Below, in pieces: positions 1-64,000 of a stretch of DNA of 64,000 nucleotides; the stretch's first letter is position 1; every line of letters starts with the position of its first letter. Position numbers and translations under genes: made by a program. This DNA is from Candidatus Hydrogenedentota bacterium (GTDB lineage Bacteria; Hydrogenedentota; Hydrogenedentia; Hydrogenedentales; CAILVY01), in contig CAILVY010000192.1 of assembly GCA_903837785.1 (NCBI GenBank), forward strand, positions 1-64,000. Direction: 5' to 3'. The notes below the pieces were generated by a model that worked only from the letters and a program-made list of their open reading frames with translations, was not told the origin of the DNA and made no database searches.

Positions 1-3392
<3,392 letters not shown>

Positions 3393-3512
3393 GTTGGACA
3401 CCCTTTCGTTAGCATACCCCGCGCACACAAAACTCCACACTCTACCCTCTGGGCGCGCCACCCCGTCTTGCGCCCGGCGGCACACCGAGGACCCCGGTCA
3501 CACGTCTGTCAC

Positions 3513-3529
3513 CCGCCTCTTGCAGGCGG
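3513..3529. other. Short perfect hairpin in the 5' leader of the Ig-domain gene
   Basis: CCGCCT and AGGCGG form a 6-bp perfect stem around a 5-nt loop. It lies between the predicted promoter (3570-3598) and the GTG start at 3392, so it would be in the mRNA leader. No U-tract follows, so it is not a classical terminator. A role in mRNA stability is possible but unproven. Confidence 0.3.
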
Positions 3530-3569
3530 AGTCCTCAGCTTAAGACTCAGAAAGCCCTACACTGTATAG

Positions 3570-3598
3570 ATTGTAGCAGAATTACCACCAGTTGTCCA
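3570..3598 (-). promoter_or_regulatory. Predicted sigma-70 promoter of the Ig-domain gene
   Basis: On the - strand, TGGACA (3593-3598) and TACAAT (3570-3575) are separated by exactly 17 bp. Each box matches consensus at 5 of 6 positions. Transcription would give a leader of about 170 nt before the GTG start. Confidence 0.55.
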
Positions 3599-3607
3599 GA
3601 AACGCGC

Positions 3608-4348
3608 TCAAGAAATTGCGTCTCCTTTGCGTCCCAGGTACAGCGTGGCGATTCCCAAACTCAACGTAACACACTCGATATGCGCGAATCCCGCACGGGC
3701 CATCAACTTACAGAAGTTGCAGCCATAGGGGAACGACTCGACGGTCTGGTTCAGGTAACGGTAGGCGTTTGCATCGCCCGAGAGGAAGGAGCCCAGTCGG
3801 GGGAGCACATGGCGCAGGTAGAAGAGGTAGACGGGGCGGAAGATCCGGTTCGCGGGAATCGAGAATTCCATGATCATGGCCCTGCCCCCCGGCCGAAGCA
3901 CCCGCAGCATCTCGCGGAGCGCGTCCTCGACCTGGGCAACGTTTCGGATGCCAAAAGAGATCGTTATTACATCAAAAATCGAGGATTGGAGGGCCAGCCG
4001 GGCAGCATCTCCCCGAATGAGCGGGAATCGTTCGTCCAGTCCTCGTGCGGCCAGCTTTGCCGCCGCGTAGCGCAACATACCCGCGGACATATCCAGCCCG
4101 GCGCCCGAGGCAACGCGTGGGTCGGCGGCCAGGGTCAGGAGGACATCACCGGTTCCCGTGGCCAAGTCCAGCACCCGCAGTCCCGGCCGCTCTGGAAGCC
4201 CCCGAAGGAAACGCTTGCGCCACGCGATGTCCCGGCCAAACGACAGGAGCCGGTTCAGCAGGTCGTAGCGGTGAGCGATATGGTCGAACATCTCGGCCAC
4301 ATGCTCTCGTGAAGGGACGGTCTTGGACGGTGTGGACAACACGCGCAT
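3608..4348 (-). CDS. menG: Demethylmenaquinone methyltransferase (MenG/UbiE family)
   Basis: This 246-residue protein has the usual family length. It is a class I SAM-dependent methyltransferase that performs the last C-methylation of menaquinone (or of ubiquinone in UbiE organisms). The N-terminal MFDHIAHRYDLLNRLLS signature is diagnostic. SAM motif I is LDLATGTGD near residue 60. ISFGIRNV and the C-terminal YLNQTVESFP are also family signatures. No quinone genes adjoin it, so menG rather than ubiE is inferred from the likely phylum. It is transcribed divergently from fliQ across a 182-bp gap. The ATG has an AGAGGA directly abutting it and no well-spaced Shine-Dalgarno. Confidence 0.9.
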   Translation of the reverse strand: MRVLSTPSKTVPSREHVAEMFDHIAHRYDLLNRLLSFGRDIAWRKRFLRGLPERPGLRVLDLATGTGDVLLTLAADPRVASGAGLDMSAGMLRYAAAKLAARGLDERFPLIRGDAARLALQSSIFDVITISFGIRNVAQVEDALREMLRVLRPGGRAMIMEFSIPANRIFRPVYLFYLRHVLPRLGSFLSGDANAYRYLNQTVESFPYGCNFCKLMARAGFAHIECVTLSLGIATLYLGRKGDAIS

Positions 4349-4431
4349 TCCTCTGCACTCAGTGGGGACCTATCCTATGCAAACGCTTGCCAGAAGTCAA
4401 CTTAACTCGGGCGCTCCAAAGACAAATATTG

Positions 4432-4460
4432 TTGACACACGCAATATATTGTGGTATGCT
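4432..4460 (+). promoter_or_regulatory. Near-consensus extended -10 promoter for the flagellar operon
   Basis: A perfect TTGACA (4432-4437) is followed after 17 bp by TATGCT (4455-4460), which is preceded by a TGG extended -10 element. This predicts strong housekeeping transcription starting near 4467, with a leader of about 65 nt before fliQ. It resembles a sigma-70 rather than a sigma-54 or sigma-28 flagellar promoter. Confidence 0.7.
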
Positions 4461-4530
4461 CGCGCCAACATGGGACTATATTGTGTTTTGTCGGAGATCC
4501 CCCGGATTCCGAAGCTTCGAGGCATGCCGT

Positions 4531-4800
4531 ATGAACCTTGACAGCGTCATAGCCGTGGGACAGCAGGCGATGCTGATCACCCTGCTGGTGTCAGCGCCGA
4601 TGCTGCTGTCCGGCCTGCTGGTTGGCCTCGTGATAGGCATTCTGCAATCGGTGACTCAGATTCAGGAGATCACCCTGACTTTTGTGCCGAAGATCGTGGT
4701 GGTGTTGCTGTCGTTTCTGATTTTTCTGCCCTGGATGACGGATGTGTTGATTACGTATTTTCAGGACGTGTTCCGGGGGATGAGTCAAGTGGTGAGATAG
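4531..4800 (+). CDS. fliQ: Flagellar biosynthetic protein FliQ
   Basis: This 89-residue protein has the exact family size. FliQ is an inner-membrane subunit of the flagellar type III export gate, assembling with FliP and FliR. Two hydrophobic segments (roughly residues 15-40 and 50-75) flank the conserved SVTQIQEITLTFVPK loop, which is diagnostic. The start at 4531 gives the canonical MNLD...VxxxGQQAM N-terminus; the open frame extends further upstream, but that part is not FliQ-like. It is the first gene of fliQ-fliR-flhB-flhA-flhF-flhG, with fliR starting 7 bp downstream. The usual upstream neighbour fliP is absent. Confidence 0.93.
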   Translation: MNLDSVIAVGQQAMLITLLVSAPMLLSGLLVGLVIGILQSVTQIQEITLTFVPKIVVVLLSFLIFLPWMTDVLITYFQDVFRGMSQVVR

Positions 4801-4807
4801 ACTGCAC

Positions 4808-5575
4808 ATGGCCGAAGTGGAAATCTTCAAGTTGTTCCTGTTGGTCCTGGCCCGGGTGGGGGGGCTGATAGTTTCCGCGCCCATCCTCGGCTCGGGCAAT
4901 TTTCCGGTCATGGGGAAAGTTGGACTGATCGGGCTCACGGCGATACTCCTGACGCCGACGCTGCCGGCGCTGGCGCAGCCGCTGCCGGCCGATGCGGTGC
5001 AGTTCGCCCTGGTCGGCGCGGAGGAAGTCCTCATTGGGCTGGCCATGGGTTTCGTGATGACCCTGGTCTTCGGGGCGATTCAGGTGGCGGGCCAGGTGAT
5101 GGACCTCCAAACCGGCTTTGGCATGATGAACATTTTCAATCCGGCGATGGAAACACAGTTTCCGGTTTTCGGATTCTTTCTGTTCATCCTCGCCGTCATG
5201 TGTCTCCTGGTGACCGGAGGGCATCGAACGATGCTCCTGGCGCTTGCGAGCACATACGAGCATGTTCCGGTGGGCGGTTTCGTGGCGCGGCCCGCCCTGG
5301 CGTTCGAAGTGGCGCGGTGGGGGCGGGCGCTTTTTGCCGACGGCATCATGATTGCCGCGCCCGTGGCGGCGGCGATGTTGCTGGCCTATGTGATCATGGG
5401 CCTGTTGGGGCGCGTTGTGCCGCAGATCCAACTGTTCGTCGTGGGTTTTCCGGTCACGATCGCGACGAGCCTGTTCCTGATGGCCTTCATGATTGGCGCG
5501 TATGTCTACGTGCTGGATGGGATGTTTGAACGGATGTTCCGCAATGTCGAGACCCTGATTCGCGGAATGAGTTAG
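4808..5575 (+). CDS. fliR: Flagellar biosynthetic protein FliR
   Basis: A 255-residue polytopic membrane protein, the third FliPQR-type gate component of flagellar type III secretion. About six hydrophobic stretches are visible. The conserved GxxxDLQxGFGMxxxxNP region appears as VMDLQTGFGMMNIFNP near residues 97-113, followed by the typical GGHR segment. It lies 7 bp after fliQ and 7 bp before flhB, consistent with one mRNA. Confidence 0.92.
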   Translation: MAEVEIFKLFLLVLARVGGLIVSAPILGSGNFPVMGKVGLIGLTAILLTPTLPALAQPLPADAVQFALVGAEEVLIGLAMGFVMTLVFGAIQVAGQVMDLQTGFGMMNIFNPAMETQFPVFGFFLFILAVMCLLVTGGHRTMLLALASTYEHVPVGGFVARPALAFEVARWGRALFADGIMIAAPVAAAMLLAYVIMGLLGRVVPQIQLFVVGFPVTIATSLFLMAFMIGAYVYVLDGMFERMFRNVETLIRGMS

Positions 5576-5582
5576 GACGCGC

Positions 5583-6698
5583 ATGCCCGAAGACGTGGGT
5601 GGAGAGAAGACGCTTCCCGCGAGTCCGCAGAAGAAGATGCGGGCGCGCGAGGAAGGGAATGTGCCTCGCAGCCAGGACTTGAGTTCCGGAGCCGGGCTGG
5701 CAGTGGCGCTGCTGGCGTTGATGCTGCTCGCGGGGCACACGGGCCGGTCGATGCTCGCCGCGACCCAGTACTATCTTGGCGAAGCGGACCGGCTCACCCT
5801 GGACAAAGTGTCTTTCTCGGCGCTCGCCCTGCGGTCCTTCTATGATCTCGCGTTGTGCGCCCTGCCATTCATGATCGCCATGCTGGCGGCCGGTCTGGCG
5901 ATCAACATCGCGCAGGTGGGCATTCTCTTCACGACGAAGCCGCTGCAGCCGCGCCTGGATCGCCTGAACATCGTCAGCGGGCTGGGCAAGTTCTTCTCGG
6001 TGCGAAGCCTGATGGAACTCGTGAAATCCATCCTGAAACTCGTTTTGGCGGGCTGGGTGGTCTGGCTGGCGATGCGCTCCCGCCTGCCCGATTTCGTGGC
6101 GCTCATGCAGATGAGCCCGCACAGCGTTGTCGGCGCCGTGACCGCCCTGGTCGTTGCCGTATGGTGGCGCGTGGCGCTGACGATGATTGTGATCGGCGTC
6201 TTCGACTACGGCTTTCAACGCTGGCAGTATGAGCGGGACCTGCGCATGAGCCGCGAAGAGGCGAAACAGGAGGTGAAGGAGCTGGAGGGCGACCCGCACA
6301 TCAAGCGGCGCATCCGCCAGTTGCAGCGGCAGATCGCGATGCAGCGCATGATGGCCGAGGTGCCGAAGGCGGAGGTGGTCATCACGAATCCGACGGAATT
6401 CGCCGTGGCATTGCGCTACGATGTGGCGGTGATGAGCGCGCCGGTCGTCGTGGCGAAAGGCCAGCGGCTGATGGCGCAGCGCATACGCGACCTGGCGGCG
6501 GAACACGATGTGCCCGTGGTGCAGAAGCCGGAGCTCGCGCGGGCGCTCTACCGCATGGTGGACCTGAACGAAAGCATCCCCGGGACCTTGTTCCAGGCGG
6601 TTGCGGAGGTGCTGTCCTTTGTGTACAGCATAGATCGGCGCGCGGACAAGATACGGGAGCGGAATCAGTTTATGGAGAACATGCGAAAGGCGGTATAG
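5583..6698 (+). CDS. flhB: Flagellar export switch protein FlhB, with NPTE cleavage site
   Basis: A 371-residue inner-membrane protein that sets substrate specificity of the flagellar export gate. The cytoplasmic N-terminus (SPQKKMRAREEGNVPRSQDL) is typical, followed by four transmembrane segments and the cytoplasmic FlhB-C domain. In most homologues that domain self-cleaves between Asn and Pro of NPTH; here the motif reads NPTE (VVITNPTEFAVALRYD, near residue 270). The Asn-Pro bond is kept but the His is replaced by Glu. The rest of FlhB-C (ELARALYRMVDLNESIP) is conserved, so the protein is probably functional, with altered or slow cleavage possible. Confidence 0.92.
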   Translation: MPEDVGGEKTLPASPQKKMRAREEGNVPRSQDLSSGAGLAVALLALMLLAGHTGRSMLAATQYYLGEADRLTLDKVSFSALALRSFYDLALCALPFMIAMLAAGLAINIAQVGILFTTKPLQPRLDRLNIVSGLGKFFSVRSLMELVKSILKLVLAGWVVWLAMRSRLPDFVALMQMSPHSVVGAVTALVVAVWWRVALTMIVIGVFDYGFQRWQYERDLRMSREEAKQEVKELEGDPHIKRRIRQLQRQIAMQRMMAEVPKAEVVITNPTEFAVALRYDVAVMSAPVVVAKGQRLMAQRIRDLAAEHDVPVVQKPELARALYRMVDLNESIPGTLFQAVAEVLSFVYSIDRRADKIRERNQFMENMRKAV

Positions 6699-6780
6699 GC
6701 ACGGCGAAACGCAACAGCGAGGAATAGTGCGGCGCTGAATCCGGCGCCGCCCAACGAAAGAGAGCACTCACGAGTTAGGC

Positions 6781-8865
6781 ATGGCAGCACCGCTACAGCA
6801 GGTCGAGCGTCTCGGACGCTTCTCGATTGCGCGGAACCAGGACATCCCCCTGGCCGTCTGCGTGATCGGCATTCTGCTCGTGCTCATCATTCCCGTGCCG
6901 ACGTCGGTCCTTGACATCCTGCTGACGATCAACATCTCCTTGTCTGTCGTGGTGCTGCTCGCCACGCTCTATCTCCAGCGCCCCGTGGAATTCGCGGTGT
7001 TTCCGTCGCTGCTGCTCATCCTCACGCTCTACCGGCTGAGCCTGAACGTCGCCTCGACGCGGCTGATTCTGGCCCAGGCGAATGCCGGCCAGGTGATCCA
7101 GGCCTTTGGCGGCTTCGTTACGAGCGGGAACATGTTCGTGGGGATCGTGATCTTCACCATCCTCGTGGTGATTCAGTTTGTGGTCATCACCCGGGGCGCG
7201 ACACGCATCTCGGAAGTGGCCGCGCGTTTCACTTTGGACGCAATGCCCGGCAAGCAGATGGGCGTGGATTCGGATCTCAATGCCGGCCTCATCACCGAGG
7301 ACCAGGCGCGGCAGCGCCGCCGCGACATTGAACGCGAAGCCGATTTCTACGGGGCGATGGACGGCGCGACGAAGTTCGTCCGGGGGGACGCCATTGCCGG
7401 CATTGTCATCACGATCGTCAATATCGTATTCGGCCTGATCATCGGCGTGGCGATGCTCGGCATGAGCCTGGCCGATGCGGCCTCGACGTATACCCTGCTG
7501 ACGATTGGCGACGGCCTCGTGTCACAGATTCCCTCGCTCATCGTCTCCACGGCCGCCGGCCTGATCGTGACGCGCACGGTTTCCGAGGATAATCTCGGCG
7601 CGGACTTCAGCAAGCAGCTCGGAAAGTATCCCCGGGCGCTGGGCGTGGCTTCCTTCATGCTGGCGCTCTTTGGCCTCGTGCCGGGCATGCCGACCGGTCC
7701 CTTCCTGGCCGTGGCGGGCGTGCTCGGGTTCATGGCATACACCGCACGGGAAACGCAGCGGCGCCTGCAATCCGAGGCGCATGCCAGGGAACGCGCGAAA
7801 GCCGCCGTGGAAGCCGAGAAGCCCGCCGTGCGCACGGAAGACCTGCTCACGATCGATCCGCTGAAAATCGAACTGGGCTATGGCCTGATCATGCTGGCGG
7901 ACGCCAAGCAGGGCGGCGACCTCCTCAACCGCATCCAGATCATCCGCCAGCAGATCGCCACGAAGATGGGTTTCGTTGTGCCGGTCATCCGCATCGTGGA
8001 CAACATGCGGCTGCGCCCCAATGAATACTGCGTGAAGATGCGCGAGTCCGTGATCGCCTCGTATGAGTTGATGCCGGATCACTTCCTCGCCATGAATCCC
8101 GGCCTCGTCGAGGAGGAGGTCGGCGGATTCCCGACGCGCGAACCGGCCTTCGGCCTCCAGGCCATGTGGGTCTCGCGCGAGGACCGGGATCGTGCCGAAC
8201 GCCTGGGCTATACGATTGTGGAGCCTTCCGCCGTGCTGGCCACGCACCTCACGGAACTCATTTACGCGCACGCGGACGAACTGCTCACGCGCGAGGACGT
8301 GCAGAACCTCGTCAATCACCTGAAGGAGTCTTCGCCCACGGTGGTGAATGAACTTCTGCCCAACATCCTGACATACGGCGAACTGCAGAAAGTGCTGCAT
8401 CACCTGCTGCGGGAACGGGTGTCCATCCGCAATCTCGAAATGGTCCTCGAAACGCTCTGCGATTACGGGCCGCGCACGAAGGACACAGAAGTGCTGGCGG
8501 AGTATTGCCGCCATGCGCTCGCGCGCGAGATCTGCGCGGGCTACGCCGACGAAAAAGGCGTGCTCCGCGTCGTGACGGTTTCGCCCGAACTCGAACAGGA
8601 AATCCTCAACGCCATCGCCCAGGCGGAAACCGGCGAGTACATTCCCGTGCCGCCCGCCCGTGCCGACGAACTCGCGGAACGCACGGCGCAGGCCGTGCAG
8701 CCGCTGGTGCTGTCGGGGCAGGAACCGGTCGTGCTGACGTCCGCGCCGGTGCGCCGCTACTTCAAGCGGATTGTGCAGCGGCGCATCCCGAAGATTGTCG
8801 TGTTGTCGTATCATGAGATCGACCCGGCGGTGCGGCTGGAAAGCGAAGGGCAAGTGAACGCATAA
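6781..8865 (+). CDS. flhA: Flagellar export gate protein FlhA
   Basis: A 694-residue protein of normal family length. FlhA forms the nonameric cytoplasmic ring and ion-conducting channel of the flagellar export gate. About eight transmembrane helices occupy residues 20-330. They include the conserved LTLYRLSLNVASTRLIL and the cytoplasmic FHIPEP-type loop with MPGKQMGVDSDLNAG. The rest is the soluble substrate-docking domain (GYGLIMLAD..., NEYCVKMRE...). It follows flhB after 82 bp, and flhF starts one base after its stop codon, suggesting translational coupling. Confidence 0.95.
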   Translation: MAAPLQQVERLGRFSIARNQDIPLAVCVIGILLVLIIPVPTSVLDILLTINISLSVVVLLATLYLQRPVEFAVFPSLLLILTLYRLSLNVASTRLILAQANAGQVIQAFGGFVTSGNMFVGIVIFTILVVIQFVVITRGATRISEVAARFTLDAMPGKQMGVDSDLNAGLITEDQARQRRRDIEREADFYGAMDGATKFVRGDAIAGIVITIVNIVFGLIIGVAMLGMSLADAASTYTLLTIGDGLVSQIPSLIVSTAAGLIVTRTVSEDNLGADFSKQLGKYPRALGVASFMLALFGLVPGMPTGPFLAVAGVLGFMAYTARETQRRLQSEAHARERAKAAVEAEKPAVRTEDLLTIDPLKIELGYGLIMLADAKQGGDLLNRIQIIRQQIATKMGFVVPVIRIVDNMRLRPNEYCVKMRESVIASYELMPDHFLAMNPGLVEEEVGGFPTREPAFGLQAMWVSREDRDRAERLGYTIVEPSAVLATHLTELIYAHADELLTREDVQNLVNHLKESSPTVVNELLPNILTYGELQKVLHHLLRERVSIRNLEMVLETLCDYGPRTKDTEVLAEYCRHALAREICAGYADEKGVLRVVTVSPELEQEILNAIAQAETGEYIPVPPARADELAERTAQAVQPLVLSGQEPVVLTSAPVRRYFKRIVQRRIPKIVVLSYHEIDPAVRLESEGQVNA

Positions 8866-8866
8866 C

Positions 8867-10141
8867 ATGAGCCAGCGTTTCTACAAAATCCGCGGCGATA
8901 CGCTCGAAGCGGCCTACCGCACGATGCGCGCAAAGTACGGCGCGGACGCGGTCGTGATGAGCACGCGCCAGGTCGCGGAGGGCGGGATCCTCGGCTGGTT
9001 CGCCCGAAAGCACGTCGAGATTACCGTTTCCGTGCCTCTGCCGGCGGCTGCCGCGCGCACGCCGAGCGCCGCCGAGCGGAAGTATGCGGAAAACAGCGCA
9101 CTGCCAGGAAAGACGGCCACGCCGCGCACGCGCGAGGAATTCGAGCAGATTATCCGCGAGGCGCAGCGCAGGATGAACAGCCAGCCGGTACCGGCGCCTT
9201 CGGCCGGCGGCGCAAGCGCCGTGCTGGCCTTTCCCAAGCGGAAACCGGAAACGGATGCCGCGCCCGAGGAACTGCGCCGCGAGATGCAGGATATCCGCGA
9301 GATGCTTCAAGTGCTCTACGCGGAGCATCCCGGCGCCGGGCTGCCCCCCGAATTCGCGCCGCACTACCGCACGCTGCTGCACCGCGGCGTGGCCCGCAAG
9401 ACCGCGGCGGCCCTGCTCGGCGCCGTGGTGAAAAACGCCGACCCCGCCATGCTCCGGGAGCCGCGCATCTTCACGGAACGCCTCCACATCGAGATCCGGC
9501 GGATGGTCAAGGTGACGGGGGGCATCGCGCTGCACGGCGGACAATGCCGGCTCGTCGCACTATGCGGTCCCACAGGTGTTGGCAAGACGACGAACCTGGC
9601 CAAGCTTGCGGCGCAGTTTGCGGTGCAGGAGCGCGCCCGGGTGGGGCTGCTCACCTGCGATACGTACCGCGTGGCCGCGGTCGAGCAGTTGCGCGTGTAC
9701 GCCAACATCATCGGGCTGCCGATGCAGGTGGCCAATGATGCCGGGGAAGTTGCGGAGGCCCTGCGGGCTTTCCGAGGCTTCGATCTCGTGTTGATGGACA
9801 CGCCCGGCGGCAGCCAGTTCAACCTGGAGCAGATCCATGAGCTGAAGGGCGTGCTGGGCGCGGCGCGGCCGCACGAAACGATCCTCGTCCTGAGCGCCCC
9901 GACCCAGGCGGACGACTTGCGCAGCGTGGTTTCGAACTTCAAGTGCCTCGAACCCACCTCGCTGCTTTTTACGAAATTGGACGAAACGCGGCAGTACGGA
10001 ACCATCCTCAGCATCCTGGCGGAGGCCGGACTGCCCTTGAGTTACATGAGCGTGGGCCAGAATGTCCCCGATGACATTGCGGTGGCCACGCCGGGCATGA
10101 TGGCCAACCTCGTGTTGGAAGGCAAGGATAGCCGTGGCTGA
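8867..10141 (+). CDS. flhF: Flagellar placement GTPase FlhF (SRP-type), with altered G3 motif
   Basis: A 424-residue SRP-family GTPase that positions flagella and sets their number together with FlhG. The N-terminal B domain starts with the typical FYKIRGDTLEAAYRTMRAKYG. A variable linker and helical N domain follow, then the G domain. G1 is GPTGVGKTTNLAKLAA (near residue 230), the insertion-box region is DTYRVAAVEQL, and G4 is TKLDE. The G3 motif reads DTPGGSQ rather than the usual DTAGRSQ. It loses the Ala and the Arg that sit at the catalytic dimer interface in SRP GTPases. Reduced or FlhG-independent GTP hydrolysis is possible but untested. The stop overlaps the GTG start of flhG by 8 bp. 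Confidence 0.9.
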   Translation: MSQRFYKIRGDTLEAAYRTMRAKYGADAVVMSTRQVAEGGILGWFARKHVEITVSVPLPAAAARTPSAAERKYAENSALPGKTATPRTREEFEQIIREAQRRMNSQPVPAPSAGGASAVLAFPKRKPETDAAPEELRREMQDIREMLQVLYAEHPGAGLPPEFAPHYRTLLHRGVARKTAAALLGAVVKNADPAMLREPRIFTERLHIEIRRMVKVTGGIALHGGQCRLVALCGPTGVGKTTNLAKLAAQFAVQERARVGLLTCDTYRVAAVEQLRVYANIIGLPMQVANDAGEVAEALRAFRGFDLVLMDTPGGSQFNLEQIHELKGVLGAARPHETILVLSAPTQADDLRSVVSNFKCLEPTSLLFTKLDETRQYGTILSILAEAGLPLSYMSVGQNVPDDIAVATPGMMANLVLEGKDSRG

Positions 10142-10997
10142 TCAAGCACAGAATCTGCGCGAATTAGTGAAGCGCTCGCGGCAGCGGGCGCGGGTTCTCG
10201 CCGTGACGAGCGGCAAGGGCGGCGTGGGAAAAACGAGCACAAGCGTGAATCTCGCGATCACGCTGGCGCAACACGGCGGCCGGGTCGTGCTGCTCGATGC
10301 GGACCTCGGGCTCGCCAACGTTGAAGTGCTCATGGGGCTCACGTCCATCTACAACCTCGAACACGTGATCGACGGACAGAAGCGCCTCTCCGAAATCCTC
10401 GTGCGGGCGCCCGGCGGCATCGAGCTGATTCCCGGTTCGTCCGGGCTTTCGCAGATGGCCGACCTCTCGCCCGCGGGCCGCCAGCGGCTGCTCGACGGCG
10501 TCGAGGAACTCCAAAGTGAAACGGACTTCATCATCATTGACACGATGGCGGGCATCGGCCACAACGCCGTCTCCTTCGCGGCGGCGGCGGACGAGGTCCT
10601 GCTCGTCACCACGCCCGAGCCGTCCGCGATTGTGGACGCCTATGCCATGCTGAAGACGCTGCACAACGTGCGCAAGGAGGTCGTGATCCGGCTCCTCGTG
10701 AACATGGTGGGCACGCAGGAGCAGGCCAAGGCGGTCGCCACGAAACTGGCCAACGTCTCGCAGCAGTACCTCGGCCGCAACCTCTCGTATCTCGGCTGCC
10801 TTCCGCGCGACCCGCACGTGTCACAGGCGGTCATGCAAAGCCGCCCGTTCGTGATGCTGTATCCCAATGCGCCGGTCGCCAAGTACATGCAGGTGTTGGC
10901 CAGCCGGCTCATGCATCAGGAGGCGCCGGCCGGGCCGGCCCGCGAGAGTTTCCTCAAGCGTTTCGCACAGACGCTGGGTTTGGCCAGCAACGCATAG
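10134..10997 (+). CDS. flhG: Flagellar number regulator FlhG (MinD-like ATPase)
   Basis: A 287-residue MinD/ParA-family ATPase that stimulates FlhF and limits flagellar number. The deviant Walker A is SGKGGVGKTSTSVNLA (residues 26-41). Switch regions are LLDADLGLANVEVLMG and IIDTMAGIG. An N-terminal Gln-Asn stretch (DQAQNLRELV) resembles the FlhF-activating DQAxxLR motif of FlhG proteins, which separates it from MinD. The GTG start at 10134 lies inside the end of flhF and preserves this motif. It is the last flagellar gene here; no chemotaxis or sigma-28 genes follow. Confidence 0.9.
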   Translation: MADQAQNLRELVKRSRQRARVLAVTSGKGGVGKTSTSVNLAITLAQHGGRVVLLDADLGLANVEVLMGLTSIYNLEHVIDGQKRLSEILVRAPGGIELIPGSSGLSQMADLSPAGRQRLLDGVEELQSETDFIIIDTMAGIGHNAVSFAAAADEVLLVTTPEPSAIVDAYAMLKTLHNVRKEVVIRLLVNMVGTQEQAKAVATKLANVSQQYLGRNLSYLGCLPRDPHVSQAVMQSRPFVMLYPNAPVAKYMQVLASRLMHQEAPAGPARESFLKRFAQTLGLASNA

Positions 10998-11040
10998 CGC
11001 CGGCCCGGAGGCCGTTTCGGCATTCACAGGAGATCTTTCC

Positions 11041-12507
11041 ATGCGTCGAGTCCTCTTAGTGCTCGTCTTGGCCATCGCGCTCGTTGCGGGCGTTCTGTTG
11101 ATTCGCTCGGCGCTGTTCCGTTCGCGCCAGGTCCCGGTCCAGGCGGCGGCGCCCATGGCCGTGGACGCGGCGGGCGCGGCCGGGCGCTTGGCCGGCGCCA
11201 TTCCATTCAGGACGATCTCGTATCAGGACGCGGCACAGTTTCCGTCGGAAGAATTTGAGAAGTGCCGCCAATATCTGGCCGAGTCCTTCCCGAAGGTTCA
11301 CGCCGCGCTGAAGCGGGAGATCATCAACGGCCATTCGCTGCTCTACACCTGGGCGGGCAGCGATCCGTCGCTCGCGCCCGTCCTGCTGCTGGCGCACTAC
11401 GATGTGGTGCCCGTGGATCCGGGCAGCGAATCGAAATGGACGCATCCGCCCTTTGCAGGCGAAGTGGCCGACGGGTTTGTCTGGGGGCGCGGCACGTCGG
11501 ACTTCAAGTGCGGCGTAGTGGGCCTGCTCGAGACATGCGAGACACTCCTGAGCGCCGGTTTTCAGCCCCGCCGCACGGTGCTGTTGGCGTTCGGCCATGA
11601 CGAAGAACTGGGCGGCGTACGCGGCGCGCGAGCCGTCGCGAAGACGCTCAAGGAACGCGGGATCAAGGCCCAGTTCGCGCTTGACGAAGGCAGCGCCGTC
11701 ACGCGCGGCATCCTTCCCGGCGTCACAAAGCCCGTGGGCATTATCTGCACGTCGGAGAAGGGCTACGTGAGCCTCGGACTTTCCGTGGACGGCCCCGGCG
11801 GGCATTCGTCGAGTCCGCCCCGCGAGAGCAACATCGGCATACTCGCCCGCGCGATCAACCGGCTCGAAGATCATCAGATGCCCGCGCGGCTGGACGGCCC
11901 CGTGCGGCAAATGCTCGAGTATGCCGGGCCGGAGATGTCGTTTCCGCTCCGTGTTGTGATGGCGAATTTGTGGGCGCTGAGCCCTGTGGTGAAATGGCAG
12001 TTGTCGAAGATCCCCACCGCGAATGCCGCGCTCCGCACGACCACCGCCCCGACGATTATCCAGGCGGGCAGCAAGGACAATGTCCTGCCCACCCATGCGT
12101 CCGCCGTGGTGAATTTCCGCATCATGCCGGAAGACAGCGTGGCAAGCGTGCTCGAACATGCAAAGCGCGTGGTCGCCGACCCCCGTGTGACGATTGCGCC
12201 GCTGTCCCCCGAGGAAGCGCGCGAGGCCGCGCCTGTCTCACAAGTGGACAGCCCCGCGTACAACCTCATTGCCGCCAGCGTGCGCGAAGTAATGCCCGAA
12301 GTTGCCATCGTGCCGGGACTGACCCTCGGCGGCACGGACGCGCGCAACTACACAGACGTGGCCGAGAACTGCTACCGCCTCCAACCCATGGTTTTCACCC
12401 TCGACGATCTTGCCCGCATCCACAGCACCGACGAGCGCGTTTCCGTCGAGAACTACCTGCGCGCCATTCAGATCTACGGGCGCGTCATCCAAAACGCCTG
12501 CAAGTAG
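11041..12507 (+). CDS. M20-family metallopeptidase (membrane-anchored)
   Basis: A 488-residue zinc peptidase of the M20 (ArgE/DapE/carboxypeptidase Cps1) family. The ATG at 11041 has AGGAG upstream and opens with a hydrophobic N-terminal anchor (residues 3-24), which places the enzyme outside the cytoplasm. Metal and catalytic motifs: LLAHYDVVPV (His119, Asp121), GRGTSDFK (Asp154) and GHDEELGG (catalytic Glu188, Glu189), plus a dimerisation domain and a C-terminal metal His in RIHSTDE. Length and layout are closest to the PM20D1/Cps1 branch, which acts on N-acyl amino acids or dipeptides; the substrate is unknown. It is 43 bp downstream of flhG and functionally unrelated to it. Confidence 0.85.
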   Translation: MRRVLLVLVLAIALVAGVLLIRSALFRSRQVPVQAAAPMAVDAAGAAGRLAGAIPFRTISYQDAAQFPSEEFEKCRQYLAESFPKVHAALKREIINGHSLLYTWAGSDPSLAPVLLLAHYDVVPVDPGSESKWTHPPFAGEVADGFVWGRGTSDFKCGVVGLLETCETLLSAGFQPRRTVLLAFGHDEELGGVRGARAVAKTLKERGIKAQFALDEGSAVTRGILPGVTKPVGIICTSEKGYVSLGLSVDGPGGHSSSPPRESNIGILARAINRLEDHQMPARLDGPVRQMLEYAGPEMSFPLRVVMANLWALSPVVKWQLSKIPTANAALRTTTAPTIIQAGSKDNVLPTHASAVVNFRIMPEDSVASVLEHAKRVVADPRVTIAPLSPEEAREAAPVSQVDSPAYNLIAASVREVMPEVAIVPGLTLGGTDARNYTDVAENCYRLQPMVFTLDDLARIHSTDERVSVENYLRAIQIYGRVIQNACK

Positions 12508-12732
12508 GGCGGGTGAAGCGTTGGCGGAACCACCGCACTTCCTCCGCTGCACGTGTGAAAAGAGAATGCCTTACACGGAGAACACGGCGAAGACGGAGGA
12601 AGGACGCAAAGCAGGCTTGGGACCACCCGGCGCACTACCGAGGAATCCTCTCAGGAGTCTGACCACGGAGAGCACGGAGATCACGGAGCCTGCCTCGCTT
12701 CCATGGCTGATTCATCTTTCTTCGCGCCCCTG

Positions 12733-12758
12733 CCCTCCGTAGCTTCAGCGAAGGAGGG
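12733..12758. repeat. 26-bp imperfect inverted repeat (REP-like)
   Basis: CCCTCC (12733-12738) pairs with GGAGGG (12753-12758). The inner bases GTAGCTTCAGCGAA are also nearly self-complementary, so a hairpin of about 11 bp can form. It sits among other repeat-like sequence and away from any stop codon. A dispersed palindromic element is more likely than a terminator. Confidence 0.4.
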
Positions 12759-12967
12759 TCTGGTTCGCGTTCCGCGACTCTCGTTACTCCGCGCCTGTGC
12801 AGAAACCACCCTCCCCCTCGGCGCACGCGTGATACCCGCCGCCCCGGGTACCCGGCGGCCCCCAAGTCGAAGCGCTAGAAGTACGAGCGAACGCGCACGA
12901 CCCTTCTTGCAACACGGGCTGGTGGGTAGCGCTGGCGCTTCCGCCACCCCACGTTTGTGCGCGTGGC

Positions 12968-12997
12968 TTGCCAAATTCCGGGCGGGGCTGCTAAGAT
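12968..12997 (+). promoter_or_regulatory. Predicted promoter of the zinc-ribbon gene
   Basis: TTGCCA (12968-12973) and TAAGAT (12992-12997) are spaced by 18 bp and end about 38 bp before the ATG of the FmdB-type gene. Each box has one or two departures from consensus. Confidence 0.4.
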
Positions 12998-13034
12998 TAG
13001 GTGTGTAAATGTGTTACGCACGGAGGTTGCCCCC

Positions 13035-13253
13035 ATGCCCCTGTTTGCCTATCGCTGCGGCGACTGCGAGAAGACCAGTGAGCTTCTGGTGCGCGCCGAG
13101 GAGAAACCCGTGTGCCCGGCCTGTGGTTCCCGGCGCATGGAGAAGCAATTGAGCCATTTCGCGCCGATGCGCGGCGCCGAGACCGCCTCGGCCCCGATGC
13201 CTTCGTGCGCAAGCTGTTGCAGTTCGGGCGAAGGCTGCCCGTACAAGGGATGA
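13035..13253 (+). CDS. FmdB-family zinc-ribbon protein
   Basis: A 72-residue protein with the N-terminal MPLFAYRCGDC signature of the FmdB regulatory-protein family. Four cysteines (8, 11, 27, 30) in two CxxC pairs form a zinc ribbon. The Cys-rich C-terminus (CASCCSSGEGC) is typical of the family. A CGGAGG site precedes the ATG. The family was linked to formamidase/amidase regulation in one organism, but the general role is unknown. It is followed 3 bp later by a small membrane protein gene, so the two are probably co-transcribed. Confidence 0.8.
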   Translation: MPLFAYRCGDCEKTSELLVRAEEKPVCPACGSRRMEKQLSHFAPMRGAETASAPMPSCASCCSSGEGCPYKG

Positions 13254-13256
13254 CGG

Positions 13257-13616
13257 ATGGACTCGAGCGGTGAAGACCGGCCGATGCCCTCGCTTGGCGC
13301 CTATCTGTGGAAGGCGTTCCGCGAGGCACATGCCCGGCGCCCCGCGAGCTTCTATCTGTTGCTCTGCATTCCGCTCGTCATGCTGCTCGGACTGAAGATG
13401 CTGCTCGTCACGGAGAGCCCGAAACAGTTTGCGTTTATTCTTTCGCTGATGTTCGTGTTCTTCGGCGTTGTGGCGCTGCGCGCCCTCGTGGATGCCTTTG
13501 AGATCATCCGGAAACGGATCCGGGACGAGCGCCGGACTTTCCAGGAAACCCTCGGCGCGGAGGATTTCACCCGGAAACTGGGCGACCGCATCGGCCGGGG
13601 ACGCAAGGAATGGTAG
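13257..13616 (+). CDS. Small two-helix membrane protein of unknown function
   Basis: A 119-residue protein I do not recognise. Two strongly hydrophobic segments at about residues 30-50 and 58-78 are followed by a charged, probably cytoplasmic helix (EIIRKRIRDERRTFQETLG) and a basic C-terminus. It starts 3 bp after the zinc-ribbon gene. No catalytic motif was seen. Confidence 0.65.
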   Translation: MDSSGEDRPMPSLGAYLWKAFREAHARRPASFYLLLCIPLVMLLGLKMLLVTESPKQFAFILSLMFVFFGVVALRALVDAFEIIRKRIRDERRTFQETLGAEDFTRKLGDRIGRGRKEW

Positions 13617-13662
13617 TGTCCTTCCTGCGCACACGCGAAACCCCAACCCCCGAAGCCAATCC

Positions 13663-14688
13663 ATGACCCTTTCCCCGAACCCGCAACACATCCTCGTGCT
13701 CGCCCCGAACTGGCTGGGCGATGCCGCGATGTGCACCCCGGCCCTGCGCGCCCTCAAGCAGCGCTTCCCGGCGGCGGAACTGTGCGTGGCCGGCCAGCCG
13801 GGCATTTGCCAGTTGCTCGACGGGCTTCCGTGGATCGACCGGCTATATTCTCTGCCGAAACGACCCGGGTTTTTCCGCATGCTCGCGATGGCTTCGGCGC
13901 TTCGGCCGCTGTCGCGCGATCTGGCCGTGGTCTTCCCGCACTCGTTCCGCGCGGCGTGGCTCGCGTGGATGGCCGGGGCGCGGCGCCGCATCGGCTATGA
14001 CCGCGGCGGGCGCGCCTGGCTCCTGACGGATCGCATCGCGCCGCATCGCGAGACCGGGCGCATCACGCCCATCTACATGGCCCGGGAGTATCTCGACCTC
14101 GTGGCGCCGCTGGGCTGCGAAGAGGACGGCCGCGGCCTCGAGTTGGCCGCGGACGCCGCCGCCGTCGAGAAAGTGCGGCGAAAGCTCGCGGGCAGCGGCC
14201 CGATTGTCGGCTTTGCGCCCGGCGCCGCCTTCGGCCCGAGCAAGCGCTGGCCCGCGGAACGCTATGCGCGCGTGGCGGACTTGCTTGCGGAGCGGGTGGG
14301 CGCACGCTGCGTGCTGATGACCGGTCCCGGCGAAGAAGACACGCGCGAGGCGGTGCTGCGTGCCGCAAGCACGCCGCTCATCGACTGCAACGAGGGCGCG
14401 CCGTCCATTGCCAGGCTCAAGGCGGTCATTTCGCAGTTGGACCTGCTCATCGGCAACGACAGCGGGCCGCGGCACATCGCCATCGCGTTTCAGAAGCCGG
14501 TGATCTGCATCATGGGCTCCACGTCGCCTAAATACACGGACAGCCCCTGGGAAAAAGGCCGCATCCTGCGGGTGGACGTCGATTGCGGCCCCTGCCAGAA
14601 GCCCACGTGCGCCACGGATCACCGCTGCATGACGCGGATCAGCCCCGAAGCCGTGGCGGCCGCCGCCCTCGAATTCCTGCCGCGCTGA
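13663..14688 (+). CDS. waaF: Glycosyltransferase family 9, lipopolysaccharide heptosyltransferase II-like
   Basis: A 341-residue GT9 enzyme that, in the WaaF branch, transfers the second heptose to the LPS inner core at the cytoplasmic face of the inner membrane. Features include the N-terminal LVLAPNWLGDAAMCTPALRAL, the ADP-sugar region GFAPGAAFGPSKRWPAERYA, and the C-terminal GNDSGPRHIAIA followed by GSTSPKYT. The start at 13663 fits the LAPNWLGD N-terminus; the open frame runs upstream through the previous gene. It supports an LPS-bearing outer membrane. The acceptor sugar cannot be told from sequence. Confidence 0.85.
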   Translation: MTLSPNPQHILVLAPNWLGDAAMCTPALRALKQRFPAAELCVAGQPGICQLLDGLPWIDRLYSLPKRPGFFRMLAMASALRPLSRDLAVVFPHSFRAAWLAWMAGARRRIGYDRGGRAWLLTDRIAPHRETGRITPIYMAREYLDLVAPLGCEEDGRGLELAADAAAVEKVRRKLAGSGPIVGFAPGAAFGPSKRWPAERYARVADLLAERVGARCVLMTGPGEEDTREAVLRAASTPLIDCNEGAPSIARLKAVISQLDLLIGNDSGPRHIAIAFQKPVICIMGSTSPKYTDSPWEKGRILRVDVDCGPCQKPTCATDHRCMTRISPEAVAAAALEFLPR

Positions 14689-14701
14689 GCCGCGGGCGCG
14701 G

Positions 14702-15580
14702 CTACTCCTGGCGCCAAAGAACCTCGGCGGGTTTTCGATCCGGCCACTGATGAAACGTGAACTTCGGGTACCCGATGGCGAGCCCGGCATAAACGCGATG
14801 CCCCGCGGGCACGCCCAAGAGCCGGCGGAGCTGCCGGAGATGTTCACAGCCGCCCACGAGATAGCCCGTGTAGAAGCTCGACAGTCCCAGGGTCACGCAG
14901 AGGAGCGCGGCATTCTGCACGGCGAGTTGGGCGCTCTTGTCGGGATAGGCGAGCCCCGGGTCGGCATGGAACAGCAGGAGGCAGGGCGCCCCCCGCAAGA
15001 CTTTGTCCCCGCCCTGCTTCGCGGCGGCCTCCAGATGCTCGAAGTTCTCGAGCATGCCCATGGCGCTCTTGAGTTCGTGCTTCGCCACGAGGCCGTACAG
15101 CGTGCGAATGGCCGGATTGCGCAGGAGCCGGGCCGTCTTCCCGAGAAACGCCGCCGTCATGTCCGCGGCTTGCTTGAGGACCTGCCTGTCCTGCACTACG
15201 ATGTATTGCGTGCCCTGATAGTTGTGCGCGGTCGGCGCCAGGCGCGCCGCTTCGATGACCTTCTCGAGCAGCGACCTCTCGACCGGCGTGTCCTTGAACG
15301 CCCGCGCGGAACGCCGCGCGCGCAGCAGCTCCATCAGGTTTGCCGGGCCCGGCATCAGTTCGAGCGTTATCGGATGCAGTGTGCGCGGGGGGAACTCCGC
15401 GTGCGCGACGGCATCGCTCCGGCACAGCGCAACGCAGTGTCCGCAGGCAATGCAGAGATGCTCGCGCAGCACTTCCGGAGCCGAAGCGGCGTCACGCTGT
15501 TCAAAAACCGTTTCCGGGCACTCGCGCACGCAGTTGCCACAGCGTTTGCAGCGCTCCGGGTCGATCATGATGCTGCTCAT
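14702..15580 (-). CDS. Ferredoxin-nitroreductase fusion protein
   Basis: A 292-residue protein with an N-terminal 2[4Fe-4S] ferredoxin module (Cys11/14/17/21 and Cys43/46/49/53) fused to an FMN nitroreductase domain. That domain has RRSARAFKDTPV near residue 89, APTAHNYQ for FMN binding, and a C-terminal GYPKFTFHQWPDRKPAEV. Such fusions are known in anaerobes, with the clusters feeding electrons to the flavin; the physiological substrate is unknown. It overlaps the upstream sulfatase gene by 4 bp (ATGA), implying co-translation, although no biochemical link is obvious. Confidence 0.85.
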   Translation of the reverse strand: MSSIMIDPERCKRCGNCVRECPETVFEQRDAASAPEVLREHLCIACGHCVALCRSDAVAHAEFPPRTLHPITLELMPGPANLMELLRARRSARAFKDTPVERSLLEKVIEAARLAPTAHNYQGTQYIVVQDRQVLKQAADMTAAFLGKTARLLRNPAIRTLYGLVAKHELKSAMGMLENFEHLEAAAKQGGDKVLRGAPCLLLFHADPGLAYPDKSAQLAVQNAALLCVTLGLSSFYTGYLVGGCEHLRQLRRLLGVPAGHRVYAGLAIGYPKFTFHQWPDRKPAEVLWRQE

Positions 15581-16998
15581 GTGACTTCCTTGTCTTGAAA
15601 CCGCGAGCCATCGCGGTTCGTGGGCCAGTACGTTTCGAAGGCCGTGTCGCCGTGCTTCGTCATCCAGGCGCGCAGCTCGGCCGCCAGCGCTTCCTTCTTC
15701 TCCGCGAATTTCGGGTCGCGCGCCAGGTTCTTCAACTCATCGGGATCGTTCACGAGGTCGTAGAATTCCTCGCCGTGATCAATGTACCGGTTGTACTTGA
15801 ACTCGCGTGTGCGGATCATCCGGATGGGATTCACCCACCGCTGTTTCCCGTAGTATTGACTGACCACGTAGTCGCGCGGTTGCGGCAGCGCCTTCCCCGT
15901 GAGCACCGGCCGAAGCGTGACGCCGTCCACGTCGCCGGCGTCTGCGCCCGCGAAGTCGCAGAAGGTCGGCAACACGTCGCACAGCGTGACGAGTTCGCCG
16001 CTCGCTCCGGGTGTGCCGCCCCATGCGCCCGGCACGCGAATCATCAGCGGCACACGCACGAGGTTCTCATACATGAACGGCCCCTTGAATATGAGCCGGT
16101 GATTCGTGTCCATGTCTCCGTGATCCGCCGTCAGCGCGACGATGGTTCGCTCCGCCAGCCCGGTTTCGTCCAGCCGCTTGAGGAGCCGCCCGATCTCCGC
16201 GTCCGCCAGGCGCACTTTCTCGCGATATACCGCGCGGTACATCTCCCAGTAGGAATCAGGCTTGCCCCAAAGGCACTTGCCTTGATCCTCCTCGGCGTAG
16301 CGCTTCTGCACCGCAGGCTTCCCCTCAAAGGTTTCCCGCCACGAAGCGGGATGCGGCACGGGAAACGCCGGCGCGCTGAACTTGCCCGTTTTCGCCAGGC
16401 CGCCGGCCTCGTAGATGTCGTGCGGATTGATGTAATTCACGCAGCAGCAGAACGGCCTTCCAGCGTCCCGGGCGCGTTCCGCGAGGTAAGCCCCGGCCTG
16501 ATCCGTGGCGCCGGCGTGGCTGTCCCCGTCGAAGTTGGCGCGGTCGAAATGCTTCGAGAAGGCTTCGTGATTGCCCAAGTGCCACTTGCCGAAATACGCG
16601 GTGTTGTATCCGGCCGCGCGCAGACGGGATCCCAGGGTTTCGGCCGAGGCCGGGAGCGGTCCCTGCGGCGTGCCCAGATGCGTCGTGCTGTCGAGGTTGC
16701 CGATCACGGTCGTCTTGTGCGGATAGCGTCCCGTATACAGTGACGAACGGCTCGGCGAACACTGCGGCGTGGTGCAGAAGGCGCTTTGGAAGATCATTCC
16801 GCTGCGCGCCAGGGCATCCATCGCCGGAGTCTCGAAGAATGGACCCGCTGCGCCGAAGGCGCGCCAGTGCAGTTGATCCGTGGTGATCAGAAGCAGGTTG
16901 GGCCGGCCGGAAGATTCGGAACGCGCCGCGCCGCTCCACGCGAGCGCGCCCGCCGCCACTGCGCCCTTCAGAAAGGTTCGGCGTGTATGTTGGGGCAT
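15577..16998 (-). CDS. Tat-exported Cys-type sulfatase
   Basis: A 473-residue arylsulfatase-superfamily enzyme. The start at 16998 is preferred over the upstream in-frame start at 17058: it has GGAG upstream and directly gives a twin-arginine signal (TRRTFLKG, then a hydrophobic stretch to about residue 27). Motifs: LLLITTDQ (metal), the formylglycine motif CSPSR with Cys80, which needs a maturase, and LTADHGDMD. The family hydrolyses sulfate esters, usually of polysaccharides, in the periplasm. It is divergent from the ADP-ribosylglycohydrolase-like gene and coupled to the nitroreductase fusion. Substrate unknown. Confidence 0.88.
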   Translation of the reverse strand: MPQHTRRTFLKGAVAAGALAWSGAARSESSGRPNLLLITTDQLHWRAFGAAGPFFETPAMDALARSGMIFQSAFCTTPQCSPSRSSLYTGRYPHKTTVIGNLDSTTHLGTPQGPLPASAETLGSRLRAAGYNTAYFGKWHLGNHEAFSKHFDRANFDGDSHAGATDQAGAYLAERARDAGRPFCCCVNYINPHDIYEAGGLAKTGKFSAPAFPVPHPASWRETFEGKPAVQKRYAEEDQGKCLWGKPDSYWEMYRAVYREKVRLADAEIGRLLKRLDETGLAERTIVALTADHGDMDTNHRLIFKGPFMYENLVRVPLMIRVPGAWGGTPGASGELVTLCDVLPTFCDFAGADAGDVDGVTLRPVLTGKALPQPRDYVVSQYYGKQRWVNPIRMIRTREFKYNRYIDHGEEFYDLVNDPDELKNLARDPKFAEKKEALAAELRAWMTKHGDTAFETYWPTNRDGSRFQDKEVT

Positions 16999-17042
16999 GG
17001 GTCCGTCTCCAGCATCGTCTGGAGAGGTTAGCACACTTCCGT

Positions 17043-17071
17043 TTGATTTTGCGCCCACACCGCGCTACGCT
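17043..17071 (+). promoter_or_regulatory. Predicted promoter of the ADP-ribosylglycohydrolase-like gene
   Basis: TTGATT (17043-17048), a 17-bp spacer and TACGCT (17066-17071) lie in the sulfatase/glycohydrolase divergent gap. The predicted transcription start is about 25 nt before the GTG at 17103. Confidence 0.4.
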
Positions 17072-17102
17072 CGCCCGCGTCCACCGCTTGAAAGGGAATC
17101 GC

Positions 17103-18101
17103 GTGACACAGCACATCGCCTACATAGACTACGTCAACCGCGTCCACGGCTGCTGGCTGGGCAGATGCATTGCGGGCATGCTCGGCACGTCCCGCGAAGG
17201 AACAAGCCCATGTCCGGACAGCGTTTTCGATTCCCCGGAGCTCGAGTTGTTGCCCCCGTATGACGACCTGGATGTCGAAGCGTTATGGCTCGGCGTTCTC
17301 GAGCAGGAAGGCGTTCACGCAACGCAGGACAGTCTCGCCAAGGCCCTCGCGAAACAGAGACTACAAAGCGAGCCCTCAGCGGTTCCGCGCCACGCGCCGG
17401 TGCGGAGTGTTCAGCCCCAGGCGTTCCGGGCGGAACTCTGGGCGTGCATCGCACCGGGCCATCCCGAACTCGCCGCGGACCTGGCCACGAAGAGCGGCAT
17501 CGCGGAACCCGCGGGTGATTTTATTGCGGCGGCCCGGTTTCTGGCCGCGGCCGAGTCGCTGGCATTCGTGGAACCCGATCTTGATGCCTGCCTGGACGCG
17601 GGCCTGGCGGCAATTCCCGCCGATTCGCGATTGTTCCGGCTTGTCCGGGAACTGCGCGGCTTGTGCGCCCAGGACACAGACTGGCGGGCGCACCGCGGGC
17701 GGCTCTTGCAGCCCCTTGCTGAGGAAGAGGGGGCGGGGGTTCTTCAGAATCTTGGCGGCACGCTCATCGCCCTCTTGTGCGGTGAATCTGACTTCCTCCA
17801 GACCACGGCGATCGCGATGTGCTGCGGCGCCGGCCCGGCCTGCGCGGGTGCGCTGCTGGGCATACATCACGCGGCCACCGGCCTGATGAACCGCTACGGC
17901 TTCCGCGATCAGGTCTTCACGCCGGGCGCCGGCGTGCAGCGCCGTTCCGATCGCCTTTGCGATCTCGCCGACGACGTGGCCATGATCGGGTTGGCCTTTC
18001 AGGAAATCAACAGAAGGACCGTCATCGCCGGCGGTGCGAAACACACGGTTATTCGCGCCCCGGAAAATGTGCCCGGCCAGGCGGCAAGCGGCGTGGAGTG
18101 A
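17103..18101 (+). CDS. Degenerate ADP-ribosylglycohydrolase-family protein
   Basis: A 332-residue protein starting at GTG 17103 behind GAAAGGGAA. It aligns by eye with the planctomycete-type ADP-ribosylglycohydrolase (DraG fold) subfamily: GCWLGRCIAGMLG, the metal-site PPYDDLDVEALWL, FRAELWACIAPGHPELAA, and GESDFLQTTAIAM...GALLGI. The C-terminal metal motif, normally CGEDTDCTGATLGALLGI, is shortened here to CGAGPACAGALLGI, losing the metal-binding Asp pair. The WNEYG-type central segment is also missing. It is shorter than usual family members. It may be catalytically dead or a binding protein. Confidence 0.7.
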   Translation: MTQHIAYIDYVNRVHGCWLGRCIAGMLGTSREGTSPCPDSVFDSPELELLPPYDDLDVEALWLGVLEQEGVHATQDSLAKALAKQRLQSEPSAVPRHAPVRSVQPQAFRAELWACIAPGHPELAADLATKSGIAEPAGDFIAAARFLAAAESLAFVEPDLDACLDAGLAAIPADSRLFRLVRELRGLCAQDTDWRAHRGRLLQPLAEEEGAGVLQNLGGTLIALLCGESDFLQTTAIAMCCGAGPACAGALLGIHHAATGLMNRYGFRDQVFTPGAGVQRRSDRLCDLADDVAMIGLAFQEINRRTVIAGGAKHTVIRAPENVPGQAASGVE

Positions 18102-18125
18102 TTCTGACACTCCCGGCAGTGCGTG

Positions 18126-18716
18126 TTACGGAACGGCCACCCAGGCCTCGGCCTTGCAGGATGCGCCCAGGCGTTGCCCGAGGGCGGAATCTTTGAGCGA
18201 CTTGAAATCATCGCCCTCGTCGGGGAGCTGGAACACCTGGCCCGATTCGGCGCGGCGCAGCCGTTTCATGACGAAGAGCCGCTCCACGAAGGCCACGGAC
18301 GTTCCGGGCGGAGCCCCGCTCTCCGCGACACGCCGGTAGAGGAGCTTCCGGTCCTTGTTTTCTTCGGCGAGCAGGCGCTGTGCGGCGTTGTGGGCGCTGA
18401 ATCCCTTCACGCCATCGCACTTGCGCAATTCCAGGCGGCCCTTGTTGTTCTCCCCGAGGCAACCCAATTCCTTGAGCCTCGAGATCTCGGCCTGCCGCGG
18501 AGCAAAATGCGTGTCCTTCCAGGGCTCCTTTAGATTCCCGATGGCCGGCGGGTCCGAGGTCTTTCCCTCCACGTAATCCAGCAGGTTCTCCGCGAGGTCG
18601 CCCAGCCGGTGCATGCCGCTGGCCGCTTGCGCCTCAAGTTCACGCTGGGATCGCCAGAGACAACCCGACCCGGCCGACAAGAGTGCCGCCAAGACGAACA
18701 CAATGAACCTGCGCAT
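18126..18716 (-). CDS. YdbL/DUF1318-like lipoprotein
   Basis: A 196-residue protein. The start at 18716, with GAGGAG upstream, gives a signal peptide ending in a lipobox (LSAGSGC), so a lipoprotein is predicted. The body matches DUF1318/YdbL features: LGENNKGRLEL (the vGExxdGyL motif) and LLAEENKDRKLLYRRVAE (the NxDRxxLYxxIA motif). Family function is not established; E. coli ydbL lies next to membrane-transport genes. It is the last gene of a leftward run and has its own likely promoter. Confidence 0.6.
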   Translation of the reverse strand: MRRFIVFVLAALLSAGSGCLWRSQRELEAQAASGMHRLGDLAENLLDYVEGKTSDPPAIGNLKEPWKDTHFAPRQAEISRLKELGCLGENNKGRLELRKCDGVKGFSAHNAAQRLLAEENKDRKLLYRRVAESGAPPGTSVAFVERLFVMKRLRRAESGQVFQLPDEGDDFKSLKDSALGQRLGASCKAEAWVAVP

Positions 18717-18760
18717 TGCGCCCCGCTCCTCTTTCACCGTTTGTTTGCCGTCCTGCGGTT

Positions 18761-18789
18761 TCTCTACCACATTCTCTCGAATTGGTCAA
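18761..18789 (-). promoter_or_regulatory. Predicted promoter of the YdbL-like gene
   Basis: On the - strand, TTGACC (18784-18789), a 17-bp spacer and TAGAGA (18761-18766) lie 45 bp upstream of the start at 18716. The -10 box is weak. Confidence 0.3.
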
Positions 18790-18802
18790 TAGGCGCGGCG
18801 GG

Positions 18803-20254
18803 CTACTTTGCGGTCGGCGCGGCCGCATCGTCCGGCAGGACCTCAATCTTGAGGTTTCCGATAATAGGGATGAGTTTGGCCTGCTTGAGGAGATCCCCTT
18901 CCGCGAGCTTGATATGGGTGACGTCGGCCAGCGCCTGATCGAAGGTGGGGTCCACCTCGATCCACTTGCCCACCCAGACTTTGGCCCACTGATGGAAATA
19001 GAATCCGGGTTGGCCGCCCGCGACGTAGATCAGGCCGGCCACTTCCTGCGCGGGCAACCCGATGGCCCGGGCCAGGCCGATGAACAGAATGCTGTGCTCC
19101 GTGCAGTCCCCTTCCATGCTGGAAAGCACCTCGAGCGCATTTGTCAGGCGCGCAGAGAACGTGCTGCGCATGTTTTCATTCACCCAGGCGCACAGTTTCC
19201 TCGATATCGCCATCGAGTCGGTTTCGTCTCCGACGATTTCCTTCGCTTTCGCGATCAACTTGGGATCGTCGCTCTGAACAAAGACTGTCGGCTTCGTCCA
19301 GCGGAGCAACTGCTCGTCCTGAATGGGTAGTTTCGCCGTCGCGAAGCCGTCCATGCGGATGCGCGTGGCGTGGAAGTCAAAGGCGTCACCGGCAGCGGCG
19401 ATGGACTGGCGATCGTCGTTGAAAAGATGATCGGGGCCGAGCGGGCCGTGCAGGCGCAAATGGATGGACGCGCGGTCGCGCGGCTTTTCTATCGGCTTGT
19501 CGATCATGGCCGCATTGGACACAATCACGTCGTTCTTATAGTCGACGTCCTTGGCGCGCACCTCAGGTTCGATGCGCATGGTTATGTTGCCCGCGATGTT
19601 GTCTTCGAGTTTCGTTCCGTTCTCGGCCACATAGCTGATCGAGTCGATGCCGATGAGATCCATCGAGGTCTTGATCTTGTAGACTTTCGAGGGGATGCCG
19701 TCGAGAACGCGCTCCTCGATGGCGACAATGTGGCTGACGCCCGAAATCTCGCGCTGATACATGGGCTCAAACGTGGTGAAATTGAGCATGTCGCCGACTT
19801 GCGGCTTGCCGCGCACCCAGCGGGCGTGCTTGACGGCGTCCGCCAGTGATTCCTGCGGTTTGGGCAACCGTTGCTCGCGCGTATTGCCGCCCACAGTGCT
19901 TATCAGCACGAGGCCGTCGCCTTCGACATGGGCGTTGAACTCAGACTGGCCCGCATGCTCGGTCACTTTGGACTCGATGGAGACCAGGCCGCCTTCCGGC
20001 GCATACGTGCGCCTCGAGAAGATGTGGATGTCCTGTTTCACCCCGGACATGTTGACCTGGAATCGGGCGTCCTCGATGTGGAGTATGGCGCCTTGGCTGT
20101 CCTTCTGCAGCGATTCCATGGCGTAACCGGCCTTCTGGCCATTGAGGTACACGCCGTACCAGTTGTCGCCGAGGAGCGGCTCGATGTTGAGGTCCTGCGC
20201 CACCAGCAGGCGTGGAAACAGGGACAGGGTAACCATGAGAATCACTCGCCTCAT
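18803..20254 (-). CDS. Exported transglutaminase-like protein
   Basis: A 483-residue protein. The start at 20254, after GGAG, gives a signal peptide (MRRVILMVTLSLFPRLLVAQ). The C-terminal domain is transglutaminase-like (papain fold). Its catalytic Cys is in MEGDCTEHSILFIGLARAIG (about residue 385), followed by His in FYFHQWAKVWV and Asp in EVDPTFDQ, so the triad is complete. The N-terminal 300 residues are beta-rich and lack a known motif. Such proteins are periplasmic peptidases or amidotransferases of unknown substrate. Confidence 0.75.
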   Translation of the reverse strand: MRRVILMVTLSLFPRLLVAQDLNIEPLLGDNWYGVYLNGQKAGYAMESLQKDSQGAILHIEDARFQVNMSGVKQDIHIFSRRTYAPEGGLVSIESKVTEHAGQSEFNAHVEGDGLVLISTVGGNTREQRLPKPQESLADAVKHARWVRGKPQVGDMLNFTTFEPMYQREISGVSHIVAIEERVLDGIPSKVYKIKTSMDLIGIDSISYVAENGTKLEDNIAGNITMRIEPEVRAKDVDYKNDVIVSNAAMIDKPIEKPRDRASIHLRLHGPLGPDHLFNDDRQSIAAAGDAFDFHATRIRMDGFATAKLPIQDEQLLRWTKPTVFVQSDDPKLIAKAKEIVGDETDSMAISRKLCAWVNENMRSTFSARLTNALEVLSSMEGDCTEHSILFIGLARAIGLPAQEVAGLIYVAGGQPGFYFHQWAKVWVGKWIEVDPTFDQALADVTHIKLAEGDLLKQAKLIPIIGNLKIEVLPDDAAAPTAK

Positions 20255-20334
20255 TCGTTTGATCTCCGAAAGTGTGCTGCGTTTTGCCCGGCGGCACGCA
20301 TGGAGCGAACCCGTGAAACGGCGCGGCGCCGTTG

Positions 20335-20592
20335 TCACAAGCGCTTGAGCCAGGCCTGAAGCTCCGGCGCGCGCGTATCATTGTGCATCGTCTGCATTTT
20401 GTTTGCCAGGATGCGCGCCTCGCGGATACGGCCCAGCTTGCCCAGGCACCGGACCCGCCCGTAGAGAATGTCGGGATGATTGGGATAGGCCTGATCCAAC
20501 TCTTCGAGCAAGCGGTCCGCCTCGGCAATACGTCCATCCTTGAACAATTGCTTGGCACGGCTGTATTTATCACGAATGTCGGCGTCAAACAT
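20335..20592 (-). CDS. Small TPR-repeat protein
   Basis: An 85-residue protein with about two tetratricopeptide repeats (AKQLFKDGRIAEADRLLEELDQAYPNHPD, then ILYGRVRCLGKLGRIREARILA). No signal peptide is visible, so it is probably a cytoplasmic protein-protein adaptor. It lies 22 bp downstream of asnB and is likely in the same transcript. Function unknown. Confidence 0.7.
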   Translation of the reverse strand: MFDADIRDKYSRAKQLFKDGRIAEADRLLEELDQAYPNHPDILYGRVRCLGKLGRIREARILANKMQTMHNDTRAPELQAWLKRL

Positions 20593-20614
20593 GGCGCATA
20601 CCCACTGCCCCCAT

Positions 20615-22501
20615 TTATACGCGAAGCGGCCGATCAGTTTCCAGATTGCGCAGCCAATGCTCGAAGATCAGCACGCTCCAGAGGGCGTGTCCCAGGTCTT
20701 CCCGGCCGGAGACGTGCCGGGTGAGCAGCACCTCGAGGGAATCGCGTTTCAGATGGGAAACGCATCGCGCCTGGGCGCCGAGCACGGCCTCCCGGAAGTG
20801 GCCGCAAAGCGCCTCCCGAAACCAGCGCTGGATGGGAACAGCAAAACCCTGTTTGCGTTGTGCGAGCAGTTCCGGCGGGAGCAACCCGCGCAAGGCATGC
20901 TTGGCCAGGCGTTTGGAAACCCCGGCCGCGCATTTGAGCGCGAACGGCACCGTGGCCGCGAATTCGACCGCCCGGTGATCCAGCAGGGGCACGCGCACCT
21001 CCAGGCCGTGTGCCATGCTCATGCGGTCCACTTTTGTCAGGATGTCGTCGGGGAGGTACATGGACGTATCGACGTACAGCATGCGGTCCGCTTCGCCGAG
21101 GCCGGCGGCCCGGGCATAGTGTTCGGCATAGCGGTCGAGCGGCCCGGCATTCACGGCGGCCTGAAATTCCGGCGTGTAAAGGCCCGCGCGCACGTCCGGC
21201 GCCAGGCACGTCAGGCGCCGCCGAAAACTCTCTTGTGGAGACAAGAAGCTGTCCGCATGGAAACGCCGGAGTTTGTTAAAGCGGGGCGACTCAGGCAGGC
21301 AGTCCAATCCCGCCTGTGCCAGGCGGCGCAACGCATACGGCACGCGCCGATACTGGGCCACTTGAAGATTCCGGTGGGCCCATGAGTAGCCCGCGAAGAG
21401 TTCGTCGCCTCCATCGCCTGACAGTGCCACAGTAACCGACTGCCGGGCCACCTGCGACACAAGCCACGTGGGCAAAGCCGAAGAATCGGCGAACGGCTCG
21501 CCGAAGTGGGCCGAGAAACGGGCGGCCAGATCCGCCATCTCGGGACGGAGCATGCACTCCGTGTGGTCCGTGGCAAAGCGGGCCGCGGCAATGCGCGCAT
21601 AGCGGAGTTCGTCAGCATGGGCATCGTCGAACCCGATGCTGAAGGTCTTGATCGGCCGCGCGGATTGGCGCGCCAGCATTCCGACCACGGCCGAAGAATC
21701 GAGCCCGCCGCTCAGGAAAGCCCCCAAGGGCACATCGCTCACCTGCTGCAGCCGGACGGCGTCTTCGAGCAGTGCCCGCCACGCTTCCGCGGCGGTTTCG
21801 AGACGCCATCCGGGGTCCACGGCATACTCCAGACGCCAGTAGCGCTCGCGGGAAACGACGCCATCTTCGACCACGAGCTGTTCGCCGGGCAGCAACTTGA
21901 AGACGTCTTTGAACGCCGTGTCCGGCGCCGGAATGTAGAGATAGGCGAAGAACGCGTCAAGCGCGGCGGGATTCAACTCGCCGGGGATGAACCCGGCGCG
22001 GCGCAGCGCGTTCAATTCCGAGGCGAAGGCGAATGTCCCGTTGTGGCGGGTATAGAAGAGCGGCTTGATGCCCAGGCGGTCGCGGACAAGCAACAGACGC
22101 CGGCGCTCCGTATCGTACAGCGCATAGGCGAACATGCCGTTGAAGCGCTGGACGGCGCGGTCGCCCCACCGGCGGTGGGCTTCCAGCAGCACCTCCGTGT
22201 CGCATTGCGTCAGAAACTTGGCGCCGAGCGCGGCCAATTCAGCGCGCAGTTCACGGAAGTTGTATAGCTCGCCGTTGAACGACACCACGAAGCGGCCGTC
22301 GGCGCTTTGCATGGGCTGATGGCCCGCCGGCGTCGGATCGAGGATGCTGAGGCGGCGGTGGGCAAGCCCGGCCGGGCCCTGATGCCACATCCCCGCGTCG
22401 TCCGGCCCGCGGTGCGCGAGGGCGGCCTGGAGATTCTCGAGCACGCCGGGATTCGCGGGGCGCTCCGGATCGAGGTGGATGAATCCGCCGATGCCGCACA
22501 T
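20615..22501 (-). CDS. asnB: Asparagine synthase (glutamine-hydrolysing)
   Basis: A 628-residue class II glutamine amidotransferase. Met1 is followed by the catalytic Cys2 (MCGIGGFIHL). The glutaminase domain has LAHRRLSILD and FNGELYNF. The synthetase domain has the PP-loop LSGGLDSS (about residue 258) and SGDGGDELFAGY. It either makes asparagine or, as often in polysaccharide clusters, amidates a sugar acid. Here it lies 3 bp downstream of two glycosyltransferases, which favours a surface-polymer role. Confidence 0.9.
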   Translation of the reverse strand: MCGIGGFIHLDPERPANPGVLENLQAALAHRGPDDAGMWHQGPAGLAHRRLSILDPTPAGHQPMQSADGRFVVSFNGELYNFRELRAELAALGAKFLTQCDTEVLLEAHRRWGDRAVQRFNGMFAYALYDTERRRLLLVRDRLGIKPLFYTRHNGTFAFASELNALRRAGFIPGELNPAALDAFFAYLYIPAPDTAFKDVFKLLPGEQLVVEDGVVSRERYWRLEYAVDPGWRLETAAEAWRALLEDAVRLQQVSDVPLGAFLSGGLDSSAVVGMLARQSARPIKTFSIGFDDAHADELRYARIAAARFATDHTECMLRPEMADLAARFSAHFGEPFADSSALPTWLVSQVARQSVTVALSGDGGDELFAGYSWAHRNLQVAQYRRVPYALRRLAQAGLDCLPESPRFNKLRRFHADSFLSPQESFRRRLTCLAPDVRAGLYTPEFQAAVNAGPLDRYAEHYARAAGLGEADRMLYVDTSMYLPDDILTKVDRMSMAHGLEVRVPLLDHRAVEFAATVPFALKCAAGVSKRLAKHALRGLLPPELLAQRKQGFAVPIQRWFREALCGHFREAVLGAQARCVSHLKRDSLEVLLTRHVSGREDLGHALWSVLIFEHWLRNLETDRPLRV

Positions 22502-22504
22502 GGC

Positions 22505-23635
22505 TCAGACCCGCCGTGGCCGTTTACGTTCAAGCAACTCCAGATACAGATCGCGATGGCGTCTTACCAGGGCGTCCAGCGGGAGGTTCTCGCGCACCCA
22601 GCGCGCGGCCGCGCTTCCCACGCGTCGGCATGCTTCAGGATTTTCAAGAAACCACCCGACTGCGCCCGCAAACGCTCTTGGATCGCGCGAGGTCACGAGC
22701 TTGCCCGTTTCCCCGTCGCGGATGAGTTCCTTGATGCCGCCGACGGCCGGCGCCACCACCGGTTTGCCCGCGGCCATCGATTCGATCAGAGCGTTCGGAA
22801 ATCCTTCCATCTTCGACGTGAGCACGGAAACGTCCATGGCGCCGTAGAGTTCCGCCATCTCACTGGCCGTGGAGAAGCGATGAAAATGCGTTTCCAGCCC
22901 GCGCCGGATCACCATCTCGCCGATATGCTCGAGCAACGGCCCATTGCCGATCAGAAAGAAATGAACGTCGTGCCCGCGCTCGATCAACATACCCGCCATA
23001 TTCACGAACAGCGCATGATCCTTCACTGGACTGAAATTGGCAACCATCCCGACGATGTGTCCCTTGGAAGGCAGGGCGAAGCGGCGGCGCAGTTCCGGAT
23101 TCGGCGCGGGACACGCGAACGCGCGGGCATCAATCCCGTTGGGAATAACCCGGAAGAGCGACGGCTCCGTGCCCTCCTGCCGGAGGGCATATTCCGCGAC
23201 GGCGCGGCTGTTGGCGACGATGCAGTCCACGTGTCTGTTCCCCAGCCGCTGCATGTAGCGGTGCCGCCGGCGCTGCCAGGTCGCGAGTTCACGACGGCTC
23301 GAGACGATCACGGGGACGCCCGCGCGTTTTGCCGCCCGGTGCGCAAAATAGTCGAAGCCGAAGAGAAACGTGTGCACGATTTGCGGGCGATGTCCCCGGA
23401 AAAACTCGAAGAGGCGCCGGCCCACCCGGAAATCCCATCCGCTTCGCGCGTCAAGAATGTGGACGCGGGAGCAGATCCGGCGTGCCTCTCCGATCAAGGC
23501 GCCGCTGCTCCGCGTGCAAATCAGGGATATCTCGAACTCGTCGGCCAGGCCGCCCATGAGGTGAATCAACTGGCGCTCCGTCCCGCCCACTTTCATGGTG
23601 GGAATCACAAAGGCGATATGTGCCCGCACGCTCAT
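22505..23635 (-). CDS. Family 4 glycosyltransferase
   Basis: A 376-residue GT-B glycosyltransferase. The start at 23635, overlapping the upstream gene by 4 bp, gives the typical MSVRAHIAFVIPTMKVGGTERQL N-terminus; the longer frame upstream reads into the previous gene. The sugar-nucleotide site includes NGIDARAF, VANFSPVKDH and the EX7E motif EGFPNALIE. It is presumed to add a sugar to a cell-surface glycan in the cytoplasm. Donor and acceptor unknown. Confidence 0.85.
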   Translation of the reverse strand: MSVRAHIAFVIPTMKVGGTERQLIHLMGGLADEFEISLICTRSSGALIGEARRICSRVHILDARSGWDFRVGRRLFEFFRGHRPQIVHTFLFGFDYFAHRAAKRAGVPVIVSSRRELATWQRRRHRYMQRLGNRHVDCIVANSRAVAEYALRQEGTEPSLFRVIPNGIDARAFACPAPNPELRRRFALPSKGHIVGMVANFSPVKDHALFVNMAGMLIERGHDVHFFLIGNGPLLEHIGEMVIRRGLETHFHRFSTASEMAELYGAMDVSVLTSKMEGFPNALIESMAAGKPVVAPAVGGIKELIRDGETGKLVTSRDPRAFAGAVGWFLENPEACRRVGSAAARWVRENLPLDALVRRHRDLYLELLERKRPRRV

Positions 23636-24681
23636 GACAACTCCCGGAGCCATGCGAGCAGCCGCGGCGCGGCCGCGCGCAGGGAATAGCGTTCCTCGAC
23701 TGTGGCGCGGGCCGCTTCGCCGATCCGAGTTCGGAGTCCCGGCTCCCGCAACCGCTCGATGGCCGCCTGCCATTCTTCCGGGCCCTCCGCCAGGAAGCCG
23801 TTTTCCCCGTCACGAATAAAATCGAGCACCGCGCCGAACGGCGTGGCAATGCAGGGAACGCCACAGGCCATGCAAAGCAACGCCTTGAGGGCGCACTTGC
23901 CGCGTGTCCAGTCATCCTTGAACTGCGGCACGAGCCCCACGGAGAAGCGGCGGATTTCATCCACTTCCGTTTCGAACGTCCACGGGCGGACCGCATCCTG
24001 CCGGACACGAAGCTGGGCGGGATCCGCGCCGATCAGCGACAGGTCGCCGTTCGGGCAGGACTCAAGCACGCCGGCGATCAGGTTCAGCGAAGGCGTCGTG
24101 CCGGGCGAGCCGATCCAGCCGATCCGGAAGGATTCGGATGTATCCGCGGGCGGGGAGAATCGCTCCGTGTCCACCACCGTGGGAAAGCACTCGACTCGCC
24201 CCGCAAACCGCCGGGCCTGGGCGCTCAGCCAGGGATTGCCCGCGAGAACAAGATCCGCCGCCGACAGAATCCGCTCGATCTGGCCGCGGTCTTCCAGGAG
24301 GCGCCACGGTGGCCGGAGCGGGTGGGGCGGCGCGAGATGCATCGCATCATCCACGTCATAGATCAATCGGCGGGCGCTGCACCGCAGCAATCCCGGCATG
24401 CCGCGCAGATAGGCGGTCATAATGGCCTTCTGAAGGAACACGGCATCGTAGCGCCGGCCGGAGAGTATCTGCATCAGCCGCCGGGGGGTTTCGTGGGCGT
24501 GATACCAGAACGGGCGCCGGCTCCGTTGCGGCCCGGTGAACGACTGCCACTCCGTCTCGTTCAACGGAGCGGCAACCGTGCAGTGCACGCCATTCGCCTG
24601 GAGGAAGGGCAGAAACTGCAGCACACGATAGCGGGGGCTCGCCGCATTCCCGGGATAAAGCGTCAGGAACAATACACGCAT
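23632..24681 (-). CDS. Glycosyltransferase (GT4-like)
   Basis: A 349-residue GT-B type protein. The N-terminus MRVLFLTLYPGNAASPRYRV is followed by DVDDAMHL, a central VVDTERFSPP and GWIGSPGTTPSL, and a C-terminal acceptor/donor region with GVPCIATPFGA. A classical EX7E is not obvious, so the donor site is divergent. It overlaps the next gene by 4 bp; asnB follows. Together they form a small polysaccharide module without recognisable export genes in the window. Confidence 0.8.
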   Translation of the reverse strand: MRVLFLTLYPGNAASPRYRVLQFLPFLQANGVHCTVAAPLNETEWQSFTGPQRSRRPFWYHAHETPRRLMQILSGRRYDAVFLQKAIMTAYLRGMPGLLRCSARRLIYDVDDAMHLAPPHPLRPPWRLLEDRGQIERILSAADLVLAGNPWLSAQARRFAGRVECFPTVVDTERFSPPADTSESFRIGWIGSPGTTPSLNLIAGVLESCPNGDLSLIGADPAQLRVRQDAVRPWTFETEVDEIRRFSVGLVPQFKDDWTRGKCALKALLCMACGVPCIATPFGAVLDFIRDGENGFLAEGPEEWQAAIERLREPGLRTRIGEAARATVEERYSLRAAAPRLLAWLRELS

Positions 24682-24717
24682 CGGATCAGTCCCGCGGCAT
24701 GGCTCGTGTCACGCCAG

Positions 24718-26052
24718 TCATCGTTTTTTGCCCGGTGCTGCCTTCTTCGCCGGCGGCTTCTTCGGAAGGGGGGCAGGTTTCATCTTCGCATTCTTCTTGG
24801 CTGGCGCAGCCTTGCGTGCCGGCTTCCCGGCAGCCGCTTTGGACGGCGGCTTCTTCTCCGCGGGCGCGCCGTTGGCAGTGGCACGGGCGTACGACTTGCC
24901 GGACAGGATGCTCGCGCGCTGTTTCTCGCTGAGGGGCGCGCGATACCCGGAATCATCGTCGTCATGCGCGATTGTCGCGAACCGCTCGCGAATCGGGTGG
25001 GCCTCGAACCATCGGAGCATGGGCTCGCATACTTCGCGCGCGCCCTCGCGGCTGAACGCGAGGTCGCAATGATCATAGTCTTCGACACAGCCGTTGTCCT
25101 TGGACAGGACCAGGATGCGCTTGTCGTCGTGCGGCAGCATGTCGATGAACTGCTGGCCGCGCGCGGACGGCACGAAGGGGTCGCGCTTTGCGAAGATCGC
25201 CAGCAGCGGCGTGCGCAGCCGCGACAGCGAGGCCGCGACGTCCAACTGGTCGTTCTTCACCCGGAAGACCTGATGATTGAGGCAGAAGGCGATCTCCGAG
25301 AGAACGCGGGGCGGCGGGTTTTCGAGCATGCTGACGTAATGGCCCGTGTTCAGTTTCGGATGCGCGTTGGCCAGATTGATTGGAAAGAGCGCCAGTCCGA
25401 CATGGAACAGGCGGGCAATGGGCACGAAACCGCGCATGAGATTGCCCGCAGCCTGCGGGAACAGCCGTGCAAAGGCCGCAACCACCGCGGGAACGCGCGC
25501 GGTGGCGCCTTCAAATCCGATGGGCGCGCCAAGCGTCACCCCGCTCTCGATATATGCGCCGCCATGTTCGAGTTCATAGGCATAGAGCAAAAGGCCGCCC
25601 AGCGAATGGCCCACCCAATGGACGCGGGTGTATCCCGTAGCCCTGCGAATGTACTGGATGGCGTCGGGGACGTCCCGCAGCAAGTAGTCGTCGATGGATA
25701 CATCGGCGAAGCTCTTCTCGAAAGGCGGGACCGAGGAGCGTGTTCCCCGGAGGTCGATAGTCCAGCAGTCGTATCCCCGTTCCCGGAAATAGTCGACCAT
25801 GCTGTGATCGTCGGGACAGAGGAAGTTGTTCTGGTTGGAGTTGAATCCATGCACAAAGAGAATGGGCTCTCCTTCGGTCCGTCCCTTGCGGTAGCGGCAG
25901 AGGCGCAGCCGCCACAAGTCGCGCGTGATCAGCGTGTGCACCTCGTTCGTGCGCAAGTGCTCGACGTACATGGCGGAGAGAATCGCCCAGTAGGCCAGAA
26001 GCACCGCGATCAGAACCACCGCCGACCCCAGCATTGCCCAGAACAAAGTCAT
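24718..26052 (-). CDS. Membrane-anchored alpha/beta hydrolase with Lys/Ala/Pro-rich tail
   Basis: A 444-residue protein. An N-terminal transmembrane segment (residues 1-28) precedes an alpha/beta-hydrolase domain resembling PHA synthase/lipase types: oxyanion-region FVHGFNSNQN, nucleophile elbow GHSLGG, an Asp in AKRDPFVP and a His in EDYDHCDLAF. The last 50 or so residues are almost only Lys, Ala and Pro (AEKKPPSK, KKPPAKKAAPGKKR), like a histone-H1 tail. This tail is not part of the hydrolase family. The gene overlaps the end of uvrC by 4 bp (ATGA). The substrate is probably an ester or polyester; unknown. Confidence 0.75.
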   Translation of the reverse strand: MTLFWAMLGSAVVLIAVLLAYWAILSAMYVEHLRTNEVHTLITRDLWRLRLCRYRKGRTEGEPILFVHGFNSNQNNFLCPDDHSMVDYFRERGYDCWTIDLRGTRSSVPPFEKSFADVSIDDYLLRDVPDAIQYIRRATGYTRVHWVGHSLGGLLLYAYELEHGGAYIESGVTLGAPIGFEGATARVPAVVAAFARLFPQAAGNLMRGFVPIARLFHVGLALFPINLANAHPKLNTGHYVSMLENPPPRVLSEIAFCLNHQVFRVKNDQLDVAASLSRLRTPLLAIFAKRDPFVPSARGQQFIDMLPHDDKRILVLSKDNGCVEDYDHCDLAFSREGAREVCEPMLRWFEAHPIRERFATIAHDDDDSGYRAPLSEKQRASILSGKSYARATANGAPAEKKPPSKAAAGKPARKAAPAKKNAKMKPAPLPKKPPAKKAAPGKKR

Positions 26053-27929
26053 GACGCACCTCCCTGAAGGAACTCGTGCACCGCGCGCGCCAGCTTCTCA
26101 TTGAAGCCCGGGAGCGCCGCGATGTCTTCCACGGACGCACCCCCTATTTTGGCAACCGAGCCGAGCGCATTCAAGAGCGTTCGCGCGCGCGCAGGACCCA
26201 CGCCCGGCACCGCCGTGAGCACGGTCTGCAGCGTGGCCTTGGCCCGCCGCTTGCGGTGATGCGTGATGGCGAAGCGGTGGGCCTCGTCCCGGATGCGGGC
26301 CAGGAGCAGAATCACCGGCCCGTTCTGAGGGAGGATAATCGGATTCGCACGGCCGGGCGTGAAGAGGCGTTCCATCGTGTGCGCGCCTTCCTTCTCGGGA
26401 TGCGCCTTCGCGATGGCGATATGCGGCAAATCCTCGATGCCCAGGTCCCTGAACAGGGCCGTGGCCACGCCAAGCTGCCCGCGGCCCCCATCGATCAGGG
26501 CCAAGTCCGGCAGATCGTCCTCTTCGATGGCCCGCGTGTAGCGCCGCATCAGGGCCTCGCGCATGCTCGCGAAATCATCCTGCCCCTCGACAGCGCGCAT
26601 CGTGAAATGGCGGTACCGCGACTTGTCCGGACGACCATCCTGAAACACAACCATCGAGGCGACTGTGTTGCCCCCCTGGATGGTTGAAATGTCGAAGCAC
26701 TCGATGCGGTGCGGCGCGCGGGGAAGGCTGAGCGCCGCCTTGACCTGCTCGGCCAGGTCGCGGTTGGCTTTCTCGGCCAGGCGCTTCTCCTCGAAACCGC
26801 GGCGGGCGTTCTTGTGGGCCAGCTCAACGAGCGAACGCTTTTCACCGCGCTTCGGGCACGCGATTTCGACTCTGGCGCCGCGCTGATCCGACAGTACTTC
26901 GCCGAGCGCGTCCGCGTCTTCGAGGTCAACGGGCAAAAGCACTTCATCCGGGATAAGCGGGGCCTCCGCGTAGTATTGAAGGAGAAACGAGCTGAGCAAC
27001 TCGTCCAGCGGCATTTCACAATGCTCGAAGGAGTACCCTTTCCCCCCGATCATCTTGCCGCCGCGATAGAAGAGGGCCTGGATCTCCGTGAAAGGCCCTT
27101 CCGTGTGCAGGCCGAACACATCCCGATCGTCCGACGTCGGCGAGGTGACCGCGTGTTGCCGTTCGAGCATGCCGCGCAAGTCGTAGAGGCGATCCCGCAA
27201 AACCGCGGCCTGCTCGAACTCCAGTTCTTCGGCATGCCGCGCGATGTCTTCGCGCAACGTGTTCTCCAATTCGTTGCTGCGGCCTTCGAGGACCATGATG
27301 GCCTGGTCCACGACCTCGTGATAGGCGTCGCGGCTAATGTGCCCGACGCATGGCGCGCTGCACAGCTTCATCTGATAATAGAGGCACGGCCGCGTGCGGT
27401 TGTTGAGCACGTGATCCGAGCACAGGCGCAACGGGAAAAGGCGCTGCAGTTGCCGGAGCGTTTGCCGCACCGCCCCCGCGCTGTGATACGGGCCGAAATA
27501 GCGCGCTCCGTCCTTCCTGAACCGGCGCACGACCGTGATGCGCGGGAAGTCCTGGCGCGCGTCGATCCGCAGGCTGATGTACGTCTTGTCGTCGCGCAGC
27601 CGGATGTTGTAGCGCGGTTTGTATTGCTTGATCAGGCTGTTCTCGAGCAACAGCGCTTCTTTCTCGTTGCTCGTGAGCAGGAAATCAATCTTGGCGACCC
27701 GCCGCATCAGGAACTTGACGCTGTAGCGCGAGTCGCTCTCGTTGAGATAGCCGCGCAGGCGCGCGCGAAGATTCTTCGCTTTCCCCACATAGATGGGCCG
27801 CTCCTTGGCATCGAGCATAATGTAGCAGCCGGGAAGCGATGGCGCTTCCGAAACGTCGAACCCGGCCAGGAAGTCTGCGCCTTCCGCGCGTTCCTTCGGC
27901 GCCTGCGTTATGTCCTGAGACTCTGCCAT
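26049..27929 (-). CDS. uvrC: UvrABC excinuclease subunit C
   Basis: A 626-residue dual-incision nuclease of nucleotide excision repair. It has a GIY-YIG domain (GCYIMLDAKERPIYVGKAKNLR) with a Cys-rich UvrC motif (CLYYQMKLCSAPC), a UVR domain for UvrB contact (ELEFEQAAVLRDRLYDL), an RNase H-like C-nuclease domain (FDISTIQGGNTVASM, LIDGGRGQL) and tandem helix-hairpin-helix at the C-terminus. I prefer the ATG at 27929 over an upstream TTG at 27950. A TATACT box ends 6-7 bp before it, so the mRNA may be leaderless. Confidence 0.93.
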   Translation of the reverse strand: MAESQDITQAPKERAEGADFLAGFDVSEAPSLPGCYIMLDAKERPIYVGKAKNLRARLRGYLNESDSRYSVKFLMRRVAKIDFLLTSNEKEALLLENSLIKQYKPRYNIRLRDDKTYISLRIDARQDFPRITVVRRFRKDGARYFGPYHSAGAVRQTLRQLQRLFPLRLCSDHVLNNRTRPCLYYQMKLCSAPCVGHISRDAYHEVVDQAIMVLEGRSNELENTLREDIARHAEELEFEQAAVLRDRLYDLRGMLERQHAVTSPTSDDRDVFGLHTEGPFTEIQALFYRGGKMIGGKGYSFEHCEMPLDELLSSFLLQYYAEAPLIPDEVLLPVDLEDADALGEVLSDQRGARVEIACPKRGEKRSLVELAHKNARRGFEEKRLAEKANRDLAEQVKAALSLPRAPHRIECFDISTIQGGNTVASMVVFQDGRPDKSRYRHFTMRAVEGQDDFASMREALMRRYTRAIEEDDLPDLALIDGGRGQLGVATALFRDLGIEDLPHIAIAKAHPEKEGAHTMERLFTPGRANPIILPQNGPVILLLARIRDEAHRFAITHHRKRRAKATLQTVLTAVPGVGPARARTLLNALGSVAKIGGASVEDIAALPGFNEKLARAVHEFLQGGAS

Positions 27930-27935
27930 CAGGCC

Positions 27936-27983
27936 AGTATAGCATTTCAAAAATAGAGTGGTCTCTGCACAGTCTGCTATATT
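27936..27983. promoter_or_regulatory. Back-to-back extended -10 promoters between uvrC and the membrane protein gene
   Basis: On the - strand, TGC-TATACT (-10 at 27936-27941) would start transcription at about 27929, exactly the uvrC ATG. On the + strand, TGC-TATATT (-10 at 27978-27983) faces the 28028 gene with a leader of about 40 nt. Neither has a good -35 box, which fits extended -10 promoters. Confidence 0.4.
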
Positions 27984-28027
27984 CTCTCGAGAAGGGACTG
28001 TGTAAGGCCCGGAGAGCAGGGGTTGGG

Positions 28028-28729
28028 ATGACGCAGAAACTCACAGCGGACGACCCGGAGTCGAACAGACTCTCGCCGCTCGCATTGAACTACATTGGCG
28101 CGGCGGGGCACGGCGCCCTTGTGGGCATGCTCGTCCTCTTCGTCGTGCTGTACCGCGTGAAGGGTTCGCCCTATGACGCCACGTGGCAACTGGTTTTGGC
28201 GCAAGTGCTGAGCGGCCGCGCGGGCAGTGCGCATCTCGGCATGGAGTTGGGCTTCAGCCGCTACTACCTCCTCTTTCAAATCTGCATGCACGACTTCATC
28301 CTCATGCTCTACATCTATCCGTGGTTCGCCCGCGGTTACAACAACCTTCCACGCATCCGCGTGCTGGGGAAATCCCTCGTGCGGATGAACGAGTTCCTCA
28401 TTCAGAACAAAGACAGCATCGCCCCCTATGGCGTGGTGGGCTTGCTGGTGCTCGTGTTCTTCCCCTTCTGGAATGTGGGGCCGCTGGTCGGCGTCTCCCT
28501 CGCCTACGTCGTTGGCATGCGCGTTTCGCTGGCATTCACAACAGTGATTGCGGGAAACGTGCTTGCGGTGGCCGCCTGGATCTGGGCTTACGACAAGCTC
28601 CAGCAGTACAACAAGGGCATGGCGCTCGTGCTGCTCCTGTTCTTCTTCGCGCTCGCCATGAGCTGGCCCGCCTACGCGCGCTGGCGCAAGAAGCGAAAGA
28701 AGATGAAGCAGCCCGTGGTGGAGCCGTAA
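28028..28729 (+). CDS. Polytopic membrane protein, similar to small multidrug-export (PF06695) family
   Basis: A 233-residue protein with about five hydrophobic segments (about residues 25-45, 78-102, 132-150, 155-180 and 195-213) and a very basic C-terminus (RWRKKRKKMK). The segment VFFPFWNVGPLVGVSLAYVVGM resembles the conserved P-x-G-x-x-G-x-x-x-AYxxG core of the putative small multidrug-export family. That family's transport role is itself weakly supported. The ATG at 28028 follows AGGGG. It stands alone, divergent from uvrC. Confidence 0.55.
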   Translation: MTQKLTADDPESNRLSPLALNYIGAAGHGALVGMLVLFVVLYRVKGSPYDATWQLVLAQVLSGRAGSAHLGMELGFSRYYLLFQICMHDFILMLYIYPWFARGYNNLPRIRVLGKSLVRMNEFLIQNKDSIAPYGVVGLLVLVFFPFWNVGPLVGVSLAYVVGMRVSLAFTTVIAGNVLAVAAWIWAYDKLQQYNKGMALVLLLFFFALAMSWPAYARWRKKRKKMKQPVVEP

Positions 28730-28791
28730 TCAGGCCGGACCCCGGACGGCCATCCTGCCCCGGATGAAATCGCCCGGCACGATTTGTGCCA

Positions 28792-31700
28792 TCATCCCCC
28801 CGTCCGCGCCACGGCGCGGCACAGAGTCTCCCGAAACACGTCCTTGCTCACGGGTTTGCGAAGAAATCCCCACGCACCGTCATCGAGCATCGACTGCACG
28901 GCGGGCTCGATATCATAACCGCTGCAGATGATGATGGGCATCGCGGGCCGGGCCTGACGGAGCAGGGGGAAGGCCTCATAACCGCTCATCCGAGGCATCC
29001 GAAGGTCCAGCAAGGCGGCGTCGATGGCGCCTTCAAAGGACCGGGCGGTGTTTACGCCCTGCAGCCCGTCGGCCGAGAGCAACACGCGGTAGCCAAGATG
29101 CTCCAGGATGAGACGCGAGGTTGCCGCGACGTCGGGCTCGTCTTCAATCAGCAGAATGGTCCCCTGCCCGGTCGGAAGCGGGGATTCGGGGACCGTCGTC
29201 TGCTCAAAAACCTCATGAAGTGCGGAGAGGTAGACCCGGAAACTGCTGCCTCGCTGGGGATCGCTCTCGACGGCGATATGGCCCCCATGATTTGCAACGA
29301 TGCCGTAAACCGCGGCCAGGCCCAGCCCGCGCCCGTGAAACTTGGTCGTGAAGAACGGCTCGAAAACCCGGGCCAGGGTCCTGCGATCCATGCCGCAGCC
29401 CGTGTCGGCCATTGTCAGGCGCACGTACCGGCCCGGCGGAATCGTCAGCGTTTGCTCCTCGAAGGGTTCCGGAAAGGCCAGGTTCTGGGTGCGTATCGTG
29501 ATCCTGCCCTTGCCCGTGATCGCCTCGGCGGCATTGATGAACAGGTTCATCACAATCTGGCTCATCTGCGTGGAATCCGCAAAGACATTCCAGAGGTCGG
29601 GCGCCAGGCACTGTTCCACCTGGGTTTCGGGCGAGAACGCGTGACCGCACAATTCCAGCGCCTCAGCGACCGATTCATTGATGCACAGGGGCTGGGGCAC
29701 GTAGCGTCCGCCCCGTGCGTAGGCGAGCATCATCTGCGACAGCTCGCCCGCGCGAAGCGCGGCCTTCTGAATGCGCTGAAGCATGTCCAGGGCGTCAGGC
29801 CGATCCTGGCAGTCCAGGCTCAGTATTTCCGCATAGCCCAGAACGCTGGCCATGAGATTGTTGAAGTCGTGGGCGATACCGCCGGCAAGCGTCGCGGTGG
29901 CCTCGATTCGCGAGGCGCGCAGCATATCGGCTTCCGCCTTCTTTCTGGCGGTGACATCTTCGATGAAGCCCTCGTAGGCACCCCGGATGCGTTCGCTTTC
30001 TTCCAGGCTTCGGTAAAGAACCCGCGCAGTCAGCGACGTGCCATCCCTTTTCCGGAATTCGACCTCGCGCGTGGTCCAAGCGCCGCAGGCCTGATGGGCT
30101 TCCTCAAGCATCTGCGGACCCAGCCCCGGGTCGGCCAGCAGACGTTCCGGTTCCGTTCCGGCATTCGCCCAGGCCAGAAAACCGTCCACCGAGCCGAATC
30201 CGAACATGCCGGCCAGGGATGGATTGGCGTTGATGAATGTGCCTTGTCGGTTGAGATGGAAGATGCCGACCGGTGCTTCCGCGACCACGCTGCGGTAGTG
30301 TTCCTCGCTTTCCCGCAAGGCATCCTCCGCCCGCTTGCTCGCGGTAATGTCGCGCGTGAGTCCCACGAGTTGATGCAATTCGCCCGCGGGACCAAAAATG
30401 GGGATGCTCCTGACTTCCCCAATGAATTCCCGGCCATCCTTGTGACGATGAATCAATTCACTTCGGGCGCTGTCCTTCCCGAGCTGTCCCGCGAGCCGAT
30501 CCTCGAGCGTCTGCTGCGCCCGGTGCACGCATTCGGGGTTGAGGAAGGAACTGAAGGACTTGCCTATCAACTCTTCCGGGGCGAAACCCGCTATCTTCTC
30601 CACGGACGGGCTGATGAAAGTGAATTCACCCCGGGCGTTCATGGACCAGACGATGTCGAAGCAGGCGTTGACCAGCCCCCGATAGCGTTCTTCACTGACC
30701 CGGAGTGCTTCCAGCGCGCGGTCGCGCTCCGTGGTGTCGCGTGAAACGCCAATAATCACTGGACGGCCATGCCAGAGGCCGGGCGTGACCCGCGTTTCAA
30801 CGGGAACCGTCTTGCCGTCCCGCGTCAGAAGGGGGACATGACAGTAGAGCGTATCCCCCCCCAGCATCGCCTCAAGGATGCGGCGCGCTTCTTCCCGGCG
30901 GTCCGGAGGATGAATCTCCAGAACATTCTTTCCGACAATCGTCTCCCTCGGGTATCCCAAACCCTGTTCCACCGCGCAATTCACGTCGAGAATCCGGGAA
31001 TCCATGCCAACGATGAACAGGAAATCCTCCACCGTGTCAAAGAGGACCTGCAGGTTCTCCTGGACTTGGCGCAGCGAGTTCTCGATCCGCACCCGGTTGA
31101 CCGCGCCCCCAATCTGGGCTGCCAGGGCGTTGAGGGCAATTCGGGCGGGCGCAGAGATCACATCGCAGGTGTGTGATGCCAGATTGAACACCGCCACGGG
31201 GCAGTTGTCGTACAGCACCGGAATCACCGCCAGCGCGCGAAGCCCCTCATCCTGGGTCTCAGGGTCACTGCGCGAAAGCGTGGCAAACTCGCCGTAAACA
31301 GGCTTGCACAGGTGGGCCAGGACCGCCTGCGGAGTATTCGCCGCATAGAACGAGCACAGCCGAACGAAATTGTCCGAAAGCCCGCAATGAACCGCCAGGC
31401 GCAGGTCCCCCGTGGATTCATCCACAAGATAAATGCCCCCGCAATCGACCCCGTCCATCTCCAATGCGGCCGCGAGCAATCTCTGCAACGCCGAGTGAAG
31501 ATCACTGGTGGAACTCAGGGCCAAGCCCAGTTCGTGCTGGCTTTTCAACAGGTCCTCGGTCTTCCGCTGCGCGGTGACATCCCGGACCACCGAACCCACC
31601 GCCTCCAGGGTGCCGGCCGACCCGAAGACCGGATACAGTTTGATGAAGAGCCGAAGGGGGCGGCCGCGTACAGCCTGTTCCAGTTCGAATTCGAGCGACT

Positions 31701-31941
31701 GGTGCACGTGCAGCACCTGACTGAAGGCCGTGCGCAGCCGCTCGGCCGAGTCGCGCTGAAATAACTGCTCCGGCGTCCCGCCCAGCACCTCCGCCATGGA
31801 CAGGCCGTAAAAGGCCGGCCTGCTGCAGAAGGTATAACGACCATCCAGATCCTGGAGTGAAACGAGGATATCCGCAGATTCCAACAGGGCAGTGAGGTGC
31901 TCCGTGTGCGCCTTCAGAATATTAACGTTCCCCGATGCCAT
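28792..31941 (-). CDS. Soluble multi-PAS/GAF hybrid histidine kinase
   Basis: A 1,049-residue two-component sensor; I chose the ATG at 31941 (AAGG upstream). Domains in order: PAS (15-130), GAF (140-300), three more PAS (305-430, 430-555, 555-685), HisKA with IAHDFNNLMASVLG, where His is the phosphorylation site, HATPase with FINAAEAITG, DTGCGM and GRGLGLAAV, then a receiver domain (930-1045) with the acceptor Asp in DAALLDLRMPRMSG. No transmembrane segment is visible, so it senses cytoplasmic signals. No response regulator with an output domain is adjacent; the phosphate may pass to a distant phosphotransfer protein. Confidence 0.88.
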   Translation of the reverse strand: MASGNVNILKAHTEHLTALLESADILVSLQDLDGRYTFCSRPAFYGLSMAEVLGGTPEQLFQRDSAERLRTAFSQVLHVHQSLEFELEQAVRGRPLRLFIKLYPVFGSAGTLEAVGSVVRDVTAQRKTEDLLKSQHELGLALSSTSDLHSALQRLLAAALEMDGVDCGGIYLVDESTGDLRLAVHCGLSDNFVRLCSFYAANTPQAVLAHLCKPVYGEFATLSRSDPETQDEGLRALAVIPVLYDNCPVAVFNLASHTCDVISAPARIALNALAAQIGGAVNRVRIENSLRQVQENLQVLFDTVEDFLFIVGMDSRILDVNCAVEQGLGYPRETIVGKNVLEIHPPDRREEARRILEAMLGGDTLYCHVPLLTRDGKTVPVETRVTPGLWHGRPVIIGVSRDTTERDRALEALRVSEERYRGLVNACFDIVWSMNARGEFTFISPSVEKIAGFAPEELIGKSFSSFLNPECVHRAQQTLEDRLAGQLGKDSARSELIHRHKDGREFIGEVRSIPIFGPAGELHQLVGLTRDITASKRAEDALRESEEHYRSVVAEAPVGIFHLNRQGTFINANPSLAGMFGFGSVDGFLAWANAGTEPERLLADPGLGPQMLEEAHQACGAWTTREVEFRKRDGTSLTARVLYRSLEESERIRGAYEGFIEDVTARKKAEADMLRASRIEATATLAGGIAHDFNNLMASVLGYAEILSLDCQDRPDALDMLQRIQKAALRAGELSQMMLAYARGGRYVPQPLCINESVAEALELCGHAFSPETQVEQCLAPDLWNVFADSTQMSQIVMNLFINAAEAITGKGRITIRTQNLAFPEPFEEQTLTIPPGRYVRLTMADTGCGMDRRTLARVFEPFFTTKFHGRGLGLAAVYGIVANHGGHIAVESDPQRGSSFRVYLSALHEVFEQTTVPESPLPTGQGTILLIEDEPDVAATSRLILEHLGYRVLLSADGLQGVNTARSFEGAIDAALLDLRMPRMSGYEAFPLLRQARPAMPIIICSGYDIEPAVQSMLDDGAWGFLRKPVSKDVFRETLCRAVARTGG

Positions 31942-32063
31942 GACCGGACGCCTTCTCCAACGATTCGAATCAAGATCCCTCACCTGGTGCCGCGCCCGGT
32001 ACCTTACACCCCGACCGCCGGCAGGCGCAACTCTCCACGCGTCGCCAAAGGGAGAGTACGACG

Positions 32064-33740
32064 CTATTCTTGAATCAGCGGCCAGGCTCCGTAATCCCGT
32101 TCCAGGGGAGTCTCCGCGGCACTCTGCATCACCCAAGCCCCGTACGGCGCATGGACATCGTACGTCAGCTTCGTCCCGTCCGGCCAGCGGAACGTTCGCA
32201 GCAGCGCATCGGCGTCAGGGTTGGCCGTCTTCAGCGTTTCAAGAAGCTCCGCGGCAGCCATGGTAGCGTCCGGAAACAAGGCCATAAGGCCGAATTCGTC
32301 CGAAGACCAGACGGCCAGGAGAAGCCGGCCGGAAAACGCAAACTCAAAGACCTTCCAGTGCACCGCCTCTGCGGCGGGACGGTACTGGCGGGGAACGTGC
32401 ACGGGCCGGTTGCCGCAGGCAAAGCGCCGATACACGCCGGTGTTGTTCCACTGCAGCCAGTCGCCCGCCCCGGGGATGTGGAAGCTCCTGTCAAGATCCT
32501 CCGGGCCGTCCGGCAGCAGCAGCGTGGTCGGCCGCGGTACGACCTGTGATTCGGCATCGGGGCAGGCGCCGCCCGCGCTGAGCACGTAATCGGGACCGCC
32601 GGAGATGATTTCCGGGCTGCCATAGGCGCCATGGCCAACCTGCACGAAATATTCGCGCGGCTTCGCGTGAAAGAGGGCCACGCTTTCCGCGGGCGGGCGG
32701 TAGCGCGACATGAAAGCGTCCAGCGCGCGATCCTGCGCCCTGCGTCCGAACGGCTGCCCGGTCCACGCGGCCACCAGCGCGTTGAGTGAATAGATATCGA
32801 GGCGTGTGTCTCCGGCGTGTTCGGGCTGGCGCCGGAACGGAATGCACGCCCGGAAGTCCATGCTGGCGATGGCGCGGCGGTAAACCGCGTCGTCGATAAT
32901 CGCCCGGGCCAGGGCTGCCAGCTCCGGCGGTTGGGCAAACGTCTCAAGGTTCAGTAAGGCGATCAGGGCGTAGGATTCGTAGGGCACCGAATTGAACTCG
33001 TGGAAGCCATGGCAGCGGATCTGATTCAGGCGGCCCAGGAGCCATTCCTGCAGGCCGTTGCGCGCATTGTCGAATTTCCGGCGCGCGTCGCCGTGAGAGA
33101 AGATCCACTGATTCTTGAGATAGCGGCTGCTCTCCGTCATCAGGATGTGATTCTCCGTGTCGAAGACCAGTCCGAACGTGCGCGGCACTTTCAGCGTGGG
33201 GTGGCCGCCCTCGCCGACCAGGAGCGTGTCCAGCAGGTGTTTCAGCGTGTCCGGATACAGGCGGTCGGGACGGTCGCCAAAGCGATACAGGATTCGTATA
33301 AGCACGGTCTCTGTGAAGTCGTAATCCCCTTCGTTCAGTTCCCACGTCGAACCGGGCACGCTCCAGGGCTCCAGCGACTGCAGGTATTCATTCACCTCGG
33401 GAAGGTCTTTTCCCACCTCAAGCTTGGCCAGCAGCACCCGCGGCGCGTGGCCCTTTCCGGTCTGCCTCCACGGCCCGGGATCCTGTTCCGCAAAGGCCCG
33501 TGCCACCGGCGAGACTTCGTCCGTGGAAGCGCTGACCCGGGGAACCTGGGTGGACTGCACGATCGCGGAAAGCTCGGCGGGCGTGGGCGGAAGCCCCCAG
33601 GGAATGGAATTCACGACAAACACGTAGGGCGCCAGCAGATAGAATCCGCCGGAGGCGAGGAATGCCGTTATCAGTGTTGGGATGGGCATGAACTGTGGCC
33701 GCTCGCAGGTTTCCGGTAACGCGCCGGTCAGGACGGGCAT
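32064..33740 (-). CDS. Exported protein of unknown function, possible helical-toroid fold
   Basis: About 558 residues from the ATG at 33740 (AGGAG, 12-nt spacing). An alternative ATG at 33689 places the hydrophobic segment (MPIPTLITAFLASGGFYLLAPYVFVV) right at the N-terminus. The centre reads TENHILMTESSRYL, HGFHEFNSVPYESYALIALLNL and RLDIYSLNALVAAW. This resembles alpha/alpha-toroid polysaccharide lyases and glycosidases, but I cannot assign a family or catalytic residues. It is upstream of the hybrid kinase on the same strand (122-bp gap) and divergent from the DUF4838 lipoprotein gene. Confidence 0.55.
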   Translation of the reverse strand: MPVLTGALPETCERPQFMPIPTLITAFLASGGFYLLAPYVFVVNSIPWGLPPTPAELSAIVQSTQVPRVSASTDEVSPVARAFAEQDPGPWRQTGKGHAPRVLLAKLEVGKDLPEVNEYLQSLEPWSVPGSTWELNEGDYDFTETVLIRILYRFGDRPDRLYPDTLKHLLDTLLVGEGGHPTLKVPRTFGLVFDTENHILMTESSRYLKNQWIFSHGDARRKFDNARNGLQEWLLGRLNQIRCHGFHEFNSVPYESYALIALLNLETFAQPPELAALARAIIDDAVYRRAIASMDFRACIPFRRQPEHAGDTRLDIYSLNALVAAWTGQPFGRRAQDRALDAFMSRYRPPAESVALFHAKPREYFVQVGHGAYGSPEIISGGPDYVLSAGGACPDAESQVVPRPTTLLLPDGPEDLDRSFHIPGAGDWLQWNNTGVYRRFACGNRPVHVPRQYRPAAEAVHWKVFEFAFSGRLLLAVWSSDEFGLMALFPDATMAAAELLETLKTANPDADALLRTFRWPDGTKLTYDVHAPYGAWVMQSAAETPLERDYGAWPLIQE

Positions 33741-33844
33741 CTTGGCATTAGACTCCTGCGCGGGGCCGTCGGTTTTGCCCGGAGGGGGTGCCTGTGGTAA
33801 AAGACCCGAAAGCGGGATTCGTGAAACGCGGGAGGAACAATACC

Positions 33845-36139
33845 ATGAAGAACGTCGCACTGATCGGAATGTTGCTGCTCTTCGCGGGGGGCTGCGCCCA
33901 TCTGAAGCCGTGGCCCGGCAAGCCCTTCGTGGTGGCGGTGGATGGACAGCCGCGCACGCAGATTGTCGTGGCGGAGAAGGCCTCTCCTTCGACCCGCTAC
34001 GCCGCGGAGGAGTTGCAGCGATTCCTGAAGGAGATGACCGGCGCCGACCTCCCCCTGGTGACGGACGCCGCCCCCATGGCGCAGCACGAGATTCTGGTCG
34101 GGCAGAACGACCATTTCTTCCCTGCCAACATCACGCTGAACGTCGACAAACTGGGTGCCGAAGGCTACATCATCCGCGCGAATGAGAAGCATCTTGTGAT
34201 CGCGGGCGGCGAACCCCGAGGCACCTTGTACGGGGTCTACGGCCTGCTCGAGGACCATCTCGGCTGCCGCTGGTTCATGCCTTCCGTGAGTCGCATTCCT
34301 AAGTCACCCACGCTGAAAGTCCGCGAGATGGAAGAGACCATCGTCCCCCGCCTCGAATACCGCGAACCGTTCACGAAAGACTGTTTCGACGGCGACTGGG
34401 CCGCCCGAAACCGGATGAACTCCAACGCGGCCTCCCTTGATGCCCGCCACGGCGGCAAGATCACCTACTTCGGCTTTGTGCATACGTTTGACGGGCTCGT
34501 TCCCCCAGCCACATATTTCGCCGATCATCCCGAGTATTTCGCCATGGTCAAGGGCCAGCGGCTCCAGGATCACACGCAGTTGTGCTGCACGAACGAGGAC
34601 GTGATTCGCATCGTAACGGAGGAAATCCGCAAGCGGATGCGCGAGCACCCGGAGGCGACCGTCTTTTCCGTGTCCCAGAACGATTGGGGCAATTACTGCC
34701 AATGCGACAGGTGCGCCGCCCTCGCCAAAGCCGAAGACAGTCAGATCGCGCCCGTGCTCCTCCTCGTCAACAAGGTGGCGGCCGCCGTCCGAGACGAGTT
34801 CCCAAACAAGGCGATCGACACCCTGGCGTATCAGTGGACGCGGAAGCCCCCGAAAACCATGCGCCCCGAACCCAATGTCATCATCCGCCTGTGCAGCATC
34901 GAATGCTGCTTTGCGCACCCGTTCGTCAAATGCAACAGCACCGAGAACAAGACTTTCGTCAAGGACGTCGAGGGCTGGTCGAAGATCAGCAACCGCTTGT
35001 GGGTCTGGGACTACGTCACGTCGTTCTCGCACTACTTTGTGCCGTTTCCGAATCTGTATCTGCGCGACGACAACATCCGCTTCTTCGCCGACCACAATGT
35101 CACCGGCATCTTCGAGCAGGACGTGTACACGACGTTCAACGGAGAACTCTCGCCGTTGAGCGGTTATGTTGGCGCCAAACTGCTCTGGAATCCGGACTAC
35201 GACGTAAATCAGGCCGTGGACGAATTCCTGGAGGGCGTCTATGGCGCGGCCGCCAGGCCCATCCGCCGCTATCTCGCGCTGATCCATAACAAAGTCAAGC
35301 GCGAGAACATCCACATGGACATTTGGATCGGACCGGAGCACAGGCATCTCACGAATGGGTTGCTCGCCCGGGCCGATGCCCTGTGGGATGAGGCCGAGGC
35401 CGTCGTGGCCAACGATCCGGCCGTGCTCGAAAGGGTGAAAGTGGCGCGGCTCAGCGTGGACTATGCCATCATCGAGCGCACCCGAGCGCGCTTTGACCGG
35501 GCCTACACTATCGACCACGAGGGTTTCAAGGTGCTCATGGCGCCGGATTTCGCAGCCCGGGTGAAACGCTTCTTCGAAGTGGCGGAACGCAACGGCGTCA
35601 CCGCGATCCGTGAGAACAACGGCGACCTCGGACTCTACAAGAAGGAAATCGGGGGAATGGAGGCGGCAAAGGACTGCCCGCCGCACGACGCGGCTGCTGT
35701 CACCGGCACCGCGCCCGGATTGCGCTGCCGCTATTACGAGGGCGGATGGATGCAGCTTCCGGACTTCAGCACGCTGACGCCGGTTTCTGCGTGCGTCGCG
35801 GCGAAGATCGGACTGGACGCCGTGACCGCGCCCGCCGAGGCATACGGCCTGGTCTTCACCGGCTACATCGAGGTTCCCCGCGACGGCGTCTATACGTTCA
35901 GCCTGAAATCGAACGATGGAAGCATCCTCCTCCTGGACGGAGAGAAGCTCGTGGACAACGACGGCGGCCACAAGACGGAAGCCCGCTCAGGCATGACGGG
36001 GCTGCGCGCGGGCAGGCACCCGCTTGAAGTCCGGTATTTCCAGGCGGGCGGCAACAAGGCCCTCGAATTGCTCTATGCCGGGCCGGGCATCCCCCTGCAG
36101 TCCGTCCCCGCGACCGCGCTTTCGCACACCAAGGAATAG
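33845..36139 (+). CDS. DUF4838/PA14 lipoprotein, putative glycoside-processing enzyme
   Basis: A 764-residue protein starting at ATG 33845 behind GGGAGG, with a lipoprotein signal (LLLFAGGC, Cys about 17). An N-terminal alpha-glucuronidase/GH20-like small domain (STRYAAEELQRFLKEMTGADLP) precedes the DUF4838 TIM-barrel-like region (FSVSQNDWGNYCQCDRC; YVTSFSHYFVPFPNLYLRDD). The last 140 or so residues form a PA14 carbohydrate-binding domain (LRCRYYEGGWMQLPDFS, DGVYTFSLKSNDGSILLLDG). The family is tied to polysaccharide use in Planctomycetes/Bacteroidetes-type bacteria; the reaction is unproven. Confidence 0.85.
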   Translation: MKNVALIGMLLLFAGGCAHLKPWPGKPFVVAVDGQPRTQIVVAEKASPSTRYAAEELQRFLKEMTGADLPLVTDAAPMAQHEILVGQNDHFFPANITLNVDKLGAEGYIIRANEKHLVIAGGEPRGTLYGVYGLLEDHLGCRWFMPSVSRIPKSPTLKVREMEETIVPRLEYREPFTKDCFDGDWAARNRMNSNAASLDARHGGKITYFGFVHTFDGLVPPATYFADHPEYFAMVKGQRLQDHTQLCCTNEDVIRIVTEEIRKRMREHPEATVFSVSQNDWGNYCQCDRCAALAKAEDSQIAPVLLLVNKVAAAVRDEFPNKAIDTLAYQWTRKPPKTMRPEPNVIIRLCSIECCFAHPFVKCNSTENKTFVKDVEGWSKISNRLWVWDYVTSFSHYFVPFPNLYLRDDNIRFFADHNVTGIFEQDVYTTFNGELSPLSGYVGAKLLWNPDYDVNQAVDEFLEGVYGAAARPIRRYLALIHNKVKRENIHMDIWIGPEHRHLTNGLLARADALWDEAEAVVANDPAVLERVKVARLSVDYAIIERTRARFDRAYTIDHEGFKVLMAPDFAARVKRFFEVAERNGVTAIRENNGDLGLYKKEIGGMEAAKDCPPHDAAAVTGTAPGLRCRYYEGGWMQLPDFSTLTPVSACVAAKIGLDAVTAPAEAYGLVFTGYIEVPRDGVYTFSLKSNDGSILLLDGEKLVDNDGGHKTEARSGMTGLRAGRHPLEVRYFQAGGNKALELLYAGPGIPLQSVPATALSHTKE

Positions 36140-36349
36140 GAACCGTTCTCCGGCATTCGAACGCGCCGGAAACGTCTTGACTTGCCCCCCGAGGCGCCGC
36201 AGCGTAGACTCGGGCAAAGGACAAGTGCTGACTCGCGAAAGTGCTCGCCGGGGACCGGCAGATCGTTTAGCGTGGATTCGACGGGTGATTCGGGTAGATT
36301 GACTTGGGTAGGCGGCCGGAAAGCTGGGCGCCCAGGAGGGAGAAACTCG

Positions 36350-37264
36350 ATGACGCACCACATTGCCTCTCGCCGTGCCCGTGTTCCGTGGATAACCCTT
36401 CTCGGGCTCCTTCTCGTGATGCCGGCCCATGCCAACCGCGGCATGATCCCGTTTGATCCGGACGTGAAATTGTTCGAGCCGAACCAGCGCGCCATGATCG
36501 CCTGGAACGGCACCGAGGAGATCCTGGTGCTCTCGACGGATGTGCATGCCTCGAAAGCGACGAAAGTGCTCGAGGTGCTGCCCGTTCCCGATGAACCGAC
36601 CGTAAAGAAGGGCGACCCCGAAGTCTTCGAGAAGGCCACGCGCCTGATCAACAGCCGAGTTCATCGGCAAATGCCCCTCGGCGGAGGGCCAAGGGGCACG
36701 GCGGGCGGCGTGAAATCGGCTGAGCCCGCGGGCGAGGTCACCTTCCACGAGAAGATCGGCGCACACGACGTCTCCGTGACACACGTGCTCAGCGCGGAAG
36801 GCTTCTGTGAATGGGCCGAGGACTACCTCAAGAGAGCCGGCGCCGAGAACCCGCGCGTATCCGAGCCCATGCAAGGCGTCATCCGGGGCTACATCAAAAA
36901 CGGCTTCACGTGGTTTGTCTACGACGTCATCGAACTGAGCGAGGCGGTGAAAACCAATAGCCCGCTCCAGTACCGCTTTAAGAGTTCCTGCGTCTACTAC
37001 CCCCTGAAGATCACGCGCACGGACAATGCCGAAACCAACATCCGCCTGCTCATCTTGTCCCCTCACATGGTCACAAACTTCGCCGACCTGCCCATTGACC
37101 AAATCACGATGCCCTTTCCGATCATCGATATCACCGCGAACGAATTGGGCATGCTCAACCCCGACATGGCCGCCCTGCTCGGCAATCAGCCGGGAATGAA
37201 ACTACGGATCTGGGAACTCCACAAACGCACCCGCCACTTCAGTCACGATCTCATGGCGTACTGA
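36350..37264 (+). CDS. DUF2330-like exported protein
   Basis: A 304-residue protein from ATG 36350 behind a strong AGGAGGG. A signal peptide ends near MPAHA. The N-terminal RAMIAWNGTEEILVLSTDV and VLEVLPVPDEPTV match the DUF2330 pattern (a beta-rich secreted family). No catalytic motif was seen. It lies downstream of the DUF4838 gene after 210 bp, and is convergent with the M23 peptidase gene. Confidence 0.65.
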   Translation: MTHHIASRRARVPWITLLGLLLVMPAHANRGMIPFDPDVKLFEPNQRAMIAWNGTEEILVLSTDVHASKATKVLEVLPVPDEPTVKKGDPEVFEKATRLINSRVHRQMPLGGGPRGTAGGVKSAEPAGEVTFHEKIGAHDVSVTHVLSAEGFCEWAEDYLKRAGAENPRVSEPMQGVIRGYIKNGFTWFVYDVIELSEAVKTNSPLQYRFKSSCVYYPLKITRTDNAETNIRLLILSPHMVTNFADLPIDQITMPFPIIDITANELGMLNPDMAALLGNQPGMKLRIWELHKRTRHFSHDLMAY

Positions 37265-37364
37265 GGCGGGACCCACACACCGCCCTGCGGAATTGAGAAG
37301 GCAGTGATTCGAAGGCGCCGGGACTCCAGCCGGCAAGGATGCCGACATTCCCGGAAAACCGCAT

Positions 37365-38492
37365 TCACTTGGCGCTCGTGTTCTTCCTGGAGACCTTGCC
37401 GGAAGCCTTTGGCGTGCTCTTGGCGGCCGGCTTCTTCCCGGCAGAGGCCTTGGCCGGGGACTTGACCGAAGACTTCGTTGCCGCCACCGGCTTCTTGCTC
37501 GCCGCGCTTGTGGCGGCCGTCTTCTTCGTACTGCTGGCGGCCGTGGAAGGCTTCTTGCCGGCGGCTTTCGAGGTCGCGGCGCTCTTGCCGGACGACTTCA
37601 CGCTTGCCTTCTTCACTGCGGTCTTGTCCGGCGACTTGGAGGCGACTTTCTCGGGGGCTTTCTTTGTGGCCGCCTTGGCCGGGGCGGTCTTCGCGGTCTT
37701 CTTCGCCGCAGACGCCTTTCCGCTGCTCGTGGCGGGAGCTTTCGCCGTGGACTTCGCCGGCGTGGCGCTCTTCGCGGCGGGTTTCTTGGCCGCCGGCCCC
37801 TGTTTCACGGCCGAGGCGGCCGTGACGGACTTCGGGGGCGTCGATGGCACCTTGGCGATTTCGACGCCTTCTTCAGGGAGGAAGGGGGTTGGGTTGACGG
37901 CCTGGCCGTCGTGCCGAATCTCGTAGTGGATGTGCGGCGTCGTCGCGTTCCCGGTCTGCCCCGCGCGGGCGATGACCTCGCCCCGCTCGACGACCTGGCC
38001 CGCTTCCGCCAGCATCTCGTTCAAATGGGCATACGCCGATTCATATCCGTTGCCGTGGTCCACGACGAGAATCTTCCCGTAACTGCCCTGGCGCATCGCC
38101 TGTTTCACGCGTCCGGAGGCCGCAGCCACCACGGGCGCATTCATCGTCGCCTTGATATCCACCGCGCGGTGGAACTGTCCGGGACCGCCCCGACGCCGTC
38201 CCCGCGGGCCGTAGCCAGAGAGGATGCAGTGCCTGTCTTCCTTAACCGGCCATAGACAGGGGACATCCGGCTCGGGCAGCTTCGGGGCTTCCGCCGTGGG
38301 CTGGGCCTCGGCGACTGGAGCGGGGGCAGGTGCCGCGACAGGGGTTTCCGCTTTCGGCGGCGGCGCAGGTGTGAAAAGTGCGGTTTGTAGCGGACAGTGC
38401 TCCGCGATGCGGGCGCACCCCGGGGCCAGTATGATGGCGCTCAACCCCGCGAGGAACATCAGAAACGCTGTAGCCCGGTGCATATCGCCCAT
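37365..38492 (-). CDS. M23 (LytM) peptidase lipoprotein with long histone-like basic tail
   Basis: A 375-residue lipoprotein (lipobox LAPGC near residue 26) with a Pro/Ala linker and an M23 metallopeptidase domain at about residues 80-205. Its zinc ligands are visible: HRAVD (HxxxD) and HIHYE (HxH). The remaining 165 residues are nearly all Lys, Ala, Ser, Thr and Pro in repeats such as KKPAAKS and AAKKTAK, like histone H1. M23 enzymes cut peptidoglycan cross-links; the polycationic tail could bind teichoic-like acids, LPS, peptidoglycan or extracellular DNA. A start four codons further in (MHRATAF) is possible. Confidence 0.85.
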   Translation of the reverse strand: MGDMHRATAFLMFLAGLSAIILAPGCARIAEHCPLQTALFTPAPPPKAETPVAAPAPAPVAEAQPTAEAPKLPEPDVPCLWPVKEDRHCILSGYGPRGRRRGGPGQFHRAVDIKATMNAPVVAAASGRVKQAMRQGSYGKILVVDHGNGYESAYAHLNEMLAEAGQVVERGEVIARAGQTGNATTPHIHYEIRHDGQAVNPTPFLPEEGVEIAKVPSTPPKSVTAASAVKQGPAAKKPAAKSATPAKSTAKAPATSSGKASAAKKTAKTAPAKAATKKAPEKVASKSPDKTAVKKASVKSSGKSAATSKAAGKKPSTAASSTKKTAATSAASKKPVAATKSSVKSPAKASAGKKPAAKSTPKASGKVSRKNTSAK

Positions 38493-38698
38493 GGCGTTTC
38501 TCCCGGCGCCCCGTTCGCCTCGACGTACGGGGTGCGGTCGGCGGCCGGCCAGACATGCGCCTCGGGCGCAGTCCAGTCGAACGAACCCTCTTTCAGATTG
38601 TTTCCGGGCGCGTACTTTCCCAAGCGGGCGCCCTGGGTGTGGAAGCGGCCCTCAGAACCGCCTCCAAACTTCCGATGGGGGAATCTTGGACAATAGAC

Positions 38699-38726
38699 GG
38701 GGTAAAAATCAACTACTTTTTTCCCC
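38699..38726 (-). terminator. Stem-loop directly after the sialidase/SGNH stop codon
   Basis: GGGG-T-AAAAA (38699-38708) pairs with TTTTT-T-CCCC (38717-38726): nine pairs with one mismatch around an 8-nt loop. It begins two bases past the TAA at 38728-38730. It lacks a strong U-tract afterwards, so it may act as a weak terminator or 3'-end protector. Confidence 0.35.
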
Positions 38727-38727
38727 C

Positions 38728-40470
38728 TTAGCGCAGGAGTCCCGGAATGACGCCGAGGAGGGCGTCCGCGATAAGGCGGTGCCCGAAATCGTTCGGGTGG
38801 ACGCCGTCCAGGGTGATCTCGCTGTAACTGTGCTTGTGGGCGTAGTCCTGGAGCAGGGTGAAGACGTCTACGAGCGGCGTCTTTTCCGTCTCGGCCACCT
38901 TCCGAACCGCCGCGAGGTACGCCGGGAGCAGGGCGTTGTGCCCGTCCACCTCGTCCGGGCGGTACGGCGGCTTGCCGTAGAGTTCGCGTTCCTTCGCGGT
39001 CCACGAGCACGGATTGGGCGTCATCAGGATGGCCTGCCCGCCCTGTTCACGCAATTTCGTCACAAAGTAGCGCAGGTTCTCCTCGAAGGCCGCCGCAGCT
39101 ACCCGTGCTTCAGTGGCGCCCTTCCAGACGTCCACGGCCGCGTCATTCAGTCCGTAGTAGATCGTCACGACGTCTGGCTTCCGCGCGAGCACGTCGCGCT
39201 CGAAACGCTCCCGCGCCGAGGGCGTGGACTCGCCGCCGACGCCCGCATTGGTCACCTTCGCCTGTATCCCGTGACGCGGCAATTCCTCTTCGAGCAGCCT
39301 GCCGAAGATGCGCAGCGGGCCGCGGGCGGCCGTGGTGGACTCGCCCAGGAGCACAATCGTCGCATCGCGTTGCTCGATCAGCCACGCCGGGCTGAAGCGC
39401 GCCAAGCGCACGTCGCGTCCGCCGGGCACATCCTGCTGCCAGACGGCCAGCAGCGTCCCGTCCGCGGCCTGATCACACGAGGGATAGGACGCCTGGCCGC
39501 CGGTATAGGGAAAGCCGATATCGCGGGGCCGGGTCCACGTCCTGCCGCCGTCAAACGATGCGGCGGCGCAGAGCGGGAACCGCTCCGGCGCGTTGTCCCA
39601 GACGGCGAGGATGCCCGTGCGCCCGTCCCGGTTGAAGCGTGTGAGTGCCGCGGGCGCGTTCGTGCCCGCCAGCGGGCTGGGTTGGATGCCGGTCCAGGTC
39701 TGGCCTTCGTCCGTGCTGCGCGCCTCATAGAGATGGGTTGACCCCGTCCGCATCAGCATGTAGATCGAACCGTCCTCGAGTTCCACGAGGGCCGGTTCGT
39801 CCGTGCCCGAGACCGCGCCTCCGGCCACCTTCTCGTAGTCGGCATGCGTGTCGCCGCCGTTGGTCCAGATGAGGCCGTTGTCCGTCGATCGCATCACGCC
39901 CGCGCGCAGGTCCATTTGTCCTTCGCTTTGCAGCGCCTGGCCCTGCTCGCACAGCACATCCCACGAGTAGCCGAAGAGCAGCGTGCCGGATTTCAGCCGC
40001 AGGGCGCGGTGGCACTTGCCGCAGGTATAGCGGTGCTTCATCGGGATCTCATACGGGGCGGACCACGTGCGGCCGCTGTCCTCGCTGCGGATGCACCACG
40101 TGGCCGACGTGCGGATGCCCTGCGCGAAACTCACGGTCGTGCACGTAACCAGCACCCGGTTCTCCGACACGGCAATGGCCGGGTCGGCATCGAGCAGGCC
40201 CGGATGATCGATCAGCACCTGCGCCTTGCCCCAGGAACACCCACCGTCGCCTGAGAACGCCCCGACCACGGCAAAATCGTCCGAGCCCTGCGGATAGCGC
40301 CCCCACGTGGCCAGCACGCGCCCGTCCGCGAGGCACGCCATGGAGGGCAGCGCGTGCCCGAACCCGTCTTCGTGCGAGGCAATCGTGGACTGCGCAAAGA
40401 ATGCGTAGTCTCCCGCCGTGCCTTCCCCGGCGCACAACAACAATCCGATGGCCGCAATGAGACTCGTCAT
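38728..40470 (-). CDS. Exported sialidase-type BNR protein fused to SGNH hydrolase
   Basis: 580 residues from ATG 40470 (GGAGGG upstream), with a signal peptide ending near EGTAG. The N-terminal 360 residues are a sialidase-like beta-propeller with four Asp-boxes (SEDSGRTWS, STDNGLIWT, STDEGQTWT, SFDGGRTWT). The C-terminal 210 residues are an SGNH/GDSL esterase: block I is LLGESTTAA, block II GVGGES, block III GLNDA and block V DGVHPNDFGH. Ser, Gly, Asn, Asp and His are all present. A plausible role is removal of acyl groups and terminal sugars from the same glycan. No FRIP motif was identified, so true sialidase activity is unsure. Confidence 0.8.
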   Translation of the reverse strand: MTSLIAAIGLLLCAGEGTAGDYAFFAQSTIASHEDGFGHALPSMACLADGRVLATWGRYPQGSDDFAVVGAFSGDGGCSWGKAQVLIDHPGLLDADPAIAVSENRVLVTCTTVSFAQGIRTSATWCIRSEDSGRTWSAPYEIPMKHRYTCGKCHRALRLKSGTLLFGYSWDVLCEQGQALQSEGQMDLRAGVMRSTDNGLIWTNGGDTHADYEKVAGGAVSGTDEPALVELEDGSIYMLMRTGSTHLYEARSTDEGQTWTGIQPSPLAGTNAPAALTRFNRDGRTGILAVWDNAPERFPLCAAASFDGGRTWTRPRDIGFPYTGGQASYPSCDQAADGTLLAVWQQDVPGGRDVRLARFSPAWLIEQRDATIVLLGESTTAARGPLRIFGRLLEEELPRHGIQAKVTNAGVGGESTPSARERFERDVLARKPDVVTIYYGLNDAAVDVWKGATEARVAAAAFEENLRYFVTKLREQGGQAILMTPNPCSWTAKERELYGKPPYRPDEVDGHNALLPAYLAAVRKVAETEKTPLVDVFTLLQDYAHKHSYSEITLDGVHPNDFGHRLIADALLGVIPGLLR

Positions 40471-40758
40471 GGCGTGTTTCCCTCCGTTCCGCCCATGAGA
40501 CTCCGCCACCCGCCGCAATGTCAACCCCCCTGCGCCCTCACCCTGAAATCCATCGCCGAGTCCGCTCTGGCGCTTGCACTGGCAGAGCATTCCTGAACTG
40601 GCGCATAGTCATGTTTGGGTGCTCTGAAAACTTGAGCTGAGTGCTCTAGGTCAGCTAATGTGGCTGAATAGGGAGGTGATCAGCTTTCCCGAGAACCTCC
40701 ACTTGGGTTGAATCCGAAATGGCAGATACATTCCATATTACAAGGAAGGAGTCGGTGC

Positions 40759-41757
40759 ATGTTGGCAAGGAATGATGGAGTCTGGCCGATGGTATTAGTG
40801 GGCTGGCGTTCCAAGGGCGACGAACTCCTTGAGGCTATTCGGAAAGGACAGGTGGACATCTGGACAGGAAAACTGCACGTCAGAAAAGGGGCGCGTTTCC
40901 TGGCTCTTCTCGAGGATGGTACCGTGCTCGCATTGGGCGAAGTGTCGGGAGTTCGCGGGAATCTTCACGACCTGAGTCTGGACGCTGTGGTGTGCGACGT
41001 AAACGCCGATATCGCCCTGCCCGCCGATCTTGTTGACAAAGTTCGGGCCGTGCCACGTTCGTACCTAAAGGGGCCTCTGAGTGCTTTCATTCTTCCGCCG
41101 GACAAGGAAGACGGCGTCTTCACGATGTCCTGGTTCAACCAGGCAACGGACTTCGTCCGTAGGTCGCTCAGGTCAGGCACAGATGGCAGCGGTGGCTCAA
41201 GACAGATATTGCCGCAGCCAACGGCAAACCCGGCGGCAGACAACAATGAGCCGAGTGATACCCCCGAGCAGAATGAACGCGAGTCCCTGCTGAAGAGTTG
41301 GATTCCTCCGCTGCTGCAAGGTTTGTTAGCCGATCATGTCCGTTCGGATAAGTGGGAATTGCTGGTGGCATACGGCTTCCGGGCCTTGGGCTGCCAAGTG
41401 AACATGCAAGGCCAGAAGGAATCGGGAAAGGCCGTTCCAGATTGCGTCGTACGCCACACGTCAGCCGCTGGACAGGTGATCCAACTGGTAGTGGACGCCA
41501 AAGCAGGACATTGGAATGGCGCGGTGGATGATATCCGCGCCATGCGAGACTATTTGGATGTATCCACGCCGTATTCCTATCCATTGTTTGTTGCCAATAT
41601 CGTAGGGCCCGATGTACAGGAGAAATTGCGTCAGCACCTCATGCATGGGAAGACCGCTAGGGCAATTTCCGGTCATGATCTAGCCTTGTTGATCATGCAG
41701 CGCCTGACCGATCCCAGTTTTGACGTCGGTTCAGAGCTTCGCCGGATCTTCCTCTAA
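40759..41757 (+). CDS. PD-(D/E)XK nuclease-like protein on a composition island
   Basis: 332 residues from ATG 40759, which has an excellent AGGAG nine bases upstream; the longer TTG-started frame is less likely. The N-terminal part (30-150) is unrecognised. Residues about 200-290 show a restriction-endonuclease-like core: WELLVAYGFRALG (Glu), VPDCVV (Asp) and LVVDAKAG (Asp-x-Lys). Base and codon use is clearly less GC-biased than in neighbours (GTA, CTA, TTG are common), suggesting recent transfer. No methyltransferase or other defence gene adjoins it, so it may be an orphan nuclease. Confidence 0.6.
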   Translation: MLARNDGVWPMVLVGWRSKGDELLEAIRKGQVDIWTGKLHVRKGARFLALLEDGTVLALGEVSGVRGNLHDLSLDAVVCDVNADIALPADLVDKVRAVPRSYLKGPLSAFILPPDKEDGVFTMSWFNQATDFVRRSLRSGTDGSGGSRQILPQPTANPAADNNEPSDTPEQNERESLLKSWIPPLLQGLLADHVRSDKWELLVAYGFRALGCQVNMQGQKESGKAVPDCVVRHTSAAGQVIQLVVDAKAGHWNGAVDDIRAMRDYLDVSTPYSYPLFVANIVGPDVQEKLRQHLMHGKTARAISGHDLALLIMQRLTDPSFDVGSELRRIFL

Positions 41758-41760
41758 CCG

Positions 41761-41776
41761 GTACGCCTACGCGTAC
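41761..41776. terminator. Stem-loop between convergent genes
   Basis: GTACGC-CTAC-GCGTAC forms a perfect 6-bp stem with a 4-nt loop. It sits 4 bp past the nuclease-like gene stop and overlaps the stop codon of the convergent GntR gene. It could serve both transcripts as a 3' end; no U-tract is present. Confidence 0.35.
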
Positions 41777-42528
41777 AGGATTCCGCTGAACAATCCGCGG
41801 GTGACGGCGTTGGAGGCGAGGTGTTCCTCGAGCGCGCGGAGGTAGCGGACGACAGCGGCTTCGGCCATCATGGGATCGCGTTCTTCGAGGGCTTCAAGGA
41901 GGTGATGATAGGCCTTCTGTTTTTGCTCGAAATCGAGCACGGTCGCCTCGACGAGGGAGAAGAGTTTCTCGGAGATGCGTTCGAGGGTATTGAAGAGGCC
42001 GACGCACACGCGGTTGTGGGTGGCCTTGATGAACTGGCGGTTGATCTCGTTGCTCAGGTCCTTCTGCTCTGCGGCGTTGTCGCGGTGGCCCTGCCAGGTT
42101 TCCACGAGCCGCTGCAGCGTTTCGAGGTCTTCCGTGCTGCGGTGCAGGGCCGCCGAACGAACCACAAAGCGGGTGAAGTTGCCGCTGAACTCGATGACCT
42201 CGCGGAGGAAATCGAGGTTGACCGACCCGTCCTCGTGCGTGATCAGCGTGTCGAAGAGGTCCACGCCCCGGATGAATTCGATGTCCTGAACGTAGGCGCC
42301 CGAGCCACGCCAACTGCGCACGGCGCCGATGGCTTCGAGGCGCTTGATGGCCTCGCGCACAACGTTGCGGGCCACGCCAAACTGTGCGGCCAGTTCCCGC
42401 TCGGACGGCAGCTTCATGCCGGTCGAGAACTCCTGCTGGAAGATCCTCCGGGTCAGCTTCTCCGCGATCTCCTCGGAACTGGTCTGAACACTGGGGATTG
42501 ACCTCTTCTCGCTCATCTTGTGTGCCAT
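41767..42528 (-). CDS. GntR/FadR-family transcriptional regulator
   Basis: A 253-residue regulator; the ATG at 42528 has AAGGAAG upstream. The N-terminal winged helix is typical (LPSERELAAQFGVARNVVREAIKRLEAIGAV) and the C-terminal domain is FCD-like and all-helical. The usual FCD metal ligands (DxxFH) are changed to NEINRQF, so ligand binding is probably metal-free, as in FadR. It is divergent from the prepilin-like gene; two 17-bp palindromes of FadR-type form lie in the shared gap. The effector is unknown, likely a sugar acid or other carboxylate. Confidence 0.88.
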   Translation of the reverse strand: MAHKMSEKRSIPSVQTSSEEIAEKLTRRIFQQEFSTGMKLPSERELAAQFGVARNVVREAIKRLEAIGAVRSWRGSGAYVQDIEFIRGVDLFDTLITHEDGSVNLDFLREVIEFSGNFTRFVVRSAALHRSTEDLETLQRLVETWQGHRDNAAEQKDLSNEINRQFIKATHNRVCVGLFNTLERISEKLFSLVEATVLDFEQKQKAYHHLLEALEERDPMMAEAAVVRYLRALEEHLASNAVTRGLFSGILYA

Positions 42529-42633
42529 GGCGCTTCCTTCGTTCCGCGAACCTGGCACCCATTGTAGCGGATTTGCTTCACGAATGCCATGGCTGGTAGG
42601 ACCGCTTTTGTCCGACCGGATAAAGCTCAGACG

Positions 42634-42656
42634 GACATAAAACTAAGAATTATGTC
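42634..42656. promoter_or_regulatory. Palindrome upstream of the gntR gene
   Basis: GACATAA (42634-42640) and TTATGTC (42650-42656) are perfect 7-bp arms around 9 bp. It lies about 106 bp upstream of the gntR start and differs from the two FadR-type operators, so another DNA-binding protein may be involved. Confidence 0.35.
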
Positions 42657-42698
42657 TTTTGTTCGGGTTTTGAGAGCGTCACTCGCGGCTTTGGCACA

Positions 42699-42715
42699 AA
42701 GTAGTTATACCACTT
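42699..42715. promoter_or_regulatory. FadR-type operator, copy 1
   Basis: AAGTAGTTATACCACTT follows the symmetrical pattern AAGTnGTnnnACnACTT, which contains the FadR-subfamily core TnGTnnnACnA. It lies just upstream of the -35 box of the prepilin-like gene and matches copy 2 at 15 of 17 positions. Confidence 0.65.
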
Positions 42716-42727
42716 GTAAGATTCTGC

Positions 42728-42757
42728 TTGACTTGGCGGGGTGATCGGGGGTAAGAT
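42728..42757 (+). promoter_or_regulatory. Promoter of the prepilin-like gene, flanked by two operators
   Basis: TTGACT (42728-42733), an 18-bp spacer and TAAGAT (42752-42757). The predicted start, about 42764, lies inside operator copy 2, so repression by blocking initiation is the simplest reading. Confidence 0.5.
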
Positions 42758-42762
42758 GGGCG

Positions 42763-42779
42763 AAGTAGTAAGACCACTT
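42763..42779. promoter_or_regulatory. FadR-type operator, copy 2
   Basis: AAGTAGTAAGACCACTT has the same perfect outer arms as copy 1. Its centre is 64 bp from copy 1, about six helical turns, so both would face the same side of DNA and could support looping. It covers the predicted transcription start. Confidence 0.65.
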
Positions 42780-42816
42780 TAGGAAACCGCGGTCAACCCT
42801 CTGGGAGAATGGGTCT

Positions 42817-43761
42817 ATGAAACGGCACGGCTTCACGCTGATCGAACTGCTGGTCGTTATTGCGATCATTGGAATTCTGGCGGCGATCCTGCTGCCTGCG
42901 CTGGCGCGGGCGCGCGAATCGGCGCGGCGGGCCAGTTGCGCGAACAATCTCAAACAGTGGGGACTGGTTCTCAAGATGTACGCGGGCGAGTCGCCCGGGC
43001 AAAAGTATCCGCCGGAGGAGATCGAGTTGGGTTGCGGTCCGCGTCCGTGCATCGCGTTTGGCCCGCTGGTGGCGTCGGTCTATCCGGAGTATCTGACCGA
43101 CCCGGCAATTGTCTTCTGCCCCTCGGATGCGATGGACAAGGTGCAGGATCTCTACGATGCCAACGGGAAGATCATGCTGAGCGAGCGTTTTGCCGGAAAC
43201 GGGCAGCAAGGGGTCGAGGCGATTGACGCCAGCTACACCTACACGGACGTCCTGTACGACCGCTTGGATTTGAACCCCATGGGCATATCGTCGTTTCTGC
43301 TCTCGGTGATTCCGCAATTGGGCCTGAACGAGCTCGACCCCTCCATCACCCAGGGTCCGGCCCAGTTTCTGGAAGCGCTGGCCGACCTGCTGGTCCACGT
43401 TGGTCCGCATTTCCTGGCGAATGACGAGGCCGCGTTCCGCGCTGTCGTCGACCAGGATCGAACGGTTTCGGAAGGAAACGGCAACGGCGGCGGCACCACC
43501 GTGTACCGCATTCGCGAGGGGATCGAGCGATTCCTGATCACCGACATCAACAACCCGGCCGCGAGCGCCAAGGCCCAGAGCGACATATTCCTTCTCTGGG
43601 ACAATGTGTCGACGGTCATTTCGAAGTTCAACCATGTTCCCGGCGGCTGCAACGTCCTGTACATGGACGGCCACGTGACGTTCGTCAAGTATCCGGGGAA
43701 AGCGCCCATCGATCCGTTGACCGCGGGTTTCATGCACCTCTTCGATTTCCAGGGAAGTTGA
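42817..43761 (+). CDS. Type II pseudopilin-like protein with H-X9-DG motif
   Basis: 314 residues. The N-terminus [28 protein letters not shown] is a textbook prepilin cleavage/methylation site: peptidase cuts after Gly5, leaving Phe, with Glu at position +5. The globular part ends with [15 protein letters not shown], the H-X9-DG type motif of the large planctomycete/lentisphaera pseudopilin families (here ten residues separate His and Asp). Two Cys pairs may form disulfides. It is probably an envelope or surface fibre component; paralogues are usually numerous in these phyla. Controlled, by inference, by the divergent FadR-type protein. Confidence 0.88.
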
Positions 43762-43781
43762 ACCCACACGCGCCGGGCCAA

Positions 43782-43811
43782 TTGACATCCCGGAAAAGCG
43801 TGTGCTGTAAT
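43782..43811 (+). promoter_or_regulatory. Strong predicted promoter of the sugar-pathway cluster
   Basis: A perfect TTGACA (43782-43787), an 18-bp spacer and TGTAAT (43806-43811, 5 of 6 consensus). It starts 21 bp past the stop of the pseudopilin gene and about 24-36 bp before the first gene of the cluster. Confidence 0.6.
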
Positions 43812-43834
43812 GCCCGAACGGGCAGTGCATTCCA

Positions 43835-44854
43835 ATGGAAATCGCCATGAAACGGGTTGTTGTCAGCAGTGGATTGAAGGAAGCCGACATTCGTCCTCCG
43901 GCGTTGATGTCGGAGTTCAAGCGGCTTTCCATTCAGGACGCATGCGAGTTCTTTGCGGACGAATCGCAGCTCGTGGAAGTGGATTGCCCCGCGTGCGGCA
44001 GTCCGGAGCGGGCGCCGGCCTTCCGGAGATATGACTTTTTGTACAACGCGTGTTCCGCGTGCGGAAGCGTATTCGTATCGCCGCGGCCGTCGGACGAAGC
44101 CCTGACGCATTATTACGCGCACTCGCGGGCAAGCCGGTTCCGGGTCGAGCATTTTTCGCGAGACACGGCCAAGGCGCGCCGCTATCACCTGCTCGCCTCG
44201 CACGCGAACTGGATGGGGCAGCTGTTTGACGAGACCGGCAACCGCGAGGCGCGAAGCTACGCCGATCTGAATTCCTATTCGCCGGAGATCTTCGACGAGA
44301 TCCGGGCGCTTGGCCTGTTCGACACGCTGCTGAGTGTCGACCCGTTGTTGCCGGTGAACGGCGGCGCGGGCACGCCGGTGCAAACCGCCGCCATGCCCGC
44401 ATTGGCGGGCGTGGGCGCCATCAGCGCGTTCGAGAAGCTGGAACATCAATTCTCGCCGTTCGCGTACATGGGCGTTGTCCGCGGCGCGCTGGCCCCGGAC
44501 GGCCTCTTCTTCTTTACGACGCGGACTATCAGCGGCTTTGACCTGCAGGTGCTGTGGGACAAGACGCCCTATATCTTCGTGCCGGAACACTTGAACCTGC
44601 TCTCGATCGAGGGCATCACCCGCCTCATCGCGCGCAGCGGGCTCGAACTTGTGGAGCTGAGCACGCCGGGGCAGTTGGACATCGAACTCGTGCGGCACGC
44701 CGTGCAGCAGGATCCTTCGATCACGCTGCCGCCGTTCCTGGAGTACTTGTTGGAGCGGCGCGATGCGCTGGCGCACGCGGACTTTCAGGAGTTCCTTCAG
44801 AAGCACCGGTTGAGTTCGCACGTGCGGGTGGCGGCAAAACGAATCAAGGAGTAG
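43835..44854 (+). CDS. Zinc-ribbon methyltransferase-like protein lacking the SAM motif
   Basis: 339 residues (ATG 43835; a second ATG at 43847 is possible). An N-terminal zinc site (CPACGSPE...CSACGSVFVSPRPSDE) is the standard start of sugar-modifying SAM methyltransferases found in O-antigen clusters. The following SAM-binding glycine-rich motif I is absent. The later parts of the fold remain: FEKLEHQFSP, GLFFFTTRTISGFD, PEHLNLLSIEG and RSGLELVELSTPG. It may be an inactive relative or use another ligand. First gene of the sugar cluster; the SIS isomerase gene starts 3 bp after its stop codon. Confidence 0.65.
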   Translation: MEIAMKRVVVSSGLKEADIRPPALMSEFKRLSIQDACEFFADESQLVEVDCPACGSPERAPAFRRYDFLYNACSACGSVFVSPRPSDEALTHYYAHSRASRFRVEHFSRDTAKARRYHLLASHANWMGQLFDETGNREARSYADLNSYSPEIFDEIRALGLFDTLLSVDPLLPVNGGAGTPVQTAAMPALAGVGAISAFEKLEHQFSPFAYMGVVRGALAPDGLFFFTTRTISGFDLQVLWDKTPYIFVPEHLNLLSIEGITRLIARSGLELVELSTPGQLDIELVRHAVQQDPSITLPPFLEYLLERRDALAHADFQEFLQKHRLSSHVRVAAKRIKE

Positions 44855-44857
44855 TGC

Positions 44858-45478
44858 ATGCACAAGCTGGCGGAGCTGTATCAGGCGGCGGGTTCGATTG
44901 AGGACTACGCGAAGGGCTATGCCCGGCGCCTCGACGAAGTATTGTCCACGCTCGACTGGGCGGCCGTCGGGCGCGCGGTCGAAGTGATCGGCGCGGCCAT
45001 CGACAGCCGGCACGCGATGTATATCGTGGCCAACGGCGGTAGCGCGGCCGTGGCGTCTCACATCGTGAACGACCTCGTGGCGGGCGGCTACATCGAAGGC
45101 CCGGCCCCGTTTCGGGTGTTTGCGCTCACGGACAACCTGGCGACCGTGACCGCGCTCGGGAACGATGCGGGGTTTGACAACATATTCGAGCGGCAGTTGC
45201 GCGTTTATTTGTCCCCGGGCGACGTGGTGCTCGCGATGTCCGTCAGCGGCAACAGCGAGAACATCCTTCGCGCGGTGGATTGTGCGAAGAGCATGGGCGC
45301 GGCAACGGTGGGCTTCTGCGGGTTCAGCGGCGGCCGGCTCGCACACGCGTGCGACGTCTCCGTGCATGCCCCGACCACGCTCGACGAATATGGCCCGGTC
45401 GAGGACATCTTCAGCGTGCTGGGCCACATTCTCTGCGGCCATCTGAGCATGCAGCGCGGCAAGTTCCTTCATCACTAG
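44858..45478 (+). CDS. SIS-domain phosphosugar isomerase, GmhA-like
   Basis: 206 residues of the phosphoheptose isomerase type (sedoheptulose-7-phosphate to heptose-7-phosphate in GmhA). Signatures are VANGGSAAVASHIVNDL, ALGNDAGFDNIF and the phosphate loop MSVSGNSENI, and the C-terminal EDIFSVLGHILCGHL carries Glu and His at the expected catalytic positions. With IMPase, CMP-transferase and dehydrogenases downstream, an acid-sugar or heptose derivative pathway is likely rather than plain LPS heptose. The symbol is withheld because substrate identity is open. Confidence 0.8.
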   Translation: MHKLAELYQAAGSIEDYAKGYARRLDEVLSTLDWAAVGRAVEVIGAAIDSRHAMYIVANGGSAAVASHIVNDLVAGGYIEGPAPFRVFALTDNLATVTALGNDAGFDNIFERQLRVYLSPGDVVLAMSVSGNSENILRAVDCAKSMGAATVGFCGFSGGRLAHACDVSVHAPTTLDEYGPVEDIFSVLGHILCGHLSMQRGKFLHH

Positions 45479-45496
45479 GCTTGGCTGGGGTTTCGA

Positions 45497-46540
45497 TTGG
45501 CAGAACGAATCGTCAGAGTCGGGATCATTGGCTTGGGGAAGATGGGCGTCACGCGCGCCCAGGCGCTTCAGGCTTGCCCTTCGGCGCGTCTCGTCTGCGG
45601 CTATGATCCGAATCCCGGGCCCTTTCTCCAGCGCTTCCCGGGCGTCTCACGGATGAATTCGCAGGACGAGGTCATCGCATCCGGCGTGGACGCCATCCTC
45701 GTGTGCACGCCGAACCGATTTACGCCGGGGGCGGTGATTGCGGCGCTGGACGCGGGGAAGCACGTCTTCTGTGAGAAGCCGCCGGGCCGTAATCTGAAGG
45801 ACATCGAAGACATCGTTGCCGCCGAGCAACGCCGGCCCGGGCTCAAGCTGAAGTTCGGATTCAACCACCGCTATCACGCGGGCATTCAGGAAGCCAAGCG
45901 GATCGTGGAGAGCGGCCGGCTCGGGCACATCCTTTGGCTCCGCGGCATCTATGGCAAGTCGGGCGGCCCGCGCTTCGAGCAGGAATGGCGCAGCGACAAG
46001 GAGCTCGTGGGCGGCGGCATTTTGCTTGATCAGGGCATCCACATGCTCGACTTGTTCCGATTCTTCTGCGGCGATTTCGTCGAAGTGAAGAGCATGGTTT
46101 CCACGGCCTTCTGGAACATCAACGTCGAGGACAATGCGTTTGCCCTGTTGCGCGACGGCCAGGGCAGGATTGCCATGCTCCACAGTTCGAGCACGCAGTG
46201 GAAGCACCGCTTCATGCTCGAGATTTACATGAGCGACGGCTACCTCTCCGTGAACGGGATTCTGACGTCCACCCGCAGCTACGGCGACGAGACCATCTCC
46301 GTGGCGAGGAAGCAGTTCAACGAAGGCTTCGCGATGGGAAAGCCGCGCGAGGAGATCGTGTACTTCGATACGGATCCGTCGTGGGAACTCGAGATGTCGG
46401 AGTTCGTGGAGCATATTCTCAACGATACGCCGGTGCAGGCGGGCACGTCGGAGCAGGCCCTGAAGGCCATGCAGCTTGTATTCTCCATTTATCAGAATGA
46501 CGCGCATTTCATGAACTCGCCCTCGGCTCCGAAGATCTAG
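45497..46540 (+). CDS. Gfo/Idh/MocA-family sugar oxidoreductase
   Basis: 347 residues. The Rossmann motif GIIGLGKMG begins at residue 9, so translation must start upstream; the only reasonable start is TTG 45497. The catalytic EKPPGRN (EKP motif) is at about residue 93, with NHRYHAG and the GIHMLD active-site His. NAD(P)-dependent oxidation of a sugar or sugar nucleotide is expected. It lies 18 bp after the SIS isomerase gene. Confidence 0.85.
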   Translation: MAERIVRVGIIGLGKMGVTRAQALQACPSARLVCGYDPNPGPFLQRFPGVSRMNSQDEVIASGVDAILVCTPNRFTPGAVIAALDAGKHVFCEKPPGRNLKDIEDIVAAEQRRPGLKLKFGFNHRYHAGIQEAKRIVESGRLGHILWLRGIYGKSGGPRFEQEWRSDKELVGGGILLDQGIHMLDLFRFFCGDFVEVKSMVSTAFWNINVEDNAFALLRDGQGRIAMLHSSSTQWKHRFMLEIYMSDGYLSVNGILTSTRSYGDETISVARKQFNEGFAMGKPREEIVYFDTDPSWELEMSEFVEHILNDTPVQAGTSEQALKAMQLVFSIYQNDAHFMNSPSAPKI

Positions 46541-46582
46541 GAATACGGGCGGCGAAGCGCCCGGCTTCGAGAGGAAACACGA

Positions 46583-47500
46583 ATGAATTTCACTGTCGCC
46601 ATTGGGCCGTCCTCGTTTGCGGAGGAAGATGACACGCCGCTGCGCATGCTGCGCGACGCGGGCCTGGAAGTGAAGCCGAACCCGTTCGGCCGCCGGCTGA
46701 ACGAGGCCGAAATCATCGAACATCTTCACGGCGTGGATGGCCTGATCGCGGGGCTCGAACCGCTGAACCGCGCGGTGATTGCCTCCGCGGCGCCCCGGCT
46801 CAAGGCGATCGCGCGCGTGGGCATCGGCGTGGCGAACGTCGATTTCGACGCGGCCCGCGAATTCGGCGTGAACGTATCCAGCACGCCCGACGGGCCGGTG
46901 AACGCCGTCGCCGAAATGACGCTCGCCGCGCTGCTGGCGCTCGGGCGGCGGCTGCTTCCGACAAACGAAGCCCTGCACCGCGGGGAATGGAAGAAGTTGA
47001 TCGGCTCCGGGCTGACGGGCGCGAGGGCGCTGCTCATCGGCTATGGCCGCATCGGGCGGCGCGTGGGCGAACTGCTCCGCGCCTTCGGCGTTCAGGTGCT
47101 GGTGTATGACCCCGGCCTGGACCCCGGCCCGATTGAAGGCGTGGAACGGGTGGCCTCGCTGGACGAGGCGCTGCCTCAGGCCGATATCATTTCGCTACAT
47201 GCCAGCGGGCAACAGTGCATCCTGGATGCGGACGCCTTCGGCAAAGCGAAGGATGGGTTAATTCTGCTCAATTCGGCACGCGGCGAACTGGTCAACGAAG
47301 AGGCCCTGCTGGCCGCGCTCGATGCCGGCCGCGTCGCCGGCGTCTGGTTCGATGCGTTCTGGAAGGAACCGTACGCCGGCCGCCTGACGCAGTATCCGCA
47401 GGCTCTGCTCACCCCGCACGTCGCCACGTACACGCGCCAATGCCGCCTCGACATGGAAAGCGCCGCCGTCAGGAACCTGCTGCGCGACCTCGGGAGATGA
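46583..47500 (+). CDS. D-2-hydroxyacid dehydrogenase, 3-phosphoglycerate dehydrogenase-like
   Basis: 305 residues, catalytic plus NAD domains without the regulatory ACT domain of SerA. The NAD site is LLIGYGRIGRRVGE. The triad is Arg in NSARGELV, Glu in FDAFWKEPY and His in LTPHVATYT. In this setting it probably oxidises or reduces a 2-hydroxy/2-keto sugar acid rather than making serine. GAGAGG precedes the ATG. The IMPase gene follows directly. Confidence 0.85.
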   Translation: MNFTVAIGPSSFAEEDDTPLRMLRDAGLEVKPNPFGRRLNEAEIIEHLHGVDGLIAGLEPLNRAVIASAAPRLKAIARVGIGVANVDFDAAREFGVNVSSTPDGPVNAVAEMTLAALLALGRRLLPTNEALHRGEWKKLIGSGLTGARALLIGYGRIGRRVGELLRAFGVQVLVYDPGLDPGPIEGVERVASLDEALPQADIISLHASGQQCILDADAFGKAKDGLILLNSARGELVNEEALLAALDAGRVAGVWFDAFWKEPYAGRLTQYPQALLTPHVATYTRQCRLDMESAAVRNLLRDLGR

Positions 47501-47502
47501 GC

Positions 47503-48255
47503 ATGAACGGGCGAGACGAACTCGACCTCGCAACGCGAGCGGCAAGACAGGCCGGCGCGATGCTGCGCGAGGCGATGCGGCGGGACAAGCAGGTGCTCAG
47601 CGCGACGGGACGCGACATCAAGTTGCAGGCGGACCGCGATGCGGAGGCCGTCATCCTCGATGTGCTGAGGGACAGCCAGTTCAACGTGTTGGCGGAAGAG
47701 AGCGGCGAGCATGGGGCGCTGGACGGCGGCGCGCCCTTCTGGATCGTCGACCCGCTCGACGGCACGATGAACTTCAGCCGCGGGATTCCCCTGTGCTGCG
47801 TGTCCATCGCCCTGAGCCGGATCGGCGAGCCGATCCTCGGCGTGATCTATGACTTCAACATGGACGAACTGTATACGGGCATTGTCGGCGAAGGCGCGTG
47901 GCTGAACGGCGAGGCGATGGCCGTGTCCGGCATTGACGATGCGTCAAAGGCCGTGCTGGCCACGGGATTCCCCGTGAACTTTGCCTATGATGAAGCGGGG
48001 TTGCAGGCGTATCTTGCGATGGTTACGCGCTTCAAGAAAGTGCGGAAATTCGGCACGGCGGCGCTCTCGCTGGCCTATGTGGCCTGCGGCCGCGCCGACG
48101 CCTATGCCGAGGACGACATCATGTTCTGGGACGTTGCCGCGGGCGTGGCGCTGGTCAAAGCCGCGGGCGGCTATGCGCGGGTGGCGCCTTCGCCCACGCT
48201 GAAATGGGCGCGGCGCGTGCGCTGCGCCTCACGGGAAAGGATTTGGGAACCATGA
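47503..48255 (+). CDS. Inositol-monophosphatase-family phosphatase
   Basis: 250 residues. Magnesium-site motifs are LAEESGEHG, WIVDPLDGTMNFSRG and the C-terminal WDVAAGVALVKAAGG, so catalysis looks intact. An in-frame ATG at 47497 overlaps the previous stop, but ATG 47503 has GGAG at better spacing. It probably removes phosphate from the phosphosugar intermediate before nucleotidyl transfer, a step often done by HAD or IMPase enzymes in heptose and nonulosonate routes. It overlaps the next gene by 4 bp. Confidence 0.85.
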   Translation: MNGRDELDLATRAARQAGAMLREAMRRDKQVLSATGRDIKLQADRDAEAVILDVLRDSQFNVLAEESGEHGALDGGAPFWIVDPLDGTMNFSRGIPLCCVSIALSRIGEPILGVIYDFNMDELYTGIVGEGAWLNGEAMAVSGIDDASKAVLATGFPVNFAYDEAGLQAYLAMVTRFKKVRKFGTAALSLAYVACGRADAYAEDDIMFWDVAAGVALVKAAGGYARVAPSPTLKWARRVRCASRERIWEP

Positions 48256-48719
48256 TTGTGGATCGCCTTGAAAACTGGAAATGCTACTCGAACGCGCCCG
48301 CGTGGCGCACTGCCTTCGAGTACTTGCTGGCGCTGACTCCGGACGCCCTAGAGAGCGACATGGCGCCCATCGCGGGCAAGGATGTCATGGCGCGGATCAT
48401 GAGCTATCCCACCCGCACGCCGGAAGAGGCCCTGATCGAAGCGCACGACCGCTACGTCGACATTCAGATGTCCCTCGTGAACTGCGAAGCCATCGACTGG
48501 TTTCCCCGGAGCACGCTGGAGGTCGCCACGCCGTACAACGACGTGACGGATGCGGTCCTCTTCCGCCGGCCCGGCCCCGCGCCCATCCGTGTGCCCAATC
48601 TTCCCGGACAGTTCACCGTGCTGTTTCCGAACGATGCTCACATGCCGCAACTCATCGCCGGTTCCGCGCCGGAAATCGTGAAGAAGGTCGTCGTCAAGCT
48701 GCGTGCCGATCTGCTCTGA
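48252..48719 (+). CDS. YhcH/YjgK/YiaL (NanQ-like) family, putative sugar-acid anomerase
   Basis: 155 residues of the YhcH/EbgC family (DUF386), a cupin-like fold. Seen: EAHDRYVDIQMSL (metal-site EHxxxxDI pattern), FPNDAHMPQL and the C-terminal VKKVVVKL. E. coli YhcH (NanQ) speeds anomerisation of N-acetylneuraminate. Here the gene is coupled to the IMPase gene (ATGA overlap) and close to a CMP-sugar synthetase, an enzyme type that uses one anomer only. That supports an anomerase role on a 2-keto sugar acid; this is inference. Confidence 0.75.
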   Translation: MIVDRLENWKCYSNAPAWRTAFEYLLALTPDALESDMAPIAGKDVMARIMSYPTRTPEEALIEAHDRYVDIQMSLVNCEAIDWFPRSTLEVATPYNDVTDAVLFRRPGPAPIRVPNLPGQFTVLFPNDAHMPQLIAGSAPEIVKKVVVKLRADLL

Positions 48720-48799
48720 ACCCGGTGCCGCGCCTGTGGTATGATCCCTGTCATGAGGCGGCCGGGAGCATTCAAGCCCGGCGGGTAACAGGTATATTC

Positions 48800-49387
48800 A
48801 TGCCGAGACCGGTCGACATAGTGCGTTGCGCGTGGTGCGGAACCGATCCGCTGTATCAGTCGTATCACGACGAGGAATGGGGTGTCCCTTCGCATGACGA
48901 CCGCGATCTCTTCGAGAAGCTGATATTGGATGGCGCCCAGGCGGGACTGAGCTGGATCACCATCCTGCGAAAACGCGAGCATTACCGCGCTGCCTACGAC
49001 GGTTTTGATCCCGGGAAAGTTGCGCGATTCACTGTGGCGCGCCAGGCGAAGCTGATGCAGGATTCCGGCATCGTGCGCAATCGCCTGAAGATTGAATCCT
49101 CGATCTCGAACGCGCGCGCGTTTCTCGAACTGCAGAAGGAATTCGGCAGCTTTGACGCGTATTTGTGGGGTTTCGTGAACCGGCGCCCCATCGTCAACCA
49201 CTGGAAGTCCATCAATGAGATCCCCGCGACGTCGCCCGTGTCCGACGCGCTGAGCAAGGACCTGAAGAAGCGCGGATTCCGATTCGTGGGTTCGACGATC
49301 ATATACGCGTTCATGCAGGCGGTCGGCATGATAAATGACCACACGATCGATTGCTTTCGCCATGGCCCGCTGTCCAGAATGCGCTGA
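48800..49387 (+). CDS. tag: DNA-3-methyladenine glycosylase I
   Basis: 195 residues. Tag removes 3-methyladenine from alkylated DNA. Diagnostic: RCAWCGTDPLYQSYHDEEWGVPSHDDRDLFE at the N-terminus, LDGAQAGLSWITILRKRE, and the C-terminal HTIDCFRH, whose His and Cys complete the zinc site with the N-terminal Cys and His. It is embedded in the sugar cluster with an 80-bp upstream gap, which has its own TATGAT extended -10 (48740-48745), so it may be separately expressed. Confidence 0.93.
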   Translation: MPRPVDIVRCAWCGTDPLYQSYHDEEWGVPSHDDRDLFEKLILDGAQAGLSWITILRKREHYRAAYDGFDPGKVARFTVARQAKLMQDSGIVRNRLKIESSISNARAFLELQKEFGSFDAYLWGFVNRRPIVNHWKSINEIPATSPVSDALSKDLKKRGFRFVGSTIIYAFMQAVGMINDHTIDCFRHGPLSRMR

Positions 49388-49441
49388 CGCGGGGCCAGTC
49401 GCGGGCGAGACGTTTTCGGCAGAGAACTCAGGAGTTGGCAG

Positions 49442-50107
49442 ATGAATCTTGCGATGATACCCGCCCGGATGGGCAGTCAGCGATTGAAGCAGAAGAATTT
49501 GCGGGAACTCGGCGGCGTGTCCCTGATTGTGCGGGCGATACGCAAGTGCAAGGCCGCCGGAATCTTCGACGGGATCTGGGTGAACTCGGAGCATCCCGCG
49601 TTCGGCGAGATGGCCGCGGAGGAGGGCGTGGACTTTCATCAACGTCCGGCCGAACTGGCCAACAACGTCGCCACAAGCGAACAGTTCATCTATGAGTTTC
49701 TGAAGAAGCACCCCTGCGAGCGGGTCTTCCAGGTGCACTCGATTGCGCCCTTGCTCACCGCGGACGAAGTGAAGGGGTTTGTGGCGGCCATGATCGAAGG
49801 CAATTACGACTCCATGCTCTGCTGCACGCACGAGCAGATCGAGTGCGCCTATCGCGACCAGCCCGTCAATTTCACTTTCAGCGAGAAGACAAACTCACAG
49901 GAACTCGATCCCATCCAGCGGATCACGTGGAGCATTACGGGCTGGCGCGCCGCCTCCTATATCGCCGCGGCGGAAGCGGGCAAGACGGCGACGTACGCCG
50001 GACGCGTCGGCTTCTATCCCGTGGACCGCATGGCGGGGCACATCATCAAGACCGAGGAAGATTTGCAGATTGCCGAAGCGTTATTACCCTTGCGGAGCGG
50101 CTGTTGA
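49442..50107 (+). CDS. CMP-sugar synthetase (acylneuraminate cytidylyltransferase family)
   Basis: 221 residues. The N-terminal MIPARMGSQRLKQKNLRELGG is the CTP-binding signature of NeuA/KdsB enzymes (normally IPARxGSkrlpxKNl). VNSEHPAFG, HQRPAELA and HSIAPLLTADEV follow. It activates a 2-keto-3-deoxy or similar sugar acid as the CMP-sugar. No NeuB-type synthase or KdsA is nearby, so the substrate must come from the dehydrogenases upstream or from elsewhere. It precedes the UDP-glucuronate decarboxylase gene by 58 bp. Confidence 0.8.
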   Translation: MNLAMIPARMGSQRLKQKNLRELGGVSLIVRAIRKCKAAGIFDGIWVNSEHPAFGEMAAEEGVDFHQRPAELANNVATSEQFIYEFLKKHPCERVFQVHSIAPLLTADEVKGFVAAMIEGNYDSMLCCTHEQIECAYRDQPVNFTFSEKTNSQELDPIQRITWSITGWRAASYIAAAEAGKTATYAGRVGFYPVDRMAGHIIKTEEDLQIAEALLPLRSGC

Positions 50108-50165
50108 CAGACGGCCGGGGCGGCGAATCTTCGGGAAGCGAAACAATGGATAAGGGTTGGGAAAC

Positions 50166-51110
50166 ATGTCGTATGTGAATCTGGTGACCGGCGGCTCGGG
50201 TTTTATTGGATCGCACTTGTGCGAGGCGCTCCTTAATCGCGGCGAACAGGTCTTGTGCCTGGACAATTTTTTCACCGGGCGCAAGGACAACATCGCGCAC
50301 CTGTTGTCCAATCCGAACTTCGAGCTCGTGCGTCATGACGTGACGAACCCGATCACGCTGGAAGCGGACCGCATCTTCAACTTTGCCTGCCCGGCCTCGC
50401 CCGTGCACTACCAATACAACCCGGTCAAGACTATCAAGACGAACGTGATGGGCGCGCTGAACATGCTCGGTTTGGCCAAGCGGGTGAAGGCGCGCATCCT
50501 GCAGGCGTCCACGTCGGAAGTCTATGGGGATCCCACGATCCACCCGCAGGTCGAATCCTATTGGGGCAACGTCAACCCCATCGGCATCCGAAGCTGCTAC
50601 GACGAGGGAAAGCGCGTGGCGGAGGCGCTCTTCTTCGACTATCACCGCCAGAACAAAGTGGACATCCGCGTCATCCGCATCTTCAACACGTACGGCCCGA
50701 GAATGCTCGTCAATGACGGCCGAGTAGTCAGCAACTTCGTGGTGCAGGCGCTGCGCAATGAACCCATCACCCTCTATGGCGATGGCAGCCAGACGCGTTC
50801 CTTTTGCTTCGTGAGCGACCTGGTCGACGGCATCATCCGGATGATCAATTGCGAGGGATTCACCGGGCCCGTGAACCTCGGCAACCCGGGAGAGTTCACT
50901 ATCCGTGAACTGGCCGAGGAGGTCATTCGCCTCACCGGTTCCTCCTCGACCCTCGTCTACAAGCCCTTGCCCGAGAACGATCCCACGCGCCGCCGTCCCG
51001 ACATCTCGCTGGCGCAGGAGAAGCTCGGGTGGAATCCCACGATTCCGCTTCGTGAAGGGCTGAAGCACACGATCGCGTACTTCGAGCAGTTGCTTCGAAA
51101 CCCGTCCTGA
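50166..51110 (+). CDS. UDP-glucuronate decarboxylase (UDP-xylose synthase) type SDR
   Basis: 314 residues of the extended SDR family. The NAD motif is GGSGFIGSH, followed by [21 protein letters not shown], which is specific for UXS enzymes. The catalytic residues are in STSEVYG and YDEGKR (YxxxK), and [10 protein letters not shown] is present. It converts UDP-glucuronate to UDP-xylose, a donor for surface glycans. I use ATG 50166; the TTG nine bases earlier is less likely. Last gene of the sugar cluster; convergent with the next gene, 6 bp away. Confidence 0.9.
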
Positions 51111-51116
51111 GCTGGA

Positions 51117-51821
51117 CTATCGAGCGCCGGGCACGGCCGGAGGAGCGGCGCGCTCGCGCTCATACGCGATAGCGAGCGCAACGATCATCCAGGGCGTGGC
51201 AACGTACGTGCCGACGCAGCACAGCAGCAATCCGGCCAGGTGGAGGATCGAGAGCCCCGCCCACACGATCAGCCACTGCCGCAGGTTGGCGGTGACTATC
51301 GCCTTGCTCGCCTGCAGGGCGGGCCACGCCTCCAGGCCGCGGTCGTGCATGAGGAAGAACGCCGGCGCATACAGCACCACCACCGCACAGGCGGGAACAA
51401 GGCACAGCACGCAGGCCACGGAGAACGTCATGCTGATAATGATCACGGACCCGGTCATCCAGGCCGCGAGAACGGCAAACACGGCCGGCACCGCCAGGAG
51501 GAGCGCGCCCGCCAGGGCAAAAAGGGACATGTATACGCCGGCCAGCATCGTGGGCGCGAAGCGCTGAAAGCCCAGGAACAAATCTTCCATCCGCACGGGC
51601 GCGCCGCGCACCGCGGCGAGTGCCAGGAACGCCAATCCGTACCAGAGCGGGCCACTGAGCAGTATGCCGCCCACCAGCGGAAGGACGGAAGCGGCCGTGG
51701 AGACAATGAGGCTGAAGAGCAGATGTGCCACAAAGAGCACGACAAAATTGTCCGTGAACACCTTCCAGGAGGCGGAGAGTACTTCGCGGATTCGAAACTG
51801 CGGTCTTCCAGTGTCGTTCAT
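51117..51821 (-). CDS. Polytopic membrane protein, paralogue A
   Basis: 234 residues with about five hydrophobic helices and a short charged N-terminus (FRIREVLSASWKVFTDNFVVLF). The pattern of a W-x-x-F-x-x-N start, a Leu-Gly-Phe-Gln centre (LFLGFQRFAPTMLAG) and a C-terminal LHLAGLLLCCVGTYVATPW recurs in the next gene, so the two are paralogues. It resembles the broad DUF975/GDPD-membrane-domain type, of unknown function. Confidence 0.65.
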   Translation of the reverse strand: MNDTGRPQFRIREVLSASWKVFTDNFVVLFVAHLLFSLIVSTAASVLPLVGGILLSGPLWYGLAFLALAAVRGAPVRMEDLFLGFQRFAPTMLAGVYMSLFALAGALLLAVPAVFAVLAAWMTGSVIIISMTFSVACVLCLVPACAVVVLYAPAFFLMHDRGLEAWPALQASKAIVTANLRQWLIVWAGLSILHLAGLLLCCVGTYVATPWMIVALAIAYERERAAPPAVPGAR

Positions 51822-51903
51822 GGACGGACTTCCATCCCGTTGGGCAATTCAGCGCCGCGCGAAGCAGCGTCCGCGCGGCGCCTGAACGTCTCACATCGGA
51901 TTG

Positions 51904-52524
51904 TTATGCGGAGGGCGGCAACGGCGGCATCTCGACAGCGCCCCGGGCGGCCCGCCGTTCCATGTCATACGCCAGGGTAATGGCCAGGATGGAGACCGGC
52001 GCCGTGACCACGAACCCGACACAGCAGGCCAGCATGCCGACGAGATTGAGGGCAAACAGTACCACCAGGAGCAGAAGCCATTGTCCGAAGTTGTTCATCA
52101 CCATCTTCCGGCTGGCTTCCATGGCGTTCCAGAAATCGAGGTTGTCATCGAGAATGAAGAGATAGGTGGGCATGTACACGAGGCTGACGAGAATGCCGGG
52201 AAGGATGCAGAATATCATCCCGATGCTCGTGAAGATCGCAATGATCAGATAGGCGAGAAACGCGGGCAGGAACTTCTGGAAGCCGGAGAACAAATCGCTG
52301 AACTCGACCGATTGTCCGTTCACTGCCGTCCGGGCCATCTTGTAGAAGCCCAACGTCATCGGGCCGGACAGAATGATCGGCCCGATATACACCGCGCTGC
52401 TTGCGCCGATGATGACGAACATCACGAGAAATCCCCCCAGCAACGGGCCCAGATTGGCCTTGAATATCTCCCAGGAACGGCCCAGCACCTGCCCGATTTC
52501 GAACTGCACGCCTGCCTGACTCAT
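51904..52524 (-). CDS. Polytopic membrane protein, paralogue B
   Basis: 206 residues from ATG 52524 (GGGGAG upstream). It has the same layout as its neighbour: FEIGQVLGRSWEIFKANLGPLL, then LFSGFQKFLPAFLAYL, VMNNFGQWLLLLVVLFALN and VGMLACCVGFVVTAPV. About five transmembrane helices are visible. The pair lies 82 bp apart and probably arose by tandem duplication. No catalytic residue was seen; a bulk membrane or tolerance function is possible. Confidence 0.65.
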   Translation of the reverse strand: MSQAGVQFEIGQVLGRSWEIFKANLGPLLGGFLVMFVIIGASSAVYIGPIILSGPMTLGFYKMARTAVNGQSVEFSDLFSGFQKFLPAFLAYLIIAIFTSIGMIFCILPGILVSLVYMPTYLFILDDNLDFWNAMEASRKMVMNNFGQWLLLLVVLFALNLVGMLACCVGFVVTAPVSILAITLAYDMERRAARGAVEMPPLPPSA

Positions 52525-52583
52525 GAGCGTTCTCCCCTGGTTGTTTTCACTGCTGTCCGTGTTTTCCATCACGTATGGCGATC

Positions 52584-52612
52584 ACAGTAGCAATGGCAAT
52601 ATGACAAGTCAA
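52584..52612 (-). promoter_or_regulatory. Promoter of the paralogous membrane protein genes
   Basis: On the - strand, TTGACT (52607-52612), a 17-bp spacer and TACTGT (52584-52589). On the opposite strand an overlapping ATGACA-N18-TATAGT (to 52630) faces the DUF2752 gene, so the two promoters interleave. Confidence 0.45.
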
Positions 52613-52640
52613 ACTGCGGTTGCGTATAGTGGCGGCCGCC

Positions 52641-53096
52641 ATGAAACAACATGCAACATCAGAGGACGGCGCGGGTTCGGGAGGTACCTCCGCGGGACAA
52701 GGAAGGTCTTTGTTCCTTGTGAGCGCGGCGCTTCTTGTGGTTGGGTTCGTGTTCTTCGCGGTGGATCCGGTCGCCGCTCCCCGTCTCTTCTGGGGGTGCC
52801 CGTTCCACAAACTGACCGGGCTCTACTGTCCCGGTTGTGGCGGCCAACGCGCGCTCCACGCACTGCTGCACGGGCGCGTTCTCGAAGCATTGTCGCTGAA
52901 TGCGTTCGCCGTGCTGGTCGTTGCGCCGCTCGGGGCGTACGCATACGCGGCTTATGCCCTGCGCGCAATGAGCATCGCGCCCGGGCCCCGATTGGACCTG
53001 GGCGCGCGGTGGCTGACGTTACTTGCGGTACTGATGATTCTTTTCGGGATCCTGCGCAATCTGCCCTTCGGCCCGCTGCCCTGGCTGGCGCCCTGA
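52641..53096 (+). CDS. DUF2752 membrane protein
   Basis: 151 residues. The core CPFHKLTGLYCPGCGGQRALHALLHGR is the DUF2752 signature (CPxxxxTGxxCPGCGxTRA). It is flanked by an N-terminal transmembrane helix (30-50) and two more (90-112, 125-142). Function of the family is unknown; the two cysteine pairs suggest metal or redox binding. The ATG at 52641 lies only about 4-5 nt beyond the predicted start from TATAGT (52625-52630), so a nearly leaderless mRNA is possible. Confidence 0.8.
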   Translation: MKQHATSEDGAGSGGTSAGQGRSLFLVSAALLVVGFVFFAVDPVAAPRLFWGCPFHKLTGLYCPGCGGQRALHALLHGRVLEALSLNAFAVLVVAPLGAYAYAAYALRAMSIAPGPRLDLGARWLTLLAVLMILFGILRNLPFGPLPWLAP

Positions 53097-53139
53097 CGAA
53101 GTTCAAGCCTCCGCAGACCATCCAGGCGAACGGGCGGCC

Positions 53140-56100
53140 CTACGGCAGCGTCAGGTTCAGCGCAGCCGTTTCGCCGGCCTTCAGTTCGAGCACCTGTGCG
53201 GAGAATCGCAGGGTTTCCGGATTGTCTGGCTGCGCGAGGCACATGCTCAGGAAAGTGTAGGTTCCGGGTTCGAGATGCCTCACGGAGATGGCCCCGCTGT
53301 CCTCAGCCTGTGCCACATGCGCCAGATGCTGGTTAATCAATGCGCCAAGGGCTTCCGGGGTGGCCTCGGAGGGCATGGGCACCGCTCCGTCCAATACATA
53401 CACGAAACCTTTTGCCCCCGCGGGGACTCCTTGAAGCACACCCTCGACGCTGCACGACCCCGCGAACTCGCACATCACCCGTTGCGTCTCATTCTCCTGC
53501 AAGGTGATTTCAAAGGTACGCATGGCCTGTTCGCCCGAATCCCAGTGGGTGCTGCAGTGCAGGCTGTACGTGCCCGCCGGAATGTGCTCGATGCGGAACG
53601 TTCCGTCTGCATTGGCGGCCATGTTCGCCGAGAAGGCCCCGTCCGGTCGTCCGAGCGCAATTCTTGCGTACGCCGGAGGCGTGCCCTGCGTGAGAATGGC
53701 GCCGTCGATCGCCGCCGTGCCTTGCCCCAGCGAGACTTCCAGGGGTGTCTCCTGTCCGGCGGCCACGATGACCTTCACTTTGCGGTGCAGCGAACCCTGG
53801 CCGTTCATCAGGTGGACATTGACCTGGACCTCGCCCGGTTGTATGCCCGAAACAAGCACCTCGCCCGTCGACGTGTGCCCCGACCGGTTTAAGGAATCGG
53901 CCGTCTCAATCATGACGCTGAACTCCTCGACCGGCTGGCCGTCAAGCAGCGTGCGCACCCGCATGCTGCCGCCATGCGATAGCACAATGTCGATATGTTC
54001 CGCACGGCCGGGCGTGACGGCGACTTCCGCCGCCACATAACTGTCCTCGAACACGGAGAGCCTCGTTTCCTTTCCGGCGGGCAACTCATCGATGGCAAAA
54101 TTCCCCGCCGCGTCTGTCGTCGCGAGCTCTGTTTGGCGTTCCTTGTCCCGAATCGTTGCCGAAGCCACGGGCTCTCCCGCCTCATTGCGCACAGTGCCCG
54201 TGAGCTTCGCCGCGCCTTGAAGTTCGACGGAGACGCTCGTTTCCTGGCCGCCTTCGGCGATCTCCACCGGCTGTGTCCACGGCGCATAGCCCACGGCCTT
54301 CACTTGGAGAGTCACGGGAATGACCGGAACCTTGTCAAACCGGAACTTGCCCTGCGGATCGGAGAAGCTGCGTTCCCCGCTCTGCAGCACCCCCGTGTCG
54401 AAGGCCGCGTTGACCCGTGACATGTACTCGGCGCTGAAGTTTGGCACCGGCTGGCGTGTGGCCGCGTCGATCACCTCTCCGGAAAGCGCCGCGAAATTCC
54501 GCAGGGTCACTTCGAGGTTGTTTGTGCCCGCCGCCACGCCGGACTTCACCACGGGCGAGTATCCGGGCGACAGCGCATAGACGCTGTAGTTGCCCTCGTT
54601 GAGGCCGCTGAACGTGAAGTTGCCCAGCGCGCCCGACGTGGCGGCCTGACCGCCATCCAAGGTCAACACCGCAAAGGGGCAGCGCATCCCGTTCGGATAG
54701 TACACAGTCCCTTCGATGGCCAAGTTTCCGGCCGGCTTTGCACGCACCTGGACATCCCGGGAAACCACATTCTCCTGAACCGTGACCTGGGCGGAGGCGA
54801 ATTCACCGCTTCGACGGAAGGCAGCGACGTGATACTCGCCGGCGGGCAGCCCGGTGAGCTTGAAACGTCCGCCTGCTTCCGTCCGGGTGGATTCGCCTGC
54901 CTGATACGGCGATGCATCGGAAGCCCTCGCCGATACGTCGACGTTGTACGCGGTCTTGCCATCGGCATCGTACACAACGCCCTCGATGCCGCCATTGGCC
55001 GCCACGCCCAACTCCAGCAGCACTTCAGGCGCTTCCGTCGCCTCCAGACTGACCTCGACCGGTTTGCTCCGTGCCGTGCCGGTCTTGGCCGTCATCGTCA
55101 CTTTCCCGCGGGGCAGCAACGTCAACGAAAAGGCGCCGTTCACCCCTGACTTGCCCTCCATGTACTGGCCGGAGCCCGCGGCCGTCACTTCGGCCGCGGC
55201 CGGGGCGCCGTCCGCGTCCACTACTCGTCCGGAAAGGGTTATCGTGGGCTCCAGGGCGATATCCTGGTTCTCCAGCGTCTCGCCCAGCGAAACGGTTGCC
55301 TGCAATCGTTCACTCTGTGCCGAAAGAAACAACGACGGCCGTTGAGCCCGAATCTCATAGGCGCCCGCGGGCAATCCGGTCAACAGATAGTGTCCGTCCG
55401 GACCCGTGACCACTTTGCGGGAGACACTGATGCCCGCCGATCGAGAATACGTGGAGACGTCGATGCCGGCCACGCCCTCGCCGCTCTTTCCATCCAACAC
55501 ACGGCCCGCGATGGTTGCCCCCTGCGTGACCGCCAACTCGACGCGCGCCTCGGTTCCCGGATCTACGCGTACATTCAGGGCCGGATTGACCAGCGTCAAC
55601 GCGGCATCCTTGATGGAAAAGGCATAGGTGCCGGAAGCCACGGAGTCCATGCGGAACACGCCGCTTGCATCCGAGATGAACTCCTGCTGCATACGGTAAT
55701 CCGGCTGATAGTCCTCGTACGTCGAGACGGGATGGCCGGAGAAGACACTGCCTTTGACTTCGGGGAGCGGTTGACCGGCCGCATCGATCACGCGTCCGAC
55801 CAGGCGGCCCGGCGCCTGGATCACCACGGTGGAACGGAGCCCGTAACACGGGATGTAGTCCGTGTAGAACGGAACATGGCCCGGCGCGACTACAAAAAGC
55901 CGCCAGGCGCCCGGAATGACGCCCTGGAAGCGGAAACGGCCTTCGTTGTCCGTGCAGGCACGGATGCCGGCCACCGTGACATGATCGAATTCCTGTTCCG
56001 GAAACAACTCATGGGAAATCGGATAGAGCACTGCGCCCGGCACCGGATTTCCCGCCGCGTCCAGGAGCACGCCATACGAGCGGATAATCGGGTACATCTT

Positions 56101-57249
56101 GACGTTTCGCGGGCCGTGCACTTTGCCCTCTTTCTCGATGAGGAAATCGTGTGCGCCGCCGAGAAGCGTTGTGTAGGCGGTGACGGAGTAGCCGCCGGCC
56201 GGCAGGTCCGGGAAGGTAAATGACCCGTTGGCGTCCGCCATGGCCACCCATTTCTCGGTCGTTGCCGGCGGCAATTCTCCCGCGCGCCACGTCACCCGTT
56301 CCGCAACCACGCGGGCGTCGCCGACCGGTTGATCAAAAGGAGTCACCAGGACGTTGGACAAAGAGAAATGCCCCACCTCCTCCTCGGCCCGAGTCTCTAT
56401 TGGAAGTTGAAGCGGCGCCGTTTCTGCGGCCTTTGCCGGCGCAGGCGCCGCCGCTTCGGCGGACGCGGCCGATGTCTCGGGAAAGCTGGGTTCCCACCCG
56501 AGCACGGCGGGTGCGGCCAGAAATGCGCCGGCCAGGACTACCGACAGGGCCGCGGAAACGCCCGCCAATTTCGCCGCGCCAATCGCGAGTGCGGCTGCAA
56601 GGCCATGGGCGGAGGCGGCCTTCCATGTGGCGCCCGCCGCCAGTGCCGCCGCGGTGATCTTGCGTGCATTCTTCTTCACGCTGCCAGCCGAGGGCGCCTC
56701 GGGCACCAGCTTGAGGAATTCCTTTCCCAGCGATTCGCGCGCCCGCTGCAGGCGCTTGGCCGCCGCCATGCGCGTAATGCCGTGCAGCTGCGCAATCTCA
56801 CGAAGCGAGCGGCCGGCAAAGTAGTGCAACAACAGCAGTTCACGCGTGTCCGAATCCATCGCCATAAGCGTCTGCTGAAGCATCTGCTGCATCTCGAGCC
56901 GGTCGAACGCAGGTTGCGGCTGTTGGAGTTGTCCCGTCAGCGATGCCTCTTCCAGCGGCACGCCGTCCCGCTGCCGACGCTGCCAGCTCACCGCCGTGTT
57001 CCGCACTATCGTCAAGAGCCACGCCGCGAATTTCTGCGGCACGCGCAACGTGTCCAGCTTCTGATAGGCCGCGAGAAACGATTCCTGCACCACGTCGTCC
57101 ACGTCCGACGGATTCGCGAGATTGCCCCGGGCCACGGCCAGGGCCGCGGGCAAGTGTCGACGCACCAGCACCCCGAAATCGTTCCGCCGCCCCGAAAGCA
57201 CCCGTCGAACGAGATGCGCATCCGATCGTGTCCAAAGCGCCATTAGCAT
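53140..57249 (-). CDS. ECF sigma factor fused through a membrane segment to a giant carboxypeptidase-regulatory-like repeat domain
   Basis: 1,369 residues starting at ATG 57249 after AGGAGG. Residues 10-95 are sigma region 2 (FGVLVRRHLPAALAVARG, DVDDVVQESFLAAYQKL). Residues 115-178 are sigma region 4 with helix-turn-helix (SLREIAQLHGITRMAAAKRLQRARESL). Residues 198-251 are hydrophobic, with one clear transmembrane helix at about 228-251 (VSAALSVVLAGAFLAAPAVLGW). The remaining 1,100 or so residues hold about 8-10 CarboxypepD_reg/Ig-like beta-sandwich modules (GRVIDAAGQPLPE, GRVLDGKSGEGVAG, GTVRNEAGEPVAS). The frame is open throughout. A membrane-tethered sigma factor with an external sensor is the simplest model; no separate anti-sigma gene is adjacent. 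The porin gene is divergent. Confidence 0.9.
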   Translation of the reverse strand: MLMALWTRSDAHLVRRVLSGRRNDFGVLVRRHLPAALAVARGNLANPSDVDDVVQESFLAAYQKLDTLRVPQKFAAWLLTIVRNTAVSWQRRQRDGVPLEEASLTGQLQQPQPAFDRLEMQQMLQQTLMAMDSDTRELLLLHYFAGRSLREIAQLHGITRMAAAKRLQRARESLGKEFLKLVPEAPSAGSVKKNARKITAAALAAGATWKAASAHGLAAALAIGAAKLAGVSAALSVVLAGAFLAAPAVLGWEPSFPETSAASAEAAAPAPAKAAETAPLQLPIETRAEEEVGHFSLSNVLVTPFDQPVGDARVVAERVTWRAGELPPATTEKWVAMADANGSFTFPDLPAGGYSVTAYTTLLGGAHDFLIEKEGKVHGPRNVKMYPIIRSYGVLLDAAGNPVPGAVLYPISHELFPEQEFDHVTVAGIRACTDNEGRFRFQGVIPGAWRLFVVAPGHVPFYTDYIPCYGLRSTVVIQAPGRLVGRVIDAAGQPLPEVKGSVFSGHPVSTYEDYQPDYRMQQEFISDASGVFRMDSVASGTYAFSIKDAALTLVNPALNVRVDPGTEARVELAVTQGATIAGRVLDGKSGEGVAGIDVSTYSRSAGISVSRKVVTGPDGHYLLTGLPAGAYEIRAQRPSLFLSAQSERLQATVSLGETLENQDIALEPTITLSGRVVDADGAPAAAEVTAAGSGQYMEGKSGVNGAFSLTLLPRGKVTMTAKTGTARSKPVEVSLEATEAPEVLLELGVAANGGIEGVVYDADGKTAYNVDVSARASDASPYQAGESTRTEAGGRFKLTGLPAGEYHVAAFRRSGEFASAQVTVQENVVSRDVQVRAKPAGNLAIEGTVYYPNGMRCPFAVLTLDGGQAATSGALGNFTFSGLNEGNYSVYALSPGYSPVVKSGVAAGTNNLEVTLRNFAALSGEVIDAATRQPVPNFSAEYMSRVNAAFDTGVLQSGERSFSDPQGKFRFDKVPVIPVTLQVKAVGYAPWTQPVEIAEGGQETSVSVELQGAAKLTGTVRNEAGEPVASATIRDKERQTELATTDAAGNFAIDELPAGKETRLSVFEDSYVAAEVAVTPGRAEHIDIVLSHGGSMRVRTLLDGQPVEEFSVMIETADSLNRSGHTSTGEVLVSGIQPGEVQVNVHLMNGQGSLHRKVKVIVAAGQETPLEVSLGQGTAAIDGAILTQGTPPAYARIALGRPDGAFSANMAANADGTFRIEHIPAGTYSLHCSTHWDSGEQAMRTFEITLQENETQRVMCEFAGSCSVEGVLQGVPAGAKGFVYVLDGAVPMPSEATPEALGALINQHLAHVAQAEDSGAISVRHLEPGTYTFLSMCLAQPDNPETLRFSAQVLELKAGETAALNLTLP

Positions 57250-57399
57250 GTTCCAATTCCTCCTGGCCTATATGACGCGAAACGGGACGGGGTGTTGACG
57301 TTTGCCTAGTGTAGCGGTAATGGGCATCGAGGGAAAGCTGTGCGCCGTCCCGCGGATGGCCCATGCCGTTCACGTCCCTCTGAATCCCGGACCGGCCTG

Positions 57400-57428
57400 T
57401 TGCCAGAGAGGAGCACACGTGTTACGAT
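57400..57428 (+). promoter_or_regulatory. Predicted promoter of the porin gene
   Basis: TTGCCA (57400-57405), a 17-bp spacer and TACGAT (57423-57428), with a leader of about 40 nt to the GTG at 57474. Confidence 0.45.
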
Positions 57429-57473
57429 GCTGCCTGCCGAGGCATCGAAACCTGAGGGAGAAGGCATAGCGCT

Positions 57474-58997
57474 GTGACTGCAAGAAACCGACTGCTTGGA
57501 GTCCTTCTGACCGCGATCCTGATGTCCAGGGCCGCCACCGCGCAAGCGCCGTCCGCGGACGTGCAGGCCCTGACGAAACAGGTCCAGGAACTCGCGGAAA
57601 TGAACAAGGTGCTCGCGGACCGCGTGGCCGATCTGGAGAAACGCATCTCGGCCATGGGGAAATCGCAGGATGCAACGCCGGCCGCCCCGCCCGCCGACAG
57701 TGCACCGGCACCTGCTGCGCAGGAATCGGCGCCTGCGCCCGAACAGGCGTCCACGGCGCCCGCCGCGGCCGCGAAGGCCGAAGACAAAGAAAAAGAGAAG
57801 GACAAAGGGCACCTGCTTGAGGTTCGCTGGGACAAGGGGCTACGCCTGGAGTCGCAGGATGGCAAATTCCGGCTGAAACTGGGCGGGCGCGTCTACTTCG
57901 ACGCGGCGACTTTCCGCGCGCCGGACTACTGGTTCCTGGGCGGCGACCGGATCGATGAGCATGACGGGATGGAAGTCAGCCGGCTCCGCATGACCCTTTC
58001 GGGCGAGGTGTACGAGGACTTCCTGTTCAAGATCGAAACGGACTTCGCGGGGGATGAAGTTCAATTGACGGACGCATTTGTGGGCGTGCGCAATCTGCCC
58101 TACGCGGGGACCGTGCGTGCGGGCCAGTTCAGCGAGCCCCTCGGCCTGGAGGCCCTGACCAGTTCACGCTTCATCACGTTCATGGAACGTTCCATGGCCA
58201 CCCAGGCCTTCATTCCGTACCGCTCGCTGGGTCTGGGCGTCTCCAACGCCTTCTTCGACAAACGCATGACGGCGTCCCTGGGCGTGTTCAACGGCGGCAT
58301 TGACCGCGACAACTTTTGGTCGTTCACCGGCCGACTGACGGGCCTGCCGTGGTACGAGAACAAGGGGCGGCGGCTGCTCCACCTGGGGCTCGGCTTTGCG
58401 CACCGCAATCCCGAGAGCGACTACGATTTCCGGGCGCGTCCCGGCAGCAATCAGGCCAATGAGCATATGAATACGGGCGAACTCCCGGTGGACAACCTCA
58501 ACACGTGGTCCGCGGAGACCGCGCTCGTAGTGGGTCCGTTCTCGCTGCAGGGCGAATACTTGCGGACCGACGCGTCGTTCATGCCGGAGAACCGTCACCT
58601 GACCTTCTTCGGATTGCGCGACGCGTACAAGCTGGACGACCGGCATTTCGACGGCTACTACGTTCAGGCAAGCTGTTTCCTCACCGGCGAACATCGCATG
58701 TATGACCCGTCCACCGGCGCCTTTGATCGCGTTATCCCGCGAAAGAACGTGCGGCTCAAGGGCGGCGGCTGGGGCGCCCTGGAACTGGCGCTGCGTTACG
58801 ATACGCTCGACCTCGACGAATTCGATGTGCGCAGCGGCGTCCGCGGCGGCACGGGGCGCAACTGGACCGCCGGCCTGAACTGGTACCTGAACCCGAACAT
58901 GCGGATCATGCTGAATTACGTGCACGCCAGCGTCGACCAGTGGGAATACGATGGAGGCCTGGACATCTTCCAGGCCCGCTTCCAGGCGGACTTCTGA
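57474..58997 (+). CDS. OprP/OprO-like outer-membrane porin
   Basis: 507 residues from GTG 57474 (GGAGAAGG upstream). A signal peptide ends near AATAQA. A trimerising coiled coil (VQALTKQVQELAEMNKVLADRVADLEKRI, residues 30-60), a Pro/Ala-rich linker and a 16-strand-type beta-barrel follow, ending in Phe (FQARFQADF) as outer-membrane proteins do. LKLGGRVYFDAATF and MEVSRLRMTLSGEVYEDFLFKIETDF are phosphate-selective porin signatures. The substrate may be phosphate or other anions. It shares a 224-bp divergent gap with the sigma-fusion gene. Confidence 0.88.
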   Translation: MTARNRLLGVLLTAILMSRAATAQAPSADVQALTKQVQELAEMNKVLADRVADLEKRISAMGKSQDATPAAPPADSAPAPAAQESAPAPEQASTAPAAAAKAEDKEKEKDKGHLLEVRWDKGLRLESQDGKFRLKLGGRVYFDAATFRAPDYWFLGGDRIDEHDGMEVSRLRMTLSGEVYEDFLFKIETDFAGDEVQLTDAFVGVRNLPYAGTVRAGQFSEPLGLEALTSSRFITFMERSMATQAFIPYRSLGLGVSNAFFDKRMTASLGVFNGGIDRDNFWSFTGRLTGLPWYENKGRRLLHLGLGFAHRNPESDYDFRARPGSNQANEHMNTGELPVDNLNTWSAETALVVGPFSLQGEYLRTDASFMPENRHLTFFGLRDAYKLDDRHFDGYYVQASCFLTGEHRMYDPSTGAFDRVIPRKNVRLKGGGWGALELALRYDTLDLDEFDVRSGVRGGTGRNWTAGLNWYLNPNMRIMLNYVHASVDQWEYDGGLDIFQARFQADF

Positions 58998-59034
58998 GAA
59001 GCCGGCTACGACCTTTTGTGGAAAGGATTGCGTC

Positions 59035-59187
59035 ATGAGTCACGTGCGTCTCATATCGCGGCCCAGGCGGCCCGCCGTCGCCGCGTCCCGGCTGGAGAAG
59101 CAGGCGACGATGGAAACGCTGCAACAGGGCATCACGCAACTGGTGGCCTTCGTCAATATCCTTATCGGACTCCTCTCATCCCGATGA
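59035..59187 (+). CDS. Small peptide gene, tandem copy 1
   Basis: A 50-residue peptide beginning MSHVRLISRPRRPA, with a basic N-terminus and a hydrophobic, possibly amphipathic C-terminal half (LVAFVNILIGLLSSR). AAAGGA lies nine bases upstream of the ATG. The next gene repeats both the ribosome site and the HVRxIxRxRP start, so this pair is likely real and duplicated. No family recognised. Confidence 0.5.
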   Translation: MSHVRLISRPRRPAVAASRLEKQATMETLQQGITQLVAFVNILIGLLSSR

Positions 59188-59204
59188 TGGAAAGGAAAGC
59201 GGTT

Positions 59205-59366
59205 GTGAAACACGTGCGTGGCATTACCCGACAACGGCCGGCGCCGGCCTTCTATTACTACGTCTCCCTCACGCAGAAGATCACGGAACTGGCGACGATC
59301 GCCTCCTTCGCAGATTCGATCTTCGGGATGATCAAAGGCCTGTTTTCCTCCCCGCAGGAACAATAA
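59205..59366 (+). CDS. Small peptide gene, tandem copy 2
   Basis: A 53-residue peptide from GTG 59205, with AAGGA upstream; ATGs at 59184 and 59187 are in frame but have no ribosome site. It reads KHVRGITRQRPAPA, then an aromatic FYYYVSL, and a C-terminal SIFGMIKGLFSSPQEQ resembling the end of copy 1 (ILIGLLSS). Possible roles are membrane-active peptide, leader peptide or small membrane subunit. The phosphoesterase gene starts 10 bp downstream. Confidence 0.45.
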   Translation: MKHVRGITRQRPAPAFYYYVSLTQKITELATIASFADSIFGMIKGLFSSPQEQ

Positions 59367-59375
59367 GGGCCCGGC

Positions 59376-60914
59376 ATGCCTATGTTCAGCGGCTTGCGGA
59401 TGCGGTGCGCACGGGCAGGACTTGCGGAAGTCATGCTGGCCCTGCTGCTCACGGGATGCCCCGCGCTGTCGCCCCTGGATCTCCAGGCGCCGCCCAAGGG
59501 CGAGCACTGGCTCCGCTTCGTCCAGATCACTGACATCCACATCACCGATGTCGAGAGTCCCGCGCGCGTCGTGCCTTTCGACATCTATCAGGCCGGCTCG
59601 TGGCGGCCCGGCGAGGGCTATTCCGTCCAGGTGCTCGATGCCCTCCTGCAGGCGGTTAATCGCGTCCACTACGCCGGCCTCCTCGGAAGAAACCGGCCCG
59701 TCGACTTTGCCCTCTTCACGGGCGACGTGGTCGAGAACGCCCAGTTCAATGAATTGCGCTGGTTCATCGACACCCTGGACGGATCCGTCGTTACGCCGGA
59801 CTCCGGCCAGCTTGACGCGCCCGCGCGGGCAGGCGACCCGCTGGACAATCCCCATCTTCCCTACAACGCCGTCGGGCTCGCCAAGGACATCCCGTGGTAC
59901 CCGGCCATGGGCAATCACGATTATTGCGGCAACGGCAACTTCACCATAGACCGGAGCGCGGCCGATCCCGTCGATTGGACCGCGCCCATCGGCCCCGTCA
60001 TCGGCGGATTGATGGGCCTGCCCAACCTGAACCCGCCCCAAACGGCGCTCATGCCCACGGGCACGCAGAGCCTTGCCGTGATCCTCGCGGGCGTTCAAGA
60101 GCCCATCGATCCCAACACGTTCCAGTTGCGCATGGAGGATGTGGCTCCCGGGCCCGTGCCCGGAGATCCGGCGCGGCACTACATTTCAAAGCCCATCTTC
60201 GTTCGCGAGATGTTCAATTCCACGACCCAGCCATACGGGCACGGATTCGATCTGGCCGCCCGTCTCACCGGCCGCGCCTTCTACAGCTTCCGGCCCAAAC
60301 GCGATCTGCCTCTTCGCGTGATCGTTCTCGACTCCTCCGGGGCCGACGCCGTCACGGGCTTCCTCGGGGCCGACGGCGCCATCTCGCGCGATCAGTTTGA
60401 CGGATTCTTCAAACCCGAGATCCGGGCCGCACGCGAAGCGGGCGAATCCGTCATCGTCGTCACGCATCACCCCAGCAGCGCCCTCATCAAGCCGACGGTC
60501 TTGCCCAGCGTGCGCCCGGAGGAATTCACCTCCTATCTCGCCAGCCAGCCCAACATCATCGCCCACCTCTGCGGGCACGTCCATTATCATGAGACGATTC
60601 AGCACCCCGGACGCTATCCCTATCCGGAAATCATTACGGCAGCGCTCATCGATTATCCGCAGGAAGGCCGCATCTTCGACCTTTACTACGACCGCGATGC
60701 GAAGACCTTTCACCTCCTGAACACATTCATCGGCCACGCGGCACAACCGACGCGCTTGTCTGCGACGGCCTATTTCCGCGCCACGACCGACCTCTTTGTC
60801 GATCCGGAGAGTGCCGAGACTGTCGAACGAATCAGTTATCTGGATCTCTCGCGCATAGAAGAGATCGCCCAGGCAGCGCACGGGGCCAAGGACACCCCGC
60901 CCGGGGGCGATTAA
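59376..60914 (+). CDS. Calcineurin-like metallophosphoesterase lipoprotein
   Basis: 512 residues with a lipobox (LLLTGC, Cys about 28). All metallophosphoesterase motifs are present: TDIHITD, FTGDVVEN, MGNHDY, VTHHPSS and CGHVHYHE, giving a two-metal site. The long insertion between the third and fourth motifs matches the actinobacterial/planctomycete subfamily with large inserts. Periplasmic or surface phosphoesterase activity is expected; it lies downstream of an OprP-type porin, which fits phosphate scavenging. Confidence 0.85.
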   Translation: MPMFSGLRMRCARAGLAEVMLALLLTGCPALSPLDLQAPPKGEHWLRFVQITDIHITDVESPARVVPFDIYQAGSWRPGEGYSVQVLDALLQAVNRVHYAGLLGRNRPVDFALFTGDVVENAQFNELRWFIDTLDGSVVTPDSGQLDAPARAGDPLDNPHLPYNAVGLAKDIPWYPAMGNHDYCGNGNFTIDRSAADPVDWTAPIGPVIGGLMGLPNLNPPQTALMPTGTQSLAVILAGVQEPIDPNTFQLRMEDVAPGPVPGDPARHYISKPIFVREMFNSTTQPYGHGFDLAARLTGRAFYSFRPKRDLPLRVIVLDSSGADAVTGFLGADGAISRDQFDGFFKPEIRAAREAGESVIVVTHHPSSALIKPTVLPSVRPEEFTSYLASQPNIIAHLCGHVHYHETIQHPGRYPYPEIITAALIDYPQEGRIFDLYYDRDAKTFHLLNTFIGHAAQPTRLSATAYFRATTDLFVDPESAETVERISYLDLSRIEEIAQAAHGAKDTPPGGD

Positions 60915-60944
60915 CCGGACATGTCCCAGCGCCGCGAAGCAAAC

Positions 60945-61910
60945 TCACCCCGTCAGGAATGCGCACTCGTTCGCACGGAGCGTGATGGACAACGCATCCA
61001 TGGCTTCCCGAACGCGGTCGGGATTGCCCGTGCCGATGATCGGGTAAACGGGAAACGGCTGCGCCAGCAGATAGGCCAGCGCAATCTGATTGGGCGTCGC
61101 GCCGTACGCCTCCCCAAGCGTGATGGCCCGCCGCAAGCGGCCGCGGCTCTCCTCCCAGTCGTAGTCCTTGCCCCTGGGCGCCGGCCCGCAGAAACCGTTT
61201 TTCGCCCAGGCCGCGTTCGAGGCCCCGAAGTAGCCCAGCGCCTGGGCGGAGTAGGCGGCCACGGGCAGGCCGCTTCGCATGTGCCACGCGTGCGACGCCG
61301 CATCCAGGAAAAGCATCCCGTCCACGGGCGCAGGGCCCGGCGCGCGGTTGGCCAAAGCCCAGCCCGGCTGGTTGGCGATCATCCCGGCGCATCCCTTCTC
61401 GTGCGCATGTTGATTCGCCGCTTCCAGGCGCTCAACGGTCCAGTTTGATCCGCCATACGCACGAATCCGGCCGGATGCCGCGATCGCGGCCAACGCGTCC
61501 ACGATCGCCTCGGCCGGCTGCGCTGGATCGTCCCGATGCAGCCAGTAGATATCGATCGTCTCGACCCCGAGCCGTTCCAGGCTTTCGTCCAGATCGCGCT
61601 CGATGTCCCGCCGGGTGCAGCGCCCCTGCGCCATGTTCTCCATCGGCGGATGCGCGCCCTTTGTGCCGATCACGATCTCCCGGCGCGCGCCGTGGGCGCG
61701 CAGCCATTCGCCGAGCAGGCGTTCGCTCGCACCCCACCCGTTGGGCACCCACGCCGCATAGATGTGGGCCGTGTCCAGGAAATTGCCGCCCGCCGCCACG
61801 TAGGCATCGAGCACGGCGAAGCTCGTCTTCCGGTCGATCTCCGAGCCCAATCGGCCCGTGCCCAGACAGATACGGGATGCCCCGGTCTTCTCATTGGAGA
61901 ATGTCGTCAT
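60945..61910 (-). CDS. Aldo/keto reductase
   Basis: 321 residues from ATG 61910 (GGGGG upstream); the frame is open further upstream, into the M23 gene. AKR catalytic residues: Asp and Tyr in FLDTAHIYAAW, Lys in IGTKGAH and His in YWLHRDD. ANQPGWAL and YSAQALGYF line the barrel, and IIGTGNPDRVREA binds NADPH. The substrate is unknown. It lies 8 bp downstream of the M23 peptidase gene. Confidence 0.85.
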   Translation of the reverse strand: MTTFSNEKTGASRICLGTGRLGSEIDRKTSFAVLDAYVAAGGNFLDTAHIYAAWVPNGWGASERLLGEWLRAHGARREIVIGTKGAHPPMENMAQGRCTRRDIERDLDESLERLGVETIDIYWLHRDDPAQPAEAIVDALAAIAASGRIRAYGGSNWTVERLEAANQHAHEKGCAGMIANQPGWALANRAPGPAPVDGMLFLDAASHAWHMRSGLPVAAYSAQALGYFGASNAAWAKNGFCGPAPRGKDYDWEESRGRLRRAITLGEAYGATPNQIALAYLLAQPFPVYPIIGTGNPDRVREAMDALSITLRANECAFLTG

Positions 61911-61918
61911 GCGTCCCC

Positions 61919-63814
61919 CTACGGAATTACGAGATAGCGGCGATCTTCCGTTTCGTTGCCTGCCTTGTCCTGCACGCGGATCGTCAGCTCCTGGCGTCCG
62001 GACGGCAGATCCTCGTCGCGTTCCCACACGAGCCGGTTGCGTTCCGGGTCGTAGGCCGTCAGCAGCCAGCGCCCCGCCAGCGTGACGTTGATGCCCGCGA
62101 TGCCGCTGCCTGTGTCCGCTACTGTGGCCGTGATCGCCGGCCGGCGGTTCTGGGCGCGGAATCCATTGATCGGGCTGACGTTGCTGATCACCGGCCCCTG
62201 CGTGTCCTCACACAACACGAACGTGCCGAGGTTGTGCGTGGAAATCGAGAGGCGGCCGCCCTCTCGGCGTGTTTCCTGACAGACCCAGGACGTGCCGCGC
62301 ATCCAATACACGTGGACCCGCTCCGGCCTTCCCGCATCGGCCGGCATCGGAAAGGAAAGCTCAACGGGTGCGCAGATGGGGGAGAGGGCAGGCTCGATGC
62401 GAAACGCCTCGCCCAGTTTTCTGCCGGGCGCGGGCGGGAGCTGCTGCGGCGTGCCCGCCCACGCGAACAGCACCCCGTACGGAGCATCGGGCCCGGCATG
62501 AAGCGCAACCTTCCCGATCGAAGCTGGCTCGGCCGTCTCGCCGCGCAGGAACGCGTGAATCTCTTGCTCGAAGGGTTCCACCCGGGGATGCGTCACCCGC
62601 AGCCGAAAGGCTCCGCCCTTCTCGGGGACAAATCCCGCTTGATAGAGGCGATCCGAAACGCGAACAAACCGGATGTCACGCGTATCGTTCACCGCGAGTG
62701 AAGGCGGCTCGGGTTCTGCCCCAGTGAAGCGTGCGCTCAGCGTCAGAAAGGTCCCCGAACAGGCCAAGTCAATCGTTCCCCGGACGGGCTTGGGCGATGC
62801 GCGTGGCACGGGGGTTTCCGCGGCATCGGGCGCCACGGGAATGTTCAAAACGGCCCGCTTCTCCATGAAATCCGCCACCTCGACGCGCAACGTGCGCGCT
62901 TCGGACGGCGCCTCGACCCACCCGGACGGCTCCGAATGCCGGAAACTCTCGCAGGCATTCCCTGGCCAGCGGCAGAGCAACAGGAACTCGCCTTTCGGAC
63001 GTTCAAAGGGGTGATAGCCCACCACGGCATCGAGCACATGCTCGTAGGAAATCAAATCATGCCGGACCTCGAAACAAGCGCGCTCGCCGTCAAGGAGCCG
63101 CGCGCTGTAGATGCCCAGCTTATCGCCCGCCGGCGTCGGGTCCACGAGGTCAATCCCGACGCCGAAGCGCCCCTTCACCCGGACCGGCGCACACGTGTAC
63201 CGGCCCTGCTTGTCCTTGAACAGATCCACGACCACGGGATCGAGGCCGCCGTTGACCCGGGCCTCGGGATTCTCGGGTACGACGATCGCCTTGTTCAGCA
63301 CGGGCGTCCGTTTGTCCGGCCAGCCATAGCCCGCAAGGCGCGGATTGATGGGGTGGTCTGCCGCATCGCGCAGTTCAAAGTGCAGATGCGACGGCCCCAT
63401 CCCCGTGTCCCCGCTCCTGGCGATTTCCTCGCCGCGCCGGACGGGGAATCGGCCGGGTTCCGGCGTCAGTTCGACAGAGTAGTCCTTTGCGGCGTGCTGC
63501 GCCTCCCGTACGTACTCCCGCAGATCTTCCCGGAAATCCGAGAGATGTCCGAAGACCGCCATGCGCCCGTCTGTCAGGCGCAGATACACCGCCTTGCCGA
63601 AGCCATACGGCGAGCAACGCACCCGCTCGACCTGGCCGTCCAGCGGCGCGCGCACCGGGAAGCCGTTTCCCCCCGTGTGCAGATCCGTCCCCGTGTGCAG
63701 CCGTCCGGAGCGGAATTCGCCGAAAGTGCCCGTCACTTGCGGGGGCACGTCGAGCGGCCACTGATACCCCTCCGCGCCCGCGGCCAGCAACATGCATGCG
63801 AGCAGGGCCGTCAC
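61919..63814 (-). CDS. Exported M23 peptidase with C-terminal Ig-like domains
   Basis: 631 residues. The only suitable start is GTG 63814, whose GTGA overlaps the stop of the preceding gene, indicating translational coupling. A signal peptide (ALLACMLLAAGAEG) leads to an M23 domain at residues 20-165: LHTGTDLHTGG (HxxxD) and HLHFEL (HxH) are the zinc ligands. The C-terminal two thirds are beta-rich and end in a CBM/Ig-like domain (ISNVSPINGFRAQNRRPAITATVADTGSGI). Likely a peptidoglycan endopeptidase or regulator at the envelope. Confidence 0.85.
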   Translation of the reverse strand: MTALLACMLLAAGAEGYQWPLDVPPQVTGTFGEFRSGRLHTGTDLHTGGNGFPVRAPLDGQVERVRCSPYGFGKAVYLRLTDGRMAVFGHLSDFREDLREYVREAQHAAKDYSVELTPEPGRFPVRRGEEIARSGDTGMGPSHLHFELRDAADHPINPRLAGYGWPDKRTPVLNKAIVVPENPEARVNGGLDPVVVDLFKDKQGRYTCAPVRVKGRFGVGIDLVDPTPAGDKLGIYSARLLDGERACFEVRHDLISYEHVLDAVVGYHPFERPKGEFLLLCRWPGNACESFRHSEPSGWVEAPSEARTLRVEVADFMEKRAVLNIPVAPDAAETPVPRASPKPVRGTIDLACSGTFLTLSARFTGAEPEPPSLAVNDTRDIRFVRVSDRLYQAGFVPEKGGAFRLRVTHPRVEPFEQEIHAFLRGETAEPASIGKVALHAGPDAPYGVLFAWAGTPQQLPPAPGRKLGEAFRIEPALSPICAPVELSFPMPADAGRPERVHVYWMRGTSWVCQETRREGGRLSISTHNLGTFVLCEDTQGPVISNVSPINGFRAQNRRPAITATVADTGSGIAGINVTLAGRWLLTAYDPERNRLVWERDEDLPSGRQELTIRVQDKAGNETEDRRYLVIP

Positions 63815-64000
63815 CGCTTCTTCTTGGCCTCCGAGCTGTTCTTGGGCGCGGACTGCTTCTTCGGCTCGGGCGATTCCTTCGCCTTGGGCGCGGCGGCGCC
63901 GGACGTCCCGTCCTTCTTGGCCTTCTGCGCTTCCTTGCTCAGAATCTCGTCGAGCTTCCGGTCGAGCTTCAAATAGATCTTGACGCGTTCGGCATCCTGA
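63811..64000 (-). CDS. Truncated gene with Lys/Ala/Pro-rich C-terminal tail
   Basis: Only the last 62 codons are in the window. They read a helical segment (ERVKIYLKLDRKLDEILSKE) then a basic low-complexity tail (APKAKESPEPKKQSAPKN, ending KKKR). The family cannot be named. It is co-translated with the M23 peptidase gene downstream (GTGA overlap). Confidence 0.6.
   Translation of the reverse strand, partial: QDAERVKIYLKLDRKLDEILSKEAQKAKKDGTSGAAAPKAKESPEPKKQSAPKNSSEAKKKR

Follow-up and report, generated by a model that had tools for sequence, protein, structure and literature searches.

A candidate one-piece receptor sigma factor and its family of membrane-anchored relatives in Candidatus Hydrogenedentota

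The gene and the parts of its product

The window analysed (64,000 nucleotides of contig CAILVY010000192.1, assembly GCA_903837785.1, from a Candidatus Hydrogenedentota bacterium) carries at 53140..57249 (-) an open frame of 1,369 codons with an ATG start and no internal stops, which, according to the intact frame, its Pfam matches and its fused orthologues, encodes a one-piece transmembrane ECF sigma factor of 1369 aa. A ribosome-binding site, AGGAGG, can be read at 57259..57264 (-), 9 nt 5' of the ATG. The gene start is placed at 57249 because the orthologous starts agree (the N-termini begin MLM/MLT/MLI...RSD) and because the promoter box described below ends 20-21 nt before the ATG. The neighbouring genes encode a DUF2752 protein, two DUF975-like membrane proteins, a metallophosphoesterase (Metallophos) and a Porin_O_P protein, the latter divergent from the sigma gene at 57474-58997. 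No anti-sigma gene adjoining the sigma gene is found among these neighbours, in line with the original prediction, so the locus does not hold a canonical ECF/anti-sigma pair.

The N-terminal part contains sigma-70 region 2 (residues 28-94, 56968..57168 (-); Pfam Sigma70_r2, 3e-15) and sigma-70 region 4, type 2 (residues 122-174, 56728..56886 (-); Pfam Sigma70_r4_2, 4e-10), and these are the only sigma-70 regions present, as defines an ECF sigma factor. The sigma domain also matches TIGR02937 (3e-25), and its structural model matches SigW, CnrH and sigma-E structures (Foldseek). It is followed by a conserved juxtamembrane helix (residues 188-211, KKNARKITAAALAAGATWKAA, 56617..56688 (-)), recognised from the family alignment and predicted as a helix, with the family motif IM.A..AAPVAW, in which Trp209 is nearly invariant among the 50 members aligned. 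Between the sigma domain and the membrane helix there is no Pfam match to an anti-sigma domain (ZAS zinc finger or FecR), and residues 175-250 contain no Cys.

A single transmembrane (TM) helix lies at about residues 228-251 (56497..56568 (-)), as indicated by hydrophobicity, by the TM positions of the family and by charge bias. Residues 228-246 are the sole strong hydrophobic stretch of the whole protein (mean Kyte-Doolittle value 2.15; 1.04 for the runner-up), with a moderate hydrophobicity on the Hessa scale (sum of about +0.5). Beyond the membrane, a flexible Ala/Pro/Ser/Glu-rich stalk (residues 252-296, 56362..56496 (-)), evident from the sequence and from family composition, leads to two membrane-proximal beta-sandwich modules (residues 297-486, 55792..56361 (-)), a candidate sensor by their conservation, and then to the remaining CarboxypepD_reg-like modules (residues 487-1369, 53143..55791 (-); Pfam and family repeat profile). 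In total, the exterior comprises about 1,070 residues with 11 CarboxypepD_reg stretches (Pfam, 3.6e-91). The ORF reading, Pfam and hydrophobicity therefore confirm what had been proposed, namely one frame at these coordinates uniting ECF sigma regions 2 and 4, a TM helix at this position and CarboxypepD_reg modules.

Sequences of the CarboxypepD_reg, STN and stalk kinds are typically found in proteins outside the cytoplasm, and the family stalk is rich in P/A/S/T (fraction 0.47). Over 72 members, the 60 residues before the TM helix contain on average 7.6 K/R and 4.5 D/E, and the 60 residues after it 3.5 K/R and 7.9 D/E; this distribution, net positive before and net negative after the helix, fits an N-in/C-out topology. 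The proposal that the sigma factor is tethered to the membrane by its own chain is likewise supported. A hydrophobic juxtamembrane segment (about residues 197-211) could instead form a second membrane pass, leaving the CarboxypepD_reg part in the cytoplasm, and in several relatives this segment is indeed moderately hydrophobic (Kyte-Doolittle values of about 1.1-1.6). We consider this arrangement highly improbable, because in the present protein the segment stays under the reporting threshold of 1.0, and both the charge distribution and the type of exterior sequence point to the N-in/C-out orientation.

A family with a constant chassis and variable exteriors

The assembly is fragmented (407 contigs), which would leave room for a chance or artefactual fusion of two unrelated genes. 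Nevertheless, an orthologue from the same genus (G001:C171) is identically fused, with 57% identity over residues 3-1184 in an uninterrupted 1247-aa frame that is without about 180 C-terminal residues, and further fused orthologues are present in G007, G008, G039 and G043, the last with a frame break within the exterior, away from the sigma-TM junction. Since orthologues from five further genomes, as well as dozens of paralogues, have the same junction, an accidental fusion is scarcely credible, and the frameshift or assembly join between sigma domain and exterior (residues 190-260) that would have undermined the original prediction can be ruled out.

When 68 Candidatus Hydrogenedentota genomes were searched with a profile built on the sigma-TM part, at least 36 of them had, among the matches listed, one in an open frame no shorter than 450 aa, and a single genome (G052) had about 16 family frames longer than 500 aa. 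In the 72 family frames extracted, the main hydrophobic segment starts within a narrow range of positions, with a median of residue 229. All 50 aligned members have sigma regions 2 and 4, and 38 of them have CarboxypepD_reg; a purpose-built repeat profile finds the repeats in 55 of the 72 frames. The sigma-TM-CarboxypepD_reg architecture thus recurs in related genomes, as had been anticipated. Other exteriors consist of STN repeats, Sel1 repeats or a PQQ propeller (Pfam), and still others were read by eye from the sequence as a DUF1559/pilin-like type, a multi-TM type and further types. Hence, the sigma-juxtamembrane-TM chassis is constant across the family and the exterior is variable. The single unusual protein from which this work started is real, but the original view of it was too narrow in scope, given that it is one of many paralogues in a large family whose exteriors are exchangeable.

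On the sigma-domain tree, the exterior label requires at least 11 changes, and the starred branches alone force at least four changes of the CarboxypepD_reg label. Also, CarboxypepD_reg is carried on both sides of a long branch with full support that divides the sigma lineages (L045 and L122 versus the rest). These label changes, together with the presence of CarboxypepD_reg in separated lineages, show that exteriors have been exchanged. The short frames inspected as possible two-gene versions within the family turned out to be contig-end cuts (L242, L248) or other ECFs, one of which (L244) has its own ZAS-like anti-sigma.

A related arrangement is found as separate genes in the same genome (C84) and in a sister genome (C104). 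Three adjacent genes, conserved between the two, code here for an ECF sigma factor, for a TM protein of 149 aa that has no Pfam match and for a CarboxypepD_reg protein of 1,005 aa that is anchored by a TM segment; the respective identities between the genomes are 75, 65 and 53%. Because the parts that are fused in the present protein also occur here as neighbouring genes, CarboxypepD_reg exteriors are tied independently to ECF control.

Outside the phylum, the long fused frames among the top matches listed for 127 genomes all come from a Poribacteria genome (G106). In 85 genomes of Poribacteria, the best matches reach at least 30 per genome, with many frames near 1,000 aa, and the family model gives 36-62 matches per genome. 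These members have one TM segment near residues 215-235, and their exteriors, read by eye from the sequence, resemble WD40, Kelch or BNR repeats (propeller-like). A tblastn search against plasmids returned only ordinary ECFs among the matches listed.

Within the exterior of the present protein, conservation is uneven. Among four orthologues, residues 303-482 show an identity of 0.69-0.78 per 30-residue block, with one block at 0.57, the sigma blocks (linker aside) are about 63-68% identical, and the more distal modules are mostly 30-60% identical. Since the two proximal modules (297-486) are conserved at least as much as the sigma domain, a degree of conservation that would not be expected of passive spacers, this pattern argues for a real sensor. 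Full-strength matches to the module pair are confined to these orthologues and the G001:C95 paralogue, and weaker ones lie in other CarboxypepD_reg proteins. The structural model of the exterior is poor (pLDDT mostly <50 over residues 206-385).

A shared promoter upstream of the sigma genes

The upstream regions of the orthologues have in common the motif TGTC[AC]AC-N16-[CT]GTC[AT], which in four of them ends 20-21 nt before the ATG and which is consistent with the AAC/CGT signature typical of ECF promoters (PMC8103513). In the window, the corresponding ECF-type promoter, CGTCAAC-N16-CGTCATA, lies at 57271..57300 (-), with the -35 element at 57294-57300 and the -10 element at 57271-57277, and would be autoregulatory, in agreement with a family-wide held-out test. 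For this test, a looser rule drawn from the orthologues, TGTC-N18-20-[GA]TC[AT], was applied to the 110 nt upstream of 56 other family genes, and it was satisfied in 21 of these 56 held-out members, compared with a mean of 0.68 and a maximum of 4 in 500 shuffles, 1 for the reverse complement and 5 of 267 control ORFs. A PWM comparison, which leaves about 40% of the tested members without a clear promoter match, is partly circular because the matrix was trained on the same sequences, and the held-out rule is preferred for this reason. The frequency of the promoter in held-out members relative to the low controls gives good support to autoregulation, in which the sigma factor very probably drives transcription of its own gene, and it bears out the expectation that related genes share a promoter motif.

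No wider regulon is visible with the strict pattern in six genomes, where matches occur at the rate of the reversed-pattern control and mostly inside ORFs; matches with one mismatch are likewise as frequent as in the control. Among the matches examined in these genomes, the full motif is placed like a promoter almost exclusively in front of the sigma genes; one extra match (L258) precedes a dubious ORF close to the end of a contig. Scanning for the generic pattern AAC-N15-17-CGTC yielded 4 matches versus 1.4 expected, which is not a clear signal. The divergent porin gene had been put forward as a target, but its side of the intergenic region has no promoter match even when up to three mismatches are allowed, and the porin is absent near the G001 orthologue and at the other homologous loci checked; with motif and synteny both missing, this assignment is unsupported.

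This near restriction of the motif to the sigma genes could mean that the protein is mainly a self-regulating envelope protein, in which the sigma head controls the amount of exterior and its own gene is the chief target, an idea that also suits the large, adhesin- or scaffold-like exterior. Nonetheless, a strict pattern may miss the degenerate promoters of a regulon, and conservation as strong as that of the proximal modules would be unusual if the exterior were just a scaffold, so this explanation is quite unlikely.

Possible signal transmission and comparison with known systems

As the probable though far from certain reading, we favour a receptor sigma factor in one piece that is held inactive at the membrane and freed by regulated proteolysis. 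In the resting state, membrane tethering would keep the sigma domain from RNA polymerase, and the juxtamembrane helix probably folds back on the sigma domain, replacing an anti-sigma factor. A ligand or an envelope protein would then act on the conserved proximal modules (297-486), after which the exterior would be trimmed and an RseP-type cleavage would take place in the TM helix. The freed sigma fragment would transcribe its own gene and perhaps a small or degenerate set of targets. Proteolytic release of the sigma domain would be the best interpretation by analogy with IutY of Pseudomonas putida, for which cleavage by Prc and RseP has been experimentally proven (PMC5411451), and because an RseP-type site-2 protease (C188, a 575-aa frame) is encoded in the same genome. 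Against this reading weigh the absence of a recognisable anti-sigma domain between the sigma domain and the TM helix, the moderate hydrophobicity of that helix, the modest confidence of the modelled juxtamembrane helix, the lack of a visible wider regulon and the members with no clear promoter match.

In the predicted structure, the sigma domain is modelled with confidence and a helix at 186-205 (numbered from Met3) with modest confidence. The model of the sigma domain with its tail has TMt values of 0.79 to CnrH and 0.77 to SigW, both in anti-sigma-bound structures, versus 0.69 and 0.63 for the model without the tail, in a comparison based on one model each and a shallow alignment. This hints that the juxtamembrane helix may occupy the anti-sigma position. 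The same shift towards anti-sigma-bound ECF structures would fit a conformational switch, and it is therefore conceivable that activation occurs without release, the sigma domain working membrane-bound or opening in response to a conformational signal relayed by the TM and juxtamembrane helices. ToxR/CadC-type regulators are the model for such membrane-bound action, and the absence of a separate anti-sigma domain and the conservation of the juxtamembrane helix with its near-invariant Trp go in the same direction. Yet IutY, which alone among one-piece TM ECFs of this mechanism has been characterised by experiment, acts once it has been cleaved, and the structural support is limited to the single pair of models; activation without release is thus unlikely, and we retain proteolytic release as the preferred reading.

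On a wider scale, and with the chances evenly balanced, such receptor sigma factors may be a main signalling system of Hydrogenedentota and Poribacteria, combining a constant chassis, whose juxtamembrane helix serves as built-in inhibitor, with many exchanged exteriors and, in Hydrogenedentota, a shared self-recognised promoter, and replacing separate anti-sigma factors. How ECF sigma factors lacking a separate anti-sigma factor are controlled is an open problem, and reviews ask whether they control themselves (PMC8103513). The family offers a large natural series in which switch and anchor stay constant and the exterior changes, with up to about 60 family-model matches per Poribacteria genome. 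Together with the predicted self-promoter, which can serve at once as a reporter, this series opens built-in inhibition and release across the membrane to direct testing, and one-gene synthetic sensors could be derived from the chassis.

One-piece TM sigma factors are already known, namely IutY and ECF52 (PMC8999054). In the open-access literature, no description was found of sigma fusions from Hydrogenedentes/Hydrogenedentota, of an ECF with CarboxypepD_reg or of the shared family promoter. As far as searched, this is a large, previously undescribed family from two little-studied phyla. Like the present protein, IutY (ECF243; PMC5411451, PMC8999054) unites an ECF sigma domain, a single TM segment and an extracytoplasmic part in one polypeptide. 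However, IutY has 374 aa, a FecR-like anti-sigma exterior and a TonB-dependent receptor as partner, whereas in this protein CarboxypepD_reg modules make up about 1,070 residues, Pfam finds no FecR domain and no receptor gene is adjacent. ECF52 (SCO4117 of Streptomyces coelicolor; PMC5826349) also joins sigma, TM, a Pro-rich stalk and an extracellular domain, and proteolytic release has been proposed for this group, described as exclusive to Actinobacteria (PMC5826349). ECF52 differs in having a carbohydrate-binding module and, ahead of the TM, a zinc-finger anti-sigma domain; the present protein lacks both.

The ECF57 and WD40-ECF groups of Planctomycetota (PMC8999054, PMC8567305, PMC11032199) are similar in that their ECFs have expanded into many paralogues and carry large extensions made of repeats, and some planctomycete ECFs were recovered from detergent-soluble fractions (same references). 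Nonetheless, the extensions reported for them are WD40, a fusion known in Planctomycetota (PMC8567305, PMC11032199), and those three papers do not describe a TM chassis that stays constant while exteriors are exchanged; the exteriors of the present family are mostly CarboxypepD_reg, and WD40 repeats are absent from this protein (Pfam). The Poribacteria members look nearer to the planctomycete WD40-ECF type. Finally, the proximal modules are weakly similar to the NOMO2 profile (E 1.5e-9), which recalls the beta-sandwich arrays of NOMO (BOS complex), but NOMO is a eukaryotic ER protein without a sigma domain and has the module fold alone in common with the protein described here.

Split, interrupted and distant counterparts

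A conserved three-gene locus, found in the window's own genome (L287, contig C84 of G000, 1418-5582) and in its sister genome (L288, contig C104 of G001, 2011-6230), corresponds to the window gene in split form; it encodes an ECF sigma factor, a 149-aa transmembrane (TM) protein and a TM-anchored CarboxypepD_reg protein of ~1,005 aa. The 149-aa protein, which has no Pfam match, is a candidate anti-sigma factor.

In the window-gene orthologue of genome G043 (L158:1454-5574, minus strand), the exterior is spread over two frames with a split near locus position 3400, reflecting either a MAG error or a true break. Also, the window's own genome encodes a 1,339-aa CarboxypepD_reg sigma fusion (L045:5774-9790, plus strand) whose sigma domain belongs to a distant ECF lineage, being the product of either an independent fusion or an exterior transfer.

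Variation among the one-piece proteins

Two exterior-less family members (L047:5122-6060, minus strand, 313 aa; L249:4581-5603, plus strand, 341 aa) consist of sigma plus anchor only and end soon after the TM. In a multi-segment subclade (L022:8072-9733, minus strand; L214:1977-3614, plus strand), several hydrophobic segments beyond the sigma domain replace the single TM and exterior. One-piece sigma genes form adjacent tandem pairs at loci L191 and L203, the exterior types differing between the two genes of the latter.

Relatives in Poribacteria and weak likeness to NOMO2

Poribacteria genomes carry 36-62 matches each to the sigma model (loci L224-L240 and the genomes reached via L053, L061, L097 and L119). 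Many are one-piece TM sigma proteins of ~1,000 aa with propeller-like exteriors, their genes being tandem in places, with several along contig C107 of G280.

Finally, the two membrane-proximal beta-sandwich modules of the window gene (window 55792-56361) show weak profile similarity (E 1.5e-9) to the ER protein NOMO2.
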